DNA of 64,000 nt from contig NZ_CP119075.1 in the NCBI RefSeq assembly GCF_029023725.1, forward strand, positions 1,979,501 to 2,043,500, written 5' to 3'. The notes below the pieces were generated by a model. It worked only from the letters and a program-made list of their open reading frames with translations, was not told the DNA's origin and ran no database searches. Origin of the DNA: Synoicihabitans lomoniglobus (lineage in GTDB: Bacteria; Verrucomicrobiota; Verrucomicrobiia; Opitutales; Opitutaceae). A program made the translations under genes and the position numbers. Positions 1 through 64,000 of the stretch are shown here, in pieces (positions within the stretch are counted from its first letter, which is position 1; each line of letters starts with the position of its first letter).

Positions 1-161
1 TTTTGACGCTCTTTGTGATCCCCGTGATCTACATCATCATGGATCGCATCGTGATGAAGCTCACCGGTAAATCCAGTGCGCACGGTTTGGTGCAGGCCGC
101 CGCGATCGAAAAGGAAGTCTCGACCCACGAATCCCTGGCCGGCGCGAACAACGAGCACTGA
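1..161 (+). CDS. RND-family efflux transporter permease, C-terminal end (partial)
   Basis: Only the last 52 codons are present, read from base 3. The peptide begins LTLFVIPVIYIIMDRI, which matches the end of the last membrane helix of AcrB/MexB-type resistance-nodulation-division pumps, where a T-L-F-V-x-P-x-x-Y pattern is typical. A hydrophilic cytoplasmic tail of about 35 residues follows and ends NNEH. These proteins are inner-membrane proton-driven exporters that work with a periplasmic adaptor and an outer-membrane channel. Neither partner is visible here. Substrate cannot be judged from this fragment. Confidence 0.72.
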   Translation, partial: LTLFVIPVIYIIMDRIVMKLTGKSSAHGLVQAAAIEKEVSTHESLAGANNEH

Positions 162-245
162 TACTCGAGGTGAGTCCCGGGTGATTCGGTCGCTGAGCAA
201 CTAAACTCGCCCCTGCCACAAAATCGCTCTACTTCTCCCGCCCTG

Positions 246-995
246 ATGGAGTCTCAATCCGTTCATCCCGTTCCTCCGCCGGCAGCACTCTTGCGACGCA
301 TGCAAAAATACGGCTCCGATCCGCGGGTCGAACTGAGTTCGGACGAATCGGCTCCGCTGGTGCGTTGTGAAATAGAATCGACGCGGGGACACGCCGTGGT
401 GGAGCTCACCGAGATCGATACCGCTGATGTTACGATCCAATGGATGCAAAACGGAACTCCGCTGCAGGGGCAGGATCAGCCCGTGTTGCACTTGGCGGAA
501 CTGTCGCCGGCTGACACCGATATTTACTACGCTATTATTACTGAAAAGTCTCGGCAGCGGCGGTCGCAGTCTCTGTTGCTCGCGGTCTACCCCGGTTATC
601 CGATGCTCGATCACTCCGCACGGGCGTATGTATCCGAAGGCAAAGGCCTGACCAAGGGATTTGTCGTGGCGAAAGCCGTGGGACCGGTGCGGAAAAAGCG
701 ATACCTTCTGCGGGTGATTGGACCGTCATTAAAGAAATTCGATATCAGCCGACCATTAATGCGGCCGGTAGTGACGCTGTCCCGACGCAATGTAAGTTGT
801 CAGGGCCTGCTGCAAACCACTGACCCACGGATTCGCGAGTGGGAGCAAAAGGCGGGAGCGTTTAAACTGGATAACCCTGAACAAGAGTTTGTGGCCTCAG
901 CCGAATTACCGCCCGGGAGTTACAGTCTGACGATTCAAGCCGAGGCGGGCGACGAAGGGGAAGTGCTGGTCGAAATCTACGAGTTAAACCTTTGA
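246..995 (+). CDS. Ig-like plus GPSL-type beta domain protein
   Basis: 249 residues. Residues about 25-120 look like an immunoglobulin-like sandwich, with a W-M-Q-N-G-T-P-L strand and a later L-S-P-A-D-T-D-I-Y-Y segment, the pattern around the second half of an I-set Ig fold. Residues about 125-249 carry G-F-V-V, L-L-R-V-I-G-P-S-L and a closing V-E-I-Y-E. The same module occurs twice at the C-terminus of the xylanase at 2841-4955. No clear signal peptide follows the ATG, although all relatives of this module in the window are on exported proteins. The start could therefore be wrong or export non-classical. Function unknown; probably a surface or secretion-sorting domain. Confidence 0.7.
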   Translation: MESQSVHPVPPPAALLRRMQKYGSDPRVELSSDESAPLVRCEIESTRGHAVVELTEIDTADVTIQWMQNGTPLQGQDQPVLHLAELSPADTDIYYAIITEKSRQRRSQSLLLAVYPGYPMLDHSARAYVSEGKGLTKGFVVAKAVGPVRKKRYLLRVIGPSLKKFDISRPLMRPVVTLSRRNVSCQGLLQTTDPRIREWEQKAGAFKLDNPEQEFVASAELPPGSYSLTIQAEAGDEGEVLVEIYELNL

Positions 996-1029
996 ATCCG
1001 CCCGACCGAAGTCCTCCGAAAACCGTTCC

Positions 1030-1797
1030 ATGAATCCACTCCATGACCTCAGCCATTTGACTCCGAACCTGGCCGTGTCGAAGCGCGACGATATGGTGAG
1101 TCCAGGGGAGGAGGAGGCGTATTTTGAAATCGGACGTCGCGCTTTGGATTTGGCCATGTTTGCCGGCCGACTCTGCGACAAACCTCATTTTCAAAACATT
1201 CTCGATCTTCCCTGTGGCCATGGACGGGTCATGCGGTGGCTGCGGGCGCAGTATGACTATGCGACGATCACGGGGTGTGATCTCGACCGCGATGGCGTTG
1301 ATTTCTGCGCGCAACAATTCGGTGCTCAGGCGGTATATTCCGAAAGGGATCTGACGTCGCTGCCGTTTCGCGATCAGTTCGATTTTGTTTGGTGCGGGTC
1401 TTTGTTAACCCACCTGAATACCGCAGCATGGTTGGCGGCGCTGGACTGCCTCATCCGGTGGACGAGCGATTGCGGCGTGATCATGTTTTCCGTTCAAGGC
1501 CGGTTTTTTTCCAGTCTGTTGGCTCGGGGGGAACACGAGTTTTCCGACAACGCGGACATCGAGACTTTACTCCATAATTTCAGTAATACCGGCACGGCAT
1601 TTGAGCCGTATTTTGAGGATCCTGACCAACAATATGGCCTTTCTTTGGTATCGCCCGAATATCTCACGCGCGTGCTGCAACGTTATCCCAACGTCATCAT
1701 GCGAGCCTATTTGGAACAAGCGTGGGGCGTGCAGGACGTCGTGATTCTTTATAAGCGGGAAGGCTTCTACGAGCCTCTACTAGGAACGCCCGCGTAG
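1030..1797 (+). CDS. class I SAM-dependent methyltransferase
   Basis: 255 residues, soluble. Motif I is seen as I-L-D-L-P-C-G-H-G-R-V at about residues 57-67, followed by the acidic strand-2 end G-C-D-L-D at about 82, and D-F-V-W-C-G-S-L-L-T-H-L near 120, which is motif IV/post-motif of the Rossmann-fold methyltransferases. The C-terminal half has no recognisable substrate domain. It starts 34 nt after the Ig-like gene and may be cotranscribed with it. Substrate unknown; small-molecule or lipid/sugar methylation is as likely as any other. Confidence 0.8.
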   Translation: MNPLHDLSHLTPNLAVSKRDDMVSPGEEEAYFEIGRRALDLAMFAGRLCDKPHFQNILDLPCGHGRVMRWLRAQYDYATITGCDLDRDGVDFCAQQFGAQAVYSERDLTSLPFRDQFDFVWCGSLLTHLNTAAWLAALDCLIRWTSDCGVIMFSVQGRFFSSLLARGEHEFSDNADIETLLHNFSNTGTAFEPYFEDPDQQYGLSLVSPEYLTRVLQRYPNVIMRAYLEQAWGVQDVVILYKREGFYEPLLGTPA

Positions 1798-1843
1798 GGA
1801 GACGCCGGCATGGGAACGAGCACCACTCCACGCTTGCACGGCA

Positions 1844-2695
1844 TCACGGATACGTGGCGCCCGGCTGGAGGTAGCGCTCGTCGCCGGGTTGGTTGAGTTG
1901 CCAATAAGGGATGCGGATGGCGTGCCGGCGCTGCAAAGAGCTGCCGTCCCAGCGTTGCCAGCCGACCATCACGTGGGGGTATTCGCGATCAAAGGTGAGT
2001 CGGTCGGTGCCGCGCTCATGGGTGACGGTCACCCGCCAGCCGCGAGGCGTCCGCTCCACGGCGAATGCGGCGGGGGCCCACCGCAGCTGGTCGGCCTTGG
2101 AATCGATCACCGATTCCATCAGAGGAGCCTCAAAAAGTGTCACCTTGCCGAAATCGATTTGGCGCAGGCGAAACGGGAGTTCGTCGTAGAGAAGTCCCCC
2201 CGACGGAGCGCGAGCGGTTTTGTCCACTTCGCTCATCCCTTCCCAGTAGGTGAAAGCCCGATACCGCCAGCCGTTGCGGGTCAAATTGCCCTGCTTGTAG
2301 CTCAAGCCGCAGGAGTCGTTGGTGGTGGAGGCAAATTTAATCAATGCACCGTCGCGTTGCCGCCAGAACGACGAGTGGCCCTGATCGTAACGGTAACTGC
2401 CGGTGGGCACGGTGATGACCTGATTGAGTTTAATGACCGGATAGGCTCCGGTGGCGCGCCAATCGTCGGCCTTGACCTGATGATCGGCGGCAAAATCTTC
2501 TCGCACGAGGATGTGACGAATCTCGGTTTCGCGCAGCGTGCCATACCGTTTTTCCTTGGCGTCGAACACCACGACCTCTGCGTTACCGTCGCCCCAGAAC
2601 GCATCGTCTTTAAGCAACTTGCTGGAGAACGGCGCGGCGGACGCGCCGAGAGCAACACAGCACAGGGTTAGAAAACAGGTCCCGAAGTAGCGCAT
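1844..2695 (-). CDS. exported protein of unknown function
   Basis: 283 residues when started at the ATG whose reverse complement lies at 2693-2695. A longer in-frame start at 2842 exists but would put a basic non-signal leader in front of a clean signal peptide (MRYFGTCFLTLCCVALGASA). The mature protein is rich in Trp, Tyr and Arg, with stretches such as H-S-S-F-W-R-Q-R-D-G and Y-P-H-V-M-V-G-W-Q-R-W-D-G. It has one pair of cysteines only in the signal region and no motif I recognise. It is divergently oriented to the xylanase, with 145 bp between the two starts. I assign no function. Confidence 0.75.
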   Translation of the reverse strand: MRYFGTCFLTLCCVALGASAAPFSSKLLKDDAFWGDGNAEVVVFDAKEKRYGTLRETEIRHILVREDFAADHQVKADDWRATGAYPVIKLNQVITVPTGSYRYDQGHSSFWRQRDGALIKFASTTNDSCGLSYKQGNLTRNGWRYRAFTYWEGMSEVDKTARAPSGGLLYDELPFRLRQIDFGKVTLFEAPLMESVIDSKADQLRWAPAAFAVERTPRGWRVTVTHERGTDRLTFDREYPHVMVGWQRWDGSSLQRRHAIRIPYWQLNQPGDERYLQPGATYP

Positions 2696-2840
2696 GATCG
2701 TAACGCTGACGCCGACGATCCGCCAAGGCAACGCGCACCGTGCGTTTTGGTCTGCACAAGAATTAGACTTGCTCAGCGGTTTGAAGTTTCGAGGGGAGCG
2801 CGTTGCCTTGGGAACCCCCCTCAACCTCGTTCGTTTCGCC

Positions 2841-4955
2841 ATGTCCCCATTTCAACGCTGCATCGTTGCCGCTCTATTAACCCTGGCTGCCGCCGCCCCG
2901 GCGGTGGCTCAACTGGAACATCGACAGAGCGCGTATACCGTGCAGGTCCAAAACCCGGGCGGCACGCCGCTGGCGGGGGCCACGGTGCGGGTGGAAATGA
3001 TGAATCCGGCCTTCCGATTTGGCACCGCCATCGTCTTCGGGGAGCTCTACGCCGGTCAGTCGGAATACGACGTAAAGGGAATCGACGCCCTGCAAAACTA
3101 CTTCAACTCGGTCACGTTCGGAAACTACATGAAGTGGAGTTACATCGAAGGTCGGTCGGATGCGGCCACGTTGAGCACCATCAATGATGTTCACGCGCTC
3201 AATGCCTTCGGCAGCGGCGACGACATGCGACTGCGCGGACACGTCACGGTGTGGGGCGCGCAATACCAATTGCCGGCCGACTTGCGGGCAATGACCGATC
3301 CGGCGGCGGTGCAGACCCGTATCCGCAACCATGTTACCGATTACCATACGCTGTTCAAAGATGCCGGCGTCGATAATTTCGATCTCTACAACGAGCACTT
3401 TCATGAGCGCGAATTCATCATCGAAAAAGCCGTGCCGTCGGGGGGGCTGGCGGATGAGGCCGCGGAGGTGGCGGAGTGGTTCAAGGCCGCCAAGGCCGCC
3501 GACCCCGAGGCGGTGCTGTTCATCAATGAATACAATATTCTGAATTTTTGGCAGGAAAACGACAGCGACGTGATCGCCTACAAAACCTTCGTCGATGCGG
3601 TGCGCGACGCCGGCGGCCCGGTGGACGGCATCGGACTGCAAGCTCACATGGACCGTCTGACCACGAAAGCCCAAGCGCTGCGTCGGTTCAGTATTCTTTC
3701 CGCTCCCATGGCCCCCACGGCCAACCACCCGGAAGGGTTGCCCGGCCTGCGGCTGGAAGTCACCGAGCTCGATATCAATACGCAGGGTTGGACGTCGGCC
3801 ACACCCGCGCAACAAGCCGAAGTCACGGCCAATGTGCTGGATGCTTCCTTTGAGCATCCGGCGGTGGATGGCGTCACGATCTGGGGCATGCGGGATTCGA
3901 TCCACTGGCGGGACAACTCCATCCTCTTCGATGATTCCGATCCGGACAATTGGGTGGTCAAACCCAGTGGACAGGCGTGGATCGATCGGGTCAAAGGCAC
4001 GTGGTGGACCGATATTGGCGGTCTTTCCGGCAGCACCGGCCGCTATACCGGCACGGTTTTCAAAGGAAAGCACCGGATCACGGTCAGCTATTTGGGCGAG
4101 ACCAAGGAATACATTCGCGACATCACGGCGGATGGAAATCTGACCGTGGAATTCGATGCCGAGCCGATTGATACCTCCGCGAGTTTCCTGAGTAATCTTT
4201 CCGTGCGCGCCCCTCTCGACGCCGATCAGACGCTGAGCCTTGGTTTTGTCGTCGATGGCGGCAGCAAGAGCGTTTTAACCCGGGTCGCCGGACCGGCGTT
4301 GGCGAGTTTTGGTATCACCAACTTTATGCCCGACCCGCAATTGGAGATCCGTCAGGGCGAAACGGTGATCGCAACCAACAACGATTGGGATGCCGCCACC
4401 GTGTCCGCGACCGCGGACGGTCTCGGCGCTTTCACGATGGATCCCGGCAGCAAGGACACCGCCTTGATCGCGGCCGTTTCCGGGCCCAATACCGTCGAAA
4501 TCAGCGGTGATGCCGCGGGTGTGGTGCTCAGTGAAGTTTACGACACGGCCGCAAGTTCGACCGGTCCGCGCTTGTCCAATGTCTCGGCCCTCAACTTCAC
4601 CAGCAGCGGCGATAATGTGCTGACTGCGGGCTTTGTGGTCGGCGGTTCGGGCCAAGCCCGGCTGTTGATCCGCGGGGTCGGCCCGACTTTGGCGGAACTC
4701 GGGGTGCCCAACACCTTGGTCGACCCCAAAATCACTGTTTTCCAGGGGAGCACCGTGGTCGCCACCAACGACAACTGGGACGGCAGTTTGGCGGGTGTAG
4801 CCAGCGAAGTCGGAGCGTTTGCCTTAACTGCCGGAAGCAAAGACGCCGCTTTACTCGCAGTGGTGAACGCAGAAGGCGCGTCCTATACGGTTCAAGTCGT
4901 CGGGGCCGACGGCGGCACGGGCCGGGCTCTCATCGAAGTTTACGAAATTCGATGA
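2841..4955 (+). CDS. secreted GH10 endo-beta-1,4-xylanase with two C-terminal GPSL-type domains
   Basis: 704 residues from the ATG that opens a good signal peptide (residues 1-23, ending A-A-P-A-V-A). An upstream ATG at 2694 would bury it. Residues about 27-60 form a short beta domain, then the GH10 barrel: acid/base Glu185 in F-D-L-Y-N-E-H, nucleophile Glu309 in L-E-V-T-E-L-D-I, plus G-I-G-L-Q-A-H and V-T-I-W-G-M-R-D-S. Two copies of a roughly 125-residue module follow, at about 446-570 and 576-704, each with G-F-V-V, a V/A-G-P-x-L core, an A-T-N-N/D-x-W-D strand and a final E-V-Y. The enzyme should cleave xylan backbones outside the cell or at its surface. The next gene, an acetylesterase, overlaps it by 4 nt. 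Confidence 0.9.
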   Translation: MSPFQRCIVAALLTLAAAAPAVAQLEHRQSAYTVQVQNPGGTPLAGATVRVEMMNPAFRFGTAIVFGELYAGQSEYDVKGIDALQNYFNSVTFGNYMKWSYIEGRSDAATLSTINDVHALNAFGSGDDMRLRGHVTVWGAQYQLPADLRAMTDPAAVQTRIRNHVTDYHTLFKDAGVDNFDLYNEHFHEREFIIEKAVPSGGLADEAAEVAEWFKAAKAADPEAVLFINEYNILNFWQENDSDVIAYKTFVDAVRDAGGPVDGIGLQAHMDRLTTKAQALRRFSILSAPMAPTANHPEGLPGLRLEVTELDINTQGWTSATPAQQAEVTANVLDASFEHPAVDGVTIWGMRDSIHWRDNSILFDDSDPDNWVVKPSGQAWIDRVKGTWWTDIGGLSGSTGRYTGTVFKGKHRITVSYLGETKEYIRDITADGNLTVEFDAEPIDTSASFLSNLSVRAPLDADQTLSLGFVVDGGSKSVLTRVAGPALASFGITNFMPDPQLEIRQGETVIATNNDWDAATVSATADGLGAFTMDPGSKDTALIAAVSGPNTVEISGDAAGVVLSEVYDTAASSTGPRLSNVSALNFTSSGDNVLTAGFVVGGSGQARLLIRGVGPTLAELGVPNTLVDPKITVFQGSTVVATNDNWDGSLAGVASEVGAFALTAGSKDAALLAVVNAEGASYTVQVVGADGGTGRALIEVYEIR

Positions 4956-5743
4956 AAACGCTGCTGACCCTTGCTCTCACCTTGACCGCCGCCTCACTTG
5001 CGACCGCGGGCGATACCGCGCCGGCGGACATGCATCTCTTTTTATTGGCCGGCCAGTCGAATATGGCAGGCCGAGGTGAAATTGATCCGACCGACAATGA
5101 GGCGTTGGCGAATGTCTTCGTGCTCGACGCCACCGGAGAGTGGGAGCCCGCGATCGAGCCTTATCACTACGACAAGTCATTCGCCGCGGCGGGGTTGGCG
5201 CGCTCGTTTGCCGAAGCCTATCTGCGCGACCATCCGGGCACGGTCATCGGCTTTATTCCCACTGCTTGCGGAGGCTCACCGGTGTCGGCCTGGCAGCCGG
5301 GAATCTATTTTGAAGCCACGGACAGTCATCCGTGGGATGACGCGGTCGGGCGCCTGTCCATCGCGCGAAAGCACGGCACGCTCAAAGGCGTCTTGTGGCA
5401 CCAAGGGGAAAGCGACAGTCATCCCGCACTGGCTCCGGCATATCAATCGGCCTTGGTGGATTTGATTCAACGATTTCACACCGATTTGACTGTGGGGAAC
5501 GTGCCAATAATTCTGGGTCAAATAGGGCGGTTCGAGGGCAAGCCCTGGGGCGAGCCGAACCTGACGATCGATCGCTCGATTCGGGCGGTGGCTCGTGAAC
5601 AGGCGAGGGTGGGTTTCGTCTCGGCCGAGGGGCTGACGGCAAAGCCGGACGGCATTCACTTTAACACCGCTTCGCTACGCGAGTTCGGCCGTCGCTACTA
5701 CGTGGAATTTCAACGCGTAGCGTCGACCTCGGACACTCCCTAA
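4952..5743 (+). CDS. secreted SGNH/SASA-type carbohydrate acetylesterase
   Basis: 263 residues. A signal peptide covers about residues 1-20. The catalytic block I is F-L-L-A-G-Q-S-N-M-A-G-R-G, with the nucleophilic Ser in G-Q-S-N. The G-V-L-W-H-Q-G-E-S-D block is characteristic of the sialate O-acetylesterase-like (DUF303, CE6) family. The D-G-I-H-F-N near the C-terminus supplies the Asp/His pair. The ATG overlaps the stop of the xylanase (ATGA), so the two are translationally coupled. CE6 enzymes remove acetyl groups from xylan, which fits the partner. Sialate deacetylation is a less likely alternative. Confidence 0.87.
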   Translation: MKTLLTLALTLTAASLATAGDTAPADMHLFLLAGQSNMAGRGEIDPTDNEALANVFVLDATGEWEPAIEPYHYDKSFAAAGLARSFAEAYLRDHPGTVIGFIPTACGGSPVSAWQPGIYFEATDSHPWDDAVGRLSIARKHGTLKGVLWHQGESDSHPALAPAYQSALVDLIQRFHTDLTVGNVPIILGQIGRFEGKPWGEPNLTIDRSIRAVAREQARVGFVSAEGLTAKPDGIHFNTASLREFGRRYYVEFQRVASTSDTP

Positions 5744-6582
5744 ATCTCGGCGGTGTCTTTTTTGAAGTCGTCCGCGCAATCGGCGCACATGCCGTGGCTG
5801 AAGCGGATCTCGCTGCGGGTCCGGAAATACTCGTCGACCTGCTGCCAGTAACCGTCGTCGTCTCTCACCTTTTTGCACCACGCACAAATCGGGAGCAGGC
5901 CGGAGAGGGTTTTAACCTCGGCGAGGGCTTGGCTGAGTTGTTCGTTGCGCTGTTGCAGGTTCGAAATGAGCAAGCCCACGAAGAGCGCGACCATGAAGAA
6001 GCTCACTTCCAAGTCCCCCATGATATCGACCGCCACGGCCAGGGAGCCATTGCCCTGAGCGGCCGGGAAGGAGGCAAAACTGATCCGGAAGAGGTGAAAT
6101 ACCGCATGGGCCGCAAACACCGTCGCCGGCGCCGTGTAGGAACGCCAGAAGACCGGAGCGGAGTTGCGCAGGGCACGGTAGGAGAGAAACGCGAGCGTCG
6201 CCCAAATGATACCATTGACGACCCGCCGCCAAACGGAGTCGGAATCGGCGAAGTAAAATGCGACCAAGGCCACCGCATGCACCATGACCAGGATCGCGGT
6301 GAGCCGACGCGGCACCGTCATTTCGGCATGAATACGAGCGCCCACCAGCAGGATGGCTTGGCCCACGGTAACGAGCAACGTGGGTAAAATTCGATCCACG
6401 GCTCCCGGTAGAATGGGACGGGATGCGAAGAGGATATCGGCGACGAGCATCACCCACGCGGCAATCATCCAATAGAGCAGCGATCCGCGATGTTCTCCCC
6501 GGCGCCAAGCATCGGTCATCAGCACCGCGATAATGGCGCAAATAATGATGTTGGTGAGGTAGATTATCGTCTCGCGATCCAT
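5740..6582 (-). CDS. multi-pass membrane protein with C-terminal double-CxxC module
   Basis: 280 residues. About six hydrophobic segments occupy residues 5-25, 36-53, 65-82, 95-112, 124-137 and 190-208. A short helix (N-L-Q-Q-R-N-E-Q-L-S-Q-A-L) leads into a soluble tail with L-S-G-L-L-P-I-C-A-W-C-K-K-V-R-D, a W-Q-Q-V-D-E-Y segment, and C-A-D-C. The cysteine pairs at 233/236 and 266/269 could bind zinc. This tail is often found at the end of PAS or response-regulator proteins, so a sensory role is plausible. Its 3' end overlaps the convergent acetylesterase stop by 4 nt. The exact signal is unknown. Confidence 0.75.
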   Translation of the reverse strand: MDRETIIYLTNIIICAIIAVLMTDAWRRGEHRGSLLYWMIAAWVMLVADILFASRPILPGAVDRILPTLLVTVGQAILLVGARIHAEMTVPRRLTAILVMVHAVALVAFYFADSDSVWRRVVNGIIWATLAFLSYRALRNSAPVFWRSYTAPATVFAAHAVFHLFRISFASFPAAQGNGSLAVAVDIMGDLEVSFFMVALFVGLLISNLQQRNEQLSQALAEVKTLSGLLPICAWCKKVRDDDGYWQQVDEYFRTRSEIRFSHGMCADCADDFKKDTAEI

Positions 6583-6622
6583 ATCGACTGCAGCGCGGAT
6601 TAGGTTCTACGGCAAGTTGGGA

Positions 6623-6660
6623 CACCTCGTCTCCCATGTCGATACCGACGAGACGAGGTG
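6623..6660. repeat. 10-bp inverted repeat between typA and the CxxC membrane gene
   Basis: CACCTCGTCT at 6623-6632 is exactly complementary to AGACGAGGTG at 6651-6660, with an 18-nt loop. There is no T-run on either side. It sits 19 bp after the typA stop (minus strand) and 40 bp before the start of the membrane gene. It may be a factor-independent 3' end structure or a processing hairpin for typA mRNA. Confidence 0.4.
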
Positions 6661-6678
6661 CCGGGAGTCGACCGGGGG

Positions 6679-8502
6679 TCAGGCGCCCGATTTACCCGCT
6701 CGTTCCGCCTTGCGGCGTTCGTTGCTGTTGAGAATTTTCTTTCGCAGGCGCAGCGTGGACGGCGTCACTTCGACGTATTCGTCCGGAGCGATGTATTCGA
6801 TACAGCGCTCGAGCGACATCTTGATGGCGGGGGTCAATTGGATGCCCTTGCCGTCACCTTGCGAACGGAAATTCGTCAGCTGCTTGGCCTTCACGGCGTT
6901 GACCGGGATGCCTTCGTCGCGCGGGTTTTCACCGATGATCATGCCCTCGTAAACATCCTCGCCGGCACCGACGAAGAGTTTGCCCCGCTCCTGAATGGTC
7001 TCAAGCGCGTAAGCGGTCGTCACGCCGGCTTCGGTGGCGATCAACGTGCCGGTGATACGGGTGCTGAGATCGCCGGCCCACGGGCCGTATTCCTTGAACA
7101 AATGGGACATGACACCGTGGCCGCTGGTGGCATTGACGAGGTCGACCTCCATGCCGATCAAGCCCCGGGTGGTGATGGTGGCTTCGATCATGGTGGTCGC
7201 GTTGAGCTTTTCCATGTTGGTGAGCTGACCCTTGCGGTTGGCGAGGTTCTGCATGATGGCGCCGACACAATCATCGGGCACTTCGATCCAAACCGTTTCG
7301 TAGGGCTCCTGAATCGCCCCATCGACTTCCTTGGTGATGACGGTCGGACGGGAAACGAGGAGCTCGAAGCCCTCGCGGCGCATCGTTTCAACGAGCACCG
7401 CGATTTGCATGGCGCCACGGGCCTTGACGTTGAAAGCACCACCGGCGGCGGCATCTTCGACGAAAATCGAGATGTTGGTTTTGACCTCCTTATAGAGACG
7501 TTCCCGGAGCTGACGGGAGGTGACGAACTTGCCTTCCTTGCCGACGAGCGGACCGTCGTTGACCGCCAGCTGCATCTCCAGCGTGGGCGGGTCGATATCG
7601 GTGAAGGGCAGGGCATGACCGTCCGGATCGGCGGTCAGGGTGTCGCCGATGTCGATGTCCTCGAAACCCGAGAGACCCACAATGTTGCCGGCGACGGCGT
7701 TGCTCGTCTCGACCGTGCCGAGACCCGAGAACTCGAGCACCTTGGTGATCTTACCGCGGGCGCGTTTGCCGTCGCGGTTGCGAATGATGTGCACGTTGTC
7801 GCCGATCTTGACCTCGCCACCGAGAATCTTGCCGACGGCGATACGGCCGACGTAGTCGCTCCAATCGATGTTGGAGACCAACATGTGGAAGGGTTGGTTG
7901 GGGCGGGCGAAGGGCGGCGGCACGTGCTCGAGGATGACCTCGAACAACGGCGTGAGATCCTTTTTCTCGTCGTCGAGTTTGCGCATCATGTAGCCGTCGC
8001 GTCCGGAACCGAAAACGACGGGGGCATCGAACTGTTCCTCGGTCGCGTTGAGTTCGAGCAGGAGCTCGAGCACCTTCTCATACATCTCCTTCGGGTCGGC
8101 GTTCTCGCGGTCAATCTTGTTGAGCACGATGATGACCTTGAGGCCGTGGCCCAAAGCTTTGCGCAGCACGAAACGCGTCTGGGCCTGGGGGCCGTCGTAG
8201 GCGTCGACCAGGAGCAATACGCCGTCGACCATCCGCAGCGCGCGCTCCACCTCGCCGCCGAAGTCCGCGTGACCGGGGGTGTCGACGATGTTGATGATCT
8301 TGTCCGCCCAGTGCACGGACGTGTTCTTGGCCTTGATCGTGATACCTTTCTCACGTTCAAGGTCCATGGAGTCCATGGCCCGGTCGTCGACCTGTTGGTT
8401 GGCGCGAAAGGCGCCGCCCTGCTTGAGCAAGGTGTCGACGAGGGTGGTCTTCCCATGGTCGACGTGGGCAATAATGGCGATGTTGCGGATGTTCTGGTTC
8501 AT
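6679..8502 (-). CDS. typA: translational GTPase TypA/BipA
   Basis: 607 residues, the usual length. The N-terminus has G1 A-H-V-D-H-G-K-T-T, switch II D-T-P-G-H-A-D-F-G-G-E-V, and G4 N-K-I-D-R. Domain II follows, then the EF-G-like domain and the TypA-specific C-terminal region, with R-E-G-F-E-L-L-V-S-R-P and T-T-R-G-L-I-G-M. TypA is a ribosome-binding GTPase needed for 50S assembly and for growth under stress and cold. It stands alone between a signalling pair and a membrane protein. A basic tail R-R-K-A-E-R-A-G-K closes the protein. Confidence 0.97.
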   Translation of the reverse strand: MNQNIRNIAIIAHVDHGKTTLVDTLLKQGGAFRANQQVDDRAMDSMDLEREKGITIKAKNTSVHWADKIINIVDTPGHADFGGEVERALRMVDGVLLLVDAYDGPQAQTRFVLRKALGHGLKVIIVLNKIDRENADPKEMYEKVLELLLELNATEEQFDAPVVFGSGRDGYMMRKLDDEKKDLTPLFEVILEHVPPPFARPNQPFHMLVSNIDWSDYVGRIAVGKILGGEVKIGDNVHIIRNRDGKRARGKITKVLEFSGLGTVETSNAVAGNIVGLSGFEDIDIGDTLTADPDGHALPFTDIDPPTLEMQLAVNDGPLVGKEGKFVTSRQLRERLYKEVKTNISIFVEDAAAGGAFNVKARGAMQIAVLVETMRREGFELLVSRPTVITKEVDGAIQEPYETVWIEVPDDCVGAIMQNLANRKGQLTNMEKLNATTMIEATITTRGLIGMEVDLVNATSGHGVMSHLFKEYGPWAGDLSTRITGTLIATEAGVTTAYALETIQERGKLFVGAGEDVYEGMIIGENPRDEGIPVNAVKAKQLTNFRSQGDGKGIQLTPAIKMSLERCIEYIAPDEYVEVTPSTLRLRKKILNSNERRKAERAGKSGA

Positions 8503-8559
8503 GTCCGGGGACGGCTTAGTTTAGCGCGAAAAGGATCAACGTGCAGGGCGCGGCAGGCG

Positions 8560-10077
8560 TTAGCAAGTCGGAAGGCGGGGCAAATCCCCGGGATTTAAGG
8601 GCTGGCTGCGAGGGAAATGGCACGTGAAGGTGGAGCCTTCCCCGGGGGTCGATTGCAGGCTCAGGAAACCGTGATGCAGGTTTACCAGTCGCGTTACCAT
8701 GGCGAGACCGAGCCCGGTGCCGGCGCGGCGGGATTTGGTGGAAAAGAAAGGCTCAAAGATGCGCGCTCTGACTTCCGGGGCTATGCCGGTGCCAGTGTCA
8801 CGGATCGATACGGTGACGTAATCACCCGTCTCCGGACGCGCGGGGTCGGCGGCCACGTCCCGGGACGATTCGGTTTCTTCGCCGACGGCGATGATGATTT
8901 GACCTCCCGAGGGCATGGCGTCTCGGGCGTTAACACACAGATTCATGAAAATCTGGTGAAGCTGACCGGCGTTGGCGGTGATGAGCGGGGGCGTCGTCAA
9001 GAGCGGGGACTCGAACCGCACCTCCACATCCGACGGAAACGTTTTGGCGGCGATTTGAGCGACCTCTTTGGCGGCTTCGCCGATGTCGACTGCGCTGATG
9101 TCCGCATCTGATCCCCGGGAAAAGCTTAGCAATTGGGACAGCATCTCCGCCCCGCGCTGACTGTGGGATTGGATCGTCTCAAGTTGCTGCCTCTCCTTGC
9201 CCGCTGCTTGCAGGAGCAGCAGTGACGCCGTGCCTTCGACCGCGCAGAGAATATTGTTCAGATCGTGCGCGATGCCTCCCGCCAGCAATCCCAGCACATC
9301 CAAACGTTGAATACTGATGAGTTGTTGTTCGAGTTCACGGCGTTCGGTGATGTCGCGAAGACTAAAAATGAGCGAGTTGCCGGGCAGTCGGGCGGCCGTG
9401 ATTTCGACCTGATTCGGAAAGCGCCGGGCGTAGACCAATTCCGTCGTCAAGGGACGGGAATGCCTGCGTTGGACGGCATCGAGTGAGGCCTCGAGTTCGG
9501 CGCTGGCGGCAGGAGTCAACCACCCATGAAAGTTTCCCGAAAGCGGCGCGTCTTCGCTGAGCATTTCCTGCGCGGCGCGATTCACGATGATAATATTACC
9601 GGCGGCATTGGTGACCACCAATCCGTCCGGCGCGTGGTTGATGGCCTGCTCAAACCGGGCGCGCTCTTCGTAGAGCGAACGGAAGCGATTGATGCGGGTG
9701 ATGGTCTTGAGGCGGATTTTCAACTCCGTGGTATCGATCGGCTTCGAGAGAAAGTCATCCGCACCGGCGCTCAAACCGGCCAACCTCGATTCGCGATCGT
9801 TCAAGGCCGTCAGCAGCACAATGGGCACCTCCCGCAAGGTCTCGTGCTGGCGAACACGCCGACAGGTCTCGAAGCCGTCGATTCCGGGCATCATCACATC
9901 GAGTAAAATTACATCCGGGGTGTCCGCCTGCGCCACCGCCAGCGCTTCCAGGCCGGTCGTGGCTTCGAGCAATTGGTAGCCTTCCGGCAGCAACAATGCA
10001 CGCAGCAACGCACGCGAACGGGCGCTGTCATCCACGATCAGGACTACGGGGGAAGGGTTTAAGTTGGTTGGTGACAC
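8560..10077 (-). CDS. response regulator/PAS/histidine kinase hybrid
   Basis: 505 residues with no membrane segment. Order: receiver domain (about 12-125; V-L-I-V-D-D-S at the start, phospho-acceptor Asp in V-I-L-L-D-V-M-M-P-G), PAS domain (about 135-245), HisKA (L-L-A-G-G-I-A-H-D-L-N-N-I near 272, phospho-acceptor His), and HATPase (N box L-C-V-N-A-R-D-A-M, G1 D-T-G-T-G-I-A, G2 G-T-G-L-G-L-A). The H-D-L-N-N form belongs to the NtrB-like/HPK4 kinases. It lies 28 bp downstream of the large hybrid kinase on the same strand, so the two may be cotranscribed and linked by phosphotransfer. Confidence 0.9.
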   Translation of the reverse strand: MSPTNLNPSPVVLIVDDSARSRALLRALLLPEGYQLLEATTGLEALAVAQADTPDVILLDVMMPGIDGFETCRRVRQHETLREVPIVLLTALNDRESRLAGLSAGADDFLSKPIDTTELKIRLKTITRINRFRSLYEERARFEQAINHAPDGLVVTNAAGNIIIVNRAAQEMLSEDAPLSGNFHGWLTPAASAELEASLDAVQRRHSRPLTTELVYARRFPNQVEITAARLPGNSLIFSLRDITERRELEQQLISIQRLDVLGLLAGGIAHDLNNILCAVEGTASLLLLQAAGKERQQLETIQSHSQRGAEMLSQLLSFSRGSDADISAVDIGEAAKEVAQIAAKTFPSDVEVRFESPLLTTPPLITANAGQLHQIFMNLCVNARDAMPSGGQIIIAVGEETESSRDVAADPARPETGDYVTVSIRDTGTGIAPEVRARIFEPFFSTKSRRAGTGLGLAMVTRLVNLHHGFLSLQSTPGEGSTFTCHFPRSQPLNPGDLPRLPTC

Positions 10078-10105
10078 GGACAGATTGAGCGGCCGCCACG
10101 ACTGG

Positions 10106-12883
10106 CTAGGGCGACGTCTTCAAGAAGGGCCTGATCGCTTCATAAAAGCTCTGCAACGTAAACGGCTTCGGGAGAAAATTATTGGCGCCCGCTCGCTCAC
10201 ACGTCTCGCGGGTGAGTTCATCCGACAGTGCCGTCACCATGACGATGGGAATATGCGACGTCCGCTCGTCGGCGCGGAGCGCGCGCGTCGCGGCAATCCC
10301 GTCCATGACCGGCATTTGCACGTCCATGAGGATCAGTTCCGGGCGGTGGTCGATCGCCTGATCGACGCCGTCCCGGCCGTTTTCGGCCCACCGCACGTGA
10401 GCCCCCAGATACTCCAAGTTGGCTTTGATCAGTTCCGCATTGGTGGGGTTGTCCTCCACAATCAAAACGGTCGGATTGCTTTTCAGGCAATTGACCTGCA
10501 ACGGCGAAGAGGGTGCCTCGGGCTTCGGGCGAAACGGCTGATGCGGAGCCCGGGAGCTCGATATGACCGGGACGCGCGTCAGCGGCAGCTCGACGGTAAA
10601 CTCGCTGCCTTCGCCCACGGCACTGCGCAACCCCACGGTGCCGCCGTGGAGTTCGGTCAGCCGCTTCACCAACGTCAGGCCGAGTCCGGCGCCCTCGAAG
10701 TCGCGACTCAATGTGCGGTCGCATTGATGGAAAGGCTGAAACACGCGGGTGTATTCCTGCGGAGCGATGCCAATGCCCGTATCACGAACAACGATACGAA
10801 ATACGTTGCGGGCGGGAAACTCGGCCGTTTCGAGCGTGACCACACCTCCCGATGGGGTGAACTTTACGGCATTGCTCAGCAGGTTAAGCACGATCTGCTT
10901 CAACCGCTTAGCATCCGCATAGATCACCTTGGCGCGATGTTCGAAGGTGGTCTGCAGGGTGATGTTTTTGGCGGCGGCCGAGTCCTGCAAGAGGCGTATC
11001 AGAAATTCCAACACATTGCGCGGATCGATTGCCGTCGGGCGCAGGCTCAACGTCTTCGCCTCGGTCTGCGAGAAGTCCAAAACCTCATCGATCAAGGTCA
11101 GCAGATGCGTGCCGCTTTCGCTCATGGTGCGCAGGCTGTCCCGTTGCCCGTCGGACAACGGGCCGGTGCGCCCCTGATTCATCAGCTCGATGGAGCCCAG
11201 AATCACGTTCAGCGGGGTCCGCAACTCATGATTCATCATGGCGATGAACTCGCCTTTGGTGCGGTTGGCAGTTTCAGCGTGCTGGAGGGCGGTATTGAGA
11301 TCGGCGGTGCGCTCCTGCACTTTCTGTTCAAGTTCGTTAAGGAGTGCTTCGCGCGCCTGATGGGATTTCTCGCGTGCGGTGACCGCTTCGCCCAGTTCGA
11401 CGTTGGCTTTGCTGAGTTGTTGTGCCGTCGCCTCGAGATCCCGACTGATCCGGATGAGTTCTTCGGCCGGGGCTTGCGCCAGGTCAGGTGGAAGCGGTGC
11501 GGGCTCTCCGCGAGCCAGGGTCGATGTGTAGGCCACTAATTTGTCGAGAGGAGCCGTAATGTCGGCGGCCGTGCGGCGACTGAGTCGGTGGATAAAGATG
11601 GCGACGATAATGACCGCCAAAAGGGTGCCGCTGAACAGCTCCACCACGATGGCCTGCGAGGCCCACAGCGGTTCCTCGACCACCACGTCCCATCCGGTGG
11701 CATGGATCCGACTCGCGGCGGCGCGAAAGCGTTCCGCCCGCGAGGTTTCAGGCCGCCACCGATCATGCGTGAAACTGCGGTGCTGCATTTCCACCGCCCC
11801 CCGAAACACCTCGTTCAATAAATTCTCTGGCGGGACGGCTAACAGACGGGGCGGTATGACCAACATGCGGTGGGCCTGATCCAGGACCATGATCGCCCGA
11901 TCGGTGTTACGGCCATCCCGTTTCGCCAGATCCCCCAAACGCTCGGTGGACAGCTCCATAATCGCGATGGGCGACGACACCTCCGCAGCCGGCGGCAGCG
12001 GCAAAGCATAAACGGTGGTGCTCCCCGGTCGACCCGCGGCGGGAGGCGCGGATTGATCCACCGCGATCACCTGTCCCATTTGATCCACGAGAGAGATGCG
12101 GGTGACCCCTGGCCATTCCCGGCGAAGGGCGATCAGTTGCGCGACCTCCTCCGCCGTCGGCTCTGTTTTGTCCGACCAACCGGCAACCAGTTGGCTCAAA
12201 CCGGCGCGCTGCGCTTCGATTTCGCGAGAAATCCGCGAGCTGACTTCAGTGGCGTCTCGTTCCAGACCCTCCCGGGTGTTGATCGAAACGTAGCGATCGA
12301 AAATCGTAAACGACACCGCACTGATTACGATCACCGGCATGACCGCGATGAAACTGAAACGGTTGACCAACAGTTTGTGCAGAGGCGGTTTGACGTGGGC
12401 CTGCTCGGGTCGATGGAGCCAGCCCCGCAGCAGCCGCCGATTCGCGATCTCCTGCGCAATCAGAGCGACCACCAATCCATTGCCGATATACTTCACCAAC
12501 GCGATGTAGTTGGCCGGAAAACTGGCGTAGGAGAAAAAGAGGAAATAAACGCCGGCAATCGGCCCGCCCACGCACAGCCAATAGAGCGCCGATGCATTCA
12601 ACAGCCGCAGGTCACGCCGATGAATGAGATAGCCCACCACCGCTCCTTCGAGTCCATAACACAACCACCCGACGAAATGGCTCCAGTAAAGGGGGGTGAG
12701 GGCAAACGTCAGAACGCCCGAGATCAGAGCCCAAAAACTGCCAAACCGATACGCGATCAAAAGCGGAAAAATTCCCCCGAAAACGATCTCGATATTAATC
12801 AAAACCGTGGGCCTGAACATATTGACCAACATGCCCAAAATGCCCGCGACAATGGCGGCGAACAACGGTTTTAGCAGTGGCAT
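10106..12883 (-). CDS. membrane hybrid sensor histidine kinase
   Basis: 925 residues. Five or six membrane helices lie in residues 1-160, resembling the LytS/5TM sensor bundle (F-G-G-I-F-P-L-L-I-A-Y-R-F-G). Another helix near 190 opens an extracytoplasmic sensor region to about 400, and a second helix near 415 is followed by a HAMP-like linker and a coiled coil (to 530). HisKA carries F-I-A-M-M-N-H-E-L-R-T-P-L-N. HATPase has N-A-V-K-F-T, D-T-G-I-G-I-A and G-A-G-L-G-L-T. A C-terminal receiver has V-L-I-V-E-D-N and acceptor Asp in L-I-L-M-D-V-Q-M-P. No separate DNA-binding regulator is adjacent. Ligand unknown. Confidence 0.9.
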   Translation of the reverse strand: MPLLKPLFAAIVAGILGMLVNMFRPTVLINIEIVFGGIFPLLIAYRFGSFWALISGVLTFALTPLYWSHFVGWLCYGLEGAVVGYLIHRRDLRLLNASALYWLCVGGPIAGVYFLFFSYASFPANYIALVKYIGNGLVVALIAQEIANRRLLRGWLHRPEQAHVKPPLHKLLVNRFSFIAVMPVIVISAVSFTIFDRYVSINTREGLERDATEVSSRISREIEAQRAGLSQLVAGWSDKTEPTAEEVAQLIALRREWPGVTRISLVDQMGQVIAVDQSAPPAAGRPGSTTVYALPLPPAAEVSSPIAIMELSTERLGDLAKRDGRNTDRAIMVLDQAHRMLVIPPRLLAVPPENLLNEVFRGAVEMQHRSFTHDRWRPETSRAERFRAAASRIHATGWDVVVEEPLWASQAIVVELFSGTLLAVIIVAIFIHRLSRRTAADITAPLDKLVAYTSTLARGEPAPLPPDLAQAPAEELIRISRDLEATAQQLSKANVELGEAVTAREKSHQAREALLNELEQKVQERTADLNTALQHAETANRTKGEFIAMMNHELRTPLNVILGSIELMNQGRTGPLSDGQRDSLRTMSESGTHLLTLIDEVLDFSQTEAKTLSLRPTAIDPRNVLEFLIRLLQDSAAAKNITLQTTFEHRAKVIYADAKRLKQIVLNLLSNAVKFTPSGGVVTLETAEFPARNVFRIVVRDTGIGIAPQEYTRVFQPFHQCDRTLSRDFEGAGLGLTLVKRLTELHGGTVGLRSAVGEGSEFTVELPLTRVPVISSSRAPHQPFRPKPEAPSSPLQVNCLKSNPTVLIVEDNPTNAELIKANLEYLGAHVRWAENGRDGVDQAIDHRPELILMDVQMPVMDGIAATRALRADERTSHIPIVMVTALSDELTRETCERAGANNFLPKPFTLQSFYEAIRPFLKTSP

Positions 12884-13225
12884 GGGAGTGGCAAAATTAC
12901 GCCCGACTCGCGGTGTAACCGGTTGAACGAGCAGACTACAGCTAGCAAGTCAGTTGCATCGACAGCGCCAATAGGAAAAACTACCTACCGACGGACCGTG
13001 ATTTACCTTATGAGCCTCTCTGAAAAGCAGGCATGCCGCGCTTCGATACGGCGGACAACGATGGTGGGGCCGATAAATCACCATCCTGGGCCGTTGAATT
13101 ATCAATCGCCGAAAACCGGTCGGTCGGTTCGGCAGGGGGGGAGGAAACCGCGATGACTTCCGCCTGCGGGGCGGGCAGACTTCGCATGTCGGGCGCGGAA
13201 AAGGGGCCCTCGCGTGATCCAGACG
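12884..13225. other. intergenic region without a credible gene
   Basis: 342 bp between the hybrid kinase start and the terminator of the candidate RNA. Open frames here are short, Arg/Pro-rich and run into the RNA region, with no ribosome-binding sites. The kinase promoter should lie here on the minus strand, but I see no convincing -35/-10 pair. Confidence 0.4.
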
Positions 13226-13259
13226 CAAAAAGACCCAGAAAGCCGAAGCTCTCTGGGTC
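13226..13259 (-). terminator. strong intrinsic terminator with UUCG loop
   Basis: On the minus strand GACCCAGA-GAGC, loop TTCG, GCTT-TCTGGGTC is followed at once by TTTTT (13231-13227). The 8-bp outer stem, inner pairs, stable UUCG tetraloop and T-run make a classic Rho-independent terminator. It ends transcription arriving from 14040 towards 13260, a region with no protein gene. Confidence 0.85.
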
Positions 13260-14040
13260 AAATTGGGGGGTGGGCGTTCGCCACGCGCTCTTTCCCGACG
13301 GTCTGCATTAGGCGCTCTCGCTTTCGCGGGCTGCAGACTCCCCGACGCCACTCCGCACGGCATGCGCGGGTTTCGATCTCATGGCGGGATCGCCCTGACC
13401 GTTGCCGGTCGGGGTTTATTGAGTGAGGCCTCTTCGCCCGGTTCGATCTGCTCCTGCCGGAGTAGATGCGCCGGACAAGGTGCTGAAGTGCTTGCAAGGT
13501 AATTGCTTCACTTCCGCACCGTTCTCGCGGGGTCGGCCCCAGCGGTTAGCTGGGCGTTGGCCCCGTGGGACGGGTCTGACCTCTTACCTCTCAGGCTGCC
13601 TTCTACCTTGCAATGGGGTGACGCGGTTTTGCGCACCGCCCCGTTGTTGAGATCGGTTTGAGCTTTGCCAGACTCACTCGATCTCCTGCGTTCCGATATT
13701 GTTTTCGCGCTACTCGCCCGTTGCCGGGGGAGGCCTTTCGACGGTTTGCATCCGTCCAATATCCGATCGCAGACTGGCTTACTGTAGCAGCCGGAACCCT
13801 CTGGGTCACAGTATCAGCATGACGTTCGAAACTTCCGTCATGCCTGACTCGATTCGCGCGCGGTTTCTTAATTCGCGGCTCATCGCTCAGTTCCTGATTT
13901 CGTGGAGCTGGACCGGGCACGACCCCGGCCAGAGGAACTGGTGATATATGCCTCCCACGGCGCACGAGGCGCACTGCGTGAGGGGGTGAACCGGACCAGC
14001 TCCGATTCCCCATTCCCCGGTTGCCCGGGCGTATCCCAGT
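13226..14040 (-). ncRNA. candidate large structured noncoding RNA
   Basis: About 0.8 kb on the minus strand without a plausible reading frame, closed by the UUCG terminator. Many long complementary pairs can be read by eye (positions 5' to 3'): 14003-13991 with 13916-13904 (13 positions, one T/T mismatch); 13940-13933 with 13895-13888 (8 bp), which interleaves with the first to give a pseudoknot; 13847-13836 with 13824-13814 (11 bp, one bulge); 13763-13757 with 13701-13695 (7 bp); the hairpin 13520-13479 (three stacked stems); 13467-13459 with 13454-13446; 13410-13397 with a GCAA loop; and 13338-13332 with 13307-13301. I could not match it to RNase P RNA, tmRNA, 6S RNA or a group II intron, whose signature blocks are missing. 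The 5' end and promoter are not defined. Confidence 0.6.
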
Positions 14041-14151
14041 CTTCGCTTTCGGCGGTTTTTTCAGTTCGTCGTGCGCTTGACTGTTCTATCAAGGAACGAG
14101 GAAGACCATGGAACATTGTGACCGAAAAGTCACGTTTTTGATATGCACAAC

Positions 14152-14191
14152 TTATTCACCATCAGCGTAATGGTGAATAACCGGTGAATAA
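14152..14191. promoter_or_regulatory. perfect 11-bp inverted repeat plus third half-site
   Basis: TTATTCACCAT (14152-14162) and ATGGTGAATAA (14170-14180) are perfect inverted copies with a 7-bp spacer. A third GGTGAATAA follows at 14183-14191. The AT-rich cluster lies between the start of the candidate RNA (minus) and hrpB (plus, starting 14272), where an operator or initiator-like protein site would control either transcript. Confidence 0.5.
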
Positions 14192-14271
14192 CTTCGCCGC
14201 GACTCTTTTGCCCGGGCGGCATGCGTTTGGCTTGATCGCCATCATGGGGCGGTGATGGTGCTCCTTTTCCG

Positions 14272-16821
14272 ATGCCATCATCTGTCCTGCCCATCTACGA
14301 ATTGGAGAGCGCCTTGGTCGCCGCGCTGCGCGAAACCGGCCGGGTGGTCGTGCAAGCCCCGACCGGATCGGGCAAGTCGACCCAGGTGCCCCGCATGCTG
14401 CTGCGTCATGGGTTTCTCGATACAGGAGAGGCCGTGGTGCTGCAGCCCCGGCGACTCGCGACCCGCATGCTGGCCCGCCGGGTGGCGGACGAAGAGGGAA
14501 GTGCCCTCGGCGGCGTCGTGGGATACCAAATACGCCTGGAGGGGCGCACCTCGGCCGCGACCAAAATTCGATTTGTAACCGAGGGCATCCTGCTCCGGCA
14601 GATGTCGTTCGAAACCACATTGCGGGGCGTGAACGCGGTGGTCTTCGACGAATTTCACGAGCGTCATTTGTTTGGTGACATCTCCCTGGCGCGAGCGCTG
14701 CAGATTCAACGCACGACCCGGCCGGACCTGAAAATCATCGTCATGTCCGCCACTCTCGACGCCGGCGCACTGCGGGAGTATCTCGCCCCTTGCGCGGTGT
14801 TGGAGTCCGCCGGACGGAGTTATCCGGTGGATGTTTCGTATTTGGCGCGGACGCCAAACTTCGATCGCGAGCCCGTATGGGACGTGGCGACCGCCGCCTG
14901 TGCCGAGGCGGCGAGCGACACGTCGGGCGACATGCTGGTCTTCATGCCCGGCGCGTATGAAATCAACCGCACCGTGCAGGCGCTGGAAACGCATCGCAGC
15001 TTGCGTGAGTTCGAGGTGTTTCCTCTCCACGGAGAACTGTCGAGCGAGCGTCAGGACGCGGCCGTCGCGCGGTCCGAAGGCCGCAAAATCATCGTATCGA
15101 CCAACGTGGCGGAAACATCGCTGACAATCGAGGGAGTCACCATCGTCATCGACGCAGGCCTCGCCCGGGTGGCGCGGTTCGATGCGCGACGCGGCATCAA
15201 TACTCTGTTGATTGAGAAGATTTCGCGTGCGAGTGCCGATCAACGGGCCGGTCGGGCCGGGCGCACGGCGCCGGGTCGTTGTGTGCGTTTGTGGACCGAA
15301 CGTGAACATGCCGATCGACCGTCGCATGAGTTGCCCGAAGTGCACCGATTGGACCTGACGGAGGTCGTGCTGACGCTCAAATCCAGCGGTATCGATGACG
15401 TGGCGGGCTTTGCCTGGCTGGAGGCGCCGGAGCCCCGGGGGCTGGAGCGGGCGGAAGCGTTGCTGCATGATCTCGGCGCCATCGCAAGCGGTCCCACCGG
15501 CGCGATCACCGAAGTCGGCCGTCGTATGCTGCGTTTTCCGGTGCACCCTCGCTATGCGCGTATGTTCATCGAAGCGGAAGCGCGTGGTTGCGTGCGCAGC
15601 GTCGCTCTGATGGCGGCCATCACGCAGGGACGAAATTTCCTGTTGCGCGGGGTGTCACGCAGCATCGACGACGCGCGGGACGATACGTTGGGCGATGAAG
15701 GTCGGAGCGATTTCTTCCGATTGATGCGGGCGTGGCAATACGCCCAGGATCAACGCTTTCAGGTCGAGGCGTGCCAGCGACTCGGCATTCACGCGCAAGG
15801 TGCGCGGCAAGTGGGTCCGTTGTTCGATCAATTTCTCCGCATTGCGGAAAAAGAGGGTTTGCTCGTCGGGGACGATCGCGGAGGCGAAGACGAGGTGCGC
15901 AAGTGCGTGCTGGCGGGCTTTTCCGATCACCTCGCGCGGAGACTGGACCGCGGCACCTTGCGTTGTGAACTGGTGCACGGCCGCCGAGGAGTGCTGGCGC
16001 GGGAAAGCGCGTTACAGGATGCGCCGTTGTTGGTGGCGGCGGAAATAAGCGAAATCGAAGGGCGGGGGGGCGAGGTAAACGTGCTGCTGACTCTGGCCAC
16101 GGCCGTGGAGGAGCCGTGGTTGCAGGAATTGTTTCCCGATGATTTTACGGATGGCATCGCGGTGGTCCTGGATGAATCCACTCGCCGCGTGGTCGCGCGT
16201 CGCGAACGGCGCTTTCGTGATCTCGTGCTGGAGAGCAAGCTGACCGCGGAAAAGCCACCGGAAGGCCGGGCGGCGGAGTTGCTGGCCCAAGCGGTCGCGG
16301 CGGGAACGATCAAGTTGGGGGAATGGAACGAGGCGGTGGACCAATGGATTGTCCGAGTGAATCGATTGGCCGAGTGGTTTCCCGAACTCGAAGTCAGCCC
16401 CATCACGGACGAAGACCGCACCACCTTGGTCGAGCAGATCTGCCACGGCAGTTACGGCGCGCGCGATTTGAAGGACAAACCGGTCATGCCCGTGCTGCGA
16501 CAGTGGCTGCGCGCCGAGCAACTTGCGGTGCTGGATGACTATCTTCCCGAGCGGATCGTGATGGACAACGGTCGCCGCGCTCGAGTGCGTTACGCGGCCG
16601 AAGGTCCCCCCATCCTGAGTGCCCGGGTGCAGGAATTGGTCGAAATCAAATCAACTTACGCGCTGGGACATGGGCGCGTGCCCGTGCGTTTCGAGGTGTT
16701 GGCCCCCAACCAGCGCCCGATTCAGGTCACGGACAATCTGCGCAAATTTTGGGACGATTTGTATCCGAACAAGATCCGGCCGGAACTCTCCCGGCACTAC
16801 CCGAAGCACCCGTGGCCGTAG
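14272..16821 (+). CDS. hrpB: ATP-dependent helicase HrpB
   Basis: 849 residues, near the usual 800-850. Walker A is A-P-T-G-S-G-K-S-T (about 33-41), the DEAH-type box reads V-F-D-E-F-H-E-R-H, motif III is M-S-A-T-L-D-A, and motif VI region is Q-R-A-G-R-A-G-R-T. After the helicase-associated domain comes the HrpB-specific C-terminus, with a last block close to P-I-Q-V-T-D-N-L-R-K-F-W and Y-P-K-H-P-W-P. HrpB is a DExH helicase of uncertain physiological role, presumably in RNA metabolism. It is a single transcription unit facing the glutaredoxin-like gene. The start has no strong Shine-Dalgarno sequence. Confidence 0.94.
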   Translation: MPSSVLPIYELESALVAALRETGRVVVQAPTGSGKSTQVPRMLLRHGFLDTGEAVVLQPRRLATRMLARRVADEEGSALGGVVGYQIRLEGRTSAATKIRFVTEGILLRQMSFETTLRGVNAVVFDEFHERHLFGDISLARALQIQRTTRPDLKIIVMSATLDAGALREYLAPCAVLESAGRSYPVDVSYLARTPNFDREPVWDVATAACAEAASDTSGDMLVFMPGAYEINRTVQALETHRSLREFEVFPLHGELSSERQDAAVARSEGRKIIVSTNVAETSLTIEGVTIVIDAGLARVARFDARRGINTLLIEKISRASADQRAGRAGRTAPGRCVRLWTEREHADRPSHELPEVHRLDLTEVVLTLKSSGIDDVAGFAWLEAPEPRGLERAEALLHDLGAIASGPTGAITEVGRRMLRFPVHPRYARMFIEAEARGCVRSVALMAAITQGRNFLLRGVSRSIDDARDDTLGDEGRSDFFRLMRAWQYAQDQRFQVEACQRLGIHAQGARQVGPLFDQFLRIAEKEGLLVGDDRGGEDEVRKCVLAGFSDHLARRLDRGTLRCELVHGRRGVLARESALQDAPLLVAAEISEIEGRGGEVNVLLTLATAVEEPWLQELFPDDFTDGIAVVLDESTRRVVARRERRFRDLVLESKLTAEKPPEGRAAELLAQAVAAGTIKLGEWNEAVDQWIVRVNRLAEWFPELEVSPITDEDRTTLVEQICHGSYGARDLKDKPVMPVLRQWLRAEQLAVLDDYLPERIVMDNGRRARVRYAAEGPPILSARVQELVEIKSTYALGHGRVPVRFEVLAPNQRPIQVTDNLRKFWDDLYPNKIRPELSRHYPKHPWP

Positions 16822-16841
16822 CGGCGAGGGGGAATAGTCGT

Positions 16842-17111
16842 TCACCCTCGGGGGCGGTGCTGGCGCACGAATTGCACGAGTTCCCAATCGCAATAGTCGA
16901 CCAACGTGTGCCGCCCCCACACCAACGTCGGAACCGTCAATCGGCCGATCTCGTGCAAGAGGGCGGAGCGAGCCGCCGGTTCGCGGGAAACATCGTGTTG
17001 CACGTAGTCCACCTGCGCTTCCGTCAGCATACGAATCGACTCCAGGCAGCTCGAACTGCCGGGGGCAACGTAGAGGACGGGGCGGAGGACGCGGGGCATA
17101 ACGACGCGCAA
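16842..17111 (-). CDS. glutaredoxin-like protein lacking the first active-site cysteine
   Basis: 89 residues (or 85 from the ATG at 17099). The pattern Y-V-A-P-G-S-S-S-C-L-E-S, then a helix, Y-V-Q-H-D-V, L-T-V-P-T-L-V and a final helix matches the glutaredoxin/NrdH fold, including the cis-Pro in T-V-P-T. The usual C-P-Y-C site reads S-S-S-C, so the nucleophilic N-terminal Cys is replaced by Ser and only Cys22 remains. Classic disulfide or deglutathionylation chemistry is therefore doubtful. It lies 20 bp from the end of convergent hrpB and downstream of speA on the same strand. Confidence 0.75.
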   Translation of the reverse strand: MRVVMPRVLRPVLYVAPGSSSCLESIRMLTEAQVDYVQHDVSREPAARSALLHEIGRLTVPTLVWGRHTLVDYCDWELVQFVRQHRPRG

Positions 17112-17179
17112 ACGATTAGCGCGATGCCCGAAAAACGCAAATCCGATCCGGAATCGCCGCTCGGCGCCGGAAAAACGCG

Positions 17180-19306
17180 TCAGGACTTGGTCACACGCTT
17201 CCGGGCGCGTTTGGGCTTCGTCCGGGTGTGTTCGATATTCAAATAGGTCTTGGACTCGAGCGTGGCCTCGTAAAATTCGAGCAAACGCACGCCTTCGCGC
17301 GGCTTGAGCACGTCGTTTTTCGTGGCGGCATCGATCTGGGCTTTGAGGCGTCGACAGAGATCGGTGTGTTGATACTGCACGCCCCCGACGACGTCGCGGA
17401 TGCGTGAGCCCGGCAGCGTCTCTTCGATGTAAAAGCCGTTTTCCTCGTCATCTTCGAGGAAGACGTGCACCTCGTTCACCCGACCAAAGAGGTTGTGCAG
17501 GTCTCCCATGATGTCCTGATACGCTCCCGTGAGAAACACGCCGAGGTGGTAGGGTTTGCCGTCCAAGGGATGGAGTTTCAGGTGATCCTTGGTATCTTCC
17601 AGATCGATGAAACTGCTGATCTTGCCATCGGAGTCGCAGGTGATGTCCACGAGTGTGGCATTGACCGTGGGCTCCTCGTCGAGGCGATGCAGTGGGGCGA
17701 TGGGGAAAAGCTGCTTCAACGCCCAATGGTCGAGGAGCGATTGAAAGACCGAAAAATTACACACGTATTGATCGGCGAGCATGGTTTCGAGCTCGTGCAA
17801 CTCCTCGGGCACATAGCCGGATTGGGAGTTTTCCGAGGCGATTTGCTCACAAATCTGCCAGAAAAGTGATTCGGCGGCCGCGCGATTTTCGAGATCCAGG
17901 TAACCGAGATTGAAAAGCGAAAATGCCTCTTCCTTGCGCTGCACGGCATCGTGGTAGCGTTCGAGGCGGCCCAGTTTGGACTTGTTTTTAGCCAGGCCCT
18001 GCAAGTCGCGCACGACCTTGTGCTTGTCCTTGGGGCGTTGTTTTACCCCCAACGTCTCGCGCTTGTTGATGCGCTCGAACACTTCGACGACGAGCATGGA
18101 GTGGGGCGCCACCACCGCGCGACCAGACTCGGAAACGATGTCGGGCACCGCCACCTTGGCCTCCGTGCAGATGTCGCGAATATTGGCCACCACATCACGA
18201 GCGTATTCAGCCATGGTGTAGTTCATCGAACTCTCGAAATTCGTGCGCGACCCATCGTAATCGATGCCCAGACCGCCACCGACATCCAGAATCCCCATCG
18301 GGAACCCCATTTTGGCCAACTGACAGTAAAAACGCGATGCTTCCACGACCGCATTCTTGATCGTCAGTATGTTGGGCACCTGCGAACCGATGTGAAAGTG
18401 CAGCAGGCGCAGACAGTGCGACAGCCCCGCTTTTTTGAGCGCCTCCGCCGCGAAGAGGATTTCCGCGGTATTGAGACCGAACTTGGCGTTATCCCCAGTG
18501 GAGGTCGCCCATTTGCCTTCGCCACGGGTCAAAAGCTTCGCCCGGAAACCGATCAAGGGCTCCACGCCGGTTTCCTTGGCCAGTTCAATGATGTGATCCA
18601 ACTCACTGAGTTGCTCGACCACGAGAATGATTTGCTTGCCGAGGCGACGTCCCAGGAGGGCGAGACGAATGTAGTCGGGATCCTTGTAGCCGTTGCAGAT
18701 CAGCAGCCGGTTTTCGCCCTCGTGCATGGCCAGGGCGATCATGAGCTCGGGCTTGGAGCCAGCCTCGAGGCCGTAGTCGAATTCCGTCCCGGCATCCACG
18801 ATCTCCTCCACGACTTCCCGGAGTTGGTTGACCTTGATGGGGAAGACGCCGCGATAGCTGCCTTCGTAGTCCTCTTCGGTGATGGCCTTGCGAAAAAGTT
18901 GGTTCAATTGGACCACGCGGTGGCGCAATAAATCCTGAAAGCGAATCACGTAGGGCGCCTTGAGGCCCATCTCTTCAGCCTCGTTGATGACATCTTTAAT
19001 GCTGATCTCCCGGCCATCGGCGAGCGGTTGCACGTTGATGCAACCATCGGTGCTGACACTGTAGTGTCCGGAACCCCAGCGCTTAAGACCGTAAAATTCT
19101 TCAGATTGGGCGGTGGACCAAGGGGAGGCGGGGTCGGTCTTCAAGAGTGGAAATGCTGGTGGGTTTACTGGCTTGCTTTTTGAACTTCGAGAACGGTTAG
19201 ATGCCTGTTTCTTCTTTTCAAACAAGCAACACGCAACGACGAAAATGACATCCTTTTTCACCCTATTCGCCCAAGGCCAAGGCGCTCCCGCCGGGCCGAA
19301 TCCCAT
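17180..19306 (-). CDS. speA: biosynthetic arginine decarboxylase SpeA
   Basis: Up to 708 residues. Fold-III PLP decarboxylase features are Y-R-G-V-F-P-I-K-V-N-Q (PLP lysine), G-L-E-A-G-S-K-P-E-L, H-F-H-I-G-S-Q, D-V-G-G-G-L-G-I-D-Y-D-G and the late cofactor/substrate region T-C-D-S-D-G-K. The enzyme makes agmatine from arginine, the first step of polyamine synthesis by the ADC route. The start is uncertain. The only early ATG (19306) lies inside yajC, overlapping it by 62 nt on the opposite strand. TTG codons at 19225 or 19144 would give 681 or 655 residues, closer to the family norm of about 630-660. Confidence 0.92.
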   Translation of the reverse strand: MGFGPAGAPWPWANRVKKDVIFVVACCLFEKKKQASNRSRSSKSKPVNPPAFPLLKTDPASPWSTAQSEEFYGLKRWGSGHYSVSTDGCINVQPLADGREISIKDVINEAEEMGLKAPYVIRFQDLLRHRVVQLNQLFRKAITEEDYEGSYRGVFPIKVNQLREVVEEIVDAGTEFDYGLEAGSKPELMIALAMHEGENRLLICNGYKDPDYIRLALLGRRLGKQIILVVEQLSELDHIIELAKETGVEPLIGFRAKLLTRGEGKWATSTGDNAKFGLNTAEILFAAEALKKAGLSHCLRLLHFHIGSQVPNILTIKNAVVEASRFYCQLAKMGFPMGILDVGGGLGIDYDGSRTNFESSMNYTMAEYARDVVANIRDICTEAKVAVPDIVSESGRAVVAPHSMLVVEVFERINKRETLGVKQRPKDKHKVVRDLQGLAKNKSKLGRLERYHDAVQRKEEAFSLFNLGYLDLENRAAAESLFWQICEQIASENSQSGYVPEELHELETMLADQYVCNFSVFQSLLDHWALKQLFPIAPLHRLDEEPTVNATLVDITCDSDGKISSFIDLEDTKDHLKLHPLDGKPYHLGVFLTGAYQDIMGDLHNLFGRVNEVHVFLEDDEENGFYIEETLPGSRIRDVVGGVQYQHTDLCRRLKAQIDAATKNDVLKPREGVRLLEFYEATLESKTYLNIEHTRTKPKRARKRVTKS

Positions 19307-19565
19307 GAACCAGATCCTCTTTTTCGGTCTCCTGTTCGCGGCGATGTGGTTTTTGATGATCGCGCCTCAACGCAAGAAGCAGAAGCAACACGATGCGATG
19401 CTCAAGGCCCTCGGCAACGGCGACGAGGTGGTCACTTCCGGTGGCATCTTCGGCACGATTGTCTCCGTGAAGGAAGATCGCTTCATCGTGCGCGTCGCAG
19501 ACAACACCAAACTCGAAGTGGGCAAGAGCTTCGTCTCCACCGTGTTGAAGAAGGCCGACAAGTAA
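19245..19565 (+). CDS. yajC: Sec translocase accessory subunit YajC
   Basis: 106 residues from the ATG at 19245. One membrane helix near residues 22-38 (I-L-F-F-G-L-L-F-A-A-M-W-F-L-M-I-A-P) is followed by the family hallmark P-Q-R-K-K-Q-K and G-D-E-V-V-T-S-G-G-I-F-G-T-I. YajC associates with SecDF in the inner membrane. The secDF gene starts 135 bp downstream on the same strand, the standard yajC-secDF order. The Gln/Pro-rich start (F-A-Q-G-Q-G-A-P-A-G-P) is common in this phylum. Confidence 0.95.
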   Translation: MTSFFTLFAQGQGAPAGPNPMNQILFFGLLFAAMWFLMIAPQRKKQKQHDAMLKALGNGDEVVTSGGIFGTIVSVKEDRFIVRVADNTKLEVGKSFVSTVLKKADK

Positions 19566-19700
19566 TCGACGTCCACCGCCCCCCCGCACCGATTCTGCCT
19601 CTCGTTTTCTCGCATTCGCAACGTCACCCCACGTTGTCTGTCATGACGCCAGTGCCCGTTCGCACGGTCCTGACCGCCCGTTTTTAAACCCAAGTCCGAA

Positions 19701-22244
19701 ATGTTCAAACGCAACCTCTGGAAGATCACGCTGACCGCGCTCATCGGCGCATGGGCGATCTCGTCGATCCTTCCCCTCAAAGACACCCCATTCAACGACT
19801 ACATCAAATCGGAGGCCTCCGCCCAGGTCTCGGAATTTGAGTCGCTCATGGCCCAAGCCAGCGATCGTGTGACGAGCGGCCAAGCGCCGTCCGTCTTCAT
19901 CGCCCTGAAGCAAATCGGTCGCGAACAGCGCATCGATCTTTCCAAATTCTTCCCCGAGGTGCGCCTCGAGGAATCCCTGCGCAATGTCGAGAAGCGCAAT
20001 GCCATCCTGCTCGATTACCTGCTGCAGCAGTCCAAGGGCCGCTTGCAGCTGGGGCTCGACCTCAAGGGCGGCGTGGCCTTCATGCTCGAAGTCGCCGACG
20101 AAGGCGTGGGGGCCGATGTGCCGGACTACGAGCGCGAGGACAATCTCGCCAAGGCCATCGAGATCATGAGCGACCGCGTCAACGCTCTCGGCGTCACCGA
20201 ACCCATCATTCGTCCGGTCGGCCTGAACCGCATCGAGATCCAACTCCCGGGCGTCAACACCAAGGACAATCCCGAGCTGGCCGACGTCATCAAGAAGCCG
20301 GCCCGCCTCGATTTCCGCCGCGTCCACCAGCAGGCCGTGCCCGGTCGCGATGCCACCCCTCCCGGTTACGAAGTCCTCACCGAAGAGGGCGACAACAAGG
20401 ACGGCACGACTTACCAACGCGACTACTTCGTCAAGCGCCTCCCGGAAATGACCGGTGAGATGGTCGCCACCGCTTTCCCGACCATGGACGAGTATGGTCG
20501 CTTTAAAATCAACCTGCGCTTCACCGACGAGGGCGCGGAGCGCTTCGGTGAAGTCACCGGCGCCATCGCCCAGGAAAATCAAGGGCAGGGCGGCTTGCTC
20601 GCCATCGTGTTGGACGGTCGCTTGTCCTCCGCCCCCCGCGTCAGCACCCGCATCAACGGCGGTTCCGCCGAGATCACCGGCACCTTCACCCAGCGTGAGG
20701 CCATCGATCTCGCCAATGTGCTCAACAACCCGCTCGACGTGGAGTTGGTCATTCAGGAACAAAACGAAATCGGTCCGTCTCTCGCCGCCGACGCCATCGC
20801 CTCAGGCGAATACGCTTCGATGATCGCCATCGCGCTCGTCGCTGCGTTCATGATCGCGATCTACACCATCGGAGGGCTGTTCGCCGTGATCAGCCTCTCG
20901 ATCAATTTGCTCTTCGTGTTGGGCGCGCTCGCCAGTCTCGGCGCGACCATCACCATGCCGGGCATCGCCGGTATCGTGCTCACCGTCGGTATGGCGGTGG
21001 ACTCGAACATCCTGATTTTTGAGCGTATCCGGGAAGAGCTCAACTTGGGCAAATCGCTCAAGGCCGCGTTCCTCGCCGGTCACGACAAGGTGGTTTCGAC
21101 CATTTTGGACGCCAACATTACGACGCTCATCACATCGTCGCTCATGATCATCTTCGGCACCGGCCCCGTGAAGGGCTTCGGCGTCACGCTGACGATTGGT
21201 GTGTTCTCCACCGTTTTCTGTGCCTTGGTCGTGACCAAGCTGCTGCTCGACATCGTGATCAACGGCGACCTCATCAAGAAGTTCCCGATGCTCATCCGCT
21301 CCAAGGTGCCGACCTTCGACTACCTCAAGTATGCTCGCCCGGCCTTCGCGGTATCCTGGCTCATCGTCATCGTCGGCGTCGGCGTGGTCGCCTACAAGGG
21401 GCACCGCATCTACGGTATCGACTTTGTCGGTGGTGACGAAGTTTCGCTCTCCTTCAATGAACGACCCGACACCGCGGCCGTGCGTGATGCCCTCGAAGGG
21501 GCCGGCATCGGCGAGGTGAATCCCGTCTTCCAAAGTGATTTCAACGACGACACCGAAATTCTCAAGATCCAGGTGCCATTCGAGGAAGGCACCAAGGTCA
21601 TGCCGCTGTTGCTGTCCAACTTCCCCAACGCCGGTTTTGAGGTCGTGGGCCAGACGACGATCGGTCCGTCCATCGGGGCGGAGATCCAATGGAACGCTTT
21701 CATGTCTCTCTCGCTGGCGATCGTGGGCATCCTCATCTATGTCGCGTTCCGCTTCGAATTCGGCTTCGGCGTGGGCGCCGTCGTATCGACGATCCACGAC
21801 ATTCTGATGACGATCGGTATCTTCGTGCTGTTCGACCGGCAGTTCACCGCGCCCATGGTCGCGGCCATCCTGCTCATCGCCGGTTACTCGATCAATGATA
21901 CCATCGTGGTCTTCGACCGCATTCGCGAGGAACTCAACGGCAACCCGAACCTGAAACTGCGCGAAGTCATTAACAACGCGCTGAACAATGTGTTTGTCCG
22001 TTCGTTGCTCACCAGTGCCACGACCTTCCTGGCTTCACTCGCGCTCTTCCTCTTCGGCGGAGGCGTGATCAACGACTTGGCCTTCACCTTCCTCGTCGGT
22101 GTCATCACCGGCACGTTCTCCTCCATCTTCATCGCGAGCCCGATATTCTTCTGGTATCACAAGGGCGACCGTAAGCACGTGGAGAAGCATCAGGACGTGA
22201 AACCGACTTACGAGTGGACCGGCTCGAGTCGCGCATCGGAATAA
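19701..22244 (+). CDS. secD: fused protein-export membrane protein SecDF
   Basis: 847 residues. The SecD half has TM1 near 12-26, a large periplasmic domain with L-G-L-D-L-K-G-G-V and the P1 head region, and then the helix bundle with T-V-G-M-A-V-D-S-N-I-L-I-F-E-R-I-R-E-E. The SecF half begins near 540 and has G-I-D-F-V-G-G and Y-S-I-N-D-T-I-V-V-F-D-R-I-R-E-E. The paired D-S-N and N-D-T motifs are the proton-relay signatures of the two halves. SecDF uses the proton gradient to pull preproteins from SecYEG. A fused form replaces separate secD and secF genes. Confidence 0.97.
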   Translation: MFKRNLWKITLTALIGAWAISSILPLKDTPFNDYIKSEASAQVSEFESLMAQASDRVTSGQAPSVFIALKQIGREQRIDLSKFFPEVRLEESLRNVEKRNAILLDYLLQQSKGRLQLGLDLKGGVAFMLEVADEGVGADVPDYEREDNLAKAIEIMSDRVNALGVTEPIIRPVGLNRIEIQLPGVNTKDNPELADVIKKPARLDFRRVHQQAVPGRDATPPGYEVLTEEGDNKDGTTYQRDYFVKRLPEMTGEMVATAFPTMDEYGRFKINLRFTDEGAERFGEVTGAIAQENQGQGGLLAIVLDGRLSSAPRVSTRINGGSAEITGTFTQREAIDLANVLNNPLDVELVIQEQNEIGPSLAADAIASGEYASMIAIALVAAFMIAIYTIGGLFAVISLSINLLFVLGALASLGATITMPGIAGIVLTVGMAVDSNILIFERIREELNLGKSLKAAFLAGHDKVVSTILDANITTLITSSLMIIFGTGPVKGFGVTLTIGVFSTVFCALVVTKLLLDIVINGDLIKKFPMLIRSKVPTFDYLKYARPAFAVSWLIVIVGVGVVAYKGHRIYGIDFVGGDEVSLSFNERPDTAAVRDALEGAGIGEVNPVFQSDFNDDTEILKIQVPFEEGTKVMPLLLSNFPNAGFEVVGQTTIGPSIGAEIQWNAFMSLSLAIVGILIYVAFRFEFGFGVGAVVSTIHDILMTIGIFVLFDRQFTAPMVAAILLIAGYSINDTIVVFDRIREELNGNPNLKLREVINNALNNVFVRSLLTSATTFLASLALFLFGGGVINDLAFTFLVGVITGTFSSIFIASPIFFWYHKGDRKHVEKHQDVKPTYEWTGSSRASE

Positions 22245-22269
22245 GCTACTGACTGTTTCAAGCTCTTCC

Positions 22270-24000
22270 ATGCGTTGGACCTACACGCCGCCCCCGGCCG
22301 ATGAGGTCGGGGCGCTGAGTAGGAGCGCCGGCGTAAGCCCGGTGCTCGCGGAACTGCTGTGGCGTCGTGACATCCTCTCGGATGAAGCGGCCCAGAGCTT
22401 CCTGCGTCCGGCGTTGGCCGAGCTCGGGGATCCGTTTCTGCTGGCCAATCTCGAGGCGGCCACGGCCCGCCTGTCGACCGCCATCTCCAATCGTGAATCC
22501 GTCGCCGTGCTCGGTGACTACGATGTCGATGGCGTAAGCAGCACCACGCTGATGGTGAGCCTGTTGCGCCGTTTCGGTCTCGATCCGCACTTCGTGGTGC
22601 CACGTCGCATGGAAGACGGCTACGGCCTGTCGCGCAGTGCCATCGACCGCGCGTTGGAGGGCGTGACGCCGCAACTCTTCATTGTCCTCGATTGCGGCAC
22701 CAACTCCCAGGAGGAGGTCGCCTACCTGCAGGAGAAGGGCATCGACGTCATCATCATTGACCATCACCGCGAAAAAGAGGGCGCGGTCGCGTCGGCGCTG
22801 TTGATCAACCCGCACGTGCATCCCGGCGATGATGACGATGCGTGGCGTCATCTCTGCACCGTCGGCTTGGTCTTCAAGCTCGCGCACGGTTTGCTCAAGC
22901 GTTTGCGCAACGAGAATCATCCGGTCGCGTTTCGGATCAAATTGCGCGAGTATCTGGATCTTGTGGCCATGGGCACCGTTGCGGATCTCGTGCCGTTGCG
23001 CGGGGAAAATCGTCTCATGGCCCGGCACGGTTTGCGGGTCTTGCAGGGGGCCAATCGCCCCGGCGTGCGCGCGCTCATGCAGGTCGCCGGTGTGCGTCCG
23101 GAACAAGGGGTCAACCCCGTGGATATTTCGTTTCGACTCGGCCCGCGGATCAATGCCAGCGGTCGTCTCGCCGATGCGGCGCTGTCGGTCGAACTGATGC
23201 TCAGCGACGACACCAAATTCTGCATCAAAACGGCCGATCAACTCGATGTATTCAATCGGGAACGACAAGACATCGAGCGCCAGATCACCAAGGAGGCGGA
23301 AGAGATGATCGAGCAGCACTACGCTGACGATTCCGGCATCGTGCTTTATTCCGATGACTGGCATCCGGGTGTGGTGGGCATCGTCGCCGGTCGCGTCTCG
23401 CGCAAATACAACCGCCCCTGTGTGGTGCTGGGCAACGAGGGCGAACTCGCCAAAGGGTCCGGCCGCAGCGTCGACGGCATCAATCTCGTGGAGGTGTTGG
23501 CCCATTGTGATGATTTTCTCGGCAGTTGGGGGGGGCATCCCATGGCGGTCGGCGTGGCAGCTCCCAAAGCTTCGCTGGAGCAATTTCGTCGATCATTTTC
23601 CAAAGCGGTGGCCGAACACACCGGCGGCGACTTGCCGGAGCGTGAGCTGCCGATTTCCGCCTGGATCACGCCGGATGAAATCGGCAGTCGACTCATGGAG
23701 GAGCTCGATGCCCTGCATCCGTTCGGTCAGGCCAACGCCGAACCGGTGTTCGGTTTGCGGGGGGTGAAATTGTCGCACCGACCCGATGTCTTCAAGGCGC
23801 TCCATTTTCGGTTTAATTTCGAAGATACCCGCGGTCGTCGGCTGTTTGGTGTCGCTTGGAAAATGGCGAATCGGCTGCCCCCCACGCGCGTCCCGCTCGA
23901 TTTCGCGGTGCACCTCCGCTGGAACCACTTCAATGATCGGAAATTGATGCAGCTCGAGCTCGTCGATTGGCGTCCGGCGGGTGAAGCCAACGGTTCGTAA
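22270..24000 (+). CDS. recJ: single-stranded-DNA-specific exonuclease RecJ
   Basis: 576 residues, typical. DHH phosphoesterase motifs are V-L-G-D-Y-D-V-D-G (about 79-87), L-D-C-G-T-N, I-I-I-D-H-H-R, and the DHHA1 block with G-R-V-S-R-K-Y-N-R-P, G-S-G-R-S-V-D-G-I-N and G-G-H-P-M-A-V-G. The OB-fold C-terminus contains F-G-Q-A-N-A-E-P-V-F. RecJ degrades 5' ends of single-stranded DNA in recombination (RecF pathway) and mismatch repair. It starts 25 bp after secDF, an arrangement also consistent with cotranscription. Confidence 0.96.
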   Translation: MRWTYTPPPADEVGALSRSAGVSPVLAELLWRRDILSDEAAQSFLRPALAELGDPFLLANLEAATARLSTAISNRESVAVLGDYDVDGVSSTTLMVSLLRRFGLDPHFVVPRRMEDGYGLSRSAIDRALEGVTPQLFIVLDCGTNSQEEVAYLQEKGIDVIIIDHHREKEGAVASALLINPHVHPGDDDDAWRHLCTVGLVFKLAHGLLKRLRNENHPVAFRIKLREYLDLVAMGTVADLVPLRGENRLMARHGLRVLQGANRPGVRALMQVAGVRPEQGVNPVDISFRLGPRINASGRLADAALSVELMLSDDTKFCIKTADQLDVFNRERQDIERQITKEAEEMIEQHYADDSGIVLYSDDWHPGVVGIVAGRVSRKYNRPCVVLGNEGELAKGSGRSVDGINLVEVLAHCDDFLGSWGGHPMAVGVAAPKASLEQFRRSFSKAVAEHTGGDLPERELPISAWITPDEIGSRLMEELDALHPFGQANAEPVFGLRGVKLSHRPDVFKALHFRFNFEDTRGRRLFGVAWKMANRLPPTRVPLDFAVHLRWNHFNDRKLMQLELVDWRPAGEANGS

Positions 24001-24009
24001 GGAAAAATG

Positions 24010-24102
24010 GTCGGAGCGTGCTTGCGCGCGATTACCACCTGCCTTTCGTCGCGATTACCACCAACATTGACCGCGTTTCATCGCGCACATGCCCGCTCCT
24101 AC
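24010..24102. repeat. REP-like inverted pair (REPIN-type)
   Basis: In the recJ-phosphodiesterase gap, plus-strand GTCGGAGCGTGCTTGCGCGC (24010-24029) is matched by an inverted relative at 24080-24102, which reads GTAGGAGCGGGCATGTGCGC on the minus strand. Both have the GGAGCGxGC core and near-palindromic GCGCGAT end of bacterial REP elements. A direct repeat GCGATTACCACC also occurs at 24028-24039 and 24051-24062. Confidence 0.5.
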
Positions 24103-24169
24103 GGCCCGACTACGCCGAAGTCGGGTGAATTACTTCGCGACCTTTTGCGTCTTTGCTCCTTTGCGGTGA

Positions 24170-25360
24170 TCACCGTAAAACCTCGCGGAGTCGCGTATCG
24201 CCCTCGTTTTCCCCCGGCGTTATTTCCAGTAGATCGCACAGCAAGTTGTAGACGTGAATATTGTCCGCGGGCGGAAATCGTCTGCCGGGTGAGATCGATG
24301 GACCATGCGCGATGAATAGCGCGCCCATATCCGGCTCAGCGGGATCGTAACCGTGGTCGCCGCGACTGGGCGTCGTGTCCCGATCGATCCACGACCGCGT
24401 GCTCAAGTGCCAACCGCGGTCAGGAATCACCACGATGTCTGGAATACGCGGATTGGCGCTGAAGTGTAGTCGTTCCGGCACGTCTTCGCGTTGGTAAGCG
24501 TGTAAATGGGGATGTGCATCGAGTTGGCGCACCCAGGTATTAATATCGCCACGCACCACGTTGAGTCCGCCCACCGCCCCCGAAAATACGCTTTCCACGG
24601 CGTCCAATGGCACGAGCTCGTCCAGCACCGCCACATCCGCCGGATCGCTTTCCGTCATGCCGTGGTCAGCGGTCACGATGAGATTTGTCTGATCCCAAAG
24701 TCCTTGGTCGCGCAGACCGGCACGCAGTCTGGCCAGCGCGGCATCGATTTGGATCAAGGCATCGTGCGTCTCCGACGCCGTGGGACCAAAATCATGTCCG
24801 GCCGAGTCCACCCGATCAAAATAGAGCGTGATCAGATGCGGGCGTTCACCGGTCGGCAACGCGGTCCACACCAGCACTTGATCCACCCGGTCCGCCGGGG
24901 TCAGTCGGTCGTCGAAACGACGATACGTATCGGGATGCTGACCGAGGATGTCGGCCTCGGATCCGGGCCAAAACATGCACGCGGTGCGGAGTCCCTGTCG
25001 TTGCGCCGTCAACCAGATCGGTTCACCGCCCCACCAGCGCCCCTCACGGGCGGCCGGGTGCGCGCCGATGCCAAACCAAGCTTCGAACGCGGGGTCGAAA
25101 AACCGGTTTTGCACGATGCCGTGCGTTTCCGGCCGCATGCCCGTGACCAAGGTGTAGTGGTTCGGAAAGGTTTTGGTGGGAAAGGAAGGCGTGAGCCGTT
25201 CCACCCGAGTGCCGGCGGCGGACAATTCCTGCAAAAATGGTGCCCCGTGCAGCTCGGGGTAGTCCCAGCGCGCTCCATCGATGGAGACGAGAATCAACAA
25301 GGGAGCTGCCACGGCGGACGTGCCCATCAGAGCCATCGCGAAAGCGAATACGCGTATCAT
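24170..25360 (-). CDS. secreted type I nucleotide pyrophosphatase/phosphodiesterase
   Basis: 396 residues from the ATG that opens a signal peptide (residues 1-19). An upstream start at 25396 would mask it. Alkaline-phosphatase superfamily NPP motifs are V-S-I-D-G-A-R-W-D (first metal Asp), F-P-T-K-T-F-P-N-H-Y-T-L-V-T-G (nucleophile Thr and metal Asn), Y-F-D-R-V-D-S-A-G-H, T-A-D-H-G-M-T, and a late G-D-H-G-Y-D. It should hydrolyse nucleotide or phospholipid phosphodiesters in the periplasm. It lies 52 bp after nasA on the same strand, possibly by read-through, with no obvious functional tie to nitrate. Confidence 0.88.
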   Translation of the reverse strand: MIRVFAFAMALMGTSAVAAPLLILVSIDGARWDYPELHGAPFLQELSAAGTRVERLTPSFPTKTFPNHYTLVTGMRPETHGIVQNRFFDPAFEAWFGIGAHPAAREGRWWGGEPIWLTAQRQGLRTACMFWPGSEADILGQHPDTYRRFDDRLTPADRVDQVLVWTALPTGERPHLITLYFDRVDSAGHDFGPTASETHDALIQIDAALARLRAGLRDQGLWDQTNLIVTADHGMTESDPADVAVLDELVPLDAVESVFSGAVGGLNVVRGDINTWVRQLDAHPHLHAYQREDVPERLHFSANPRIPDIVVIPDRGWHLSTRSWIDRDTTPSRGDHGYDPAEPDMGALFIAHGPSISPGRRFPPADNIHVYNLLCDLLEITPGENEGDTRLREVLR

Positions 25361-25412
25361 GTTCGAAATCTGATGTGCTTCCTCTGGCCGAAGCAACTTC
25401 CCCGCGTAGCAA

Positions 25413-27671
25413 TCAAGTTACGGCTGCCAGCGTGACCGCGCAGGTCTTGTAGCTCGGCTGGCGCGAATGCGGATCAAACGCCGGAAAGGTGAGCTGATTC
25501 ACTTCCGAAAAATGCATCGGCATGAACACCTGCCCGGGCCGCACCGTCGGAGTCAGGAAAACTTGGGCCGTGGCGTGACCGCGACGTGATACGACGCGCA
25601 CGGTTTCATCGTCCGCCACGCCAAGTTTGGCCGCGTCGGCGGGGTTTACTTCGACATACGGTCGGGTGGGCGCGAGTTTGCGTAGCACAGCGCTCTTGTT
25701 GGTGCGGCTGCCGGTGTGCCATTGGGCGGATGAGCCGCGCCCCGTATTGAGCCAGAAAGGGAAGGCTTCATCAGGGGATTCGGGTGGCTTCACCGGAGGA
25801 TCAAAGAGGAGCTTGGCGCGACCGCTGGGAGTGAAAAATTTACCATCGGCGAACAGGCGGCGTTCATGATCATGATCGCTTCCGGCGGACTCCGGCGCAC
25901 GGAGTTTGGCGCGGGCCCCGTTGGCGGGCAAATTTTCACTTCGGGCGGGACGGGGCCATTGAATGCCGCCCGCGTCCTGCAACGCCTCGTATCCCGGGAT
26001 TCCCGAGAAGTCACAGGGTTGATGGGTGGAGAGTCGGGCCAAAATTCTGAATACGGCTTCGGGCGATTCCCACGCCTGAAACATCGGTCCGCAGCCCCAC
26101 GCTTCCGCGATCAGTTTGAAAATCGCAAAGTCAGACAGAGCCTGCCCCGGGGCTCGCGCCACCTTGCAGGTCACGCCAATACGGCGTTCGGAATTGATGA
26201 ACGTTCCGTCCTTTTCGCCCCAACCGGCGGCGGGCAGAATGAGATCGGCGATGCGGGCGGTTTCGGTCGTCGCATACATGTCCTGCACCACCAGAAAATC
26301 GAGTTTCTCGCGCAGGCGTTGGAATCGACCTTGGTTGATCCAGGAGTGGGCCGGGTTGGTCGCGACGACCCACAACCCGCGAATTTCACCCGACTCGATG
26401 CCGTCGATGATCTGGTCGTAAGCCATCGAAGGCGTCGGGGGAATCGTCTCGACCGGGATGTGCAGAATTTCGGCAACCTCCGCCCGGTCGTCGGGTTTTT
26501 CAAAATAGCGGCCGCCGAGCAACGAGGTCGTGTTACCGAAGATGCGCGACCCCATCGCGTTGCATTGTCCGGTGATCGAATTCGCGCCCGTGCCGGGCCG
26601 ACCGATATTGCCGGTGAGCAGAGCGAGATTGATCAACGCTTGGGCGATGCGAGTGGATTGATGGCCCTGATTGACGCCCATGGTCCACCAAAACGACACC
26701 CGCTTGCCGGTGTGAATCAACGTAGCGAGTTCTCGAATACGATCCGCCGAAATTCCGCATTCCTGGGCGCAACGCTCCGGAGAATAGTGCGCAATAAATG
26801 GGGCGAGTTCCTCAAATCCCTCGGTGTGCGCATCGATGAAAGTCTGATCCAGCCAACCTTTGGCGCAGAGCTCGTGGGTCACGCCGTAGAGCAGCCACAA
26901 ATCACCTTTGGGTTCGATGGCGTAGTGTTGATGCGCGGCCATGGCGGTTTCCGTGCGGCGCGGATCCACGACCACAATCTGTGGGTCATGGGGGTTGCGC
27001 ATCACGCGCTGCCACATGATGGGGTGGGCGATGGCAGGGTTCGCCCCCACCAAAACCATGACATCACTCTCCTCGAAGTCGCGATAGGTGTAGGGCGGGG
27101 CGTCGAAGCCGAACGACTGTTTGTAGGCCACGTGCGCCGTGGCCATACATTGCCGCGTATTGCTGTCGGCATGCAGACCACCCATGCCGAATTTGAACAG
27201 CGCGCCGAGCAGCGCCATCTCTTCGGTCGGAACCTGTCCGGTCGAAAGAAACGCGATGCTGTGCGCACCATGTTTCGCCTGCACGCCCTTCATGCGGTCC
27301 ACAAATGTCGACATCGCGGTGCCCCAATCGGTGGGCTCCAGCGGCGCGTTTCGCGAGGCGCGTATCATCGGCGTGGTAGCGCGGTCGGTCGCGGCGAGCG
27401 GGGCCAACGCCTCCCAACCCTTGGGGCACGCCATGCCCAGATTGACGGGATAGTCCGGGTCGGGCGTGAGGTTGATCGCCTCACCTTTTGCGTTGAGGTG
27501 CACCTTCAGACCGCAACCGGTGGCGCAAAATCCGCAGATCGAACGCACCGTGGCAACCGGCGCGACTTTGGATGGCACGCGCCCCAAGCCGAACTTGCCG
27601 GGCTCCTGCACGAGTTCCGCCGTGACGGGACCTTGGCGGGCATGGAGCAACTCATCGATAACCGGGCTCAT
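25413..27671 (-). CDS. nasA: assimilatory nitrate reductase, molybdopterin catalytic subunit
   Basis: 752 residues. The N-terminal 4Fe-4S cluster ligands are Cys46, Cys49, Cys53 (I-C-G-F-C-A-T-G-C) and Cys82. The molybdenum ligand is expected at Cys175 in N-T-R-Q-C-M-A. The family C-terminus has W-L-N-T-G-R, W-H-T-G-S-R-T and A-F-D-P-H-S-R-Q-P. There is no Tat signal, so it is cytoplasmic and assimilatory. The NasA-type C-terminal 2Fe-2S extension is absent. Its ATG overlaps the stop of the iron-sulfur/anchor gene by 4 nt, making that protein its probable electron donor. Confidence 0.93.
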
Positions 27672-29218
27672 GACGCAGCGACTCCCGGCATTTTGGCGGA
27701 ATCCACCGCCCGAAAATAGAGATAACGTTCCACAATTTCACCGGCCAACCAGGCGATGGCCCCGAGCGCGATCAGCGCAACCTCGTTTGTCACCCAATAG
27801 GTGACAAGCAGCGCGAGTGCGCTGATGCCGAGAAGGTTACGAAGGCGGAAGGCGGGGCGCAGCACGGTGCGCAGGAGTTTCCCGGAGGGGGTGTCCGCGC
27901 GTTGTTGGTTCGACTCGAATACGAGTTTTGCGGCGAGTGCGATGGCGGCGACCAGCGGGGCCACGGGTAACAAGGCGCCGACCAAAATGGTGCCGCCCAT
28001 GCGCGTGAAGGTGGCGGGAGCGCGCCAAAACTGTCGCGGCGTATCGATGTAGATCATGGCCGAGCAGAATAGCGCGATCGCGCCGGTTACGGCCGCGGCA
28101 ATAGGCAACCCATCGAGAACAAGCAGACCGATGGTCGTGGGCAGAGGACTCAGCAATTGCGGCCAACGAGGCAGGATGATCGCGGCTCCCAAGAGCGGGA
28201 ACCAACCGCCCATGATGACGGCCTCACGACTGAGCCAGGAACGACGAAGCCCAAGAAAAATGCGCCAAGCTCGCAGCGGTCGACCGAGGTGCGCGCCGGC
28301 GGCGGCGAGTCCCACAGTCGATAACGCCAAGGCGGTGTAGGCGAGGATCGGATCAAAGCGCAGGGTAAACGAAGCCGCCAGGCTGAGGCCGTATCCCGCC
28401 TGGGTGAGCGAAAGCAGCAGGACCAGTGGCCAATGGGCGTGCTGGGCCTTGGGGGCGGCGAGATCGGCCGCATGCAGGTTTGCCGGCAATGCCCGTTTCG
28501 AAACGTAACGCGTGGTGGGTTGAGTGGTCGCGGGATCGGGCGCTCCGGGCAGAAATGCACTCGTGTCGGTGGTCGGACGGGAGCCGCTTAAGTCGATGGA
28601 AACTTTTACGATCGAGATGGCTTGCGTGGGGCAGGCTTGCACACAGGCCGGAGCTTCGCCCTCGGCGAGCCGACCCTGGCACATGTCGCATTTGCGCACG
28701 ATGCCGAGGCGCTCGGAAAACTTGGGCACATCATAGGGACATTTCAGGATGCAGTAGCTGCAGCCAATGCACTGGTCGTCGAGATGACGGACGATACCAG
28801 TGATCGGATCTTTTTCGTAGGCGAGCACGGGGCAGCCGTTGAGGCAGCCCGGATCAGCGCAATGATGACAGGCAGAGGTGACGGTTTGTTGAAACGGCAG
28901 CGCTTCCGATCCGCCGACGAGATGACCAATGTCCCGCCAGGTTTCTTCTTCGTCGAGACCGTTCAGCGAGTGGCAACCGGCCACGCACGCCTTGCAGCCC
29001 GAGCACGCATCGAGGTCGACTTCGAACGCGTATTGCTCTCCGGGGCCCGGCTGCGACAGCGGAATGAGATCGCGATAAACCGGCTCCAGGGCGGGCGTTT
29101 CGATCGTATCATTGTCGTGTTGAAACGAGAATCGCGCGACCGGCGTCTGCAGCGTTTGCTGCTCGGCCAACAACTCGTCGACGAGCGAGAGCATGGGGTT
29201 TTTGCGCGGGGCGATCAT
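27668..29218 (-). CDS. fused DmsB-like ferredoxin and DmsC-like membrane anchor
   Basis: 516 residues. Residues about 70-215 are a four-cluster ferredoxin: [37 protein letters not shown] and C-D-M-C, then C-V-Q-A-C-P. Residues about 255-505 form roughly eight membrane helices with the DmsC-type L-G-R-P-L-R-A-W-R. In DMSO reductase these are separate B and C subunits passing electrons from quinol. Here they are one chain, translated just before nasA with a 4-nt overlap. A quinol-dependent, cytoplasm-facing nitrate reductase is inferred. Confidence 0.9.
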
Positions 29219-29221
29219 CGC

Positions 29222-30919
29222 TCAATACACGTCGCGGGCGTAGCGTTTGTCGGCTTTGAGCGCCTTAATGAAATCGGCGGCCTCATCGGCCGTTTTGCCG
29301 CCGTGTTCGATCACGATGTCGTGCAGCGCCGTATCGACATCCTTGGCCATGCGTTTGGCGTCGCCGCACACGTAGAAGTGGCCGCCGACGCTGAGCCAGG
29401 ACCACAGTTCCGCGCCGGCTTCGCGCATGCGATCCTGCACGTAGACCTTTTTCTCCTGATCGCGGGAGAACGCGGTATCGACCCGATTGAGCAGACCCGA
29501 CTTCTGCCAGGCGCCGATTTGATCCTCGTAGAGATAGTCAGTCGCGGCGTGTTGGTCGCCAAAGAAGAGCCAGTTTTTGCCCGGAGCGGCGGTCGCTTCG
29601 CGCTCTTCCAAAAAGGCACGAAACGGGGCGATGCCGGTGCCTGGTCCCACCATGATCATGGGCAGCGACGGATCCGCCGGTGGCCGGAACGCTTTGTTGG
29701 CGTGCACAAAAACTCCGGCGGTGCCAGCCGTGAGTCCCCGCTCGCCGAGGAAGGTCGAACAGACGCCCTTGCGGGCCCGGCCACCGACTTCGTAGCGGAC
29801 CGCACCCACCGTCAGGTGGACTTGGTTTTCGTGGGCTTTCGGGCTCGATGAGATCGAGTAAAGACGGGGCTGCAGTTTCTTTAAATTGGCGATGATCTCT
29901 GTGAGCGCCGGCAGCGGCTTGGGCGCGGCCTCCAGCACATCGAGCACGTCGAGAAGCGTGGCGGCGGGTTCGACCTTGAGCGTGGCAAGGAGTTTCGGCG
30001 CGGGTTTGCCGAGATCGAAATTGGCGGTCAAGGCACTGCGTAGCGGGAGTTCGCCGACCGGGGTGGCTACCGCTTCCTCACCATCGCAACCCAGCAGAGC
30101 GAGCACGGATCCGACGAGTTCCGGGTCGTTGGTGGGCACGACGGCCAGGGCGTCGCCGGCTTCGTAGTTGAGGCCTGAACCTTCGAGAGAAAACTCAACG
30201 TGATTGACCTCTTTGGCGGAGCCTTCCGCGTTGAGATTGTGCACGGCCAAAATCGGAGCGGGGAAGGGATTCTTCTTCCCGTAGGCGAGGGTTTCCGGGG
30301 GCGCTTCGGTGGATGGAGCCGTGGGGGTTGCAGCAACGCCGCCAGCACCGAGGGCGTTGAGGGAATCGTCGAGCCACTTGGCAAAGGCATCGTCGTAGTC
30401 GACGTCGCAGTCGACGCGGTCGAGCACCCGAGTCGCGCCGAGTTTAGCGAAAGCTTCGTCGAAGTCTTTGCCGCATTGGCAGAACAACTCGTAGTTGGTG
30501 TCGCCCAACGCGCAGATGCTGAAACGTAGCGCCGCCGGGAGCGCGGCGGCATCCGCGGCGCGCAGCGCGTCCCACAGATCCTTCGCGTTGTCGGGTGGCT
30601 CGCCGTCGCCGTAAGTGCTGGTGATGACGAGCACGTTTTCGGCTGTCGCCAATTCGGCCGGGCTTGCGGCGGCCATGTCCACAATCGTCGGCGCGAACCC
30701 ACGCTGGCTCGCGGCTTTGGCGGCTTGCTTGGCGAGGGACTCGGCGGTGCCGGTCTGGGAACCCCACAGGATGGTCAAGGGATGCAGGGGGGCGGCGACG
30801 GGGGCGGGGGCACCGGCGGGAGCGCGCGAAAACATGCCGGCAAAGAAGCCGTTGAGCCAGGCCCGTTGATCGGGCGAAAAGGGCGCGCTGTCGGGGACGA
30901 AAGGAACGGAGGTGCTCAT
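29222..30919 (-). CDS. cysJ: CysJ-type diflavin reductase, probable donor to the nitrite reductase
   Basis: 565 residues from the ATG that overlaps the nirA stop by 4 nt; a longer start at 30967 is less likely. Order: docking-like N-terminus (F-S-P-D-Q-R-A-W-L-N-G-F-F-A-G), flavodoxin domain (W-G-S-Q-T-G-T-A-E, about 55-195), FAD-binding region (R-L-Y-S-I-S-S-S near 365), then the NADPH domain (G-P-G-T-G-I-A-P-F-R) and terminal Y-A-R-D-V-Y. In sulfite reductase CysJ passes NADPH electrons to siroheme CysI. Coupling to nirA and lack of sulfate genes here suggest it serves nitrite reduction, though sulfite is possible. Confidence 0.87.
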   Translation of the reverse strand: MSTSVPFVPDSAPFSPDQRAWLNGFFAGMFSRAPAGAPAPVAAPLHPLTILWGSQTGTAESLAKQAAKAASQRGFAPTIVDMAAASPAELATAENVLVITSTYGDGEPPDNAKDLWDALRAADAAALPAALRFSICALGDTNYELFCQCGKDFDEAFAKLGATRVLDRVDCDVDYDDAFAKWLDDSLNALGAGGVAATPTAPSTEAPPETLAYGKKNPFPAPILAVHNLNAEGSAKEVNHVEFSLEGSGLNYEAGDALAVVPTNDPELVGSVLALLGCDGEEAVATPVGELPLRSALTANFDLGKPAPKLLATLKVEPAATLLDVLDVLEAAPKPLPALTEIIANLKKLQPRLYSISSSPKAHENQVHLTVGAVRYEVGGRARKGVCSTFLGERGLTAGTAGVFVHANKAFRPPADPSLPMIMVGPGTGIAPFRAFLEEREATAAPGKNWLFFGDQHAATDYLYEDQIGAWQKSGLLNRVDTAFSRDQEKKVYVQDRMREAGAELWSWLSVGGHFYVCGDAKRMAKDVDTALHDIVIEHGGKTADEAADFIKALKADKRYARDVY

Positions 30920-32709
30920 ACGGATATCATTTCCTGAAGTTCGCCGACCGAGTGGCGGCGGGTCCACGCGACGAACGTCTCGCCGGTGTCGTGTTTTTCC
31001 TGATACGTGTCGACGATCCGGTCCACCAGCGCCGGCAGTTCGTCGTGGCCGACGCCTTTGAAGATTTCGCGAGCAATGCCCTGTTCGTTGTCCATGCCGC
31101 CGCCGAGCACGATGTGGTATCCTTCGCGGCCGTCCTTGAGTTTGGTGGCGATGCCACCGATATCACCGCAGTAGTGCTGGGCACAGGAGTGAGCGCAACC
31201 GGTGAGGTGGATATTGAGCGGGAAGTCGGATTCCTTTTTACCGCGCAAGTGTTTGGCCACAGCGTTGGCATGCGCCTTGGTATCGGCGGCGGCGTATTTG
31301 CAGCCTTGGTTTCCGGTGCAGGCGATCACGCAGCCGGCCGTGGTGGATGGTTTGGTGGTGAGGCCGATGCGTTCGAGGCTGTGTTCGACGCTGGAAGTAA
31401 AGGCGTTGGGCACGTAGGGCAGCAGGAAGTTTTGCCACACCGTGAGGCGGATTTCGCCGCGGCCGAAGTTCTCGGCGAGATCAGCCACGCGACGGACCTG
31501 CCGGGTCGACAGCTGGCCGACGGGAACGACCGGACCGATGTAGTTCAGACCCTGCTCAGATTGGCGATACACGCCGACGTGGCCGTGCTTCACCACTTGA
31601 TGGCGAGGCGCGCATTTTTCGCGGGGCAGACGGACCAGATCGAACGCGAGTTTTTCCTGGGCAGCGGCGATAAATTTATCAAACCCCCAGCTATCGAGCA
31701 CGTATTTGAGGCGCGCTTTTTTGCGGTTCGTGCGATCACCGCTTTCGGCAAAAACCCGGATCATGGCAGCGGCCAAGGGCACGGCTTCGGAGGGCTTGAT
31801 GAGCAGACCGGTATCGCGGGCGAAATCCTTGTGGCCGGTGATGCCGCCGAGGCAGACGCGGAAGTAGACGCCGGGTTCGATGTCGGCGACACCTTCGCCC
31901 ACGCGGACGGCAAAAAAGCCAATGTCGTTGGTGTCGGCGGCGGCGGAGATGGTGCCGCCACCGTCGAAAGCGATGTTGAACTTGCGTGGCAAACCGTAGA
32001 GGTCGCGGTTGTTGAGGATGAAGTGATGCACCGCTCTCGCATACGGGCGCACGTCGAGGATCTCGTCGCGATCAAAGCCGGCGGTGGGGGTTGCCGTGAT
32101 GTTGCGGATGTTGTCCGCCCCGGAGCCCTTGGAGGTGAGCCCCAAGTCCTGCACCCGCGTGAGAACGTTGATGATGTCTTTGGGCTTAAACTCGCGGATT
32201 TGGAAGTTGGCTCGTGTCGTGATGTCGAGACGACCGTTGCCGAGATCATCGGCCAGGTCGGCCAGGCCCCGCAATTGGGTGGAGGTGACGATGCCCGCCG
32301 GAATGCGGAGGCGCAGCATGAAGCTGTCCTGGGCCGGGGCGACGTGAAAGAGACCGAAGAACTTGAAGCGAAAACAATCAGCGTCATCCGGAAAACGGTC
32401 GGCTTCGGCGTGTTCGACCATCTTTTCCCAGACATCCAAACCGTTTAGTTCGTGTTTCCATACCTCCGGTTTACAGAGATCGTCGATGGGAGTGCCGAAG
32501 ACGCTATCCTCCACCGGGGGGGCACCGAGGTTGACCCCGCCCGCCGCCGCATCACCGGTCAACTGGCCTTGAGCATCGATGCCGACGAACGGCAACTGTC
32601 CCGAGGCCACGGCACCAGCGAGGAAACCTTGCAGGTATTCCTTTTGCTCGGTGGAAAACTCACCAGAGACGGGGGGAAAGGGAGTTGAATTGCTCACGAT
32701 GTTATCCAA
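30916..32709 (-). CDS. nirA: siroheme nitrite reductase, NirA type
   Basis: 597 residues with two ferrodoxin-like siroheme repeats. The siroheme/4Fe-4S ligands are C-T-G-N-Q-G-C-K and, 40 residues later, T-G-C-A-H-S-C-A-Q-H-Y-C. The T-G-N-Q form is seen in assimilatory nitrite reductases. Other family blocks are L-R-I-P-A-G, R-A-N-F-Q-I-R, and R-L-T-V-W-Q-N. Unusually, residues about 18-33 (F-S-T-E-Q-K-E-Y-L-Q-G-F-L-A-G) resemble the N-terminus of the flavoprotein encoded next. The predicted reaction is six-electron nitrite to ammonium. It heads the nirA-cysJ-dmsBC-nasA operon. Confidence 0.88.
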   Translation of the reverse strand: MDNIVSNSTPFPPVSGEFSTEQKEYLQGFLAGAVASGQLPFVGIDAQGQLTGDAAAGGVNLGAPPVEDSVFGTPIDDLCKPEVWKHELNGLDVWEKMVEHAEADRFPDDADCFRFKFFGLFHVAPAQDSFMLRLRIPAGIVTSTQLRGLADLADDLGNGRLDITTRANFQIREFKPKDIINVLTRVQDLGLTSKGSGADNIRNITATPTAGFDRDEILDVRPYARAVHHFILNNRDLYGLPRKFNIAFDGGGTISAAADTNDIGFFAVRVGEGVADIEPGVYFRVCLGGITGHKDFARDTGLLIKPSEAVPLAAAMIRVFAESGDRTNRKKARLKYVLDSWGFDKFIAAAQEKLAFDLVRLPREKCAPRHQVVKHGHVGVYRQSEQGLNYIGPVVPVGQLSTRQVRRVADLAENFGRGEIRLTVWQNFLLPYVPNAFTSSVEHSLERIGLTTKPSTTAGCVIACTGNQGCKYAAADTKAHANAVAKHLRGKKESDFPLNIHLTGCAHSCAQHYCGDIGGIATKLKDGREGYHIVLGGGMDNEQGIAREIFKGVGHDELPALVDRIVDTYQEKHDTGETFVAWTRRHSVGELQEMISV

Positions 32710-32804
32710 GCACTGCCGGTGCCATGAAGGCGGAATGGTTAATTAGTATTGGGAATCGAATTGCTCGTAATCATGAGCGTGGTGACTGATCGGAGTCCGC
32801 GGAG

Positions 32805-32814
32805 CGGTGCCAAC
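32805..32814. promoter_or_regulatory. CGGTGCCAAC motif upstream of nirA
   Basis: The ten bases CGGTGCCAAC occur here, 96 bp upstream of nirA, and again at 39164-39173, 80 bp upstream of nrtA, in the same orientation relative to the genes. A shared regulator site is possible but rests on two copies only. Confidence 0.3.
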
Positions 32815-32841
32815 TGAACACGCGCCAGGGTTTCCTTGAGC

Positions 32842-32868
32842 ACAAAGGGAGCCGGATGACCGGCTCCC
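32842..32868 (-). terminator. intrinsic terminator after the porin gene
   Basis: GGGAGCCGG (32847-32855) and CCGGCTCCC (32860-32868) form a 9-bp stem with a 4-base loop. On the minus strand it is followed by TTTGT. It lies 16 bp beyond the porin stop and separates the transport genes from the nirA operon. Confidence 0.75.
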
Positions 32869-32884
32869 GACGAATGAACCGACG

Positions 32885-34075
32885 TCAGTAGGCAAAATTC
32901 AGCTCGATGCTGAAGCGGTCGGTGTCGCGGGCGTAGCCGTCGCTGCTGAATGAAGCAAACTTGGCCACCGCCGTGAACCGGGAGGCGAATTTATAGGCGG
33001 CAACCAAGTCAATCTCGGTGCCATAGTCGGCGCCGCCCACGTCGGAGGAAAAGTCGTGGTAGAACGCGGTCAGGTTAACTCCGCCGATTTTGCCGCCGAT
33101 GCTCACGTAGATGTCTTCCAAACCGGTGCCGGGAGTGCCGAGGAAAAGATCGGCGAAGCCATTAAATTTGTGGAGGGTGGCGAGGGGCGTCTTGAAGCCC
33201 TGGCCATTGTCGGCCCCGAGAACTTCATAGCCAATCTTGGCGGTGATGCCACCGAACTTCGCTCCCAGCTCACCCAGGTAGTAAGTGGCCGAATAGTTGG
33301 CGGGGCTGTTGCCGTAGTCGGACTGTGTGGCGAGCTCGAACCGGTAAAGCACGGTAAGCCCGTCGTCGATCTTGGCGGAGCCGTCGTAGCTGGCACCGTA
33401 GGTCGCGGTGGAATTGGCGGCCGCATTGTCGAAATCCAACAGGTAGGCATAACCCGCGAGCGTGCCGGAACCGAGGCCCTTGTAGCCCACGTTGAAAACG
33501 TGGCTGTCGGACTGCCAATCACGCACATCACTGAAGATGCGGTTGATGTGCCAGAGGTAGCCGTAGGTCACGGTCGTGTCGGCGGCGGGTTGGCCCACGA
33601 CGGTGAACGCATCGTAGGTTTGCTGATCCTGACGCCAGCCGACGTCGCCGATGAAGCGGGCTCCGTCGAGCACGAAACGCTGGCGTCCTAGTTTTCCAGA
33701 TACACTTTGCCCGGCATAACCAAGAAAGGACTGGTTGACCTCCGTGCCCTCGATATCGGCGATGACCGCCTGGCCGGCTCCTCCGGGGTTGAGACCGGCT
33801 TGGTTGTAGCTGTCGGAGTCGAGCGCATGGACGTCTTCTCCTTCGAGCATGAAATACCAGCCATTGAATTTACCGGAAGTGAATCCAAGGCGGTTGCGCA
33901 GGGTGACCGCTTTGGAATCGGCGACGCCGGGCTGGTCACCGTATTCAAAGCGGGCTCGGGAGGCGAGTGAGACCTTTCCTTCGGAAAAAACCTCGTCGAG
34001 AGTCGACGCGGCGGATGCGGTGATCGCGGCGGCGGTGAGGCCGCAGATCGAGGTGAGTAGACACAGTTTGGTCAT
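32885..34075 (-). CDS. outer-membrane porin-like protein
   Basis: 396 residues. A signal peptide covers about 1-23 (ending I-T-A-S-A-A). The rest alternates short amphipathic strands rich in Gly, Tyr, Asp and Ser, and ends with an aromatic residue (E-L-N-F-A-Y), as outer-membrane beta-barrels do. An N-terminal R-A-R-F-E-Y-G and L-R-N-R-L-G-F resemble alginate-export/OprD-like families. It is the last gene of the nitrate ABC cluster, 44 bp after an ATPase gene and just before a terminator, so nitrate uptake across the outer membrane is the likely job. Substrate is inferred from position only. Confidence 0.78.
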   Translation of the reverse strand: MTKLCLLTSICGLTAAAITASAASTLDEVFSEGKVSLASRARFEYGDQPGVADSKAVTLRNRLGFTSGKFNGWYFMLEGEDVHALDSDSYNQAGLNPGGAGQAVIADIEGTEVNQSFLGYAGQSVSGKLGRQRFVLDGARFIGDVGWRQDQQTYDAFTVVGQPAADTTVTYGYLWHINRIFSDVRDWQSDSHVFNVGYKGLGSGTLAGYAYLLDFDNAAANSTATYGASYDGSAKIDDGLTVLYRFELATQSDYGNSPANYSATYYLGELGAKFGGITAKIGYEVLGADNGQGFKTPLATLHKFNGFADLFLGTPGTGLEDIYVSIGGKIGGVNLTAFYHDFSSDVGGADYGTEIDLVAAYKFASRFTAVAKFASFSSDGYARDTDRFSIELNFAY

Positions 34076-34119
34076 GATAGGAGGGAGGGACGCAGGGTGC
34101 AGGTGTGGTGTAGGTCGCG

Positions 34120-35016
34120 TCAGAACAAGGCCGCGATGGAGTCGGTCATGCGCTGACGAAAGTTGCGGGGCGGCGATGCTTTGACCGCATCACCGGACGG
34201 GGCCGCAGGCGCGGCGGGTTTACTTTTTTTGGCGTGCTCACACTCGTCGAGAAAGCGGAGCAAGCGTTCGCGGTAAGCGAAAAATTTGTCATCGACCATC
34301 ATGTCCTCCCGGACGCGGGGACGGGGAAAATCGATTTCCATGAGCGAGCCGACCCGGGCCCCGGGGCCGTTGGTCATCATGCAAATCCGATCCGACATGT
34401 AGACGGCCTCATCGACATCGTGGGTGATCAACATGGTCGTGATTTGGTCGCGGCTCAATACGCCGAGGATCACGTCCTGCAGCTCCATGCGGGTGAGCGA
34501 ATCCAGACGACCAAACGGTTCGTCCAGGAGCAGGATCTTGGGTTTGAGTGCGATGGCGCGGGCGATGCCGACGCGCTGTTGCATGCCGCCCGACATTTCG
34601 CGCGGATACTTTTCCATGGCGGAGCCCAGTCCCACCGCCGACAGGGCGTAGGCGACGATGTCTTTTTTCTCCTGCTTGGAGGCATGCGGGTAGACCTCTT
34701 TCACTCCCAGCATCACGTTGCCAGAAGCCGTGAGCCAGGGGAGCAAGCACGGGGCTTGAAACACGACGGAACGATCGGGTGCGGGACCGGAGATCTCCCG
34801 CCCGTCGACCACGATGCCGCCGTCGCTGATGGGGTTGAGTCCGGCGATCATGGTGAGCACGGTGGACTTGCCGCAGCCGGAATGACCGATAACCGAGATG
34901 AACTCACCTTGGCGGACCTTGAGATCAAAGCCGTCGACGACTTTGATCTCGGCCCCGAACGGATTGGGGTAGGCTTTGACGAGATTGGAAATTTCCAGGT
35001 AGCGATCGTTTTTCAT
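34120..35016 (-). CDS. nitrate-type ABC transporter ATP-binding protein (second copy)
   Basis: 298 residues. Walker A is G-H-S-G-C-G-K-S-T, the signature M-S-G-G-M-Q-Q-R-V, Walker [10 protein letters not shown], and the switch histidine is in L-I-T-H-D-V-D-E-A. This is the NrtD/SsuB/TauB-type family. A C-terminal extension of about 45 residues ([11 protein letters not shown]) follows the ATPase. Its ATG overlaps the preceding ATPase gene by 4 nt. Two different ATPases for one permease suggest a heterodimer, as in cyanobacterial NrtC/NrtD, but neither has the NrtC substrate-binding fusion. Confidence 0.88.
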
Positions 35017-35951
35017 GCGGCGTGAGAATTGTTTTTGTCCGCCGAATCGTGCACGGCGTTGGCATCGATGGTGGCCTGATGCTGCACCGCCCTCGGGGGC
35101 AGACGGCGACCGGTGGAGAAATCGGCGGGCAGGACTTTGGGCATCTCGAATTGTTGATCCACGCGCAGGGCTTTGGCTTCGCGATTCAGGCCCAGCAGAT
35201 AATTGGTGATCTCAGCCTTAAGCTGTTTGAACTTCGGGTCGTGATTGAGGGCCGTGCGGTCGCGGGGACGGTCGAGGGTGACATCGAAGGAAGTCGCGAG
35301 GGTGGCCTGGGGGCCCATGGTGAGTGGGATGACGCGATCGGCGAGCAAGAGAGCCTCATCGACGTCGTTGGTGATGAGCACAACCGTGCGTTTATCCTGC
35401 TCCCAAATGCGGGTGATTTCGTCCTGCAGATTGGCGCGGGTGAGCGCATCGAGGGCGGAAAGCGGCTCGTCGAGCAACAGCACTTCGGGCTGCATGGAAA
35501 GGGTGCGGGCGAGGGACACGCGTTGGCGCATGCCACCGGAAAGTTCGCTGGGTTTTTTCTCACGCGCCGGCGAGAGATTGACCTTGGCAATATAACGATC
35601 GACGTGCGCTTTCCGCTCGGCCTTGGACAGCGCGGGGAAGACGGACTTGACGGCCAAATCGATATTTTCCGCCACACTGAGCCAGGGCAGGAGCGAATAG
35701 TTCTGAAAGACGATGCCCCGCTCCGGGCCGGGCTCGGCGACCACCTTTCCGCCCATGCGAACTTCGCCCGTATCGGGAAACTGGAGACCGGCGAGCAGAT
35801 TGATCAATGTCGATTTACCCGACCCCGAGAAGCCGATAATGGCGACAAATTCGTTCTCCTCGACCGCCAGGTTCACCGCGGAGAGAACCTCCGTGCGGTT
35901 GTTCGTCGGTCCGTAACCGACGGAGACGTTCGTAAGTTCCAGAAAAGACAT
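35013..35951 (-). CDS. nitrate-type ABC transporter ATP-binding protein (first copy)
   Basis: 312 residues. Walker A is G-F-S-G-S-G-K-S-T, signature L-S-G-G-M-R-Q-R-V, Walker [10 protein letters not shown], but the usual switch His in L-I-T-H-D is replaced by Asn (L-I-T-N-D-V-D-E-A). The C-terminal 80 residues are extra to the core and include [10 protein letters not shown]. It begins 2 bp after the permease stop. The missing switch His suggests a degenerate ATP site paired with the intact second ATPase. Confidence 0.88.
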
Positions 35952-35953
35952 GA

Positions 35954-37561
35954 TCAGATTGCGGTCGTGCCGCCGTCGAAGGCCACGAGGCGTTGGAGGA
36001 TAATCATGATGCGGTCGAAAAGCAGGCCGATGAAGCCGACCACGAACACGACCACGAACATTTGGGCGAAGGTTTGCGACGAACCGTTGTTGAACATGTC
36101 CCAGACGAATTTGCCGATGCCTTCACTCGACGAAAGCAGCTCTCCGGCGATCAGCACCATCCATCCGACTCCGAGCGAGATGCGCAGGCCGGCGAACATC
36201 AGCGGAAGGGCCGAGGGAATCACAATCTTGAAGAGGCGGGCAAAGAAGCCGAGGCGCAGCACGCGGGCCACGTTGATGTGATCCTTGTCGATGGCGGCCA
36301 CGCCGAAGGCGGTGTTGACCAGGGTCGGCCACAGCGAACACATCGTGACGGTGAGGGCGGAAGCGATGAAGGCCGGATTCACATCCATGCCGGCGAGTCC
36401 CGGGATGTGATCGAGAAAGCGAAGGACCGCGGAATCGGAGGGGTCGGGAATGAATCCGCCGACAATGACGAAAATAATCGGAAGCCACACGATGGGCGAG
36501 ACCGGCTTGAACAGCGAAATGAGCGGTGTCATCGCGGCCATGAAGATACGGCTGAGCCCGCAGAGAATGCCGAAGGGAATGGCGATGACCGACGCCACGA
36601 TGAAACCAACCAATACACAGCGCACCGAGCGGTCGATTTGAGCCGGTAGCGTCCACGGTTTGGAGTAGGTGGAGGTTTCCAAGGTCGCGATAATCTCGTG
36701 CTGTTGTTGGATGGCGGCCGCCGCTTTCACTGCGGTCGCCGCATCCGGCGCGGTCGCGAGTTGAGTTTCGAGCTCGGCGAGCTTGGTGGTCGCTGCCGTG
36801 ACTTTGATTTCGCGGTTTTCCGTGGTGAGAAAGTCGCGGCGTTTACGAAGGAACTGCAGCTCCTCGGCCAGCGCGTTGCTCTCGGCGCGAGCGGCGATCA
36901 AGGGCGGGTATTTGGCGTTTTCAAGGGCGGAACGTTCATCGCGCAGGGTCTGAATCTCGGCGGTCTCCCGCGCGGTGGCGGCCTTGTCGGCATCCACGGC
37001 AGCGAGCAGTCGAAGACGATCCGCGTCGGTGCCATTGATCACCGAGGCGGCGAGGGTGGTGAGCTCGGCTTGGCGCGCTTTGGCGGTGTCCCGATATTCG
37101 AGGCGCTTGGCTCGGTAGGCGGCATTCAGCGCGGCGGTGGATGCGGTGAGATGCTCGCGGGCGGCGACTTCCGTATTCTTGAGATGATCAGCTGCTGCTG
37201 CCGCCAGAGGTTCAACCTCGGTGAGACGGGATTCGACCTCGGCCAGCGCCGCCTCGCGTTTGGCCCCGCTGAGAAGCAAATCCTCGCCTTTGATCGTTTC
37301 ACGCTGGTGAAAGGTCAGCACACCATCGGCGGCATCGAGCACCACGCCGGGTGTCGGCACTTCGCCCGACTTGGTGGTGTGGCGAGGTCCCGCGAAATCC
37401 CAGAACATGAGAAACAACAGAAAGGTGATCACGGGGATCACGATGAACTGCCCGATCTTCCTGAGTTGGGCTTGGGGTTCTTCGCCGTAGCAAAGGCGGA
37501 CGACGGGGTCGAACACCTGTAGGCCGGCGAGGTCGAGGCCCTTGAGGATCTTGTATTTCAT
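35954..37561 (-). CDS. nitrate ABC transporter permease with coiled-coil insertion
   Basis: 535 residues, roughly twice the usual 250-300. One membrane helix near 35-55 is followed by about 240 residues of Ala/Glu/Arg/Lys-rich helix (for example A-E-L-E-T-Q-L and R-T-A-like heptads) to about 300. The BPD-type permease domain then has five or six helices. The EAA-like loop reads [16 protein letters not shown]. The permease core matches NrtB/TauC. The insert is expected on the periplasmic side and may contact the binding protein or the cell envelope. It lies 131 bp downstream of nrtA, with a stem-loop between. Confidence 0.87.
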
Positions 37562-37620
37562 AGGATGGCGTGCGTTCCGGAGTGAGCGGGAATGAGCGAG
37601 GGAGCGGGAAAAAGGAGGGA

Positions 37621-37651
37621 GGCGGACGCCGGTGGGAACGCGGCGTCCGCC
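37621..37651. promoter_or_regulatory. intra-operon stem-loop between nrtA and the permease
   Basis: GGCGGACGCCG (37621-37631) and CGGCGTCCGCC (37641-37651) form a perfect 11-bp stem with a 9-nt loop. On the minus strand a TTTTT run follows about 10 nt later. It could be a partial terminator or a 3' stabiliser giving more binding protein than permease. Confidence 0.55.
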
Positions 37652-37692
37652 GTAACGTTAACAACTACTACTGACTATGGCTTGGTGTGGTC

Positions 37693-39084
37693 TTAGATCG
37701 GGTCCTTGTTCCCGATCGCAAAGCTGTTGATGTAACCGATGGGGTCGTGAGCATCGAAGGCGTTGCCATCGATGAAGTCGGTGGTGGCGGGTTTGTAGCC
37801 ATCGGTGTTCCACGGGATGTCCTCTTCCGCGACGTGACCCTCGGCGAGGAGCAGTTTGGCGGCGGCGAGGTAGACCGTGGGGAGGTAAATGTCCTTGGCG
37901 GTTTCGGCATACCAATCAGCCGATTTGGATTCCGTGATCTGGCCCCAGCGGCGCATTTGCGTGAGGAACCAAATGCCGTCGCTATACCATGGATACGTGG
38001 CGTGGTATTTGAAGAACACGTTGAAGTCGGGCATCTCGCGGACGTCGGTTTTCTGGAAGGTGAAGGAGCCCGTCATGGAGCTCTTGATGACATCGTAATC
38101 AGCGCCGACGTAGTTGGGCTGCGCGAGAATGCGCACGGCTTCTTCGCGGTTGATGAGTTTACCGGAGGCGTCGGTGGCATCGAGCCACTTGCCGGCGCGG
38201 ATGAGGGCCTTGACGACGGCGACGTGAGTATCGGGATTGGCTTCGGCCCACGCTTTGGAAACGCCGAAGACTTTTTCCGGGTTGTTTTTCCAGATGTCGT
38301 AATTGGTGGTGACGGGCACCCCGATGCCCTTGGCCACAGCCTGTTGGTTCCAAGGTTCACCGACGCAATATCCCTGAATGTTACCGGCCTCGAGCACCGT
38401 GGGCATCATCGGGGGCGGGGTGACCGAGAGCTCGACCTCGGCGTCGGTGCGGCCTCCGATATCCGTGGCGGTATACATGCCAGGGTGAATGCCGGCGGCG
38501 GCGAGCCAGTAGCGGATCTCGTAATTGTGGGTCGATACCGGAAAGACCATGCCCATCTGCAGCTTGGAGCCGCTGGACAAGTATTCATCGACCACCGGAC
38601 GCAGGCCCTTGGCCGAGATCGGATGCACCGGGGTGGGCGTATCGAGATCGATGTCCTCGAGCTGCATGGATTCCCACACGGCGTTGGACACCGTGATGCC
38701 GTTGCCGTTCAGGTCCATGGTGAAAGCGGTGACGATGTGCGCCTTGGTGCCGATGCCGATGGTGGCGGCGATGGGCTGACCGGAAAGCATGTGGGCCCCG
38801 TCAAGATTGCCGGAAATGACGTTGTCGAGCAGCGTCTTCCAATTGGGTTGGGCAATCACCTCCACGGCCAGACCCTCATCGCGGAAGAAGCCCTTTTCCT
38901 TGGCAATGACGAGCGGCGCACAATCGGTGAGCTTGATAAAACCGAACTTGAGCTCGGTCTTTTCCGGCGAAAGTTGCGCCAGACTGCGCGAGGCGGAAGC
39001 CAGAGTGACCACGCTGATGAAGGCGAAGGTGCACGTTCGGGCGAGGCGGCGAACGCGGGATGAAGAGAAGCGGGATGTGGGCAT
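37693..39084 (-). CDS. nrtA: nitrate ABC transporter substrate-binding protein, NrtA/CmpA type
   Basis: 463 residues. A signal peptide with basic start (R-V-R-R-L-A-R-T) and hydrophobic core ends near residue 36 (S-L-A). The mature protein has family blocks [32 protein letters not shown] and G-Y-C-V-G-E-P-W-N, and W-Y-x-D as in NrtA and CmpA. No lipobox Cys is evident, so it is probably periplasmic. It is the first gene of the transport operon. Bicarbonate (CmpA) cannot be excluded from sequence, but the adjacent nasA and nirA favour nitrate. Confidence 0.9.
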
Positions 39085-39437
39085 GACAGGAAGTGGTGTT
39101 GCGGTGAAATGGCGGTGACGAAAGCAGATGCAGTCGCTTTCAAGGCCCTCTCTTTAGCTCCCCCGGTGCCAACCGTGCCAAAACGGACAAATAGCGTGAT
39201 GCATCAAATAAATGAAAACGCAGCAGATCATTCATACATGAGTCATCATGATTAGGTTTCTGCGTGAAACGCGGGTTAACTATGAATGATCCGTGTCCTC
39301 GTATTGCTGATACGCCGAAAACTCCGGTTGCGGCGCCACCATTCCCCCGTCCATTAATACCCAGGATTTCGGGCGATAATGATCGATCTCCTGTGAGGTG
39401 GGTAAATTCGATCATCTCGTGAAGCGGGGCGCGGCGA
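39085..39437. other. 353-bp nrtA leader/intergenic region
   Basis: Holds no convincing gene. A minus-strand frame at 39140-39448 has no ribosome-binding site, no recognisable domain and an opening of Arg/His/Pro composition. The region contains the three-way RNA junction at 39227-39292 and the CGGTGCCAAC motif at 39164-39173, so it is best read as promoter plus untranslated leader of the transport operon. Confidence 0.5.
39227..39292 (-). promoter_or_regulatory. predicted three-way junction in the nrtA leader
   Basis: GATCATTCATA (39227-39237) pairs with TATGAATGATC (39282-39292), an exact 11-bp stem. Inside it are two smaller hairpins, CATGA/TCATG (39238-39251) and GTTTC/GAAAC (39257-39271). 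The element ends about 140 nt before the nrtA start. Nitrate leaders in other bacteria bind ANTAR proteins at paired hexaloop hairpins; this one does not match the A1/G4 loop rule well. Confidence 0.5.
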
Positions 39438-40511
39438 CTAGGTTTCACTCAGTCCGTGCCGACTGAGGGCCTGCGCAAAAATGTCGGGTCGAAAAACCTC
39501 GCGGGCCAGATTGCGCGTCTGCGGGGAAGAAGCGGGCAGCAGACGATTGCTGCGAAATCCTTCGACCAACCAATCGGCGCGTTCGACCTTGGGATTATTG
39601 AGATCGTCGCGGCCAAACCGCACAAAGTCGGTCGCGTCGACGGTGCGTCCGTGGCCAAGTTTGAAAGGCCCCTTTAAGCCGGCCCCCACGATCTTGGCGG
39701 GTTGATTGAGATATTCGCGACGGGTGAGAAGTTTGACCATGTCGGAGCGAAAGTCGGGTTCGTCGCATTTTCTGGAGGCTTCCACCAATGCAGCCACGAG
39801 CAGCATGTGTTCCTCGTGCCGGGTCCGGGCGAATTCGGTGCGCACCATCAGGACTTTTTCCGCGTGGTCGGGTTGCAGTTGGTCGCTGGTCGCCACGCAC
39901 CAACCGATGTCGTTTTGGATCGCGAGGGAATTCCATGGCTCGCCGACGCAGTAGCCGTCGATCGTGCCGGCGTTGAGGTTGCGATAGACCTGCGGTGGCG
40001 GCACCACGACGATCCGCACATCACGATGGGGATTGATGCCGCCGGTTTTGAGCCACTCGCAAAGATGCAGGTAGTGGTTGGAGTGGGCGGCGGCCACTCC
40101 CAGCACCAGCTGGTGATCATGACGGGTATTGATAATCTCCTGAGCGAGCGTGGTCGCGTCGCGCACGCCGGCCGTCCACAAACGTTCCGACAATGTGATG
40201 GCATTGCCACCGGTGCTGAGGACGCAGGCGGTTAGAAAATCGGCGGGCGCGGTATCCAAACCCAGGCGTGAACTGATGAGCAGAGAACTGATGGCATGAG
40301 CCGCTTCGATCTCACCAAAAGCAATTTTGTCGCGAATGGTGGCCCAACCGAGTTCACGTCTCAATTCCACGCGCAGCCCGTATTTTTTAAAGAAACCCAG
40401 TTCTTGAGCGACGGCCAGGGGGGCCACGTCGTTCAGCGCGATGAAGCCCAATCGCAAGGTGGTATCGTTACGGGCGGGAGGAGCGGAAATGGCGGCTTTT
40501 AGACGTGGCAT
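39438..40511 (-). CDS. cytoplasmic NrtA/NasS-like nitrate-binding protein
   Basis: 357 residues from the ATG at 40511, which has GAGGGGG about 10 nt upstream. The longer frame from 40562 has none and its start lies within a palindrome. Homology to NrtA is clear ([28 protein letters not shown]), but there is no signal peptide. Such soluble relatives include NasS, which senses nitrate and holds the antiterminator NasT. No NasT/ANTAR gene is present in the window. It may sense nitrate for the adjacent divergent LysR regulator or for a distant NasT. Confidence 0.82.
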   Translation of the reverse strand: MPRLKAAISAPPARNDTTLRLGFIALNDVAPLAVAQELGFFKKYGLRVELRRELGWATIRDKIAFGEIEAAHAISSLLISSRLGLDTAPADFLTACVLSTGGNAITLSERLWTAGVRDATTLAQEIINTRHDHQLVLGVAAAHSNHYLHLCEWLKTGGINPHRDVRIVVVPPPQVYRNLNAGTIDGYCVGEPWNSLAIQNDIGWCVATSDQLQPDHAEKVLMVRTEFARTRHEEHMLLVAALVEASRKCDEPDFRSDMVKLLTRREYLNQPAKIVGAGLKGPFKLGHGRTVDATDFVRFGRDDLNNPKVERADWLVEGFRSNRLLPASSPQTRNLAREVFRPDIFAQALSRHGLSET

Positions 40512-40554
40512 GCGTTCACGCCCCCTCAGCGACTTGAGTGCCAATTGATGAAGA

Positions 40555-40583
40555 TGGCGCATTAAATGCTTAGGAATGCGCCA
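40555..40583. promoter_or_regulatory. LysR-type T-N11-A palindrome
   Basis: TGGCGCATT (40555-40563) and AATGCGCCA (40575-40583) are perfect inverted arms around exactly 11 bp, the spacing and ATT-N11-AAT form expected of LysR-family boxes. It lies between the NasS-like gene and the divergent lysR gene, 30 bp before the latter. Confidence 0.65.
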
Positions 40584-40612
40584 ATGAACTTCATCTATGC
40601 GCTGCCCCCGCC

Positions 40613-41542
40613 ATGGCTAACCTGATCGACAGCCGACAATTGCTCGCTTTCGCGACCCTGGCGCGACACGGCAGCTTCACCAGTGCGGCAAAGGAGCTTT
40701 TTCTCACGCAGTCCGCCGTGAGCCATGCAATCAAGTCATTGGAAACGGAGCTCGGCGTGCGCGTTTTCGACCGGATCGGCAAGAAAGCCCACCTGACTTT
40801 GGCCGGCGAGCGTCTGCTCGTGCACGCCGACCGAATTCTACGTGAGATGCAGGACGCGCGCAGTGGCATTGAGGAACTGCAAAACTGGGGCCAGTCGCGT
40901 CTGCGCATCGGAGCCAGCACCACGGCCTGTCAATATCTGCTGCCGAGCGTGCTGCGGGAGTTTAAGCAGAGCTTCCCGGAATGCGTGATCCGGGTCGAGC
41001 CGGCGGACAGTCCGGAGATGGGAGAGGCGTTGCGAGCCAACGAGATTGATCTCGCTCTGATGCTGCGACCGCCCAACCGCGAAGACATCGAGTTTCGCCC
41101 TCTCTTCAATGACACGCTCGAACTCTATGTCGCGCCTTCGCACCCGTGGGTGAAGCGCAAGGATCTCACGACGGAGGAGCGCAGTGCCACGACCTTCATT
41201 CTCTACAACAAAGGCACCTACACCTACCGCATGGTCACCGAATACCTGCGGGCGGCCGGCGTCACCATGCACAACCCGATCGAGATGGGCAGCATGGAGG
41301 CCGCCAAAGAACTGGTTAAAATCGGGCTCGGTGTCGGGGTGTTTGCCCGTTGGGTAGCGCAGAAGGAACTGCGCGAAGGCTCGCTCGTCGCGTTGCCCAT
41401 CGGCGATGAGCCCCTGTCCCGCGAATGGGGTTTCGGCCACTTGCGCGGGCGTCAACTGGGGCTGGCGGAGGAAACCTTTCTCGGGCTGTTCGAATCGGCC
41501 GCCGAAACGCTCAACTTGGACCCACCCAAAGCAGCAGCGTGA
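40613..41542 (+). CDS. LysR-family transcriptional regulator
   Basis: 309 residues. The N-terminal winged helix-turn-helix reads L-L-A-F-A-T-L-A-R-H-G-S-F-T-S-A-A-K-E-L-F-L-T-Q-split at about 10-33, with S-A-V-S-H-A-I-K-S-L-E recognition helix. The effector domain begins near 90 (L-R-I-G-A-S-T-T-A-C) and has G-L-G-V-G-V-F-A. Divergence from the NasS-like gene and a perfect T-N11-A site between them point to control of nitrate assimilation, in the manner of NtcB or Cbl, and to autoregulation. The inducer is unknown; nitrite or a nitrogen metabolite is a guess. Confidence 0.92.
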   Translation: MANLIDSRQLLAFATLARHGSFTSAAKELFLTQSAVSHAIKSLETELGVRVFDRIGKKAHLTLAGERLLVHADRILREMQDARSGIEELQNWGQSRLRIGASTTACQYLLPSVLREFKQSFPECVIRVEPADSPEMGEALRANEIDLALMLRPPNREDIEFRPLFNDTLELYVAPSHPWVKRKDLTTEERSATTFILYNKGTYTYRMVTEYLRAAGVTMHNPIEMGSMEAAKELVKIGLGVGVFARWVAQKELREGSLVALPIGDEPLSREWGFGHLRGRQLGLAEETFLGLFESAAETLNLDPPKAAA

Positions 41543-41582
41543 TTTTACGGGGCATCGACGTCGTCGATGAGGGGGGCACGTA

Positions 41583-41951
41583 TCAAAAAGGGCGAACCCC
41601 GAGCAGCAGGCGCCCCAGGATGATGTCGCCCATCACGATCAGCACAGACAGTAAATTGCCCACCAGGAAGTAGTCGTTGCTCACCGTGTCGGCACTGTCC
41701 TTTTGCAAACGTGTGCCGAGCTTGAAAGCGCCGAAGGCGGCCAAGACAACCGCATAGCCCAGAATGAGTCCGAGATAGAGGACCAAACGCTCCAGCATTC
41801 CTTTCATTAAAGCGACCCGTTGATCGCTTGGCCGCCCCTCCAGTTTCGGCGCGTAAATTTGCCGAATCCGGCGAAAGACCGGCACCGCGACAAGTTCTCC
41901 GACGAGAAACGCGGCGGCGGCGAAGAGGAGGAGGTTAAGGTGAATCGGCAA
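41583..41951 (-). CDS. small three-helix membrane protein paired with SatD
   Basis: 122 residues. Hydrophobic segments lie at about 4-24, 54-73 and 96-113. The N-terminus L-V-G-E-L-V-A-V-P-V-F-R-R-I-R and the loop A-P-K-L-E-G-R-P-S-D-Q-R show no motif I know. Its start overlaps the satD reading frame by 17 nt, so the two are translationally coupled. SatD genes in other bacteria often sit beside a small membrane protein (DUF3307 family), but I cannot show that this is one. Confidence 0.68.
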   Translation of the reverse strand: MPIHLNLLLFAAAAFLVGELVAVPVFRRIRQIYAPKLEGRPSDQRVALMKGMLERLVLYLGLILGYAVVLAAFGAFKLGTRLQKDSADTVSNDYFLVGNLLSVLIVMGDIILGRLLLGVRPF

Positions 41952-42591
41952 GGTCGAGAAGCAGGCGTTCCAGGGTGAGGCAGGCGTCTATTTTCAGGGT
42001 TCGGCGACGCCGGTCAATACTGGTCCGGTGGCGCTCGAAGCGACGTGCCAGACTTTCGCTGTCGGTCGATTTCATCATCCCCTCAATCAAAGCGTAGTCG
42101 GCCACCTTGAAGTCCTGGCTAAGCGTATCCAAAACACCAAAGAGGTCCTGCAACCGACGCGAAAGGGTCTCGTTCGTGAGTGCAATTTGAATACGGGGAG
42201 CTCCGCGGCGATGGGCCTCCAGCCGGCGCCGCGCCAAGGTAAGTCCGGGTCCCAGCATGCCGTGGGCGCGTTCGCGATTGAGCGGCGTCTCGACGGCCCC
42301 TTCGTGCAACACATAGCGCAGTTGATAGGGGGAGGAGGACGGGCTCTCCCGCAGCGGCTTTTGTCGCAGGTAGTGTTCGAGCCAAAGCATGGCGCCCACC
42401 CCCGCGACCGCGGAGTCGCAAATGCCCTGAAATTCATCTCCCAGCGTAACCGTCAGGGGCGAAAGGATTTTCTTACCGAGGTGGAGGTTGACGGCTTTGA
42501 CCATCGCTTTGAGGTGAGTGCTCAAAGGGCGGCTGGCGTGATCACCGCTGGCAATCACGTCGGCCATGAGAATGAAACGTGCGTGAGTCAT
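41935..42591 (-). CDS. SatD-family protein
   Basis: 218 residues. The N-terminus F-I-L-M-A-D-V-I-A-S-G, followed by L-S-P-L-T-V-T-L-G-D-E-F-Q-G-I at about residues 43-57, is the SatD signature. Residues about 165-215 look like a helix-turn-helix (E-S-L-A-R-R-F-E-R-H-R-T-S-I-D-R-R-R-R), so DNA binding is possible. SatD was described from a streptococcal acid-tolerance operon, but its molecular function is not established. Upstream lies a palindrome rich in TGTGCA/TGCACA sites, suggesting regulation or autoregulation. Confidence 0.8.
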   Translation of the reverse strand: MTHARFILMADVIASGDHASRPLSTHLKAMVKAVNLHLGKKILSPLTVTLGDEFQGICDSAVAGVGAMLWLEHYLRQKPLRESPSSSPYQLRYVLHEGAVETPLNRERAHGMLGPGLTLARRRLEAHRRGAPRIQIALTNETLSRRLQDLFGVLDTLSQDFKVADYALIEGMMKSTDSESLARRFERHRTSIDRRRRTLKIDACLTLERLLLDLADSP

Positions 42592-42619
42592 TGTGCGTAA
42601 TTACTGCAAATTGTTACTA

Positions 42620-42640
42620 ATGTGCAGATAAAGTGCACAT
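42620..42640. promoter_or_regulatory. ATGTGCA-N7-TGCACAT operator-like palindrome upstream of satD
   Basis: ATGTGCA (42620-42626) and TGCACAT (42634-42640) are perfect inverted arms. A further ATGCACATTA follows at 42660-42669, in an AT-rich stretch unlike the surroundings. The site lies 29 bp from the satD start and would suit autoregulation by the HTH-like SatD tail or another factor. Confidence 0.55.
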
Positions 42641-42785
42641 TTTTATGTTTTGCAATAATAATGCACATTATGGCCGACGGGCGCAGAGCATAAATTCGTT
42701 GCGCGAGCCACAGCCAGCGCCGCTGCATGGCAGGCGGGTCGCAGCACCGAATCGCGCCGTGGCTGCGAATAACGGCCGCGATCCC

Positions 42786-44066
42786 TCAGCAGGTCGAGGC
42801 CGTGGCGCGTTCGGCGCGGTGGTGGGCCACGAAGGATTCCAAGGCTGAGATGGCTTGGGCGGGGCCGTCCTCTTGTCGGAGTTGCGCCGCGATGTCGGCG
42901 GCGCGTTGGGGGCGCTGTGGATCGGACAGGAGTTTGTCGACGTTGGTGTGCAGGTGATCGGGCCACCACATCTTGCCCAGCCGCAGACCGACGCCGATAC
43001 GTTCCATTTCCATGCCGAAAAAGTTCTGATCGCCGATGTGCGGCACGATGAGTTGCGGTTTGCCCGCGTGCAGCGCGCTCCCGGTGGTGCCGGCACCGCC
43101 GTGGTGAATGATGCAACTGGCGTGCTTGAAGAGTTGGTCGTGCGACACTTTCCCAATTACCTTGATGTGGGATTCGTCGCCGAGCCGGGGAAATTGGGCC
43201 CAGCCGCGTTGCACGATGATCTTGCGATCCGCGGGCCAGGCTTTGACGAAGCGCTCCATCGTTGCCCCCGCGTTTTCGTAAACCATGCTGCCGAAGGTGA
43301 TGATCGGCACGGGTTCACCTTGAGTGAACGAGGCGATTTCGAGATCGAGCGCAGGATCCTCCGGGGCTTGCCAACGGCAGTAACCGGTGAATTTGAACCG
43401 ACTGTCGATCTCGGCATCGGGTCGGCGGAAGATGCTTTCCGGCAAGGTGACCACGACCTGCTCGGCGGGTTTCGAAAAGAAGTTGCGCACCTTGGGCAGG
43501 CCGGCGGCCCGCAGCGATTCGGCGACGGTGGAATTGATGACCCGATCGACGATGGCGTTGGCGGTTTGCCACATCCACCGATTCCACGCCCGACGGGTGG
43601 TGCGCCCGAGCCACGCCGGTGACGGCAGGTTTTCGGGTGGATAGTCAGGCGAGGGAATGACGTGCGGAGCAAAGGCGAGCGTGGCGAAGGGCACGTGGTG
43701 GCGGTCCGCGATGCCTTTGTTCATGGGAAACAGGTAGCTGGAAACCACGAGATCGGTTTCCGGCATGGCGGCATCCATGCGCGCGATCATTTCGGGGATG
43801 TATTGGTGGGCACCGACGTAGAGCTCACGCAGTTGATAGATGGGGGTGCGGATCTTTTGGAGACGCCCCATCCAGTAGCTGAGGTCGGCCTGCTCCCAAT
43901 CCGGACACAAGGGCAGGAATTCGATGCCGGCGTCCTCCACATCCTGTTGGTAGTGCGGAATGGTGGCAAAACGCACCTGGTGGCCGGCGCGCTGCATGGC
44001 AACGGCGAGAGCGATCACGGGGTAGATGTCACCCGTCGATCCGTGGGAGGTTAAAATAACCCGCAT
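42786..44066 (-). CDS. UGT/MGT-type glycosyltransferase
   Basis: 426 residues, GT1 family of two Rossmann domains. The N-terminus has L-T-S-H-G-S-T-G-D-I-Y-P and R-A-G-H-Q-V-R-F-A. The C-terminal donor-binding motif is H-H-G-G-A-G-T-T-G-S-A-L-H-A-G-K-P-Q-L-I (about 320-340), with G-S-M-V-Y near 255 binding phosphate. Members transfer UDP- or TDP-sugars to sterols, antibiotics or carotenoids. The acceptor is unknown. It is the 3' member of a run of minus-strand genes, but 99 bp separate it from the TPR gene. Confidence 0.87.
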   Translation of the reverse strand: MRVILTSHGSTGDIYPVIALAVAMQRAGHQVRFATIPHYQQDVEDAGIEFLPLCPDWEQADLSYWMGRLQKIRTPIYQLRELYVGAHQYIPEMIARMDAAMPETDLVVSSYLFPMNKGIADRHHVPFATLAFAPHVIPSPDYPPENLPSPAWLGRTTRRAWNRWMWQTANAIVDRVINSTVAESLRAAGLPKVRNFFSKPAEQVVVTLPESIFRRPDAEIDSRFKFTGYCRWQAPEDPALDLEIASFTQGEPVPIITFGSMVYENAGATMERFVKAWPADRKIIVQRGWAQFPRLGDESHIKVIGKVSHDQLFKHASCIIHHGGAGTTGSALHAGKPQLIVPHIGDQNFFGMEMERIGVGLRLGKMWWPDHLHTNVDKLLSDPQRPQRAADIAAQLRQEDGPAQAISALESFVAHHRAERATASTC

Positions 44067-44165
44067 GACCCACGGTGAAGGGATTCTCCGCGGCGGAGCG
44101 AGCCGGGCGTCGTTACTTTCTGGTTACGCTGGGACGCGGTTGCCCCGGGGGCCGACGGAGTCGGA

Positions 44166-44486
44166 TCAGCGCGATTCGAGCTCGGCGAGCAGTAACTGCA
44201 ACTCGGCGGCGGGGTCTTCGTGGTCCTGCGCAAGGGCAAGGCGGAGGGCATCCTCCAGTATCGGTTTGGCGGCGTCGCGGCGGCCCAATTTGAGCTGCAA
44301 CTTCCCGAGCAGGATCCGGGGCATCATCCAATCCGCCTTGGCGGCGACGCACTGCGCGTAGTGCGGCACGGCTTGCTCGGCCCGGCCGGCGGCTTCGAGG
44401 GCTTGGGCCAGACTGAAACGGAACAGGTCGTTCTCTGGTTGTTGATCGACGAGTTTTTGAAATTGGGCGGCGCGGGCTTCACTCAT
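44166..44486 (-). CDS. small TPR-repeat protein
   Basis: 106 residues from the ATG at 44486, which overlaps the phosphatase stop by 8 nt. Two or three tetratricopeptide helices are visible: F-R-F-S-L-A-Q-A-L-E-A-A-G-R, A-V-P-H-Y, R-I-L-L-G-K-L-Q-L-K-L-G-R-R-D-A-A. No signal peptide or catalytic residues. Such proteins are protein-binding adaptors. Overlap with the PP2C gene suggests it may be a partner of that phosphatase. A longer frame to 44564 would lie entirely inside it. Confidence 0.72.
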   Translation of the reverse strand: MSEARAAQFQKLVDQQPENDLFRFSLAQALEAAGRAEQAVPHYAQCVAAKADWMMPRILLGKLQLKLGRRDAAKPILEDALRLALAQDHEDPAAELQLLLAELESR

Positions 44487-45267
44487 GATGGGGGCAGTCG
44501 TATTCGACCAGGATGCCGGTCGCGTTGTCGGGGCCGCCGCGTTCGTTCGCGGTCGACACCACATTGGCCAGGCGTTCCGGCAGGGGCTCGGGGGTGCTGA
44601 GCATGGTCAATAATTCGTTTTCGGAGACCAGCCCGGTGATGCCATCGGTGGCAAAGAAGATTCGATCGCCGGACTTAAGCTCCACTTCGTGGGTTTCCAC
44701 GACGGGCGAATCGGTTTGGCCGATGCATTGGGTCAACGCCACCAAGGTGCGCTCATCGGTGATCGGCGTGATTTTATCCCCGCGATCGAGCCGACGCTTT
44801 TGCTCGTTTTCGACGGAATGATCTTCGGTAAGGCAGCGCACTTCGCCGTCGGAGATCAAGTAGCAGCGCGAGTCCCCGACATGAGCCAGGAGCAGGCGAT
44901 GACCGACAATACGGCCGCAGGTGAGGGTGGTGCCGATGCCATACATCGGACTGAGGCGCAGACCGATGATCGACACCTCACCGTTGATGTGTTCGATGAG
45001 AGGCACCAGGTCACGAGCATGGGTGATTGAGGTTCCGGGCACGGCTTCCTCCAGCAAATCGACGGTGGTTTGAGCAGCGGTCGCTCCGGCCGGCAGCCCG
45101 CCGATGCCATCAGCCACGGCAAAAAACGGCGGATCGCTCAAGCGGAGAAAGCGATCTTCGTTTTGCCGCCGCACGCGTCCGATATCGGTGATGGCGGCGG
45201 AGCGCAGCAGGGATGTTTCCGGGGGCGGCACGGTGGGGGAATCTGACAAATCGCAACCGGACTGCAA
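44479..45267 (-). CDS. PP2C-family serine/threonine phosphatase
   Basis: 262 residues. PPM motifs are D-I-G-R-V-R-R-Q-N-E-D-R-F, A-V-A-D-G-I-G-G (metal Asp), G-T-T-L-T-C, A-H-V-G-D-S-R-C-Y-L, L-T-E-D-H-S, A-T-D-G-I-T-G and R-G-G-P-D-N-A-T. All expected metal-binding Asp residues are present, so it should be active. It would dephosphorylate substrates of Hanks-type kinases, none of which is in the window. It is followed with overlap by the TPR protein gene. Confidence 0.92.
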   Translation of the reverse strand: MQSGCDLSDSPTVPPPETSLLRSAAITDIGRVRRQNEDRFLRLSDPPFFAVADGIGGLPAGATAAQTTVDLLEEAVPGTSITHARDLVPLIEHINGEVSIIGLRLSPMYGIGTTLTCGRIVGHRLLLAHVGDSRCYLISDGEVRCLTEDHSVENEQKRRLDRGDKITPITDERTLVALTQCIGQTDSPVVETHEVELKSGDRIFFATDGITGLVSENELLTMLSTPEPLPERLANVVSTANERGGPDNATGILVEYDCPHHE

Positions 45268-45282
45268 GCTGCGCGATCAAGT

Positions 45283-47355
45283 TCACGCAAACGGTAAAAA
45301 CCGGGTGTCGCGATTGGTGCGATCCATGCGCACGAGTTCTTTTTCCGGCAGGCAATCAATGAACCAGCGACCGTAGGGTTTGTGCACGATGCGGGCGTCG
45401 AGCAGCGTCACCACGCCCTGATCGGTGGCCTGACGAATAAGACGACCCACCCCCTGACGAAACTTGACCAACGCATCGGGCAGGGTGAGTTCGTTGAACG
45501 GATTGCCCCCACGATCGCGGATAAGTTCCGTGCGGGCTTCGAGCACGGGATGCGTCGGCACTTCGAAGGGCAGGCGGGTGATGATCACCTGGGAGAGCGC
45601 GGGCCCCGGCACGTCGATGCCGGTCCAGAAGCTGTCGGTGCCGAACAACACGGCGTTGCCGCACTCGCGCATCCGGTCCGCGAGAGCGGTGCGGGAGAGG
45701 TCTCCGCCCTGACAGAGCAGGGGCCGACCCGCGGCGAGGAAATCACTTTCCAACTCGGCCGCGACGTGGCGCAAGTCGGCGTAACTGGTGAACAGCACCA
45801 AGGTGCCGCCACTCACGCGCAGAGCGCAGTAACGGATGTAGTCGACGAGGCGGTCCCGCGCCAAGCGCGCCTCGTCGCGGGTGGGCAACGGCATGTCGGT
45901 CGCGACAAACGCCCGAAAGTTGCGCGCGAAGTCGAAGGGCGATCGTTCGATGGCGGCCCCGATCTCGGTCGCGCCCATGCGGACTTGGAAGGGTTTCATG
46001 CGGCCGGCCAGCGCGAGGGTCGCGCTCGTGCACACGACGGAAGTATCGCAACCGAAGAGCTCCTCTTTGAGAAACGGAGCGATATCGATCGGCGCGGTGC
46101 GCAGCGTGACAATGCTCTGGCGGCGCCCGGTGCGCTCGACCCAGTAGACAAACTTCTCGGGCTCGGCGACCGAGAGAAACTGACGCAGGCCGGTTTGATA
46201 GGTGGCAATGCGCTGCGCCTGATCGAGCAGTTCGTCGCGCTCGCGGCCATCGTCGAGTTTGTCGGCGCGCTGGCGCACCGCTTTGTGCAACGCGAGCAGC
46301 GGGCCATCGAGCCACGAGTCGGCGAAGCCCTCCTCGCGCACCCGCACGATGTTTTGTTGGGAGAGGAGCTTTTCGCTGACGAAGGCGAAGAACTGCGTCG
46401 ACGCCTCCAAGGCATCCTCCACGAGCTGACGTTCGGTGGCACCGCCGTGTTTGACCATCAAGCCGCGGCGGGTGCGCGGATTGAAGAGATGCTTCAACAT
46501 GCGGTCGGTGCCGTAGGAACTGAGATGCAGGCCACAGTGTTCGGTCGCCACGGCGGGCACGGTGTGGGCTTCGTCGAGCACGACAAAATCATCCGGAAAC
46601 AAGACGCCGCGCGCGCTGCCATTTTCTCCGGCGCCCGCCGCGATATGAGCAAAAAAGAGCGAGTGGTTGAGGATGATGACGTGAGCGGCACGCAGGCGGG
46701 CCCGCGCTTTTTGATAAAAGCAGGACTCGTGATTGCAGTATTTGCGCGAGCACGACGACGAGTCGGCGTTGACCAGATCCCACACGTCGTAGGACGGCGG
46801 CGGCTGCAATTCGTGCCGGATGCCGTGCTCCGTGGTGCCGGCCCATGTGGCGATGCGCTGCAGTTCCGTGTGTTCAGCGGTGGGGATGAGCTCCTGTTTG
46901 TCGCGTAAAGCGACGGCGAGACGGGTGGTGCACAGGTAGTTGGCTTTGCCGACCAAGACGGCGGATTTAAAATTGGCGTAGGGCTCGAAGGTTTCGTCGG
47001 CGGAAAACACGCGCCGACAGAGCGGAAGATCATTTTTGTCGAGCTGCTCCTGGAGGGCGATCGTATGGGTCGACACGATCATTTGACGACTCTCGTCGAC
47101 GGCTTGGATGATGCCGGGCAGCAAGTAGGCGAGCGATTTCCCGACGCCGGTCCCGGCTTCAAACAGGAGCGACGCGTCCGTGGATTGGGCGGCCGTGACC
47201 CCCCGGGCCATTGCCTCCTGCTGAGGCCGATGCTCGAGACCGAGCGCCGTCGCCAACACGCCATCTTGCGCGAACAACGTCGGCACGAGTTCCGGTGCCC
47301 GCGAACGGGGGGGAGGAGGAGGCAGAGCGTCGTTTTCTTCGGTAAGGCCGATCAT
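45283..47355 (-). CDS. DinG-family iron-sulfur DNA helicase
   Basis: 690 residues from the ATG at 47355; a longer start at 47418 adds a basic leader without domain. XPD/DinG superfamily-2 helicase: Walker A F-E-A-G-T-G-V-G-K-S (about 65-75), DEAH box V-L-D-E-A-H-T, and four likely Fe-S cysteines around C-T-T-R near 145 and C-S-R-K-Y-C-N-H-E-S-C at about 215. C-terminal motifs include F-G-T-D-S-F-W-T-G-I-D-V-P-G and Q-G-V-G-R-L-I-R. DinG-type enzymes unwind D-loops, R-loops and forked DNA. Whether it is DinG or YoaA-like is unresolved. Confidence 0.9.
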   Translation of the reverse strand: MIGLTEENDALPPPPPRSRAPELVPTLFAQDGVLATALGLEHRPQQEAMARGVTAAQSTDASLLFEAGTGVGKSLAYLLPGIIQAVDESRQMIVSTHTIALQEQLDKNDLPLCRRVFSADETFEPYANFKSAVLVGKANYLCTTRLAVALRDKQELIPTAEHTELQRIATWAGTTEHGIRHELQPPPSYDVWDLVNADSSSCSRKYCNHESCFYQKARARLRAAHVIILNHSLFFAHIAAGAGENGSARGVLFPDDFVVLDEAHTVPAVATEHCGLHLSSYGTDRMLKHLFNPRTRRGLMVKHGGATERQLVEDALEASTQFFAFVSEKLLSQQNIVRVREEGFADSWLDGPLLALHKAVRQRADKLDDGRERDELLDQAQRIATYQTGLRQFLSVAEPEKFVYWVERTGRRQSIVTLRTAPIDIAPFLKEELFGCDTSVVCTSATLALAGRMKPFQVRMGATEIGAAIERSPFDFARNFRAFVATDMPLPTRDEARLARDRLVDYIRYCALRVSGGTLVLFTSYADLRHVAAELESDFLAAGRPLLCQGGDLSRTALADRMRECGNAVLFGTDSFWTGIDVPGPALSQVIITRLPFEVPTHPVLEARTELIRDRGGNPFNELTLPDALVKFRQGVGRLIRQATDQGVVTLLDARIVHKPYGRWFIDCLPEKELVRMDRTNRDTRFLPFA

Positions 47356-47461
47356 GGTGGAAGCGCTCGCAACAGCGCGGAAGGGGCGCACGTTTCGGGG
47401 CCGGGCCGCCCCGTGCAATTCGGATTTGCGAGTCGGGCGAAATTAGCGACGCTGATGGCGC

Positions 47462-49726
47462 ATGTCGAATCCGGCCGAAACTCCTGCATGGGCGCAAAAT
47501 TTGGCGGAGTTTCTACGCTCGGCCCCGGGCTTGGAGGCAGTGAGGGTCGATCCGACCGCGCGCAAGGTTTCCGTGGCGACCCTGGGCACGATCAACGAAG
47601 CGGCCCTGCGGGAAAGTTTACGCAAAGTGCTGGCGGAGGTGGAGGCCCGGGTGAAAGCCGAGGGCAACGCCGGACGCGAAGGCGACACCCTGCCCACAGG
47701 ATTTTCGGTCCGACGGGATGGCGGTCAGCTCGAAATGAGTGCGCCGACCTGCGCCACGGCCCCGACCTTTTGGACCTGGCGGGAGTTTTCGTGGCCGGAC
47801 CCGGAACATGAGGGCGAGGCCGGACATGATCACGAAGAGCACGATTGGCGCATGCTGGCCGGACTCGCGGCGGCTTGTGGCGTGGCGGGCATCGCCGCCT
47901 GGGTGGTGGAACGTTTCACGGGCGGCCCCCAAGGCGTGGTGATGGGGCTGGCGGGCCTGGCGTTGATCACCGGCGGCTGGGATGCAGCGATTGATTCGTG
48001 GGAAAACATTCGGCGGCGAAAGTTGGATATCCATTTTCTGATGCTGGCGGTCGCAGTGGGCGCGGTGAGCATCGGGGCGTGGGCCGAGGCCGTGCTGCTG
48101 CTGTTCCTGTTCTCGGCGTCGGGGGCGATGGAAGCGTTCGCAATGGACCGCACGCATCGCGAGGTCGATGCGTTGCTACAGTCGGCCCCCAAGCATGCCC
48201 TGCGGATCAAAGACGACGGCGAGGAAGAAGAGATTCCCGTCGATGCGTTGCGCGTGGGTGACCGAGTCAGGGTGAAACCGGGGGCTGCTTTTCCGGCCGA
48301 CGGTCATATTCTAACGGGCAAAAGTGCGTGCGATGAATCCACCCTCACCGGCGAATCGGTGCCGGTCGAGAAAGCCGCGGGCGACGATGTATTCAGCGGC
48401 ACGCTTAATTTATGGGGCGCGGTCACTTACGAAGTGGAGCGGTTGCCGGCCGAGAGCACGTTGCAGAAAATCATCCGGCTGATTCAAACCGCGCAAAAAC
48501 TGCGGGCGCCGAGTGAGCGGTTCACCGACAAGTTCGGCGGACGCTACACGCTGCTGGTGCTGGGCGTGTGCGCGGTCATGTTTCTCGTGTGGTGGCTGGT
48601 GATGGGGCTGTCGCCGTTTACCAATGTGGGTGAGCAGACCTCCGCGTTTTACCGGGCGATGACGTTGCTGGTGGTGATGAGTCCGTGCGCGCTCGTGCTC
48701 TCGATTCCATCCGCCGTGCTCGCGGCCATTGCGTGGGGGGCGCGCCATGGCGTGCTGTTCCGCGGGGGCGCGGCGATTGAAAAACTTGCGGAGGTGCAGA
48801 CCGTGGCGATGGACAAGACCGGGACGCTCACGACCGGAGAGCTCAAGGTGGTGAGCTTCGAGAGCCTGCCTGCCGGGCGGGAAACCGAGGTCATGGAACT
48901 GGCATTGGCATTGGAGGCGAATTCGCAGCACCCGATCGCCCGGGCCATTGTGCGCGATGTGCGCCAACGGGGCGTGGCCGAGCACGAAGTGACGGATTTC
49001 AGCTCCCTGACCGGGCAGGGAGTGCGCGGCACGCTGGGCGAGACCAAGGTGCTGCTGGGACGTCGCGAACTATTGGATACAGGGCCGCTGGCGGGCTGGG
49101 CGGAAAAACTGCCGCCGGCGGAGGCGGAATTTGCGGAAGTATGGATCGTGAGCGACGCGTTGGTCGGTCGGATCCTGTTACGGGACGAGTTGCGTTCGGA
49201 ATCGGCCCAGGTTTTGACGCAGTTGCACGCCCTGGGATTGAAGTCGGTCATGCTGACTGGCGACCGGCGGCAAACCGCGGAAAAAGTCGCGGCCGAGCTG
49301 GGAGTCGGTGAGGTGCGGGCCGGTTTGACGCCGGAAGGGAAAGTCGACGCGATTGAAGAGCTAAAGCGAGGTGGTCGCAAAGTTGCGATGGTGGGCGACG
49401 GCGTGAACGACGCACCGAGCCTGGCGGCAGCCGACGTGAGTGTCGCCATGGGCGCGAGAGGCAGCGATGCGGCGTTGGAGCAAGCGGAGGTCATATTGAT
49501 GGAGGACCGCATCGAGAATGTATTGTCCGCCCTGCGCCTGAGTCGTCGTGCGAAGCGAGTTATCAAGCAGAACCTCGCGATCTCGTTGGGCGTGGTGGTG
49601 GTGATGGCCATCGCCTCGGTGGCCGGGGTCGTTCCGCTCGGACTCGGCGTGGCGGCGCACGAAGGCAGCACCGTGTTGGTGTGCCTGAACTCGCTGCGAT
49701 TGTTGCTCGGTGCCAATCAAGGGTAG
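47462..49726 (+). CDS. P1B-4-type heavy-metal exporting ATPase
   Basis: 754 residues. The first 95 residues resemble a degenerate HMA domain lacking C-x-x-C, followed by a His/Glu/Asp-rich stretch (G-H-D-H-E-E-H-D). Membrane helices frame the A domain (L-T-G-E-S-V-P), the metal site S-P-C-A-L-V in place of C-P-C, the phosphorylation site D-K-T-G-T-L-T, and G-D-G-V-N-D-A-P. Near the end stands H-E-G-S-T. S-P-C plus H-E-G-(G/S)-T marks the P1B-4 group, which exports cobalt, zinc or iron(II). No metalloregulator is adjacent. Metal identity is not settled by sequence. Confidence 0.93.
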   Translation: MSNPAETPAWAQNLAEFLRSAPGLEAVRVDPTARKVSVATLGTINEAALRESLRKVLAEVEARVKAEGNAGREGDTLPTGFSVRRDGGQLEMSAPTCATAPTFWTWREFSWPDPEHEGEAGHDHEEHDWRMLAGLAAACGVAGIAAWVVERFTGGPQGVVMGLAGLALITGGWDAAIDSWENIRRRKLDIHFLMLAVAVGAVSIGAWAEAVLLLFLFSASGAMEAFAMDRTHREVDALLQSAPKHALRIKDDGEEEEIPVDALRVGDRVRVKPGAAFPADGHILTGKSACDESTLTGESVPVEKAAGDDVFSGTLNLWGAVTYEVERLPAESTLQKIIRLIQTAQKLRAPSERFTDKFGGRYTLLVLGVCAVMFLVWWLVMGLSPFTNVGEQTSAFYRAMTLLVVMSPCALVLSIPSAVLAAIAWGARHGVLFRGGAAIEKLAEVQTVAMDKTGTLTTGELKVVSFESLPAGRETEVMELALALEANSQHPIARAIVRDVRQRGVAEHEVTDFSSLTGQGVRGTLGETKVLLGRRELLDTGPLAGWAEKLPPAEAEFAEVWIVSDALVGRILLRDELRSESAQVLTQLHALGLKSVMLTGDRRQTAEKVAAELGVGEVRAGLTPEGKVDAIEELKRGGRKVAMVGDGVNDAPSLAAADVSVAMGARGSDAALEQAEVILMEDRIENVLSALRLSRRAKRVIKQNLAISLGVVVVMAIASVAGVVPLGLGVAAHEGSTVLVCLNSLRLLLGANQG

Positions 49727-49785
49727 CGCGGGCGGAACAGCCGTCCGCGGTCGGGGTCCACGGTGTATCCTTGCTTGGACGACAC

Positions 49786-50262
49786 ATGAAATACCCTCGC
49801 ATCATTCTCCGCACGGCGGTGTTCGCGACGGCCATGGGAATGGTCGGTTGCTCGTTTCCCGCCTCGAAACCGTTGGTGCCGGCGTCGCAAGCCGGCGTGT
49901 TGCATACTGTCGAACTGGGCACAATTGCGAGGGTGCGATCGGTGGTGTTGAAAGGTAGTCCGTCGAACCTGGGATTACTCGCGGGTGGGGCGCTCGGTGC
50001 GGCCGCCGCTCACCCCGGCCATGCCCCCAATACGGGCGAACGCGTGGGGCAAGTCGTGGCGGCGGGTGCAGGTGCCGTTGCCGGGCAAGCCGTGGAGGAG
50101 GTCATGACCCGCGAGGATGCTCAGGAAATTACCATTCTCATGGACAATGGTCGCACGGTCATGATCACCCAGGAGAGTGACGGTGGCTTGTTCCGCGAAG
50201 GAGATCGCGTGCAGGTTGCGCACGGACACTGGAATTCATTGGTGCGACTTGCCGTGAATTAA
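49786..50262 (+). CDS. glycine-zipper lipoprotein (first of a tandem pair)
   Basis: 158 residues from the ATG at 49786; a longer frame starts inside the ATPase gene. A lipobox A-M-G-M-V-G-C places the acylated Cys at residue 22. Residues about 65-110 form a Gly/Ala helix pair (L-L-A-G-G-A-L-G-A-A-A-A and A-A-G-A-G-A-V-A-G-Q-A) of glycine-zipper 2TM type, followed by I-T-I-L-M-D-N-G-R-T and a F-R-E-G-D-R-V-Q-V strand seen in SlyB/PcpA-like lipoproteins. It is likely anchored in the outer membrane. Its paralogue follows 84 bp on. Confidence 0.82.
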   Translation: MKYPRIILRTAVFATAMGMVGCSFPASKPLVPASQAGVLHTVELGTIARVRSVVLKGSPSNLGLLAGGALGAAAAHPGHAPNTGERVGQVVAAGAGAVAGQAVEEVMTREDAQEITILMDNGRTVMITQESDGGLFREGDRVQVAHGHWNSLVRLAVN

Positions 50263-50345
50263 ACGGGCCATGGGGCGGGTGAAGACATTTACCACGAGCC
50301 CAGTTTCTCATGGACCTTCGCGCTCAGGTTGATACCCAAAAGCCA

Positions 50346-50873
50346 ATGAATCTACCCCCCGTTCGAGTAATGCTGGCCAGCATGATCTGCGGAACGTTCG
50401 CCGGTTGCACGATGCCCAGTAGCACACCATTGGTGCCTCAGGCGCACGTGGGAGTGGCGGCGGAATTGACCACGGGGCGAGTGATCAGTTCGGAACCCGT
50501 GACAATCGAAGGCGATAATTCTGGAATCGGAACGTATGGCGGAGCAGGCCTCGGCGGTGCCGGTGGAGTCGCGGCGGCGGGCGGCGGTGGAATCGAAAGC
50601 ATCGTGGCCAGTGCCGCCGGAGCAGTGGCCGGATCCGTGATCGGCAAGGCTGTTGAGGAGCGGGTCACTCGGGAGGAAGGGCAGCGCGTCACGATTGAAC
50701 TCTCCAACGGCAAGGTCATCGAAGTGGTCCAGTCCGCGAAAGATGGATACTTCCACGAAGGCGATCGGGTGAATGTCGCCATGGGTGACGGCGTCACTCG
50801 GGTGTCGATGGCTGGCGGCATCGACAGCTACGAAGATCGACCACCGGCTTGGTATGAAGTCGACGACCGCTGA
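50346..50873 (+). CDS. glycine-zipper lipoprotein (second of a tandem pair)
   Basis: 175 residues from the ATG at 50346 (a frame from 50310 adds 12 residues). Lipobox G-T-F-A-G-C, Cys at about 20. A Gly-rich run (Y-G-G-A-G-L-G-G-A-G-G-V) leads to a zipper A-S-A-A-G-A-V-A-G-S-V-I-G-K-A. Then V-E-E-R-V-T-R-E-E-G-Q and V-T-I-E-L-S-N-G-K-V and F-H-E-G-D-R-V-N-V follow. The same order with V-E-E-V-M-T-R-E-D-A-Q and E-G-D-R-V-Q-V in the preceding gene shows local duplication. Role probably envelope integrity. Confidence 0.82.
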   Translation: MNLPPVRVMLASMICGTFAGCTMPSSTPLVPQAHVGVAAELTTGRVISSEPVTIEGDNSGIGTYGGAGLGGAGGVAAAGGGGIESIVASAAGAVAGSVIGKAVEERVTREEGQRVTIELSNGKVIEVVQSAKDGYFHEGDRVNVAMGDGVTRVSMAGGIDSYEDRPPAWYEVDDR

Positions 50874-50897
50874 AGCAGCATGGTCGTCGGACACTGG

Positions 50898-51434
50898 TCA
50901 ATTGACGATATTGACCCAATCGCCCGCGCGCACCGCGTCGTAGAGCTCGACCATTTCCAGATTCCGCAACTGCACGCACCCCCCGCTGGCGGGTCGGCCA
51001 ATGCGGTCTTCGTGATTGGTGCCGTGGATGTAGATGTAGCGATCGTAGGAATCCACGTTGCCTCCGGCGTTGTAACCCTTCTCCAGGCCTCGCAGCCAAA
51101 GAATGCGCGTCGTCACGAGATTGCGTTCATTTTCTTCGGCATTGAGTTCGCTGAAATGGTGGCCGGTCGCGACGCGACTGCGAAAAACCATGCCTGGAGG
51201 CTGCCCCGCACCGATCCGTTCGGCGATGGTGTGCAGACCGCGGGGGGTGCCCAGCGAGTCGCGCTGATTTGACGGCGGTCGCGAGCTGGTGGATATTTCA
51301 AACGTGCGAACGAGGGTGCCGCCCTGGAAAAGTTGCAGGGTTTGGTCCGTTATCGATACGTGCAGGAGCCGTTCTGCGGGCTTGATGCCGAGCGCATCGG
51401 CACTTTGCATGACCAATTCCCAAGGAGTCTTCAT
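50898..51434 (-). CDS. L,D-transpeptidase (YkuD) domain protein without signal peptide
   Basis: 178 residues from the ATG at 51434 (182 from the ATG at 51446, which overlaps the asd start on the other strand). YkuD catalytic features: His137 in I-Y-I-H-G-T-N, Cys153 in S-G-G-C-V-Q-L, preceded by G-T-P-R-G and the N-terminal strand L-H-V-S-I-T-D-Q-T-L-Q-L-F. Such enzymes make 3-3 crosslinks or attach lipoproteins to peptidoglycan in the periplasm. No secretion signal is visible from either start, so export may need a missed upstream start or an unusual route. Confidence 0.83.
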   Translation of the reverse strand: MKTPWELVMQSADALGIKPAERLLHVSITDQTLQLFQGGTLVRTFEISTSSRPPSNQRDSLGTPRGLHTIAERIGAGQPPGMVFRSRVATGHHFSELNAEENERNLVTTRILWLRGLEKGYNAGGNVDSYDRYIYIHGTNHEDRIGRPASGGCVQLRNLEMVELYDAVRAGDWVNIVN

Positions 51435-51444
51435 CTTGAATAAC

Positions 51445-52482
51445 ATGAGTTACGTAGTCGGAATCGTCGGTGCCACGGGTGCAGTCGGTCAAGAGCTGGT
51501 GCGGTTAATGCGCGAGCGAAACTTCCCGTTGTCGCAATTGCGGCTGCTGGCTTCGAGCCGGTCAGCGGGTAAAACAATCCAGGTCGGCGATGAAAAAATC
51601 GTGGTCGAAGAAGCCAAGCCCGGCGTGTTTGCGGACATCGACGTGGCGTTTTTCGCGGCGGGTGGCGGGGTCACCCGGGCGTTGGCCCAGGACGCGGTCG
51701 CGGCGGGGTGCCTGGTGATCGACAAGAGCTCGGCGCTGCGCATGCGCGACGATGTGCCGCTGGTGATTCCCGAGATCAATCCTGAGCAGCTGCAATCGCA
51801 CGGCGGTATCATCGCCAACCCCAACTGCTCGACGGCGGTCATGCTGATGGGCCTGTGGCCTTTGCATCAAACATTTGGCCTGAAGCGGATTTTCGTCTCC
51901 ACCTACCAGTCCGTGTCGGGCACGGGAGCCGAGGCCATTGACGAACTGGATGCGCAAGTTCGCGCGTCCGTGGCAGGCGAGGCCATCACGTCCCGGGTTT
52001 ATCCCCACCAAATCGCTTACAATTGCATCCCCCATGTGGATACGTTCGGGGCGGACGGCTATACGGGCGAAGAGACCAAAATGGCCCAGGAATCGCGCAA
52101 GATCATGGGATTGCCCGACCTTAAAGTCTCCGCCACCTGCGTCCGTGTGCCGGTGTTGCGGGCGCACTCCATTGCGGTGAGTGCGGAGTTCGAACGTCCG
52201 GTCGACCTCACCGCCGCCCGCGCCGCCGTGGCGGCGTTTGCCGGCGCGGAGTTGATCGATGATCCGGCGAACAATCGTTACCCCACGCCGCTGGAATGCG
52301 CTGAACACGTGCGCTGCGGCGTCGGGCGACTGCGGATCGACACCGCCCTCGACAACGGCATTTCGTTCTGGGTGAGCGGCGACAATTTGTGGAAAGGTGC
52401 CGCCCTCAATGCGGTGCAGAATGCCGAGTTGATGATCCGCGAAGGGTGGCTCGCGGCTAAAGCGGCTTCGGCGGCCGTTTAG
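51445..52482 (+). CDS. asd: aspartate-semialdehyde dehydrogenase
   Basis: 345 residues. NADP-binding G-A-T-G-A-V-G-Q-E, catalytic Cys in N-P-N-C-S-T, G-A-E-A-I-D-E-L, and the substrate-binding R-V-P-V-L-R-A-H-S-I match Asd. It converts aspartyl phosphate to the semialdehyde on the way to lysine, methionine, threonine and diaminopimelate. The coding frame also has a TTG at 51436, with AAGGAG (51422-51427) 8 nt upstream, a better-spaced signal than for the ATG at 51445. Translation may start there, adding L-N-N. Confidence 0.95.
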   Translation: MSYVVGIVGATGAVGQELVRLMRERNFPLSQLRLLASSRSAGKTIQVGDEKIVVEEAKPGVFADIDVAFFAAGGGVTRALAQDAVAAGCLVIDKSSALRMRDDVPLVIPEINPEQLQSHGGIIANPNCSTAVMLMGLWPLHQTFGLKRIFVSTYQSVSGTGAEAIDELDAQVRASVAGEAITSRVYPHQIAYNCIPHVDTFGADGYTGEETKMAQESRKIMGLPDLKVSATCVRVPVLRAHSIAVSAEFERPVDLTAARAAVAAFAGAELIDDPANNRYPTPLECAEHVRCGVGRLRIDTALDNGISFWVSGDNLWKGAALNAVQNAELMIREGWLAAKAASAAV

Positions 52483-52554
52483 CCTCTAATGATCTCCGGG
52501 TAATTATCCCCTTGTCAGCCGCTCCCACGAAACGCTTAGATCGACCTTCTGTCC

Positions 52555-52631
52555 GGACGCCTAGCTCAGTTGGTTAGAGCATCTCGTTTACACCGAGAGG
52601 GTCGGGGGTTCGAGTCCCTCGGCGTCTACCA
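52555..52631 (+). tRNA. tRNA-Val (anticodon TAC), CCA encoded
   Basis: 77 nt. Acceptor GGACGCC pairs with GGCGTCT (last pair G-T), U8-A9 follow, the D-arm is GCTCAGTTGGTTAGAGC, the anticodon stem TCTCG/CGAGA surrounds loop TTTACAC with anticodon TAC, and the T-arm GGGGGTTCGAGTCCCTC has the standard TTCGAGTC. The 3' end ACCA is genomically encoded. Confidence 0.95.
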
Positions 52632-52717
52632 GATGATTTTTCGCTCTGCGCAAAGTCACTTCAGTTTCCTGTTTCATCCATCCTCCCGCTCGATTTCCCT
52701 CCCCCAGCCACACCTTC

Positions 52718-53188
52718 ATGCGACACACGATTTCCGTCCTCGTTGAGAATAAATTCGGCGTGCTTGCGCGCGTTTCGGGCATGTTTTCCGGCCGCGGCTT
52801 CAATATCGACTCCCTCAATGTAGCGCCGACTCACGATGCGGCACTGTCGCGCATTACCGCAGTATTGAAGGGCGACGACACCGCGCTCGATCTCTGTATC
52901 AAGCAACTGCGCAAGCTCATCAACGTAGTCGATGTGGCGGACTACAAAGACGGTCAGGCCGTGCTGCGGGAAATGATCCTCGCCAAGGTCAAGGCCGATG
53001 CCAGCAGCCGTTCGGAGATCCTACAGATTTCAGATATTTTCCGCGCCAAAATTGTGCACGCCGCTTCGCACGAAGTAATCGTCGAACTCACGGGCGACGA
53101 AGGTAAAGTCGCCGCGTTCCTGCGCATGCTCGAACCGTTCGGCATCATCGAACTCGCCCGCACCGGGCAACTCGCGCTCACCCGCTGA
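52718..53188 (+). CDS. ilvN: acetolactate synthase small regulatory subunit
   Basis: 156 residues, usual for IlvH/IlvN. The ACT domain opens with [25 protein letters not shown], where the G-V-L-x-R pattern binds valine in relatives. The C-terminal half contains K-V-K-A-D-A-S-S-R and [10 protein letters not shown]. It confers valine feedback and stabilises the catalytic subunit, whose gene (ilvB) is not in the window. ilvC follows 40 bp downstream. Confidence 0.93.
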
Positions 53189-53228
53189 TCCGTTTCTACC
53201 CAACCCCCAGGATATCTTAATTCAAATC

Positions 53229-54254
<1,026 letters not shown>

Positions 54255-54274
54255 TCGCCCGACTCGATTTCACC

Positions 54275-54330
54275 GGCCACGATCGGCAGCGGAGATTCTC
54301 TTGCTGCGGATCGTGGCCTTGTTGTTTTTT
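54275..54330 (+). terminator. intrinsic terminator after ilvC
   Basis: GGCCACGATC (54275-54284) pairs exactly with GATCGTGGCC (54309-54318), with further inner CAGC/GCTG pairing. A T-rich run ending TTTTTT follows (54319-54330). It closes the ilv operon before hemC. Confidence 0.8.
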
Positions 54331-54365
54331 GCTCCATCCCCGCCCGTCTCGGCTACCACCAACTC

Positions 54366-55226
54366 ATGAAAAAGCTCACCATCGCCACGCGTAAAAGCCC
54401 TTTGGCGCTTGCCCAGACCAATATGGTCGCGGCGCGCCTGCACGAGGTGTTGGGCGTGGAGATCGAGTTACTCACGCTGGTCACCACCGGAGATAAACAA
54501 AAAGCGTGGTCTTTGGAAACCAAAGGAGGGAAGGGGCTCTTCACCAAGGAGCTCGAGGAAGCGCTGCTCAACGGCGATGCCGATGTCGCGGTGCACAGCG
54601 CCAAGGACTTGCCGGGAGATCAGCCCGCTGGACTCAAAATTGCGGGTTATTTGCCCCGCGCTGATCCCCGGGACGTGTTGGTGGTGCGGCAGGGAATCGA
54701 GGAACCTCGCACGATTGCAACCAGCAGCCCCCGCCGACGTTTACAGCTGGGGATGAAATATCCTCATGCGGAATTCACCGAAATTCGCGGTAACGTGGAT
54801 ACGCGCCTGCGGAAAATTGGGCAGGACGGTGTCGCCGACGCGACAGTCTTGGCGGCCGCCGGACTTCAGCGTTTGGGAATCGGATCATGGCCCGGGGTCG
54901 AGTTTCGCGTGTTGGGCTTTGAGGTCATGGTGCCCGCCGTCGCCCAGGCCGCCATCGCGATTCAGTCCCGATTGGAAATCGACTTCGACTCGGCCGAACT
55001 CTTCGACCGCGACACGGCTGTCGCCGTAGAACTCGAACGTGCTTTCCAAACGAAACTGGAGGGCGGATGCCAAACGGCGCTGGGCGTTCACGTGGGTCGG
55101 GACACCTTGTGGTTTTTCCATGAACAGATCGGACTTCGTAGTTTCCCCCTGTCCGCGGATGAGCAGTTTACTCCGGTCGAAACTGCCTCTAACATGCTGT
55201 CCCGCTTAGGGTTTTACAATTTGTAA
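54366..55226 (+). CDS. hemC: hydroxymethylbilane synthase (porphobilinogen deaminase)
   Basis: 286 residues. Family blocks: I-A-T-R-K-S-P-L-A-L-A-Q-T, G-K-G-L-F-T-K-E-L-E, V-H-S-A-K-D-L-P (with the Asp), R-A-D-P-R-D-V-L-V, T-S-S-P-R-R-R, R-G-N-V-D-T-R-L-R, and the dipyrromethane-binding Cys in L-E-G-G-C-Q-T. It condenses four porphobilinogen units to preuroporphyrinogen. Domain 3 is about 30 residues shorter than the usual 305-320-residue enzyme, but the catalytic Cys is intact. Heme and siroheme (for NirA) both depend on it. Confidence 0.95.
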   Translation: MKKLTIATRKSPLALAQTNMVAARLHEVLGVEIELLTLVTTGDKQKAWSLETKGGKGLFTKELEEALLNGDADVAVHSAKDLPGDQPAGLKIAGYLPRADPRDVLVVRQGIEEPRTIATSSPRRRLQLGMKYPHAEFTEIRGNVDTRLRKIGQDGVADATVLAAAGLQRLGIGSWPGVEFRVLGFEVMVPAVAQAAIAIQSRLEIDFDSAELFDRDTAVAVELERAFQTKLEGGCQTALGVHVGRDTLWFFHEQIGLRSFPLSADEQFTPVETASNMLSRLGFYNL

Positions 55227-55277
55227 ACACTTGTCGGGGGCCTGCTAGGTCCATTTGGGGGTAAGTAAGTATAAATT

Positions 55278-55295
55278 CTAGGGAAATAGCCCTAG
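55278..55295. promoter_or_regulatory. CTAGGG-N6-CCCTAG inverted repeat
   Basis: Perfect 6-bp arms around AAATAG, 60 bp upstream of the large exported-protein gene and directly before its alternative ATG at 55298. It could be an operator or a 5' leader hairpin. Confidence 0.4.
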
Positions 55296-55354
55296 ACATG
55301 CTCCATCTAATGCCCTTAATTCGCAACAAGCTCTTCTCACCTATGCGTTTTCCC

Positions 55355-58300
55355 ATGAAAGGTCTTCTCCGACGCGCGCTCTTAGGCGCCATTACCCTTA
55401 GTCTTGCGACCAACATTTTTGCGGCTGGCCGCAATCCGGAAGTGACTTACACCCCCGCCGACGAGACGGTGGAAGGACTGGAGATCCCCGGTTTCCGTTT
55501 TCATGCGGTGGACATCAGCGCTGCGGCCGCTCTCGTGGCCGATCAGGATGTTTTGGCGGATCTGGTTGTCTACGTGGAGGGAAAGCCGGCTGGTGCCACG
55601 GACGCCGAGGCCCTTTCTTACGTGAGCTGGGTGCTGTTGCCGGACGGTTTCGAGTCCGACCCAACCTGGGCCACCACCAAAGACAATGAAGATCCCGATA
55701 TTGTCGCCGACTGGGTTGACGATCAAATCGCTCTGCACGGTTCCGCGCCCGCCAGCTTGCTCTTCACCGCCGGCAATCGCTCGCGGGTGATTGGCGTTTA
55801 TTTTAATGCTCCCGATGGTTCCGATGCCGGGCAATACAGCTATCGGCTGCGGGCGGAGAACTTTTCCGGTGAATCCGAGGACGTAAACGATCCGGACGCC
55901 AACGCGGCGGCGACCACGGTCAACAGCGGCAGCTTCATCAACGTCTTCCTGTTCGAGCCCGTGGGCGAGGGGACTCCTCCGGTTCCGGCCATCGCTTCCC
56001 CGGCCGACCAGCAGAAGTTCTACTACGAAGTTGGTTCCGGTTCCATTGACATCCCGCTGCAAATCACCGGTTCCGCGACCGCGAACTACCCGGTGACTGA
56101 TCTCCAACTTGAAGTCGACGGACAGGTGATCGACTTGACCGGCATCGTCACGGACCTGGATACCGCTTTGGCCACCGCGAGTCTCGATGTGACTCTCACG
56201 GATCCCGCCGCCGGTTTCTACTCGGTCATCGTGACCGCGATCAACTCCGTCGGGTCCGCCACGGACAATGTCGAATTTGAAATCATCCGGCAAGTGCCAC
56301 CTCCCACGGTGACCATCATCGAGCCTTTGGCTCCCAGCGTTCACGTCTACACCTATACGCTGGGTGACGCTCTCGGCGTGGATGTGCCTTACACGATCGA
56401 TGCCGTGACCCTCGCCGACGGCGGAGCGACCGAAGGCATCCAGACGTTGACCGCTACCGAGTCCGGCGTGCCCGTGTTGTTGAGCGGCTGGACCATCGGT
56501 AATTTGGAAGTCACCGGAACCGCTACTCAATTTATCTCTGTTCCGGGCACTTACAACGTCGTGGCCACCACGACGACGCCCCATGGCTCGGACACCGACA
56601 CCACGGTGTTTCAAGTGAAGGCACTTTACCCGGCTCCAGAAGTCGAAATCACCACCCCCGGCGACGGCGACTCCTACACGGTGATCTCGGGCGGTCCGGC
56701 GATTGAGATTCCGTTCGAGTTCGATGGCAGCGTCAGCTACGGCCCGATTCAGTCGGTGACGGTGACGGTGACGGACTCGCTCAACCAAACCGCCGACTTC
56801 GAATATGAAGTCGATGGTGTCATGTCCGCGCTGGGCGTGGTCAGTGGCAGCGGCGTCATCACTGCAGCCGGTTTGGACACGTATACGATCTCAGTCACCG
56901 TTACGAGCCAGGGCGACGAAGGCGCGACCAAGACGGCCTCCGACAGTGTTTCCATTACCGTGAACGAAATTGCCGCGGTTCCCCCCACCGTAACCATCGA
57001 AGATCCGCTCGATGGCGAAGTATTCACGTTCGAGTTTGGCGGTCCCGGCGCATCGGTGCCTGTCACGGTTTCGGCTCAGACCGAACTTGGCATTATCGAA
57101 TCGCTTACCACCACGGTCGGAGGTGAACCCGTAACGCTCGTAATCGACGATTCCAATCCGGCCAGCGTGGTCGGTATTGACGACACTTTGGTCATTGATG
57201 TGCCGGGAGTTTACACAATCTCGGCCAGCACTTCCAATGGCTATGCCTCCGCGGCCACTTCCTCCACGTTTGAAGTAGTCGGAACCTATCCCGATCCCAC
57301 GGTGGAGATCCTGACTCCCGATGATGGTTTTGAGGTGACGCGCTTTGAGAGCGATCCTGTTTCGGAGATTTCCTTTACCTACACCGCCAGCGTTTCCTAC
57401 GGCACCATCGATGATCTCACCGTCACAATCGGCGGGGTCGAGGTGACGACGACTCACGACGCGCTCGGCCAAGCGGTGGTCTCGGGCTCGGGCGTGATTC
57501 TGTCGAGCGAAACGGCAAGCTACCCGATCATCGTGAGCGTGGTTTCCGATCAAGGTAAGACCGCTTTCGATTCCATCACGGTCTCCGTGGTCGAGAGTGC
57601 CGACCCGCCGAGTGATGAAAACTGCATCGCCACGGTCATCTGGTTGGATCCCATCGCCGCCGGTCAATCGTTCTGTGGCGGCGACGATGTGTTGATCAAA
57701 TTCAAGCTCAAGTGTGACGAGCACGATGACTATGAAGTCGATGAAGAGGTCATTATCGCGGTGACGGAGGAGCTCTCCGGTGGCGCCATCGGCGAAGAAT
57801 GGCTTTTCACGGCCGGTGCTTCGCAGGACGGTTCCACCTACGTCATCAGCCGCAGCAAATACAAAAAGAACTTCACCACGGCTGAAGGCGCACACACCTA
57901 TCGCATCGAAATCTTCCGTCCGGTTTCACCGGGTTCGAGCGAAGTGGTCGCTTTGGGCGCCAAGGTTATTTCCACGACGAACAACTGCCGCTCCTGTAAA
58001 TCGGGCAAGTCGGACCGCTCCAACAAATCCTGCAAGTCAGGTAAATCGGGCAAGTCCGGTTCGAGCAACTGCGACTTCGATTGGTGGGGTCGCTGCAAGA
58101 AGCAAGGGGACCGCGGTCACGATTGCGGTCGTTCCTCCAAGTCCGACAAATCCGACAAATCGGGACGCTCCGACAAATCGGGACGTTCCGATAAATCGAG
58201 CCGCTCCGACAAGTCGGGTCAGAACAGCAACTGCAGCTACGACTGGTGGGGCAATTGCTCCAAGAAATCGCAATGGGGCCACCACTGTGGTTCGAGTGAT

Positions 58301-58510
58301 CATCAGTCCGCCAAGTCCGCTAAATCGAACAAGTCCGGTTCCCGCAACTGCGACATCAACTGGTGGGGCAGCTGCACGAAAAAAGGTGACCGCGGGCATT
58401 CATGCTCCAGCGGTGGTTCCAGTCATAACTCCGCTAAATCCAACAAGTCCCATAAGTCCAACAAATCGGGCAACAGCTCGAGTTGGTGGGGTTGGGGCTG
58501 GGGAGGTTAA
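55355..58510 (+). CDS. exported Ig-repeat protein with Lys/Ser and Cys/Trp tail
   Basis: 1051 residues from the ATG at 55355, which opens a signal peptide (about 1-24, ending N-I-F-A-A); earlier ATGs (55298, 55310) would add a basic leader. Residues about 30-205 form an N-terminal beta domain. Five Ig-like repeats start at about 210, 320, 428, 545 and 649, each with an I-x-x-P-x-D-G-type edge strand and a terminal V-x-V. A further domain covers about 756-880, then a 170-residue tail of Lys-Ser-Gly/Asp/Asn repeats holding three units with consensus N-C-x-x-D/N-W-W-G-x-C and a later G-H-x-C. Large surface adhesin or matrix protein is inferred. Nothing like the tail is known to me. Confidence 0.8.
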   Translation: MKGLLRRALLGAITLSLATNIFAAGRNPEVTYTPADETVEGLEIPGFRFHAVDISAAAALVADQDVLADLVVYVEGKPAGATDAEALSYVSWVLLPDGFESDPTWATTKDNEDPDIVADWVDDQIALHGSAPASLLFTAGNRSRVIGVYFNAPDGSDAGQYSYRLRAENFSGESEDVNDPDANAAATTVNSGSFINVFLFEPVGEGTPPVPAIASPADQQKFYYEVGSGSIDIPLQITGSATANYPVTDLQLEVDGQVIDLTGIVTDLDTALATASLDVTLTDPAAGFYSVIVTAINSVGSATDNVEFEIIRQVPPPTVTIIEPLAPSVHVYTYTLGDALGVDVPYTIDAVTLADGGATEGIQTLTATESGVPVLLSGWTIGNLEVTGTATQFISVPGTYNVVATTTTPHGSDTDTTVFQVKALYPAPEVEITTPGDGDSYTVISGGPAIEIPFEFDGSVSYGPIQSVTVTVTDSLNQTADFEYEVDGVMSALGVVSGSGVITAAGLDTYTISVTVTSQGDEGATKTASDSVSITVNEIAAVPPTVTIEDPLDGEVFTFEFGGPGASVPVTVSAQTELGIIESLTTTVGGEPVTLVIDDSNPASVVGIDDTLVIDVPGVYTISASTSNGYASAATSSTFEVVGTYPDPTVEILTPDDGFEVTRFESDPVSEISFTYTASVSYGTIDDLTVTIGGVEVTTTHDALGQAVVSGSGVILSSETASYPIIVSVVSDQGKTAFDSITVSVVESADPPSDENCIATVIWLDPIAAGQSFCGGDDVLIKFKLKCDEHDDYEVDEEVIIAVTEELSGGAIGEEWLFTAGASQDGSTYVISRSKYKKNFTTAEGAHTYRIEIFRPVSPGSSEVVALGAKVISTTNNCRSCKSGKSDRSNKSCKSGKSGKSGSSNCDFDWWGRCKKQGDRGHDCGRSSKSDKSDKSGRSDKSGRSDKSSRSDKSGQNSNCSYDWWGNCSKKSQWGHHCGSSDHQSAKSAKSNKSGSRNCDINWWGSCTKKGDRGHSCSSGGSSHNSAKSNKSHKSNKSGNSSSWWGWGWGG
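57981..58507 (+). repeat. coding tandem repeats: Lys/Ser-rich spacers with three WWG-Cys units
   Basis: DNA of this stretch repeats (AAATCG/AAGTCC)-type codons for Lys-Ser with Gly, Asp, Asn or Arg. Units at about 58061-58129, 58225-58292 and 58341-58408 encode near-identical 21-22-residue Cys3 blocks with W-W-G. The last S-W-W-G-W-G-W-G-G at the end is a degenerate fourth. Confidence 0.8.
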
Positions 58511-58536
58511 TCCCTTCGCTTCGTCGACCTAGTCAT

Positions 58537-58563
58537 AAGGCCACCGTCGCGGTGGCCTTTTTT
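58537..58563 (+). terminator. intrinsic terminator after the Ig-repeat protein
   Basis: GGCCACC (58539-58545) and GGTGGCC (58551-58557) flank the loop GTCGC and are followed by TTTTTTATT. Clean Rho-independent terminator 30 bp after the stop codon. Confidence 0.85.
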
Positions 58564-58661
58564 ATTCGTGCGCCCCGCCGCCCGTTAGGATTTAAATTCA
58601 CCCGGTTATGCCGCCCTCTGGACCGATCGAACATACCCTCTCATTTAGCCGCGGTCGTCTG

Positions 58662-59297
58662 ATGAAGCGACTCTGGCTCGTGGTCACCGCGTTGGTGGGT
58701 ATCCACGTTGTGCTTACGATCGTCCATTATCAGTTCCAGGAAATCCCCTGGTTGTTTCGGCAAATATTTGACGTCGACGAAGAGGACAGTTTCCCGACGT
58801 GGTATTCGGCCAGTGCACTGCTGTTGACCGCCACCGTCCTCTGGGTGCAGGCGAATCTGACAAAATCGCAGCGCGATCCCATGGCCCCCGCCTGGCGGGG
58901 TCTGGCTGTGGGTTTTCTGTTTTTGTCCGTCGATGAAATCGCGGGCATGCATGAGATGCTCAACAGCGTAACCGAAATTTCCTGGGCCGTGCCCGGCGGC
59001 GTGGTCGCGGCCGTGGTCGGCGTCGTCTACGGGCGCTTCCTGCTTAAGCTTCCGCGCCGAATCGCGGTATGGTTCTGTGTGGCGGGTGGCATTTACGTGG
59101 GTGGGGCAGTGGGAATCGAGCTACTCACAGAGCCCTTTCTCATCAACGACGCATTGGATACGCTGCCTTACAACATCTGGACCGCGGTAGAGGAGGGCAT
59201 GGAAATGGGCGGCGTGCTGCTTTTCCTCAATGCGCTCATCGGTCACATGACGAACGAGGCGCCGGAAACGGTCCTGCGAATCAAGCTTGGCCGTTAG
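58662..59297 (+). CDS. small multi-pass membrane protein
   Basis: 211 residues from the ATG at 58662 (a frame from 58608 adds 18 residues, R-G-R-L before M-K-R-L-W). Hydrophobic segments lie near 5-25, 48-65, 85-100, 110-130, 140-160 and 185-200. Conserved-looking acidic patches are S-V-D-E-I-A-G-M-H-E-M near 103 and E-E-G-M-E-M-G-G near 177. No named family is recognised. Its 3' end overlaps the convergent gene by 17 nt. Confidence 0.7.
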   Translation: MKRLWLVVTALVGIHVVLTIVHYQFQEIPWLFRQIFDVDEEDSFPTWYSASALLLTATVLWVQANLTKSQRDPMAPAWRGLAVGFLFLSVDEIAGMHEMLNSVTEISWAVPGGVVAAVVGVVYGRFLLKLPRRIAVWFCVAGGIYVGGAVGIELLTEPFLINDALDTLPYNIWTAVEEGMEMGGVLLFLNALIGHMTNEAPETVLRIKLGR

Positions 59298-59961
59298 GGA
59301 GGGTCTGGCTCACCGGAACCCGAAACGACATGCGTCCCACCAGTTCCAGCAGCCGTTGCTGCAGGAGTTCGTTTTGTTGTTCGGTGGTCAAAGCCGAATG
59401 CGTCGTATCGATAACGGGATCGGCAAGTTCAATGCTCACCACGTAGAGGTGGTCATTGTGCAAGAAGAGCAGGTTACCGCGTTTCGCGGTCGGGGCGGAA
59501 TCGCTGGAGGATAATGCTGCTTGGTGGTCGAACATCGAGCCCCCAGGCAGTAGATTGTAGACGATCAGAGATCCACTCAGCAGCGCGGGCACAAACTTGG
59601 CGCTTTCAATCGTCGCCCCGGCGAACCGCTCCCGAAACTGCGCCTGAACATGTTGTCCGAAAAATCCCGCCAAATAATCCTGGCGCCCTCGATTCTCGAT
59701 CTCGCGTTTCTGAGCAGAGTCCAATCCGAAACATGCGATACTGGCGTGGATGCTGACATTGTCCTGAAAAGTGACGACCTCCGGAGTATCGGTCACGTGG
59801 CCGCCAAACTCGGGTTGAACGGGCAATGTGATGTCGAATTCACCCGATGGCGCATGATACTGGTTATTCTCGATCACACCGTAGGTGAAAGTGGACTGCG
59901 CCATCAATTGACCGGCCCACAAAAGAGAGAAACATAGTCCGACGACTCTACCTACTCGCAT
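59281..59961 (-). CDS. exported protein of unknown function
   Basis: 226 residues with a signal peptide (about 1-21, ending Q-L-M-A-Q). The mature part has Y-H-A-P-S-G-E-F-D-I-T-L-P, and a long alpha stretch E-I-E-N-R-G-R-Q-D-Y-L-A-G-F-F-G-Q-H. One mature Cys (A-C-F-G). Its fold may resemble periplasmic DUF-type stress proteins, but I recognise none. It ends inside the 3' end of the convergent membrane gene and lies 30 bp upstream of rsmA's stop side, on the same strand. Confidence 0.7.
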   Translation of the reverse strand: MRVGRVVGLCFSLLWAGQLMAQSTFTYGVIENNQYHAPSGEFDITLPVQPEFGGHVTDTPEVVTFQDNVSIHASIACFGLDSAQKREIENRGRQDYLAGFFGQHVQAQFRERFAGATIESAKFVPALLSGSLIVYNLLPGGSMFDHQAALSSSDSAPTAKRGNLLFLHNDHLYVVSIELADPVIDTTHSALTTEQQNELLQQRLLELVGRMSFRVPVSQTLPNGQA

Positions 59962-59991
59962 GGTTAAACCGTATGACTTGCGGCGAAAAAC

Positions 59992-60822
59992 TCAAGTGAC
60001 GGATAGCCGCTGCCACGCCTTCGTGGGAATCGCCTCCGGACGAGCCCGACCATCCAAACCCTCTAGGGTTAAAGTAGAGATCCAACTCTGACCATCATCG
60101 GGCAGTTTGCCACGCAACAGAGAGGAGACTTGTTTTCGGCGTTGCTGAAAACAGGCCCGGATCAACCGCTTGGTTTCTGGCGAAAACAAGTAGGGCACCG
60201 GTTTTCGCACGAGGTTCAGCAAGTAGGATTCGATGTCGGGGCGGGGGTGGAAACACGCCGCCGGGACTTTGTGGCCGGGCGCAATATCGAAGGCCGACTG
60301 CAGGAAAATTGAAATGGCGCCGAACTGTTTCGATCCGGGCGCGGCGGCATAACGGTCCGCCGCTTCCCGCTGCAACATCAACACCATGTGCTGCGGCAGG
60401 GGGTCGGCCAGCATGCTGTCCATCCACGGGGTCGAGATGGCGTAGGGCAAATTGGCGACCACTTTGAATCCGGCTGCGGCCTCGTTCGTTGCGAGCCCGG
60501 CGCGCGGCGCATCCAAGGCATCGCCTTCCATCAAGTGCAACCTACCGCCCGCGTCCGGCATGACATCGGTGCGGAGATACGCGGCCAAGCGGGGATCGTG
60601 TTCGATCGCCCAGACCTGAGCGCCGGTCGACAAGAGGGCACGGGTGAGGGTGCCGAGTCCGGGGCCGATTTCGACCACGCGATCAGTCGCGGCCACGCTC
60701 GCGAGCTCCACCGACTTCCGCACGATATTCGCGTCCACGAGGAAGTTCTGCCCCAAGTGTTTTCGAGGTAGATGATCAATCTGGGCAAGTATCTCACGCG
60801 TTTGCGACGGCGACAGTGGCAT
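59992..60822 (-). CDS. rsmA: 16S rRNA dimethyladenosine transferase RsmA (KsgA)
   Basis: 276 residues. Motifs: K-H-L-G-Q-N-F-L-V-D at the N-terminus, V-V-E-I-G-P-G-L-G-T-L-T (SAM motif I), A-I-E-H-D, and the catalytic N-L-P-Y-A-I-S-T. It dimethylates A1518 and A1519 (E. coli numbering) of helix 45 of 16S rRNA in late 30S assembly. It is divergent from the mscS-type gene, with a perfect palindrome between. Confidence 0.95.
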   Translation of the reverse strand: MPLSPSQTREILAQIDHLPRKHLGQNFLVDANIVRKSVELASVAATDRVVEIGPGLGTLTRALLSTGAQVWAIEHDPRLAAYLRTDVMPDAGGRLHLMEGDALDAPRAGLATNEAAAGFKVVANLPYAISTPWMDSMLADPLPQHMVLMLQREAADRYAAAPGSKQFGAISIFLQSAFDIAPGHKVPAACFHPRPDIESYLLNLVRKPVPYLFSPETKRLIRACFQQRRKQVSSLLRGKLPDDGQSWISTLTLEGLDGRARPEAIPTKAWQRLSVT

Positions 60823-60872
60823 TGACCGAAACAGACCATGGATGGTTTAATCGCCCGTCAATGGGTTCGTCG

Positions 60873-60896
60873 CATATAGGGTCTTGACCCTATATG
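60873..60896. promoter_or_regulatory. 24-bp perfect palindrome CATATAGGGTC-TT-GACCCTATATG
   Basis: Eleven-base arms (60873-60883 and 60886-60896) separated by TT, centred 37 bp before the MscS start and 62 bp from the rsmA start. A perfect palindrome of this length between divergent genes suggests a dimeric repressor site, or a very stable RNA hairpin in the mscS leader. Confidence 0.65.
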
Positions 60897-60923
60897 ATTA
60901 TTCATCCTCACTTCAGCTCCACT

Positions 60924-61763
60924 ATGGAAACTTCAACTGAAACTACCTCCGCTATTAAGACTTGGCTCATGACCTCCGGGATCGATTGGGCCATCAATAT
61001 CGGTCTCGCCCTCGCGATATTCATCATCGGTCGCATCGCCGTCGGCATCATCACTCGCTTCATTCTCGGCGCCTTCAAGAAGGCCAAAATCGACGATACC
61101 TTGGCAGGGTTTCTCGCTAAAATTGCCAACATCATGATGACCCTGGTCGTCGTGATGGCCGCTCTCGGCAAACTCGGCATTGAGACCACCTCCTTCATCG
61201 CCATTCTGGGTGCGGCCGGTTTGGCCATCGGTTTGGCGCTTCAAGGCTCCCTGGCCAACTTCGCCGCCGGCGTGATGATCATCATCTTCCGTCCCTTCAA
61301 AGTCGGCGACTTCATCGAAGCCGGCGGCACCAAAGGCATCGTGGAGGGTATCAGCATCTTCAACACGAACATGCGCACGCCGCAGAACCAGGTCGTTATC
61401 GTCCCCAACGCTCAAGTCGGCGGTGGCACCATCACCAACTACTCGGTCAAGGAAACCCGTCGCATCGACCTCACCATGGGCGTCAGCTATGATGACGACC
61501 TCAAGGTGGCCAAGGACACGATCTGGAAGGCGCTGAACAGCGATGAGCGCATCCTCAAGGATCCGGCCGCCATCGTGGGCGTGATGAACCTCGGCGAGAG
61601 CAGCGTCGACATCGTGGTTTGGTTCTGGGTGAACTCCCCGGACTTCCTCATGACCAAGATGGACATGACGGAGCGCCTCAAAGTCGATCTCGAGGCCGCC
61701 GGTTGCTCGATCCCTTATCCGCAACGCGACGTGCACATGTTCACGCCGGAGAAATCGGCCTGA
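60924..61763 (+). CDS. mscS: small-conductance mechanosensitive channel, MscS family
   Basis: 279 residues from the ATG at 60924; an earlier ATG (60894) lies in the palindrome. Three membrane helices (about 24-45, 65-90, 95-115) end in the TM3 pore helix, A-A-G-L-A-I-G-L-A-L-Q-G-S-L-A-N-F-A-A-G with its Ala/Gly packing, then the beta domain with P-F-x-x-G-D-F-I and N-Y-S. Length and architecture match E. coli MscS (286). It opens on membrane tension to release solutes during osmotic downshock. A terminator follows. Confidence 0.95.
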   Translation: METSTETTSAIKTWLMTSGIDWAINIGLALAIFIIGRIAVGIITRFILGAFKKAKIDDTLAGFLAKIANIMMTLVVVMAALGKLGIETTSFIAILGAAGLAIGLALQGSLANFAAGVMIIIFRPFKVGDFIEAGGTKGIVEGISIFNTNMRTPQNQVVIVPNAQVGGGTITNYSVKETRRIDLTMGVSYDDDLKVAKDTIWKALNSDERILKDPAAIVGVMNLGESSVDIVVWFWVNSPDFLMTKMDMTERLKVDLEAAGCSIPYPQRDVHMFTPEKSA

Positions 61764-61794
61764 GCAACGCCTTCGTAATCTATAAATTTCCGAG

Positions 61795-61824
61795 GACGGT
61801 CCCGCTGGGGCCGTCCTTTTTTTG
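61795..61824 (+). terminator. intrinsic terminator after the MscS gene
   Basis: GGACGG, a bulged T, CCC, loop GCTG, GGG and CCGTCC form a stem with 9 pairs, followed by TTTTTTT. It lies 31 bp beyond the stop and 20 bp before the trpC stop on the other strand. Confidence 0.85.
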
Positions 61825-61843
61825 GCGTCCGAAACGACAAAAG

Positions 61844-62638
61844 CTAGCGGAACGACCGCAAGAGCTCCGTCGGATCGGGCGCGCGCATGAGAGACTCGCC
61901 CACGAGAATGGCATCGGCCCCACACGCTTTGGCCCGCGCGGCGTCCTCGGCTCGATGGATTCCGCTTTCACTGATGGCAACGACCTCGCGGGGAAACTGC
62001 GGGATGAGGCGCTCGCTGATCGCGAGGTCCGTGGTAAACCGGGCCAGATCGCGATTGTTGACACCAATGATTTGGGCCCGATGGCTGACGGCCCGCTCGA
62101 GTTCGGCTTCGCTGTGGATCTCGAAAAGCGCGTCCAAGCCCGCCGCCGTCGCCGCAGCGTGTAACGTCATGATCTCTTCGTCGGTCAGGGCTCGCACAAT
62201 GATCAGAATCGCACTGGCTCCGGCCTCCCGAGCTTGGCGGACTTGGATGGGGTGCACCATGAAGTCCTTCCGCAAACAAGGCACGGCCGGAGGGGATTCG
62301 CGAAAACTCGCCGTTACCTGCTCGAGGTCACTCAGCGTGCCGCCGAAGTATTTCTGGTCCGTGAGCACAGACAAACAATCGGCCCCGGCGGACTGGTAGC
62401 GTGCGGCTTGAGTCAACGCGGACGCCCCGGCGGCGATTTCCCCCGCGGAAGGAGAACGGCGTTTGATTTCGGCGATTACGGCAAGTCCGTCATCGGATCG
62501 GCGCAACGCCTGGAGAAACGAAGGCGGCGACGGAAGGGCGCGGTGGAGCTGCGCCAGTTCGTCGAGCGATACGCTGCGAACATCCGGAGCAATTTCCTGC
62601 CGCTTCCAGGCCATGATTTCAGTGAGTTTGTCTGACAT
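61844..62638 (-). CDS. trpC: indole-3-glycerol-phosphate synthase
   Basis: 264 residues from the ATG at 62638, the start that gives the normal family length; a longer frame to 63019 runs across mazG. TIM-barrel motifs: A-E-I-K-R-R-S-P-S-A-G (catalytic Lys), S-V-L-T-D-Q-K-Y-F-G-G, C-L-R-K-D-F-M, and G-V-N-N-R-D-L, then S-E-S-G-I-H. It closes the indole ring in tryptophan synthesis. No other trp genes are adjacent. Confidence 0.96.
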   Translation of the reverse strand: MSDKLTEIMAWKRQEIAPDVRSVSLDELAQLHRALPSPPSFLQALRRSDDGLAVIAEIKRRSPSAGEIAAGASALTQAARYQSAGADCLSVLTDQKYFGGTLSDLEQVTASFRESPPAVPCLRKDFMVHPIQVRQAREAGASAILIIVRALTDEEIMTLHAAATAAGLDALFEIHSEAELERAVSHRAQIIGVNNRDLARFTTDLAISERLIPQFPREVVAISESGIHRAEDAARAKACGADAILVGESLMRAPDPTELLRSFR

Positions 62639-62730
62639 ACGGGAGGACGCACGGAACACACGGATGGGTGGGAACTCCAGCCCAGTTTTTCCGTGCATTC
62701 CCAACCACGTCTGCACCAACCTCACGGCCG

Positions 62731-63396
62731 ATGAGTGCATTGCTCGAACTTCGTGAAACCATTGCTCGCCTCCGAGCTCCCGGCGGATGCCCGTGGGACC
62801 AGGAACAGACTCATGCCTCCCTGGTGCGCTGCCTGATCGACGAAGTGAGTGAATTGATCGAGACGATCGATCGTGGGGACGTCGTGCACATGCGCGAAGA
62901 ATTGGGCGACGTGCTGATCCAGGTTTACTTTCACGCACAAATCGCCGCCGAGCGCGGAGATTTCGATCTCGATGACGTCGCGCGTGAAGTGAATGAAAAA
63001 CTCGTGCGGCGGCATCCACACGTTTTTGGCGATGAGGAGCGACTCGAAACGTCGGGCCAGGTCCTCACGAAGTGGGAGGAAATCAAAGCGCAGGAGAAGA
63101 AAAACGGTCCACCGGCGAAAGGGTTGTTCAAGCCCCAACCACCACGACTTCCGGCCACGATGTGGGCGGAGTCGATTTGGAAGCAGATCATCAAAAAAGG
63201 ATTTCAACGCCCGGCGTCGGCCGACCCCGCCGCGATCGAGGTCAAAGCGAACGCGCTCGACGACGATACGCTGGGCCGCGAGCTCTTCATTCTGGCGGCA
63301 GCCGCCCGGGAGCGTGGTCTCGATCCCGAAGGAGCCCTCCGTCGCCACGCGTCTCGCGTGATGTCCGATGTCGAAGCCGACCCCAGAAACACCTGA
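62731..63396 (+). CDS. mazG: nucleoside triphosphate pyrophosphohydrolase MazG
   Basis: 221 residues from the ATG at 62731; the frame from 62668 adds 21 residues without support. G-G-C-P-W-D-Q-E-Q-T-H, the metal-binding L-I-D-E-V-S-E-L-I-E (EExxE-like) and E-E-L-G-D-V-L-I-Q-V are the all-alpha NTP pyrophosphatase signature. R-R-H-P-H-V-F-G precedes a second, partial repeat. It hydrolyses non-canonical NTPs and influences (p)ppGpp levels. The recombinase gene start lies inside its last codons. Confidence 0.93.
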   Translation: MSALLELRETIARLRAPGGCPWDQEQTHASLVRCLIDEVSELIETIDRGDVVHMREELGDVLIQVYFHAQIAAERGDFDLDDVAREVNEKLVRRHPHVFGDEERLETSGQVLTKWEEIKAQEKKNGPPAKGLFKPQPPRLPATMWAESIWKQIIKKGFQRPASADPAAIEVKANALDDDTLGRELFILAAAARERGLDPEGALRRHASRVMSDVEADPRNT

Positions 63397-64000
63397 ATTC
63401 GTCCTGCCGGCGGCCGTCGAACAGGTCTGGCTGGAGCCGTTTGCGGCGTGGTTGAGCAAAGAGCGACGATACTCCGCCCATACGGTGCGAAATTACCGGC
63501 ACGCCTTCGTTGATTTTTTCCGCTGGTTGAGCACCTCGGGAGTCGCCGAAAAACCGTTCGACGAACTTACGCGACGGGAGATGCGCGATTTTGTGATCGA
63601 AGCTCAGGGGCGTTTTGATCGCCGCACACTCCACCTGCATGTTTCGGGACTTCGTTCGTTTTTTCGTTTTTGGATTACTCGCGGGCGCATGGCTCGAAAT
63701 CCCTTCACGGGTATTCCGCTGCCCAAGCTGGAAAAGCGACTGCCGCAGTTTTTAACCGAGGTGCAAATGCGAAGCCTCCTATTGGGCCCGCAACGGCTAC
63801 TCGACAACGAGAGCATCGACGCTTTCACCGCTTGGCGTGATCGAGTCGTGTTGGAATTGCTCTACGGCGGCGGTCTGCGGGTGAGCGAGTTGTGCAATTT
63901 AACCTACGCCGCGATCGAAAAAAGGGCAGGGGTCGCACGCATCGTCGGCAAGGGTGGCAAAGAACGCCTTTGTCCGCTCGGCAGCGTCGCGATGGCTGTA
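63368..64000 (+). CDS. xerC: tyrosine recombinase XerC-type (3' end outside the window)
   Basis: 211 residues present, starting at the ATG at 63368, which overlaps the mazG end by 29 nt. The N-terminal SAM-like core-binding domain reads F-A-A-W-L-S-K-E-R-R-Y-S-A-H-T-V-R-N-Y (about 24-42). The catalytic domain starts with P-Q-F-L-T-E, and the first active-site Arg is in G-G-G-L-R-V-S-E-L, with the catalytic Lys block I-V-G-K-G-G-K-E-R present. The His, second Arg and Tyr lie beyond the edge. XerC resolves chromosome dimers with XerD; XerD or a phage integrase is the alternative. Confidence 0.88.
   Translation, partial: MSKPTPETPEFVLPAAVEQVWLEPFAAWLSKERRYSAHTVRNYRHAFVDFFRWLSTSGVAEKPFDELTRREMRDFVIEAQGRFDRRTLHLHVSGLRSFFRFWITRGRMARNPFTGIPLPKLEKRLPQFLTEVQMRSLLLGPQRLLDNESIDAFTAWRDRVVLELLYGGGLRVSELCNLTYAAIEKRAGVARIVGKGGKERLCPLGSVAMAV

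Follow-up and report, generated by a model that had tools for sequence, protein, structure and literature searches.

A stand-alone, pseudoknotted MISL-family RNA of Verrucomicrobiota with a conserved DnaA-box-like upstream array and a boxA-like start

Results

The locus and its RNA family

The locus described here lies in a 64,000-nucleotide stretch of the Synoicihabitans lomoniglobus genome (henceforth the window) and consists of a large noncoding RNA gene on the minus strand, preceded by two pairs of DnaA-box-like sites, a candidate promoter and a boxA-like 5' motif, and followed by an intrinsic terminator, with hrpB as its divergent neighbour (Table 1). Searching the window against Rfam 15 with cmscan, we found a match to RF03079 (MISL RNA) that scores 484.5 bits, well over the family's gathering score (274.6), and covers the model from end to end (i.e., it is not cut off). 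Within positions 13150-14200, a permissive cmscan returned MISL as the sole Rfam match at E ≤ 1; at that threshold there was no covariance-model match to OLE, GOLLD or ROOL, nor to RNase P, tmRNA or a group II intron. RNase P was located elsewhere in the source genome (G000:C1:299425-299869), in which MISL is single-copy. The original description of the family is reportedly that of Weinberg et al. in 2017. MISL RNA also appears in the Ribonanza preprint. Of 136 relatives, only 10, 10 and 38, respectively, keep the three tested open reading frames inside the region open; these frames are not conserved, and the RNA is noncoding.

These results bear on a preliminary description of the same stretch, which was made from the sequence alone. 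Its account of a ~0.8-kb minus-strand region without a protein gene, resembling neither RNase P, tmRNA nor a group II intron and ending in a UUCG-loop terminator with five Ts, agrees with what we found, as does its broader picture of a stand-alone noncoding RNA that is large and pseudoknotted and has an intrinsic terminator behind it. By contrast, its statement that the RNA belongs to no known family was overturned by the Rfam cmscan that it had itself proposed as a check, because the full-length RF03079 match lies far above the gathering score. The likening to OLE, GOLLD and ROOL is apt as regards size class and wrong as regards undescribed status (cmscan finds MISL and none of those three), and the 5' boundary placed at 14040 falls ~57 nt short. 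The large structured RNA is therefore real, and is a member of an already catalogued, functionally unknown family. We take window positions 14097-13227 (minus strand) to be a single-copy gene for a ~870-nt stand-alone MISL-family RNA, as part of an overall explanation that we consider probable (see Discussion).

Table 1 Positions in the window of the MISL gene, its upstream sites, its helices and its divergent neighbour
Feature	Positions	Strand	Description	Basis
hrpB	14272..16821	+	DEAH-box helicase gene, divergent neighbour; context, outside the RNA gene	NCBIfam TIGR01970
Predicted double DnaA box 1	14172..14191	-	Two TTATTCACC 9-mers (14191-14183, 14180-14172), 2-bp gap	Sequence
Predicted double DnaA box 2	14141..14160	read on +	ATATGCACA-AC-TTATTCACC, 2-bp gap	Sequence
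Candidate promoter	14105..14133	-	-35 GTGACT (14133-14128), 17-bp spacer, -10 CATGGT (14110-14105)	Sequence; weak match, inferred
RNA 5' end	14083..14097	-	boxA-like GTTCCTTGATA (14097-14087) inside GTTCCTTGATAGAAC	5' motif in 135/139 loci
5' stem P0	14037..14082	-	Arms 14082-14079 and 14041-14038, outside the Rfam model	Covariation
MISL RNA core	13273..14036	-	RF03079 positions 1-751	cmscan, 484.5 bits, E 7e-146
Helix E	13774..13999	-	13999-13995 (hairpin loop) with 13778-13774 (distal strand)	Weak
Pseudoknot helix C	13899..13922	-	Hairpin loop 13922-13918 with 13904-13899	Helix sum 322
Long-range helix A	13594..13792	-	13792-13787 (GGCUGC) with 13599-13594 (GCAGCC)	Helix sum 363; compensatory changes at 6/6 pairs
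Long-range helix B	13492..13613	-	13613-13608 with 13497-13492	Helix sum 336; compensatory changes at 6/6 pairs
Helix D	13346..13386	-	13386-13382 (hairpin loop) with 13350-13346 (downstream strand)	Helix sum 165; suggestive
Intrinsic terminator	13227..13259	-	12-bp-arm hairpin with UUCG loop (13259-13232) and U5 (13231-13227)	Sequence

The ends of the gene

To define the extent of the gene we compared 139 MISL loci; the G459 fragments, the G216 and G276 loci and several f62 genomes lay outside this comparison. We found that the gene reaches ~61 nt upstream of the Rfam model start, with conserved RNA beginning near 14097 in the window. Specifically, the 5' motif GTTCNTTGANAGAAC was present with at most three mismatches in 135 of the 139 loci (exactly in 110; missing from L106, L107, L108 and L168), and in 98 of these 135 it stood 58-61 nt ahead of the Rfam start. 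The P0 stem, the 3' arm of which adjoins GGAUAA, showed two-sided changes at all six pairs in an alignment of 45 sequences (of 123 available rows), and the whole structure of that alignment held 91 two-sided cells compared with 32 in shuffles. In the window, the 5' motif begins 7 nt after the weak -10 element, and in other families a consensus ta...t immediately precedes the motif.

The start of the RNA, GTTCNTTGANA, resembles the boxA found in rRNA leaders of the class. The pattern [GAT][CT]TC[TAC]TTGA[ACGT][AG] was matched by 16 of 32 class rRNA leaders, the nearest match lying 114-197 nt before 16S (e.g., GTTCTTTGAAA, GTTCCTTGAAA and GCTCATTGAAA), and the 13 plus-strand leaders gave nine matches to the boxA pattern, compared with 0.24 in shuffles. 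MISL carries a boxA-like core resembling that of the clade's own rRNA leaders, and Nus action on it is predicted. The MISL core also sits in a palindrome and could alternatively be read as a hairpin; families f11, f22 and f30 have an imperfect palindrome and nevertheless retain TCTTTGACA, which favours boxA over a mere hairpin.

At the other end, a terminator-like hairpin was found (by a crude rule) at the matching place in 133 of 137 MISL loci. Lengths vary in one family: in five of the seven f43 loci (L145-L149) MISL is ~940 nt long, exceeding the model.

Fold and pseudoknots

Covariation was scored in 137 aligned MISL sequences (two fragments, from G164 and G005, were excluded) against alignments simulated on their tree; this null, in which parsimony substitutions were re-dealt along the tree in 10 simulations, is distinct from that of R-scape. 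Significant covariation (E ≤ 0.05) was detected at 23 pairs, 19 of which are nested pairs of the Rfam MISL structure, so that the region, in which the preliminary description had noted many complementary pairs, does have many true stems. The pseudoknot named in that description, an interleaving of 14003-13991/13916-13904 with 13940-13933/13895-13888, stands in one half only. The latter helix is a consensus MISL stem, with seven of its eight pairs canonical in 91-98% of sequences and the outermost in 69%. The former showed no covariation in the 137 sequences: its ten testable pairs were canonical in 10-92% (three pairs in gap-rich columns were dropped), and it clashes with the covarying Rfam hairpin 14007-14001/13995-13989. 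The interleaved pseudoknot therefore falls, since this helix is unsupported.

That the RNA is pseudoknotted, as also claimed at the outset, is nonetheless backed by covariation in other helices (Table 1). In a helix-level scan, for which the null maximum over 10 simulated alignments was 127, helices A, B and C scored highest, and in helix C the pair 13919-13903 was individually significant. A separate alignment for helices A and B (38 of 50 selected rows) revealed two-sided changes in 12 of 12 pairs, with 65 two-sided cells against 12 in shuffles; none of 500 shuffles reached 65, and sliding the partner strand by 1-3 columns left only 4 to 10 such cells. Judged by these covariation patterns, each of helices A, B and C forms a pseudoknot with Rfam stems. 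As the structure printed by cmscan omits pseudoknots, we do not claim these helices to be new to the family's authors. Helix D contains no individually significant pair, and helix E, with a sum of 110.6, stays below the null maximum while being canonical in 129-135 of 135-137 sequences. We also observed a lone, strongly covarying pair, 13386-13351 (CG in 69 and UA in 63 sequences), which is significant by itself, lacks stacked neighbours and may reflect either a tertiary contact or one ancestral change.

DnaA-box-like sites upstream of MISL

We then considered the sequence ahead of the gene. Among the 135 loci with a 5' motif, 134 had 230 nt of upstream sequence, and boxes were searched for in the 200 nt upstream of the motif (-230 to -30). 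An exact copy of the 9-mer TTATNCACA was found in 56 of the 134 loci, compared with a mean of 0.7 and a maximum of 4 in shuffles. When up to one mismatch was allowed, the count rose to 128 loci and 348 sites; shuffles averaged 16.4 such sites (maximum 23), and random flanks averaged 6 (maximum 15). Most of the sites (254 of 348) fall between -120 and -51 relative to the 5' motif, immediately ahead of the promoter. On the other side of the gene, the first 200 nt downstream in the same 134 loci contained 0 exact and 7 one-mismatch sites. A motif-free search returned GTGAATAA, present in 117 of the 134 loci, as the top enriched 8-mer.

We defined a double box as a same-direction pair with a gap of 2 or 3 bp and at most three mismatches in all. 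Under this cut-off 92 of the 134 loci carried a double box and 42 did not; shuffles gave on average 0.4 such loci and random flanks 0.3, with a maximum of 2 in either case. At least one double-box locus occurred in 32 of the 36 testable bacterial families. Counting pairs by their spacing gave 112 at 2 bp, 20 at 3 bp and at most 10 at any other gap. Each of the window's two pairs has two mismatches in all. The same spacing is known from E. coli, where, according to PMC11317965, DnaA prefers box pairs 2 or 3 bp apart in vivo. MISL has box pairs at this spacing upstream of its candidate promoter, as expected of a member of a DnaA regulon; DnaA binding is predicted, and DnaA control of MISL is strongly predicted.

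Genome-wide, the pattern TTATNCAC-N1-30-TTATNCAC matches the 5.9-Mb source genome once, at double box 1, and its backwards-read control also matches once. When 15 genomes were scanned for this tandem pair, a match beside MISL was found only in G000 and G002, six genomes had matches elsewhere and seven had none; the backwards-read control gave one match each in G000 and G002.

The same motif at other genes, and controls

The related motif GTGAAYAA-N2-4-GTGNAYA occurs in 217 of 384 genomes of the class, MISL carriers and others alike. We examined 30 motif loci, which were picked by the search tool and are not a random sample. In 16 of them the motif has the same kind of protein next to it, as judged by protein similarity, and the two of these that were tested (L230 and L245) encode DnaA (NCBIfam TIGR00362). 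Upstream sequence was present for nine of 12 dnaA loci, and in seven of the nine (from G000, G002, G116, G020, G138, G055 and G397) the GTGAATAA core lies ~50-70 nt before the DnaA match.

At L215, L217, L220 and L223, box-core pairs stand beside ribonucleotide reductase, MraZ-like and PhoH2-like genes. The NCBIfam assignments of the tandem-pair neighbours are B12-dependent ribonucleotide reductase, ribonucleotide reductase beta, MraZ and PhoH2, of which the first, third and fourth match below the curated cut-offs and the first and fourth are incomplete at the locus edge. Box-core pairs beside these genes would outline a DnaA regulon in Verrucomicrobiota. In E. coli, dnaA and nrdAB are established targets of DnaA, and control of ribonucleotide reductase genes by DnaA has been proposed for other bacteria (PMC8203912).

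As a control we used rnpB in 30 of the same genomes, which had double boxes in 0 of 30, no exact boxes and a one-mismatch site in 3 of 30, compared with double boxes in 25 and single sites in all 30 for MISL. Leaders of rRNA operons likewise had double boxes in 0 of 32.

Neighbouring genes

In family f1, to which the window belongs, MISL has a divergent hrpB beside it in 56 of 68 loci and a codirectional typA downstream in 53, with one or both in 61. In other families hrpB or typA was near MISL in 0 of 71 loci, and the boxes were still present. Conversely, in family members that lack MISL, hrpB and typA remain neighbours in 8 loci. Within 600 nt upstream of hrpB at 16 such MISL-less loci, the TTATNCAC core was found in 0 of 16, the 5' motif in none and a single one-mismatch site in 2. 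A search for MISL remnants in 30 HrpB-family loci without MISL gave one nhmmer match only (E 4.8), and a permissive cmscan of 12 of these loci found no MISL (three sub-threshold microRNA matches at L172 were taken as chance). Across these comparisons, the boxes accompany MISL and not the neighbouring genes.

Two further genes, a response-regulator/kinase gene (8560-10077) and a hybrid sensor kinase gene (10106-12883), both on the minus strand, lie between MISL and typA in the window. Here typA is 4.8 kb downstream of MISL, compared with a family median of 971 nt, and the two kinase genes may be later insertions. At one of the 139 loci (L135, in G317), rnpB starts ~90 nt after MISL on the same strand.

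Spread and descent

MISL was found in 75 of 189 relatives (64 of the 154 of high quality) and in 93 of 384 genomes of the class. A draw across the phylum gave 30 carriers among 387 genomes, 2 of them outside the class, and in a scan of named genomes the titles that state a group were, among the matches listed (80 of 118), all Verrucomicrobiota, with one reading 'bacterium' only. With no match in the other 291 class genomes, MISL cannot be essential to replication in general. In the MISL tree, f1 is a single clade (67 of 67 sequences). Of the 17 other families with several members, 14 are likewise monophyletic, the exceptions being f34, f41 and f60. Four genomes (G100, G073, G053 and G097) carry a second, divergent MISL copy without an adjoining hrpB (L072, L087, L095 and L098), and these second copies form a clade of their own. 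Searches of 50,697 phage records and 72,556 plasmid records gave no MISL match, and IMG/VR gave two MISL stretches. We read this distribution as mostly vertical descent with many losses, losses being the simpler account.

Discussion

Comparison across loci documents an RNA core and its fold, an extra 5' domain, a terminator and a conserved array of DnaA-box-like sites upstream of the candidate promoter. The explanation that we consider probable, on the strength of sequence comparison, is that MISL is a stand-alone, trans-acting RNA of a Verrucomicrobiota DnaA regulon, made with antitermination of the rRNA type. Under this explanation, each double box would be occupied by a DnaA dimer. Bound 44-94 bp ahead of the start, DnaA would activate or tune transcription from just upstream of the -35 element, so that MISL output would follow DnaA activity in the same way as that of dnaA and the ribonucleotide reductase genes. 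At the 5' boxA, a Nus complex would modify RNA polymerase as on rRNA operons, allowing the long untranslated transcript to escape Rho, fold through its at least three pseudoknots and end at the intrinsic terminator. Less certainly, the mature RNA would then work as a trans-acting machine, either alone or as a ribonucleoprotein, in some process linked to replication start or the cell cycle. A role for MISL in replication or the cell cycle is guessed from its presumed regulon, and we give it somewhat less than an even chance; the full combination, in which a DnaA-switched, rRNA-type-antiterminated, pseudoknotted MISL acts in trans in chromosome replication or cell-cycle control in Verrucomicrobiota, is a shade more tentative still.

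The boxes themselves could be explained in other ways. E. coli has sites that titrate DnaA (datA) or reactivate it (DARS), and the boxes might form a site of this kind, with MISL either a passenger or transcribed to clear the site. Such a site would allow for the lack of a fixed distance to dnaA and for the cluster of five box-like sites at the G002 locus (L218); yet the concentration of 254 of 348 sites just upstream of the promoter, the near absence of sites downstream of the gene (0 exact, 7 one-mismatch sites in 134 loci) and the strong structural selection on the RNA itself make this unlikely in our view. A little less likely again is that a regulator other than DnaA binds the motif and that MISL belongs to another regulon. 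The identity of the binding protein is deduced from sequence only, and many f1 sites end in CACC, not CACA (exact TTATNCACA is found in 18 of 68 f1 loci); against this, the consensus, the 2-3 bp pair rule (PMC11317965) and the occurrence of the motif beside dnaA and ribonucleotide reductase genes are hallmarks of DnaA.

Other readings concern the RNA. Given the codirectional typA downstream in 53 of 68 f1 loci, MISL could be a cis-acting leader or attenuator of that gene (TypA/BipA), which follows it in Opitutaceae, but outside f1 none of 71 loci has typA near MISL, 133 of 137 loci have a terminator-like hairpin after MISL and two kinase genes intervene in the window, all of which render this reading very improbable. 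We give just as little weight to the idea that the RNA gene is mobile or derived from a phage. Such an origin would account for the patchy spread (MISL is in 64 of the 154 high-quality relatives), and the second copy in four genomes and the three of 17 other multi-member families that are not monophyletic speak for it; it sits poorly with the lack of phage and plasmid matches, the count of only two IMG/VR stretches, the clade structure of f1 (67 of 67 sequences) and of 14 of the 17 other families, and the synteny in f1. As for the undescribed ornate RNA family of the preliminary description, suggested by size, complexity of fold and pseudoknots, the RF03079 match leaves it a negligible chance.

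Two more specific roles were considered and rejected. The MISL locus is not an origin of replication: GC skew keeps its sign at MISL in the window, and the distance to dnaA varies. This distance ranges from 0.04 to 0.44 of the genome and, not being fixed, does not build replication timing in by position. Antisense control of dnaA mRNA was likewise dismissed, as we found no consistent duplex at the dnaA mRNA start in 12 genomes when energies were compared with those of shuffled targets; duplex energies in G002 and G010 were below all 40 shuffles, at different MISL positions.

To our knowledge, bacterial large structured RNAs are mostly orphans, with folds that are known or predicted and little to link them to a process. 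The putative DnaA-box promoter, with double boxes in 32 of 36 testable families, links MISL to the replication initiator and, being conserved, opens its function to standard experiments such as DnaA depletion, ChIP and gene deletion. The 5' extension and the pseudoknots mean that RNA for structural work should be made full length from boxA and not from the Rfam start. We did not find the DnaA-box promoter, the boxA-like start or the 5' domain in the literature searched, which did not cover the family's original description. If the explanation is true, MISL would be, as far as is known and as far as the literature was searched, the first ornate RNA in a DnaA regulon.

Considering known systems, the closest is the MISL family (RF03079) itself: the gene matches the model over its full length, has the same nested fold and is a stand-alone intergenic gene. 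It differs in being ~61 nt longer upstream (the boxA-like start and P0), in having covarying long-range helices beyond the nested cmscan structure and in its predicted DnaA-box promoter. OLE, GOLLD and ROOL are bacterial noncoding RNAs of the same size class and of pseudoknotted complexity; MISL resembles them in size class and differs in matching none of their covariance models at E ≤ 1 and in having no phage or plasmid match and only two viral stretches. The resemblance to rRNA-operon boxA/Nus antitermination is that MISL is a long untranslated RNA whose 5' end carries a boxA-like GTTC[TCA]TTGA[AT]A; unlike in rRNA operons, the MISL core is part of a GUUC...GAAC palindrome at the very start, and Nus binding is putative. 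BoxA also precedes CRISPR arrays. Finally, as in the E. coli dnaA, nrdAB, DARS2/mutH, polA and purH promoters, for which PMC11317965 and PMC8203912 give DnaA-box pairs 2 or 3 bp apart upstream, such pairs precede MISL, with the difference that they stand before a gene for a large structured noncoding RNA and that DnaA binding is predicted from its sequence.
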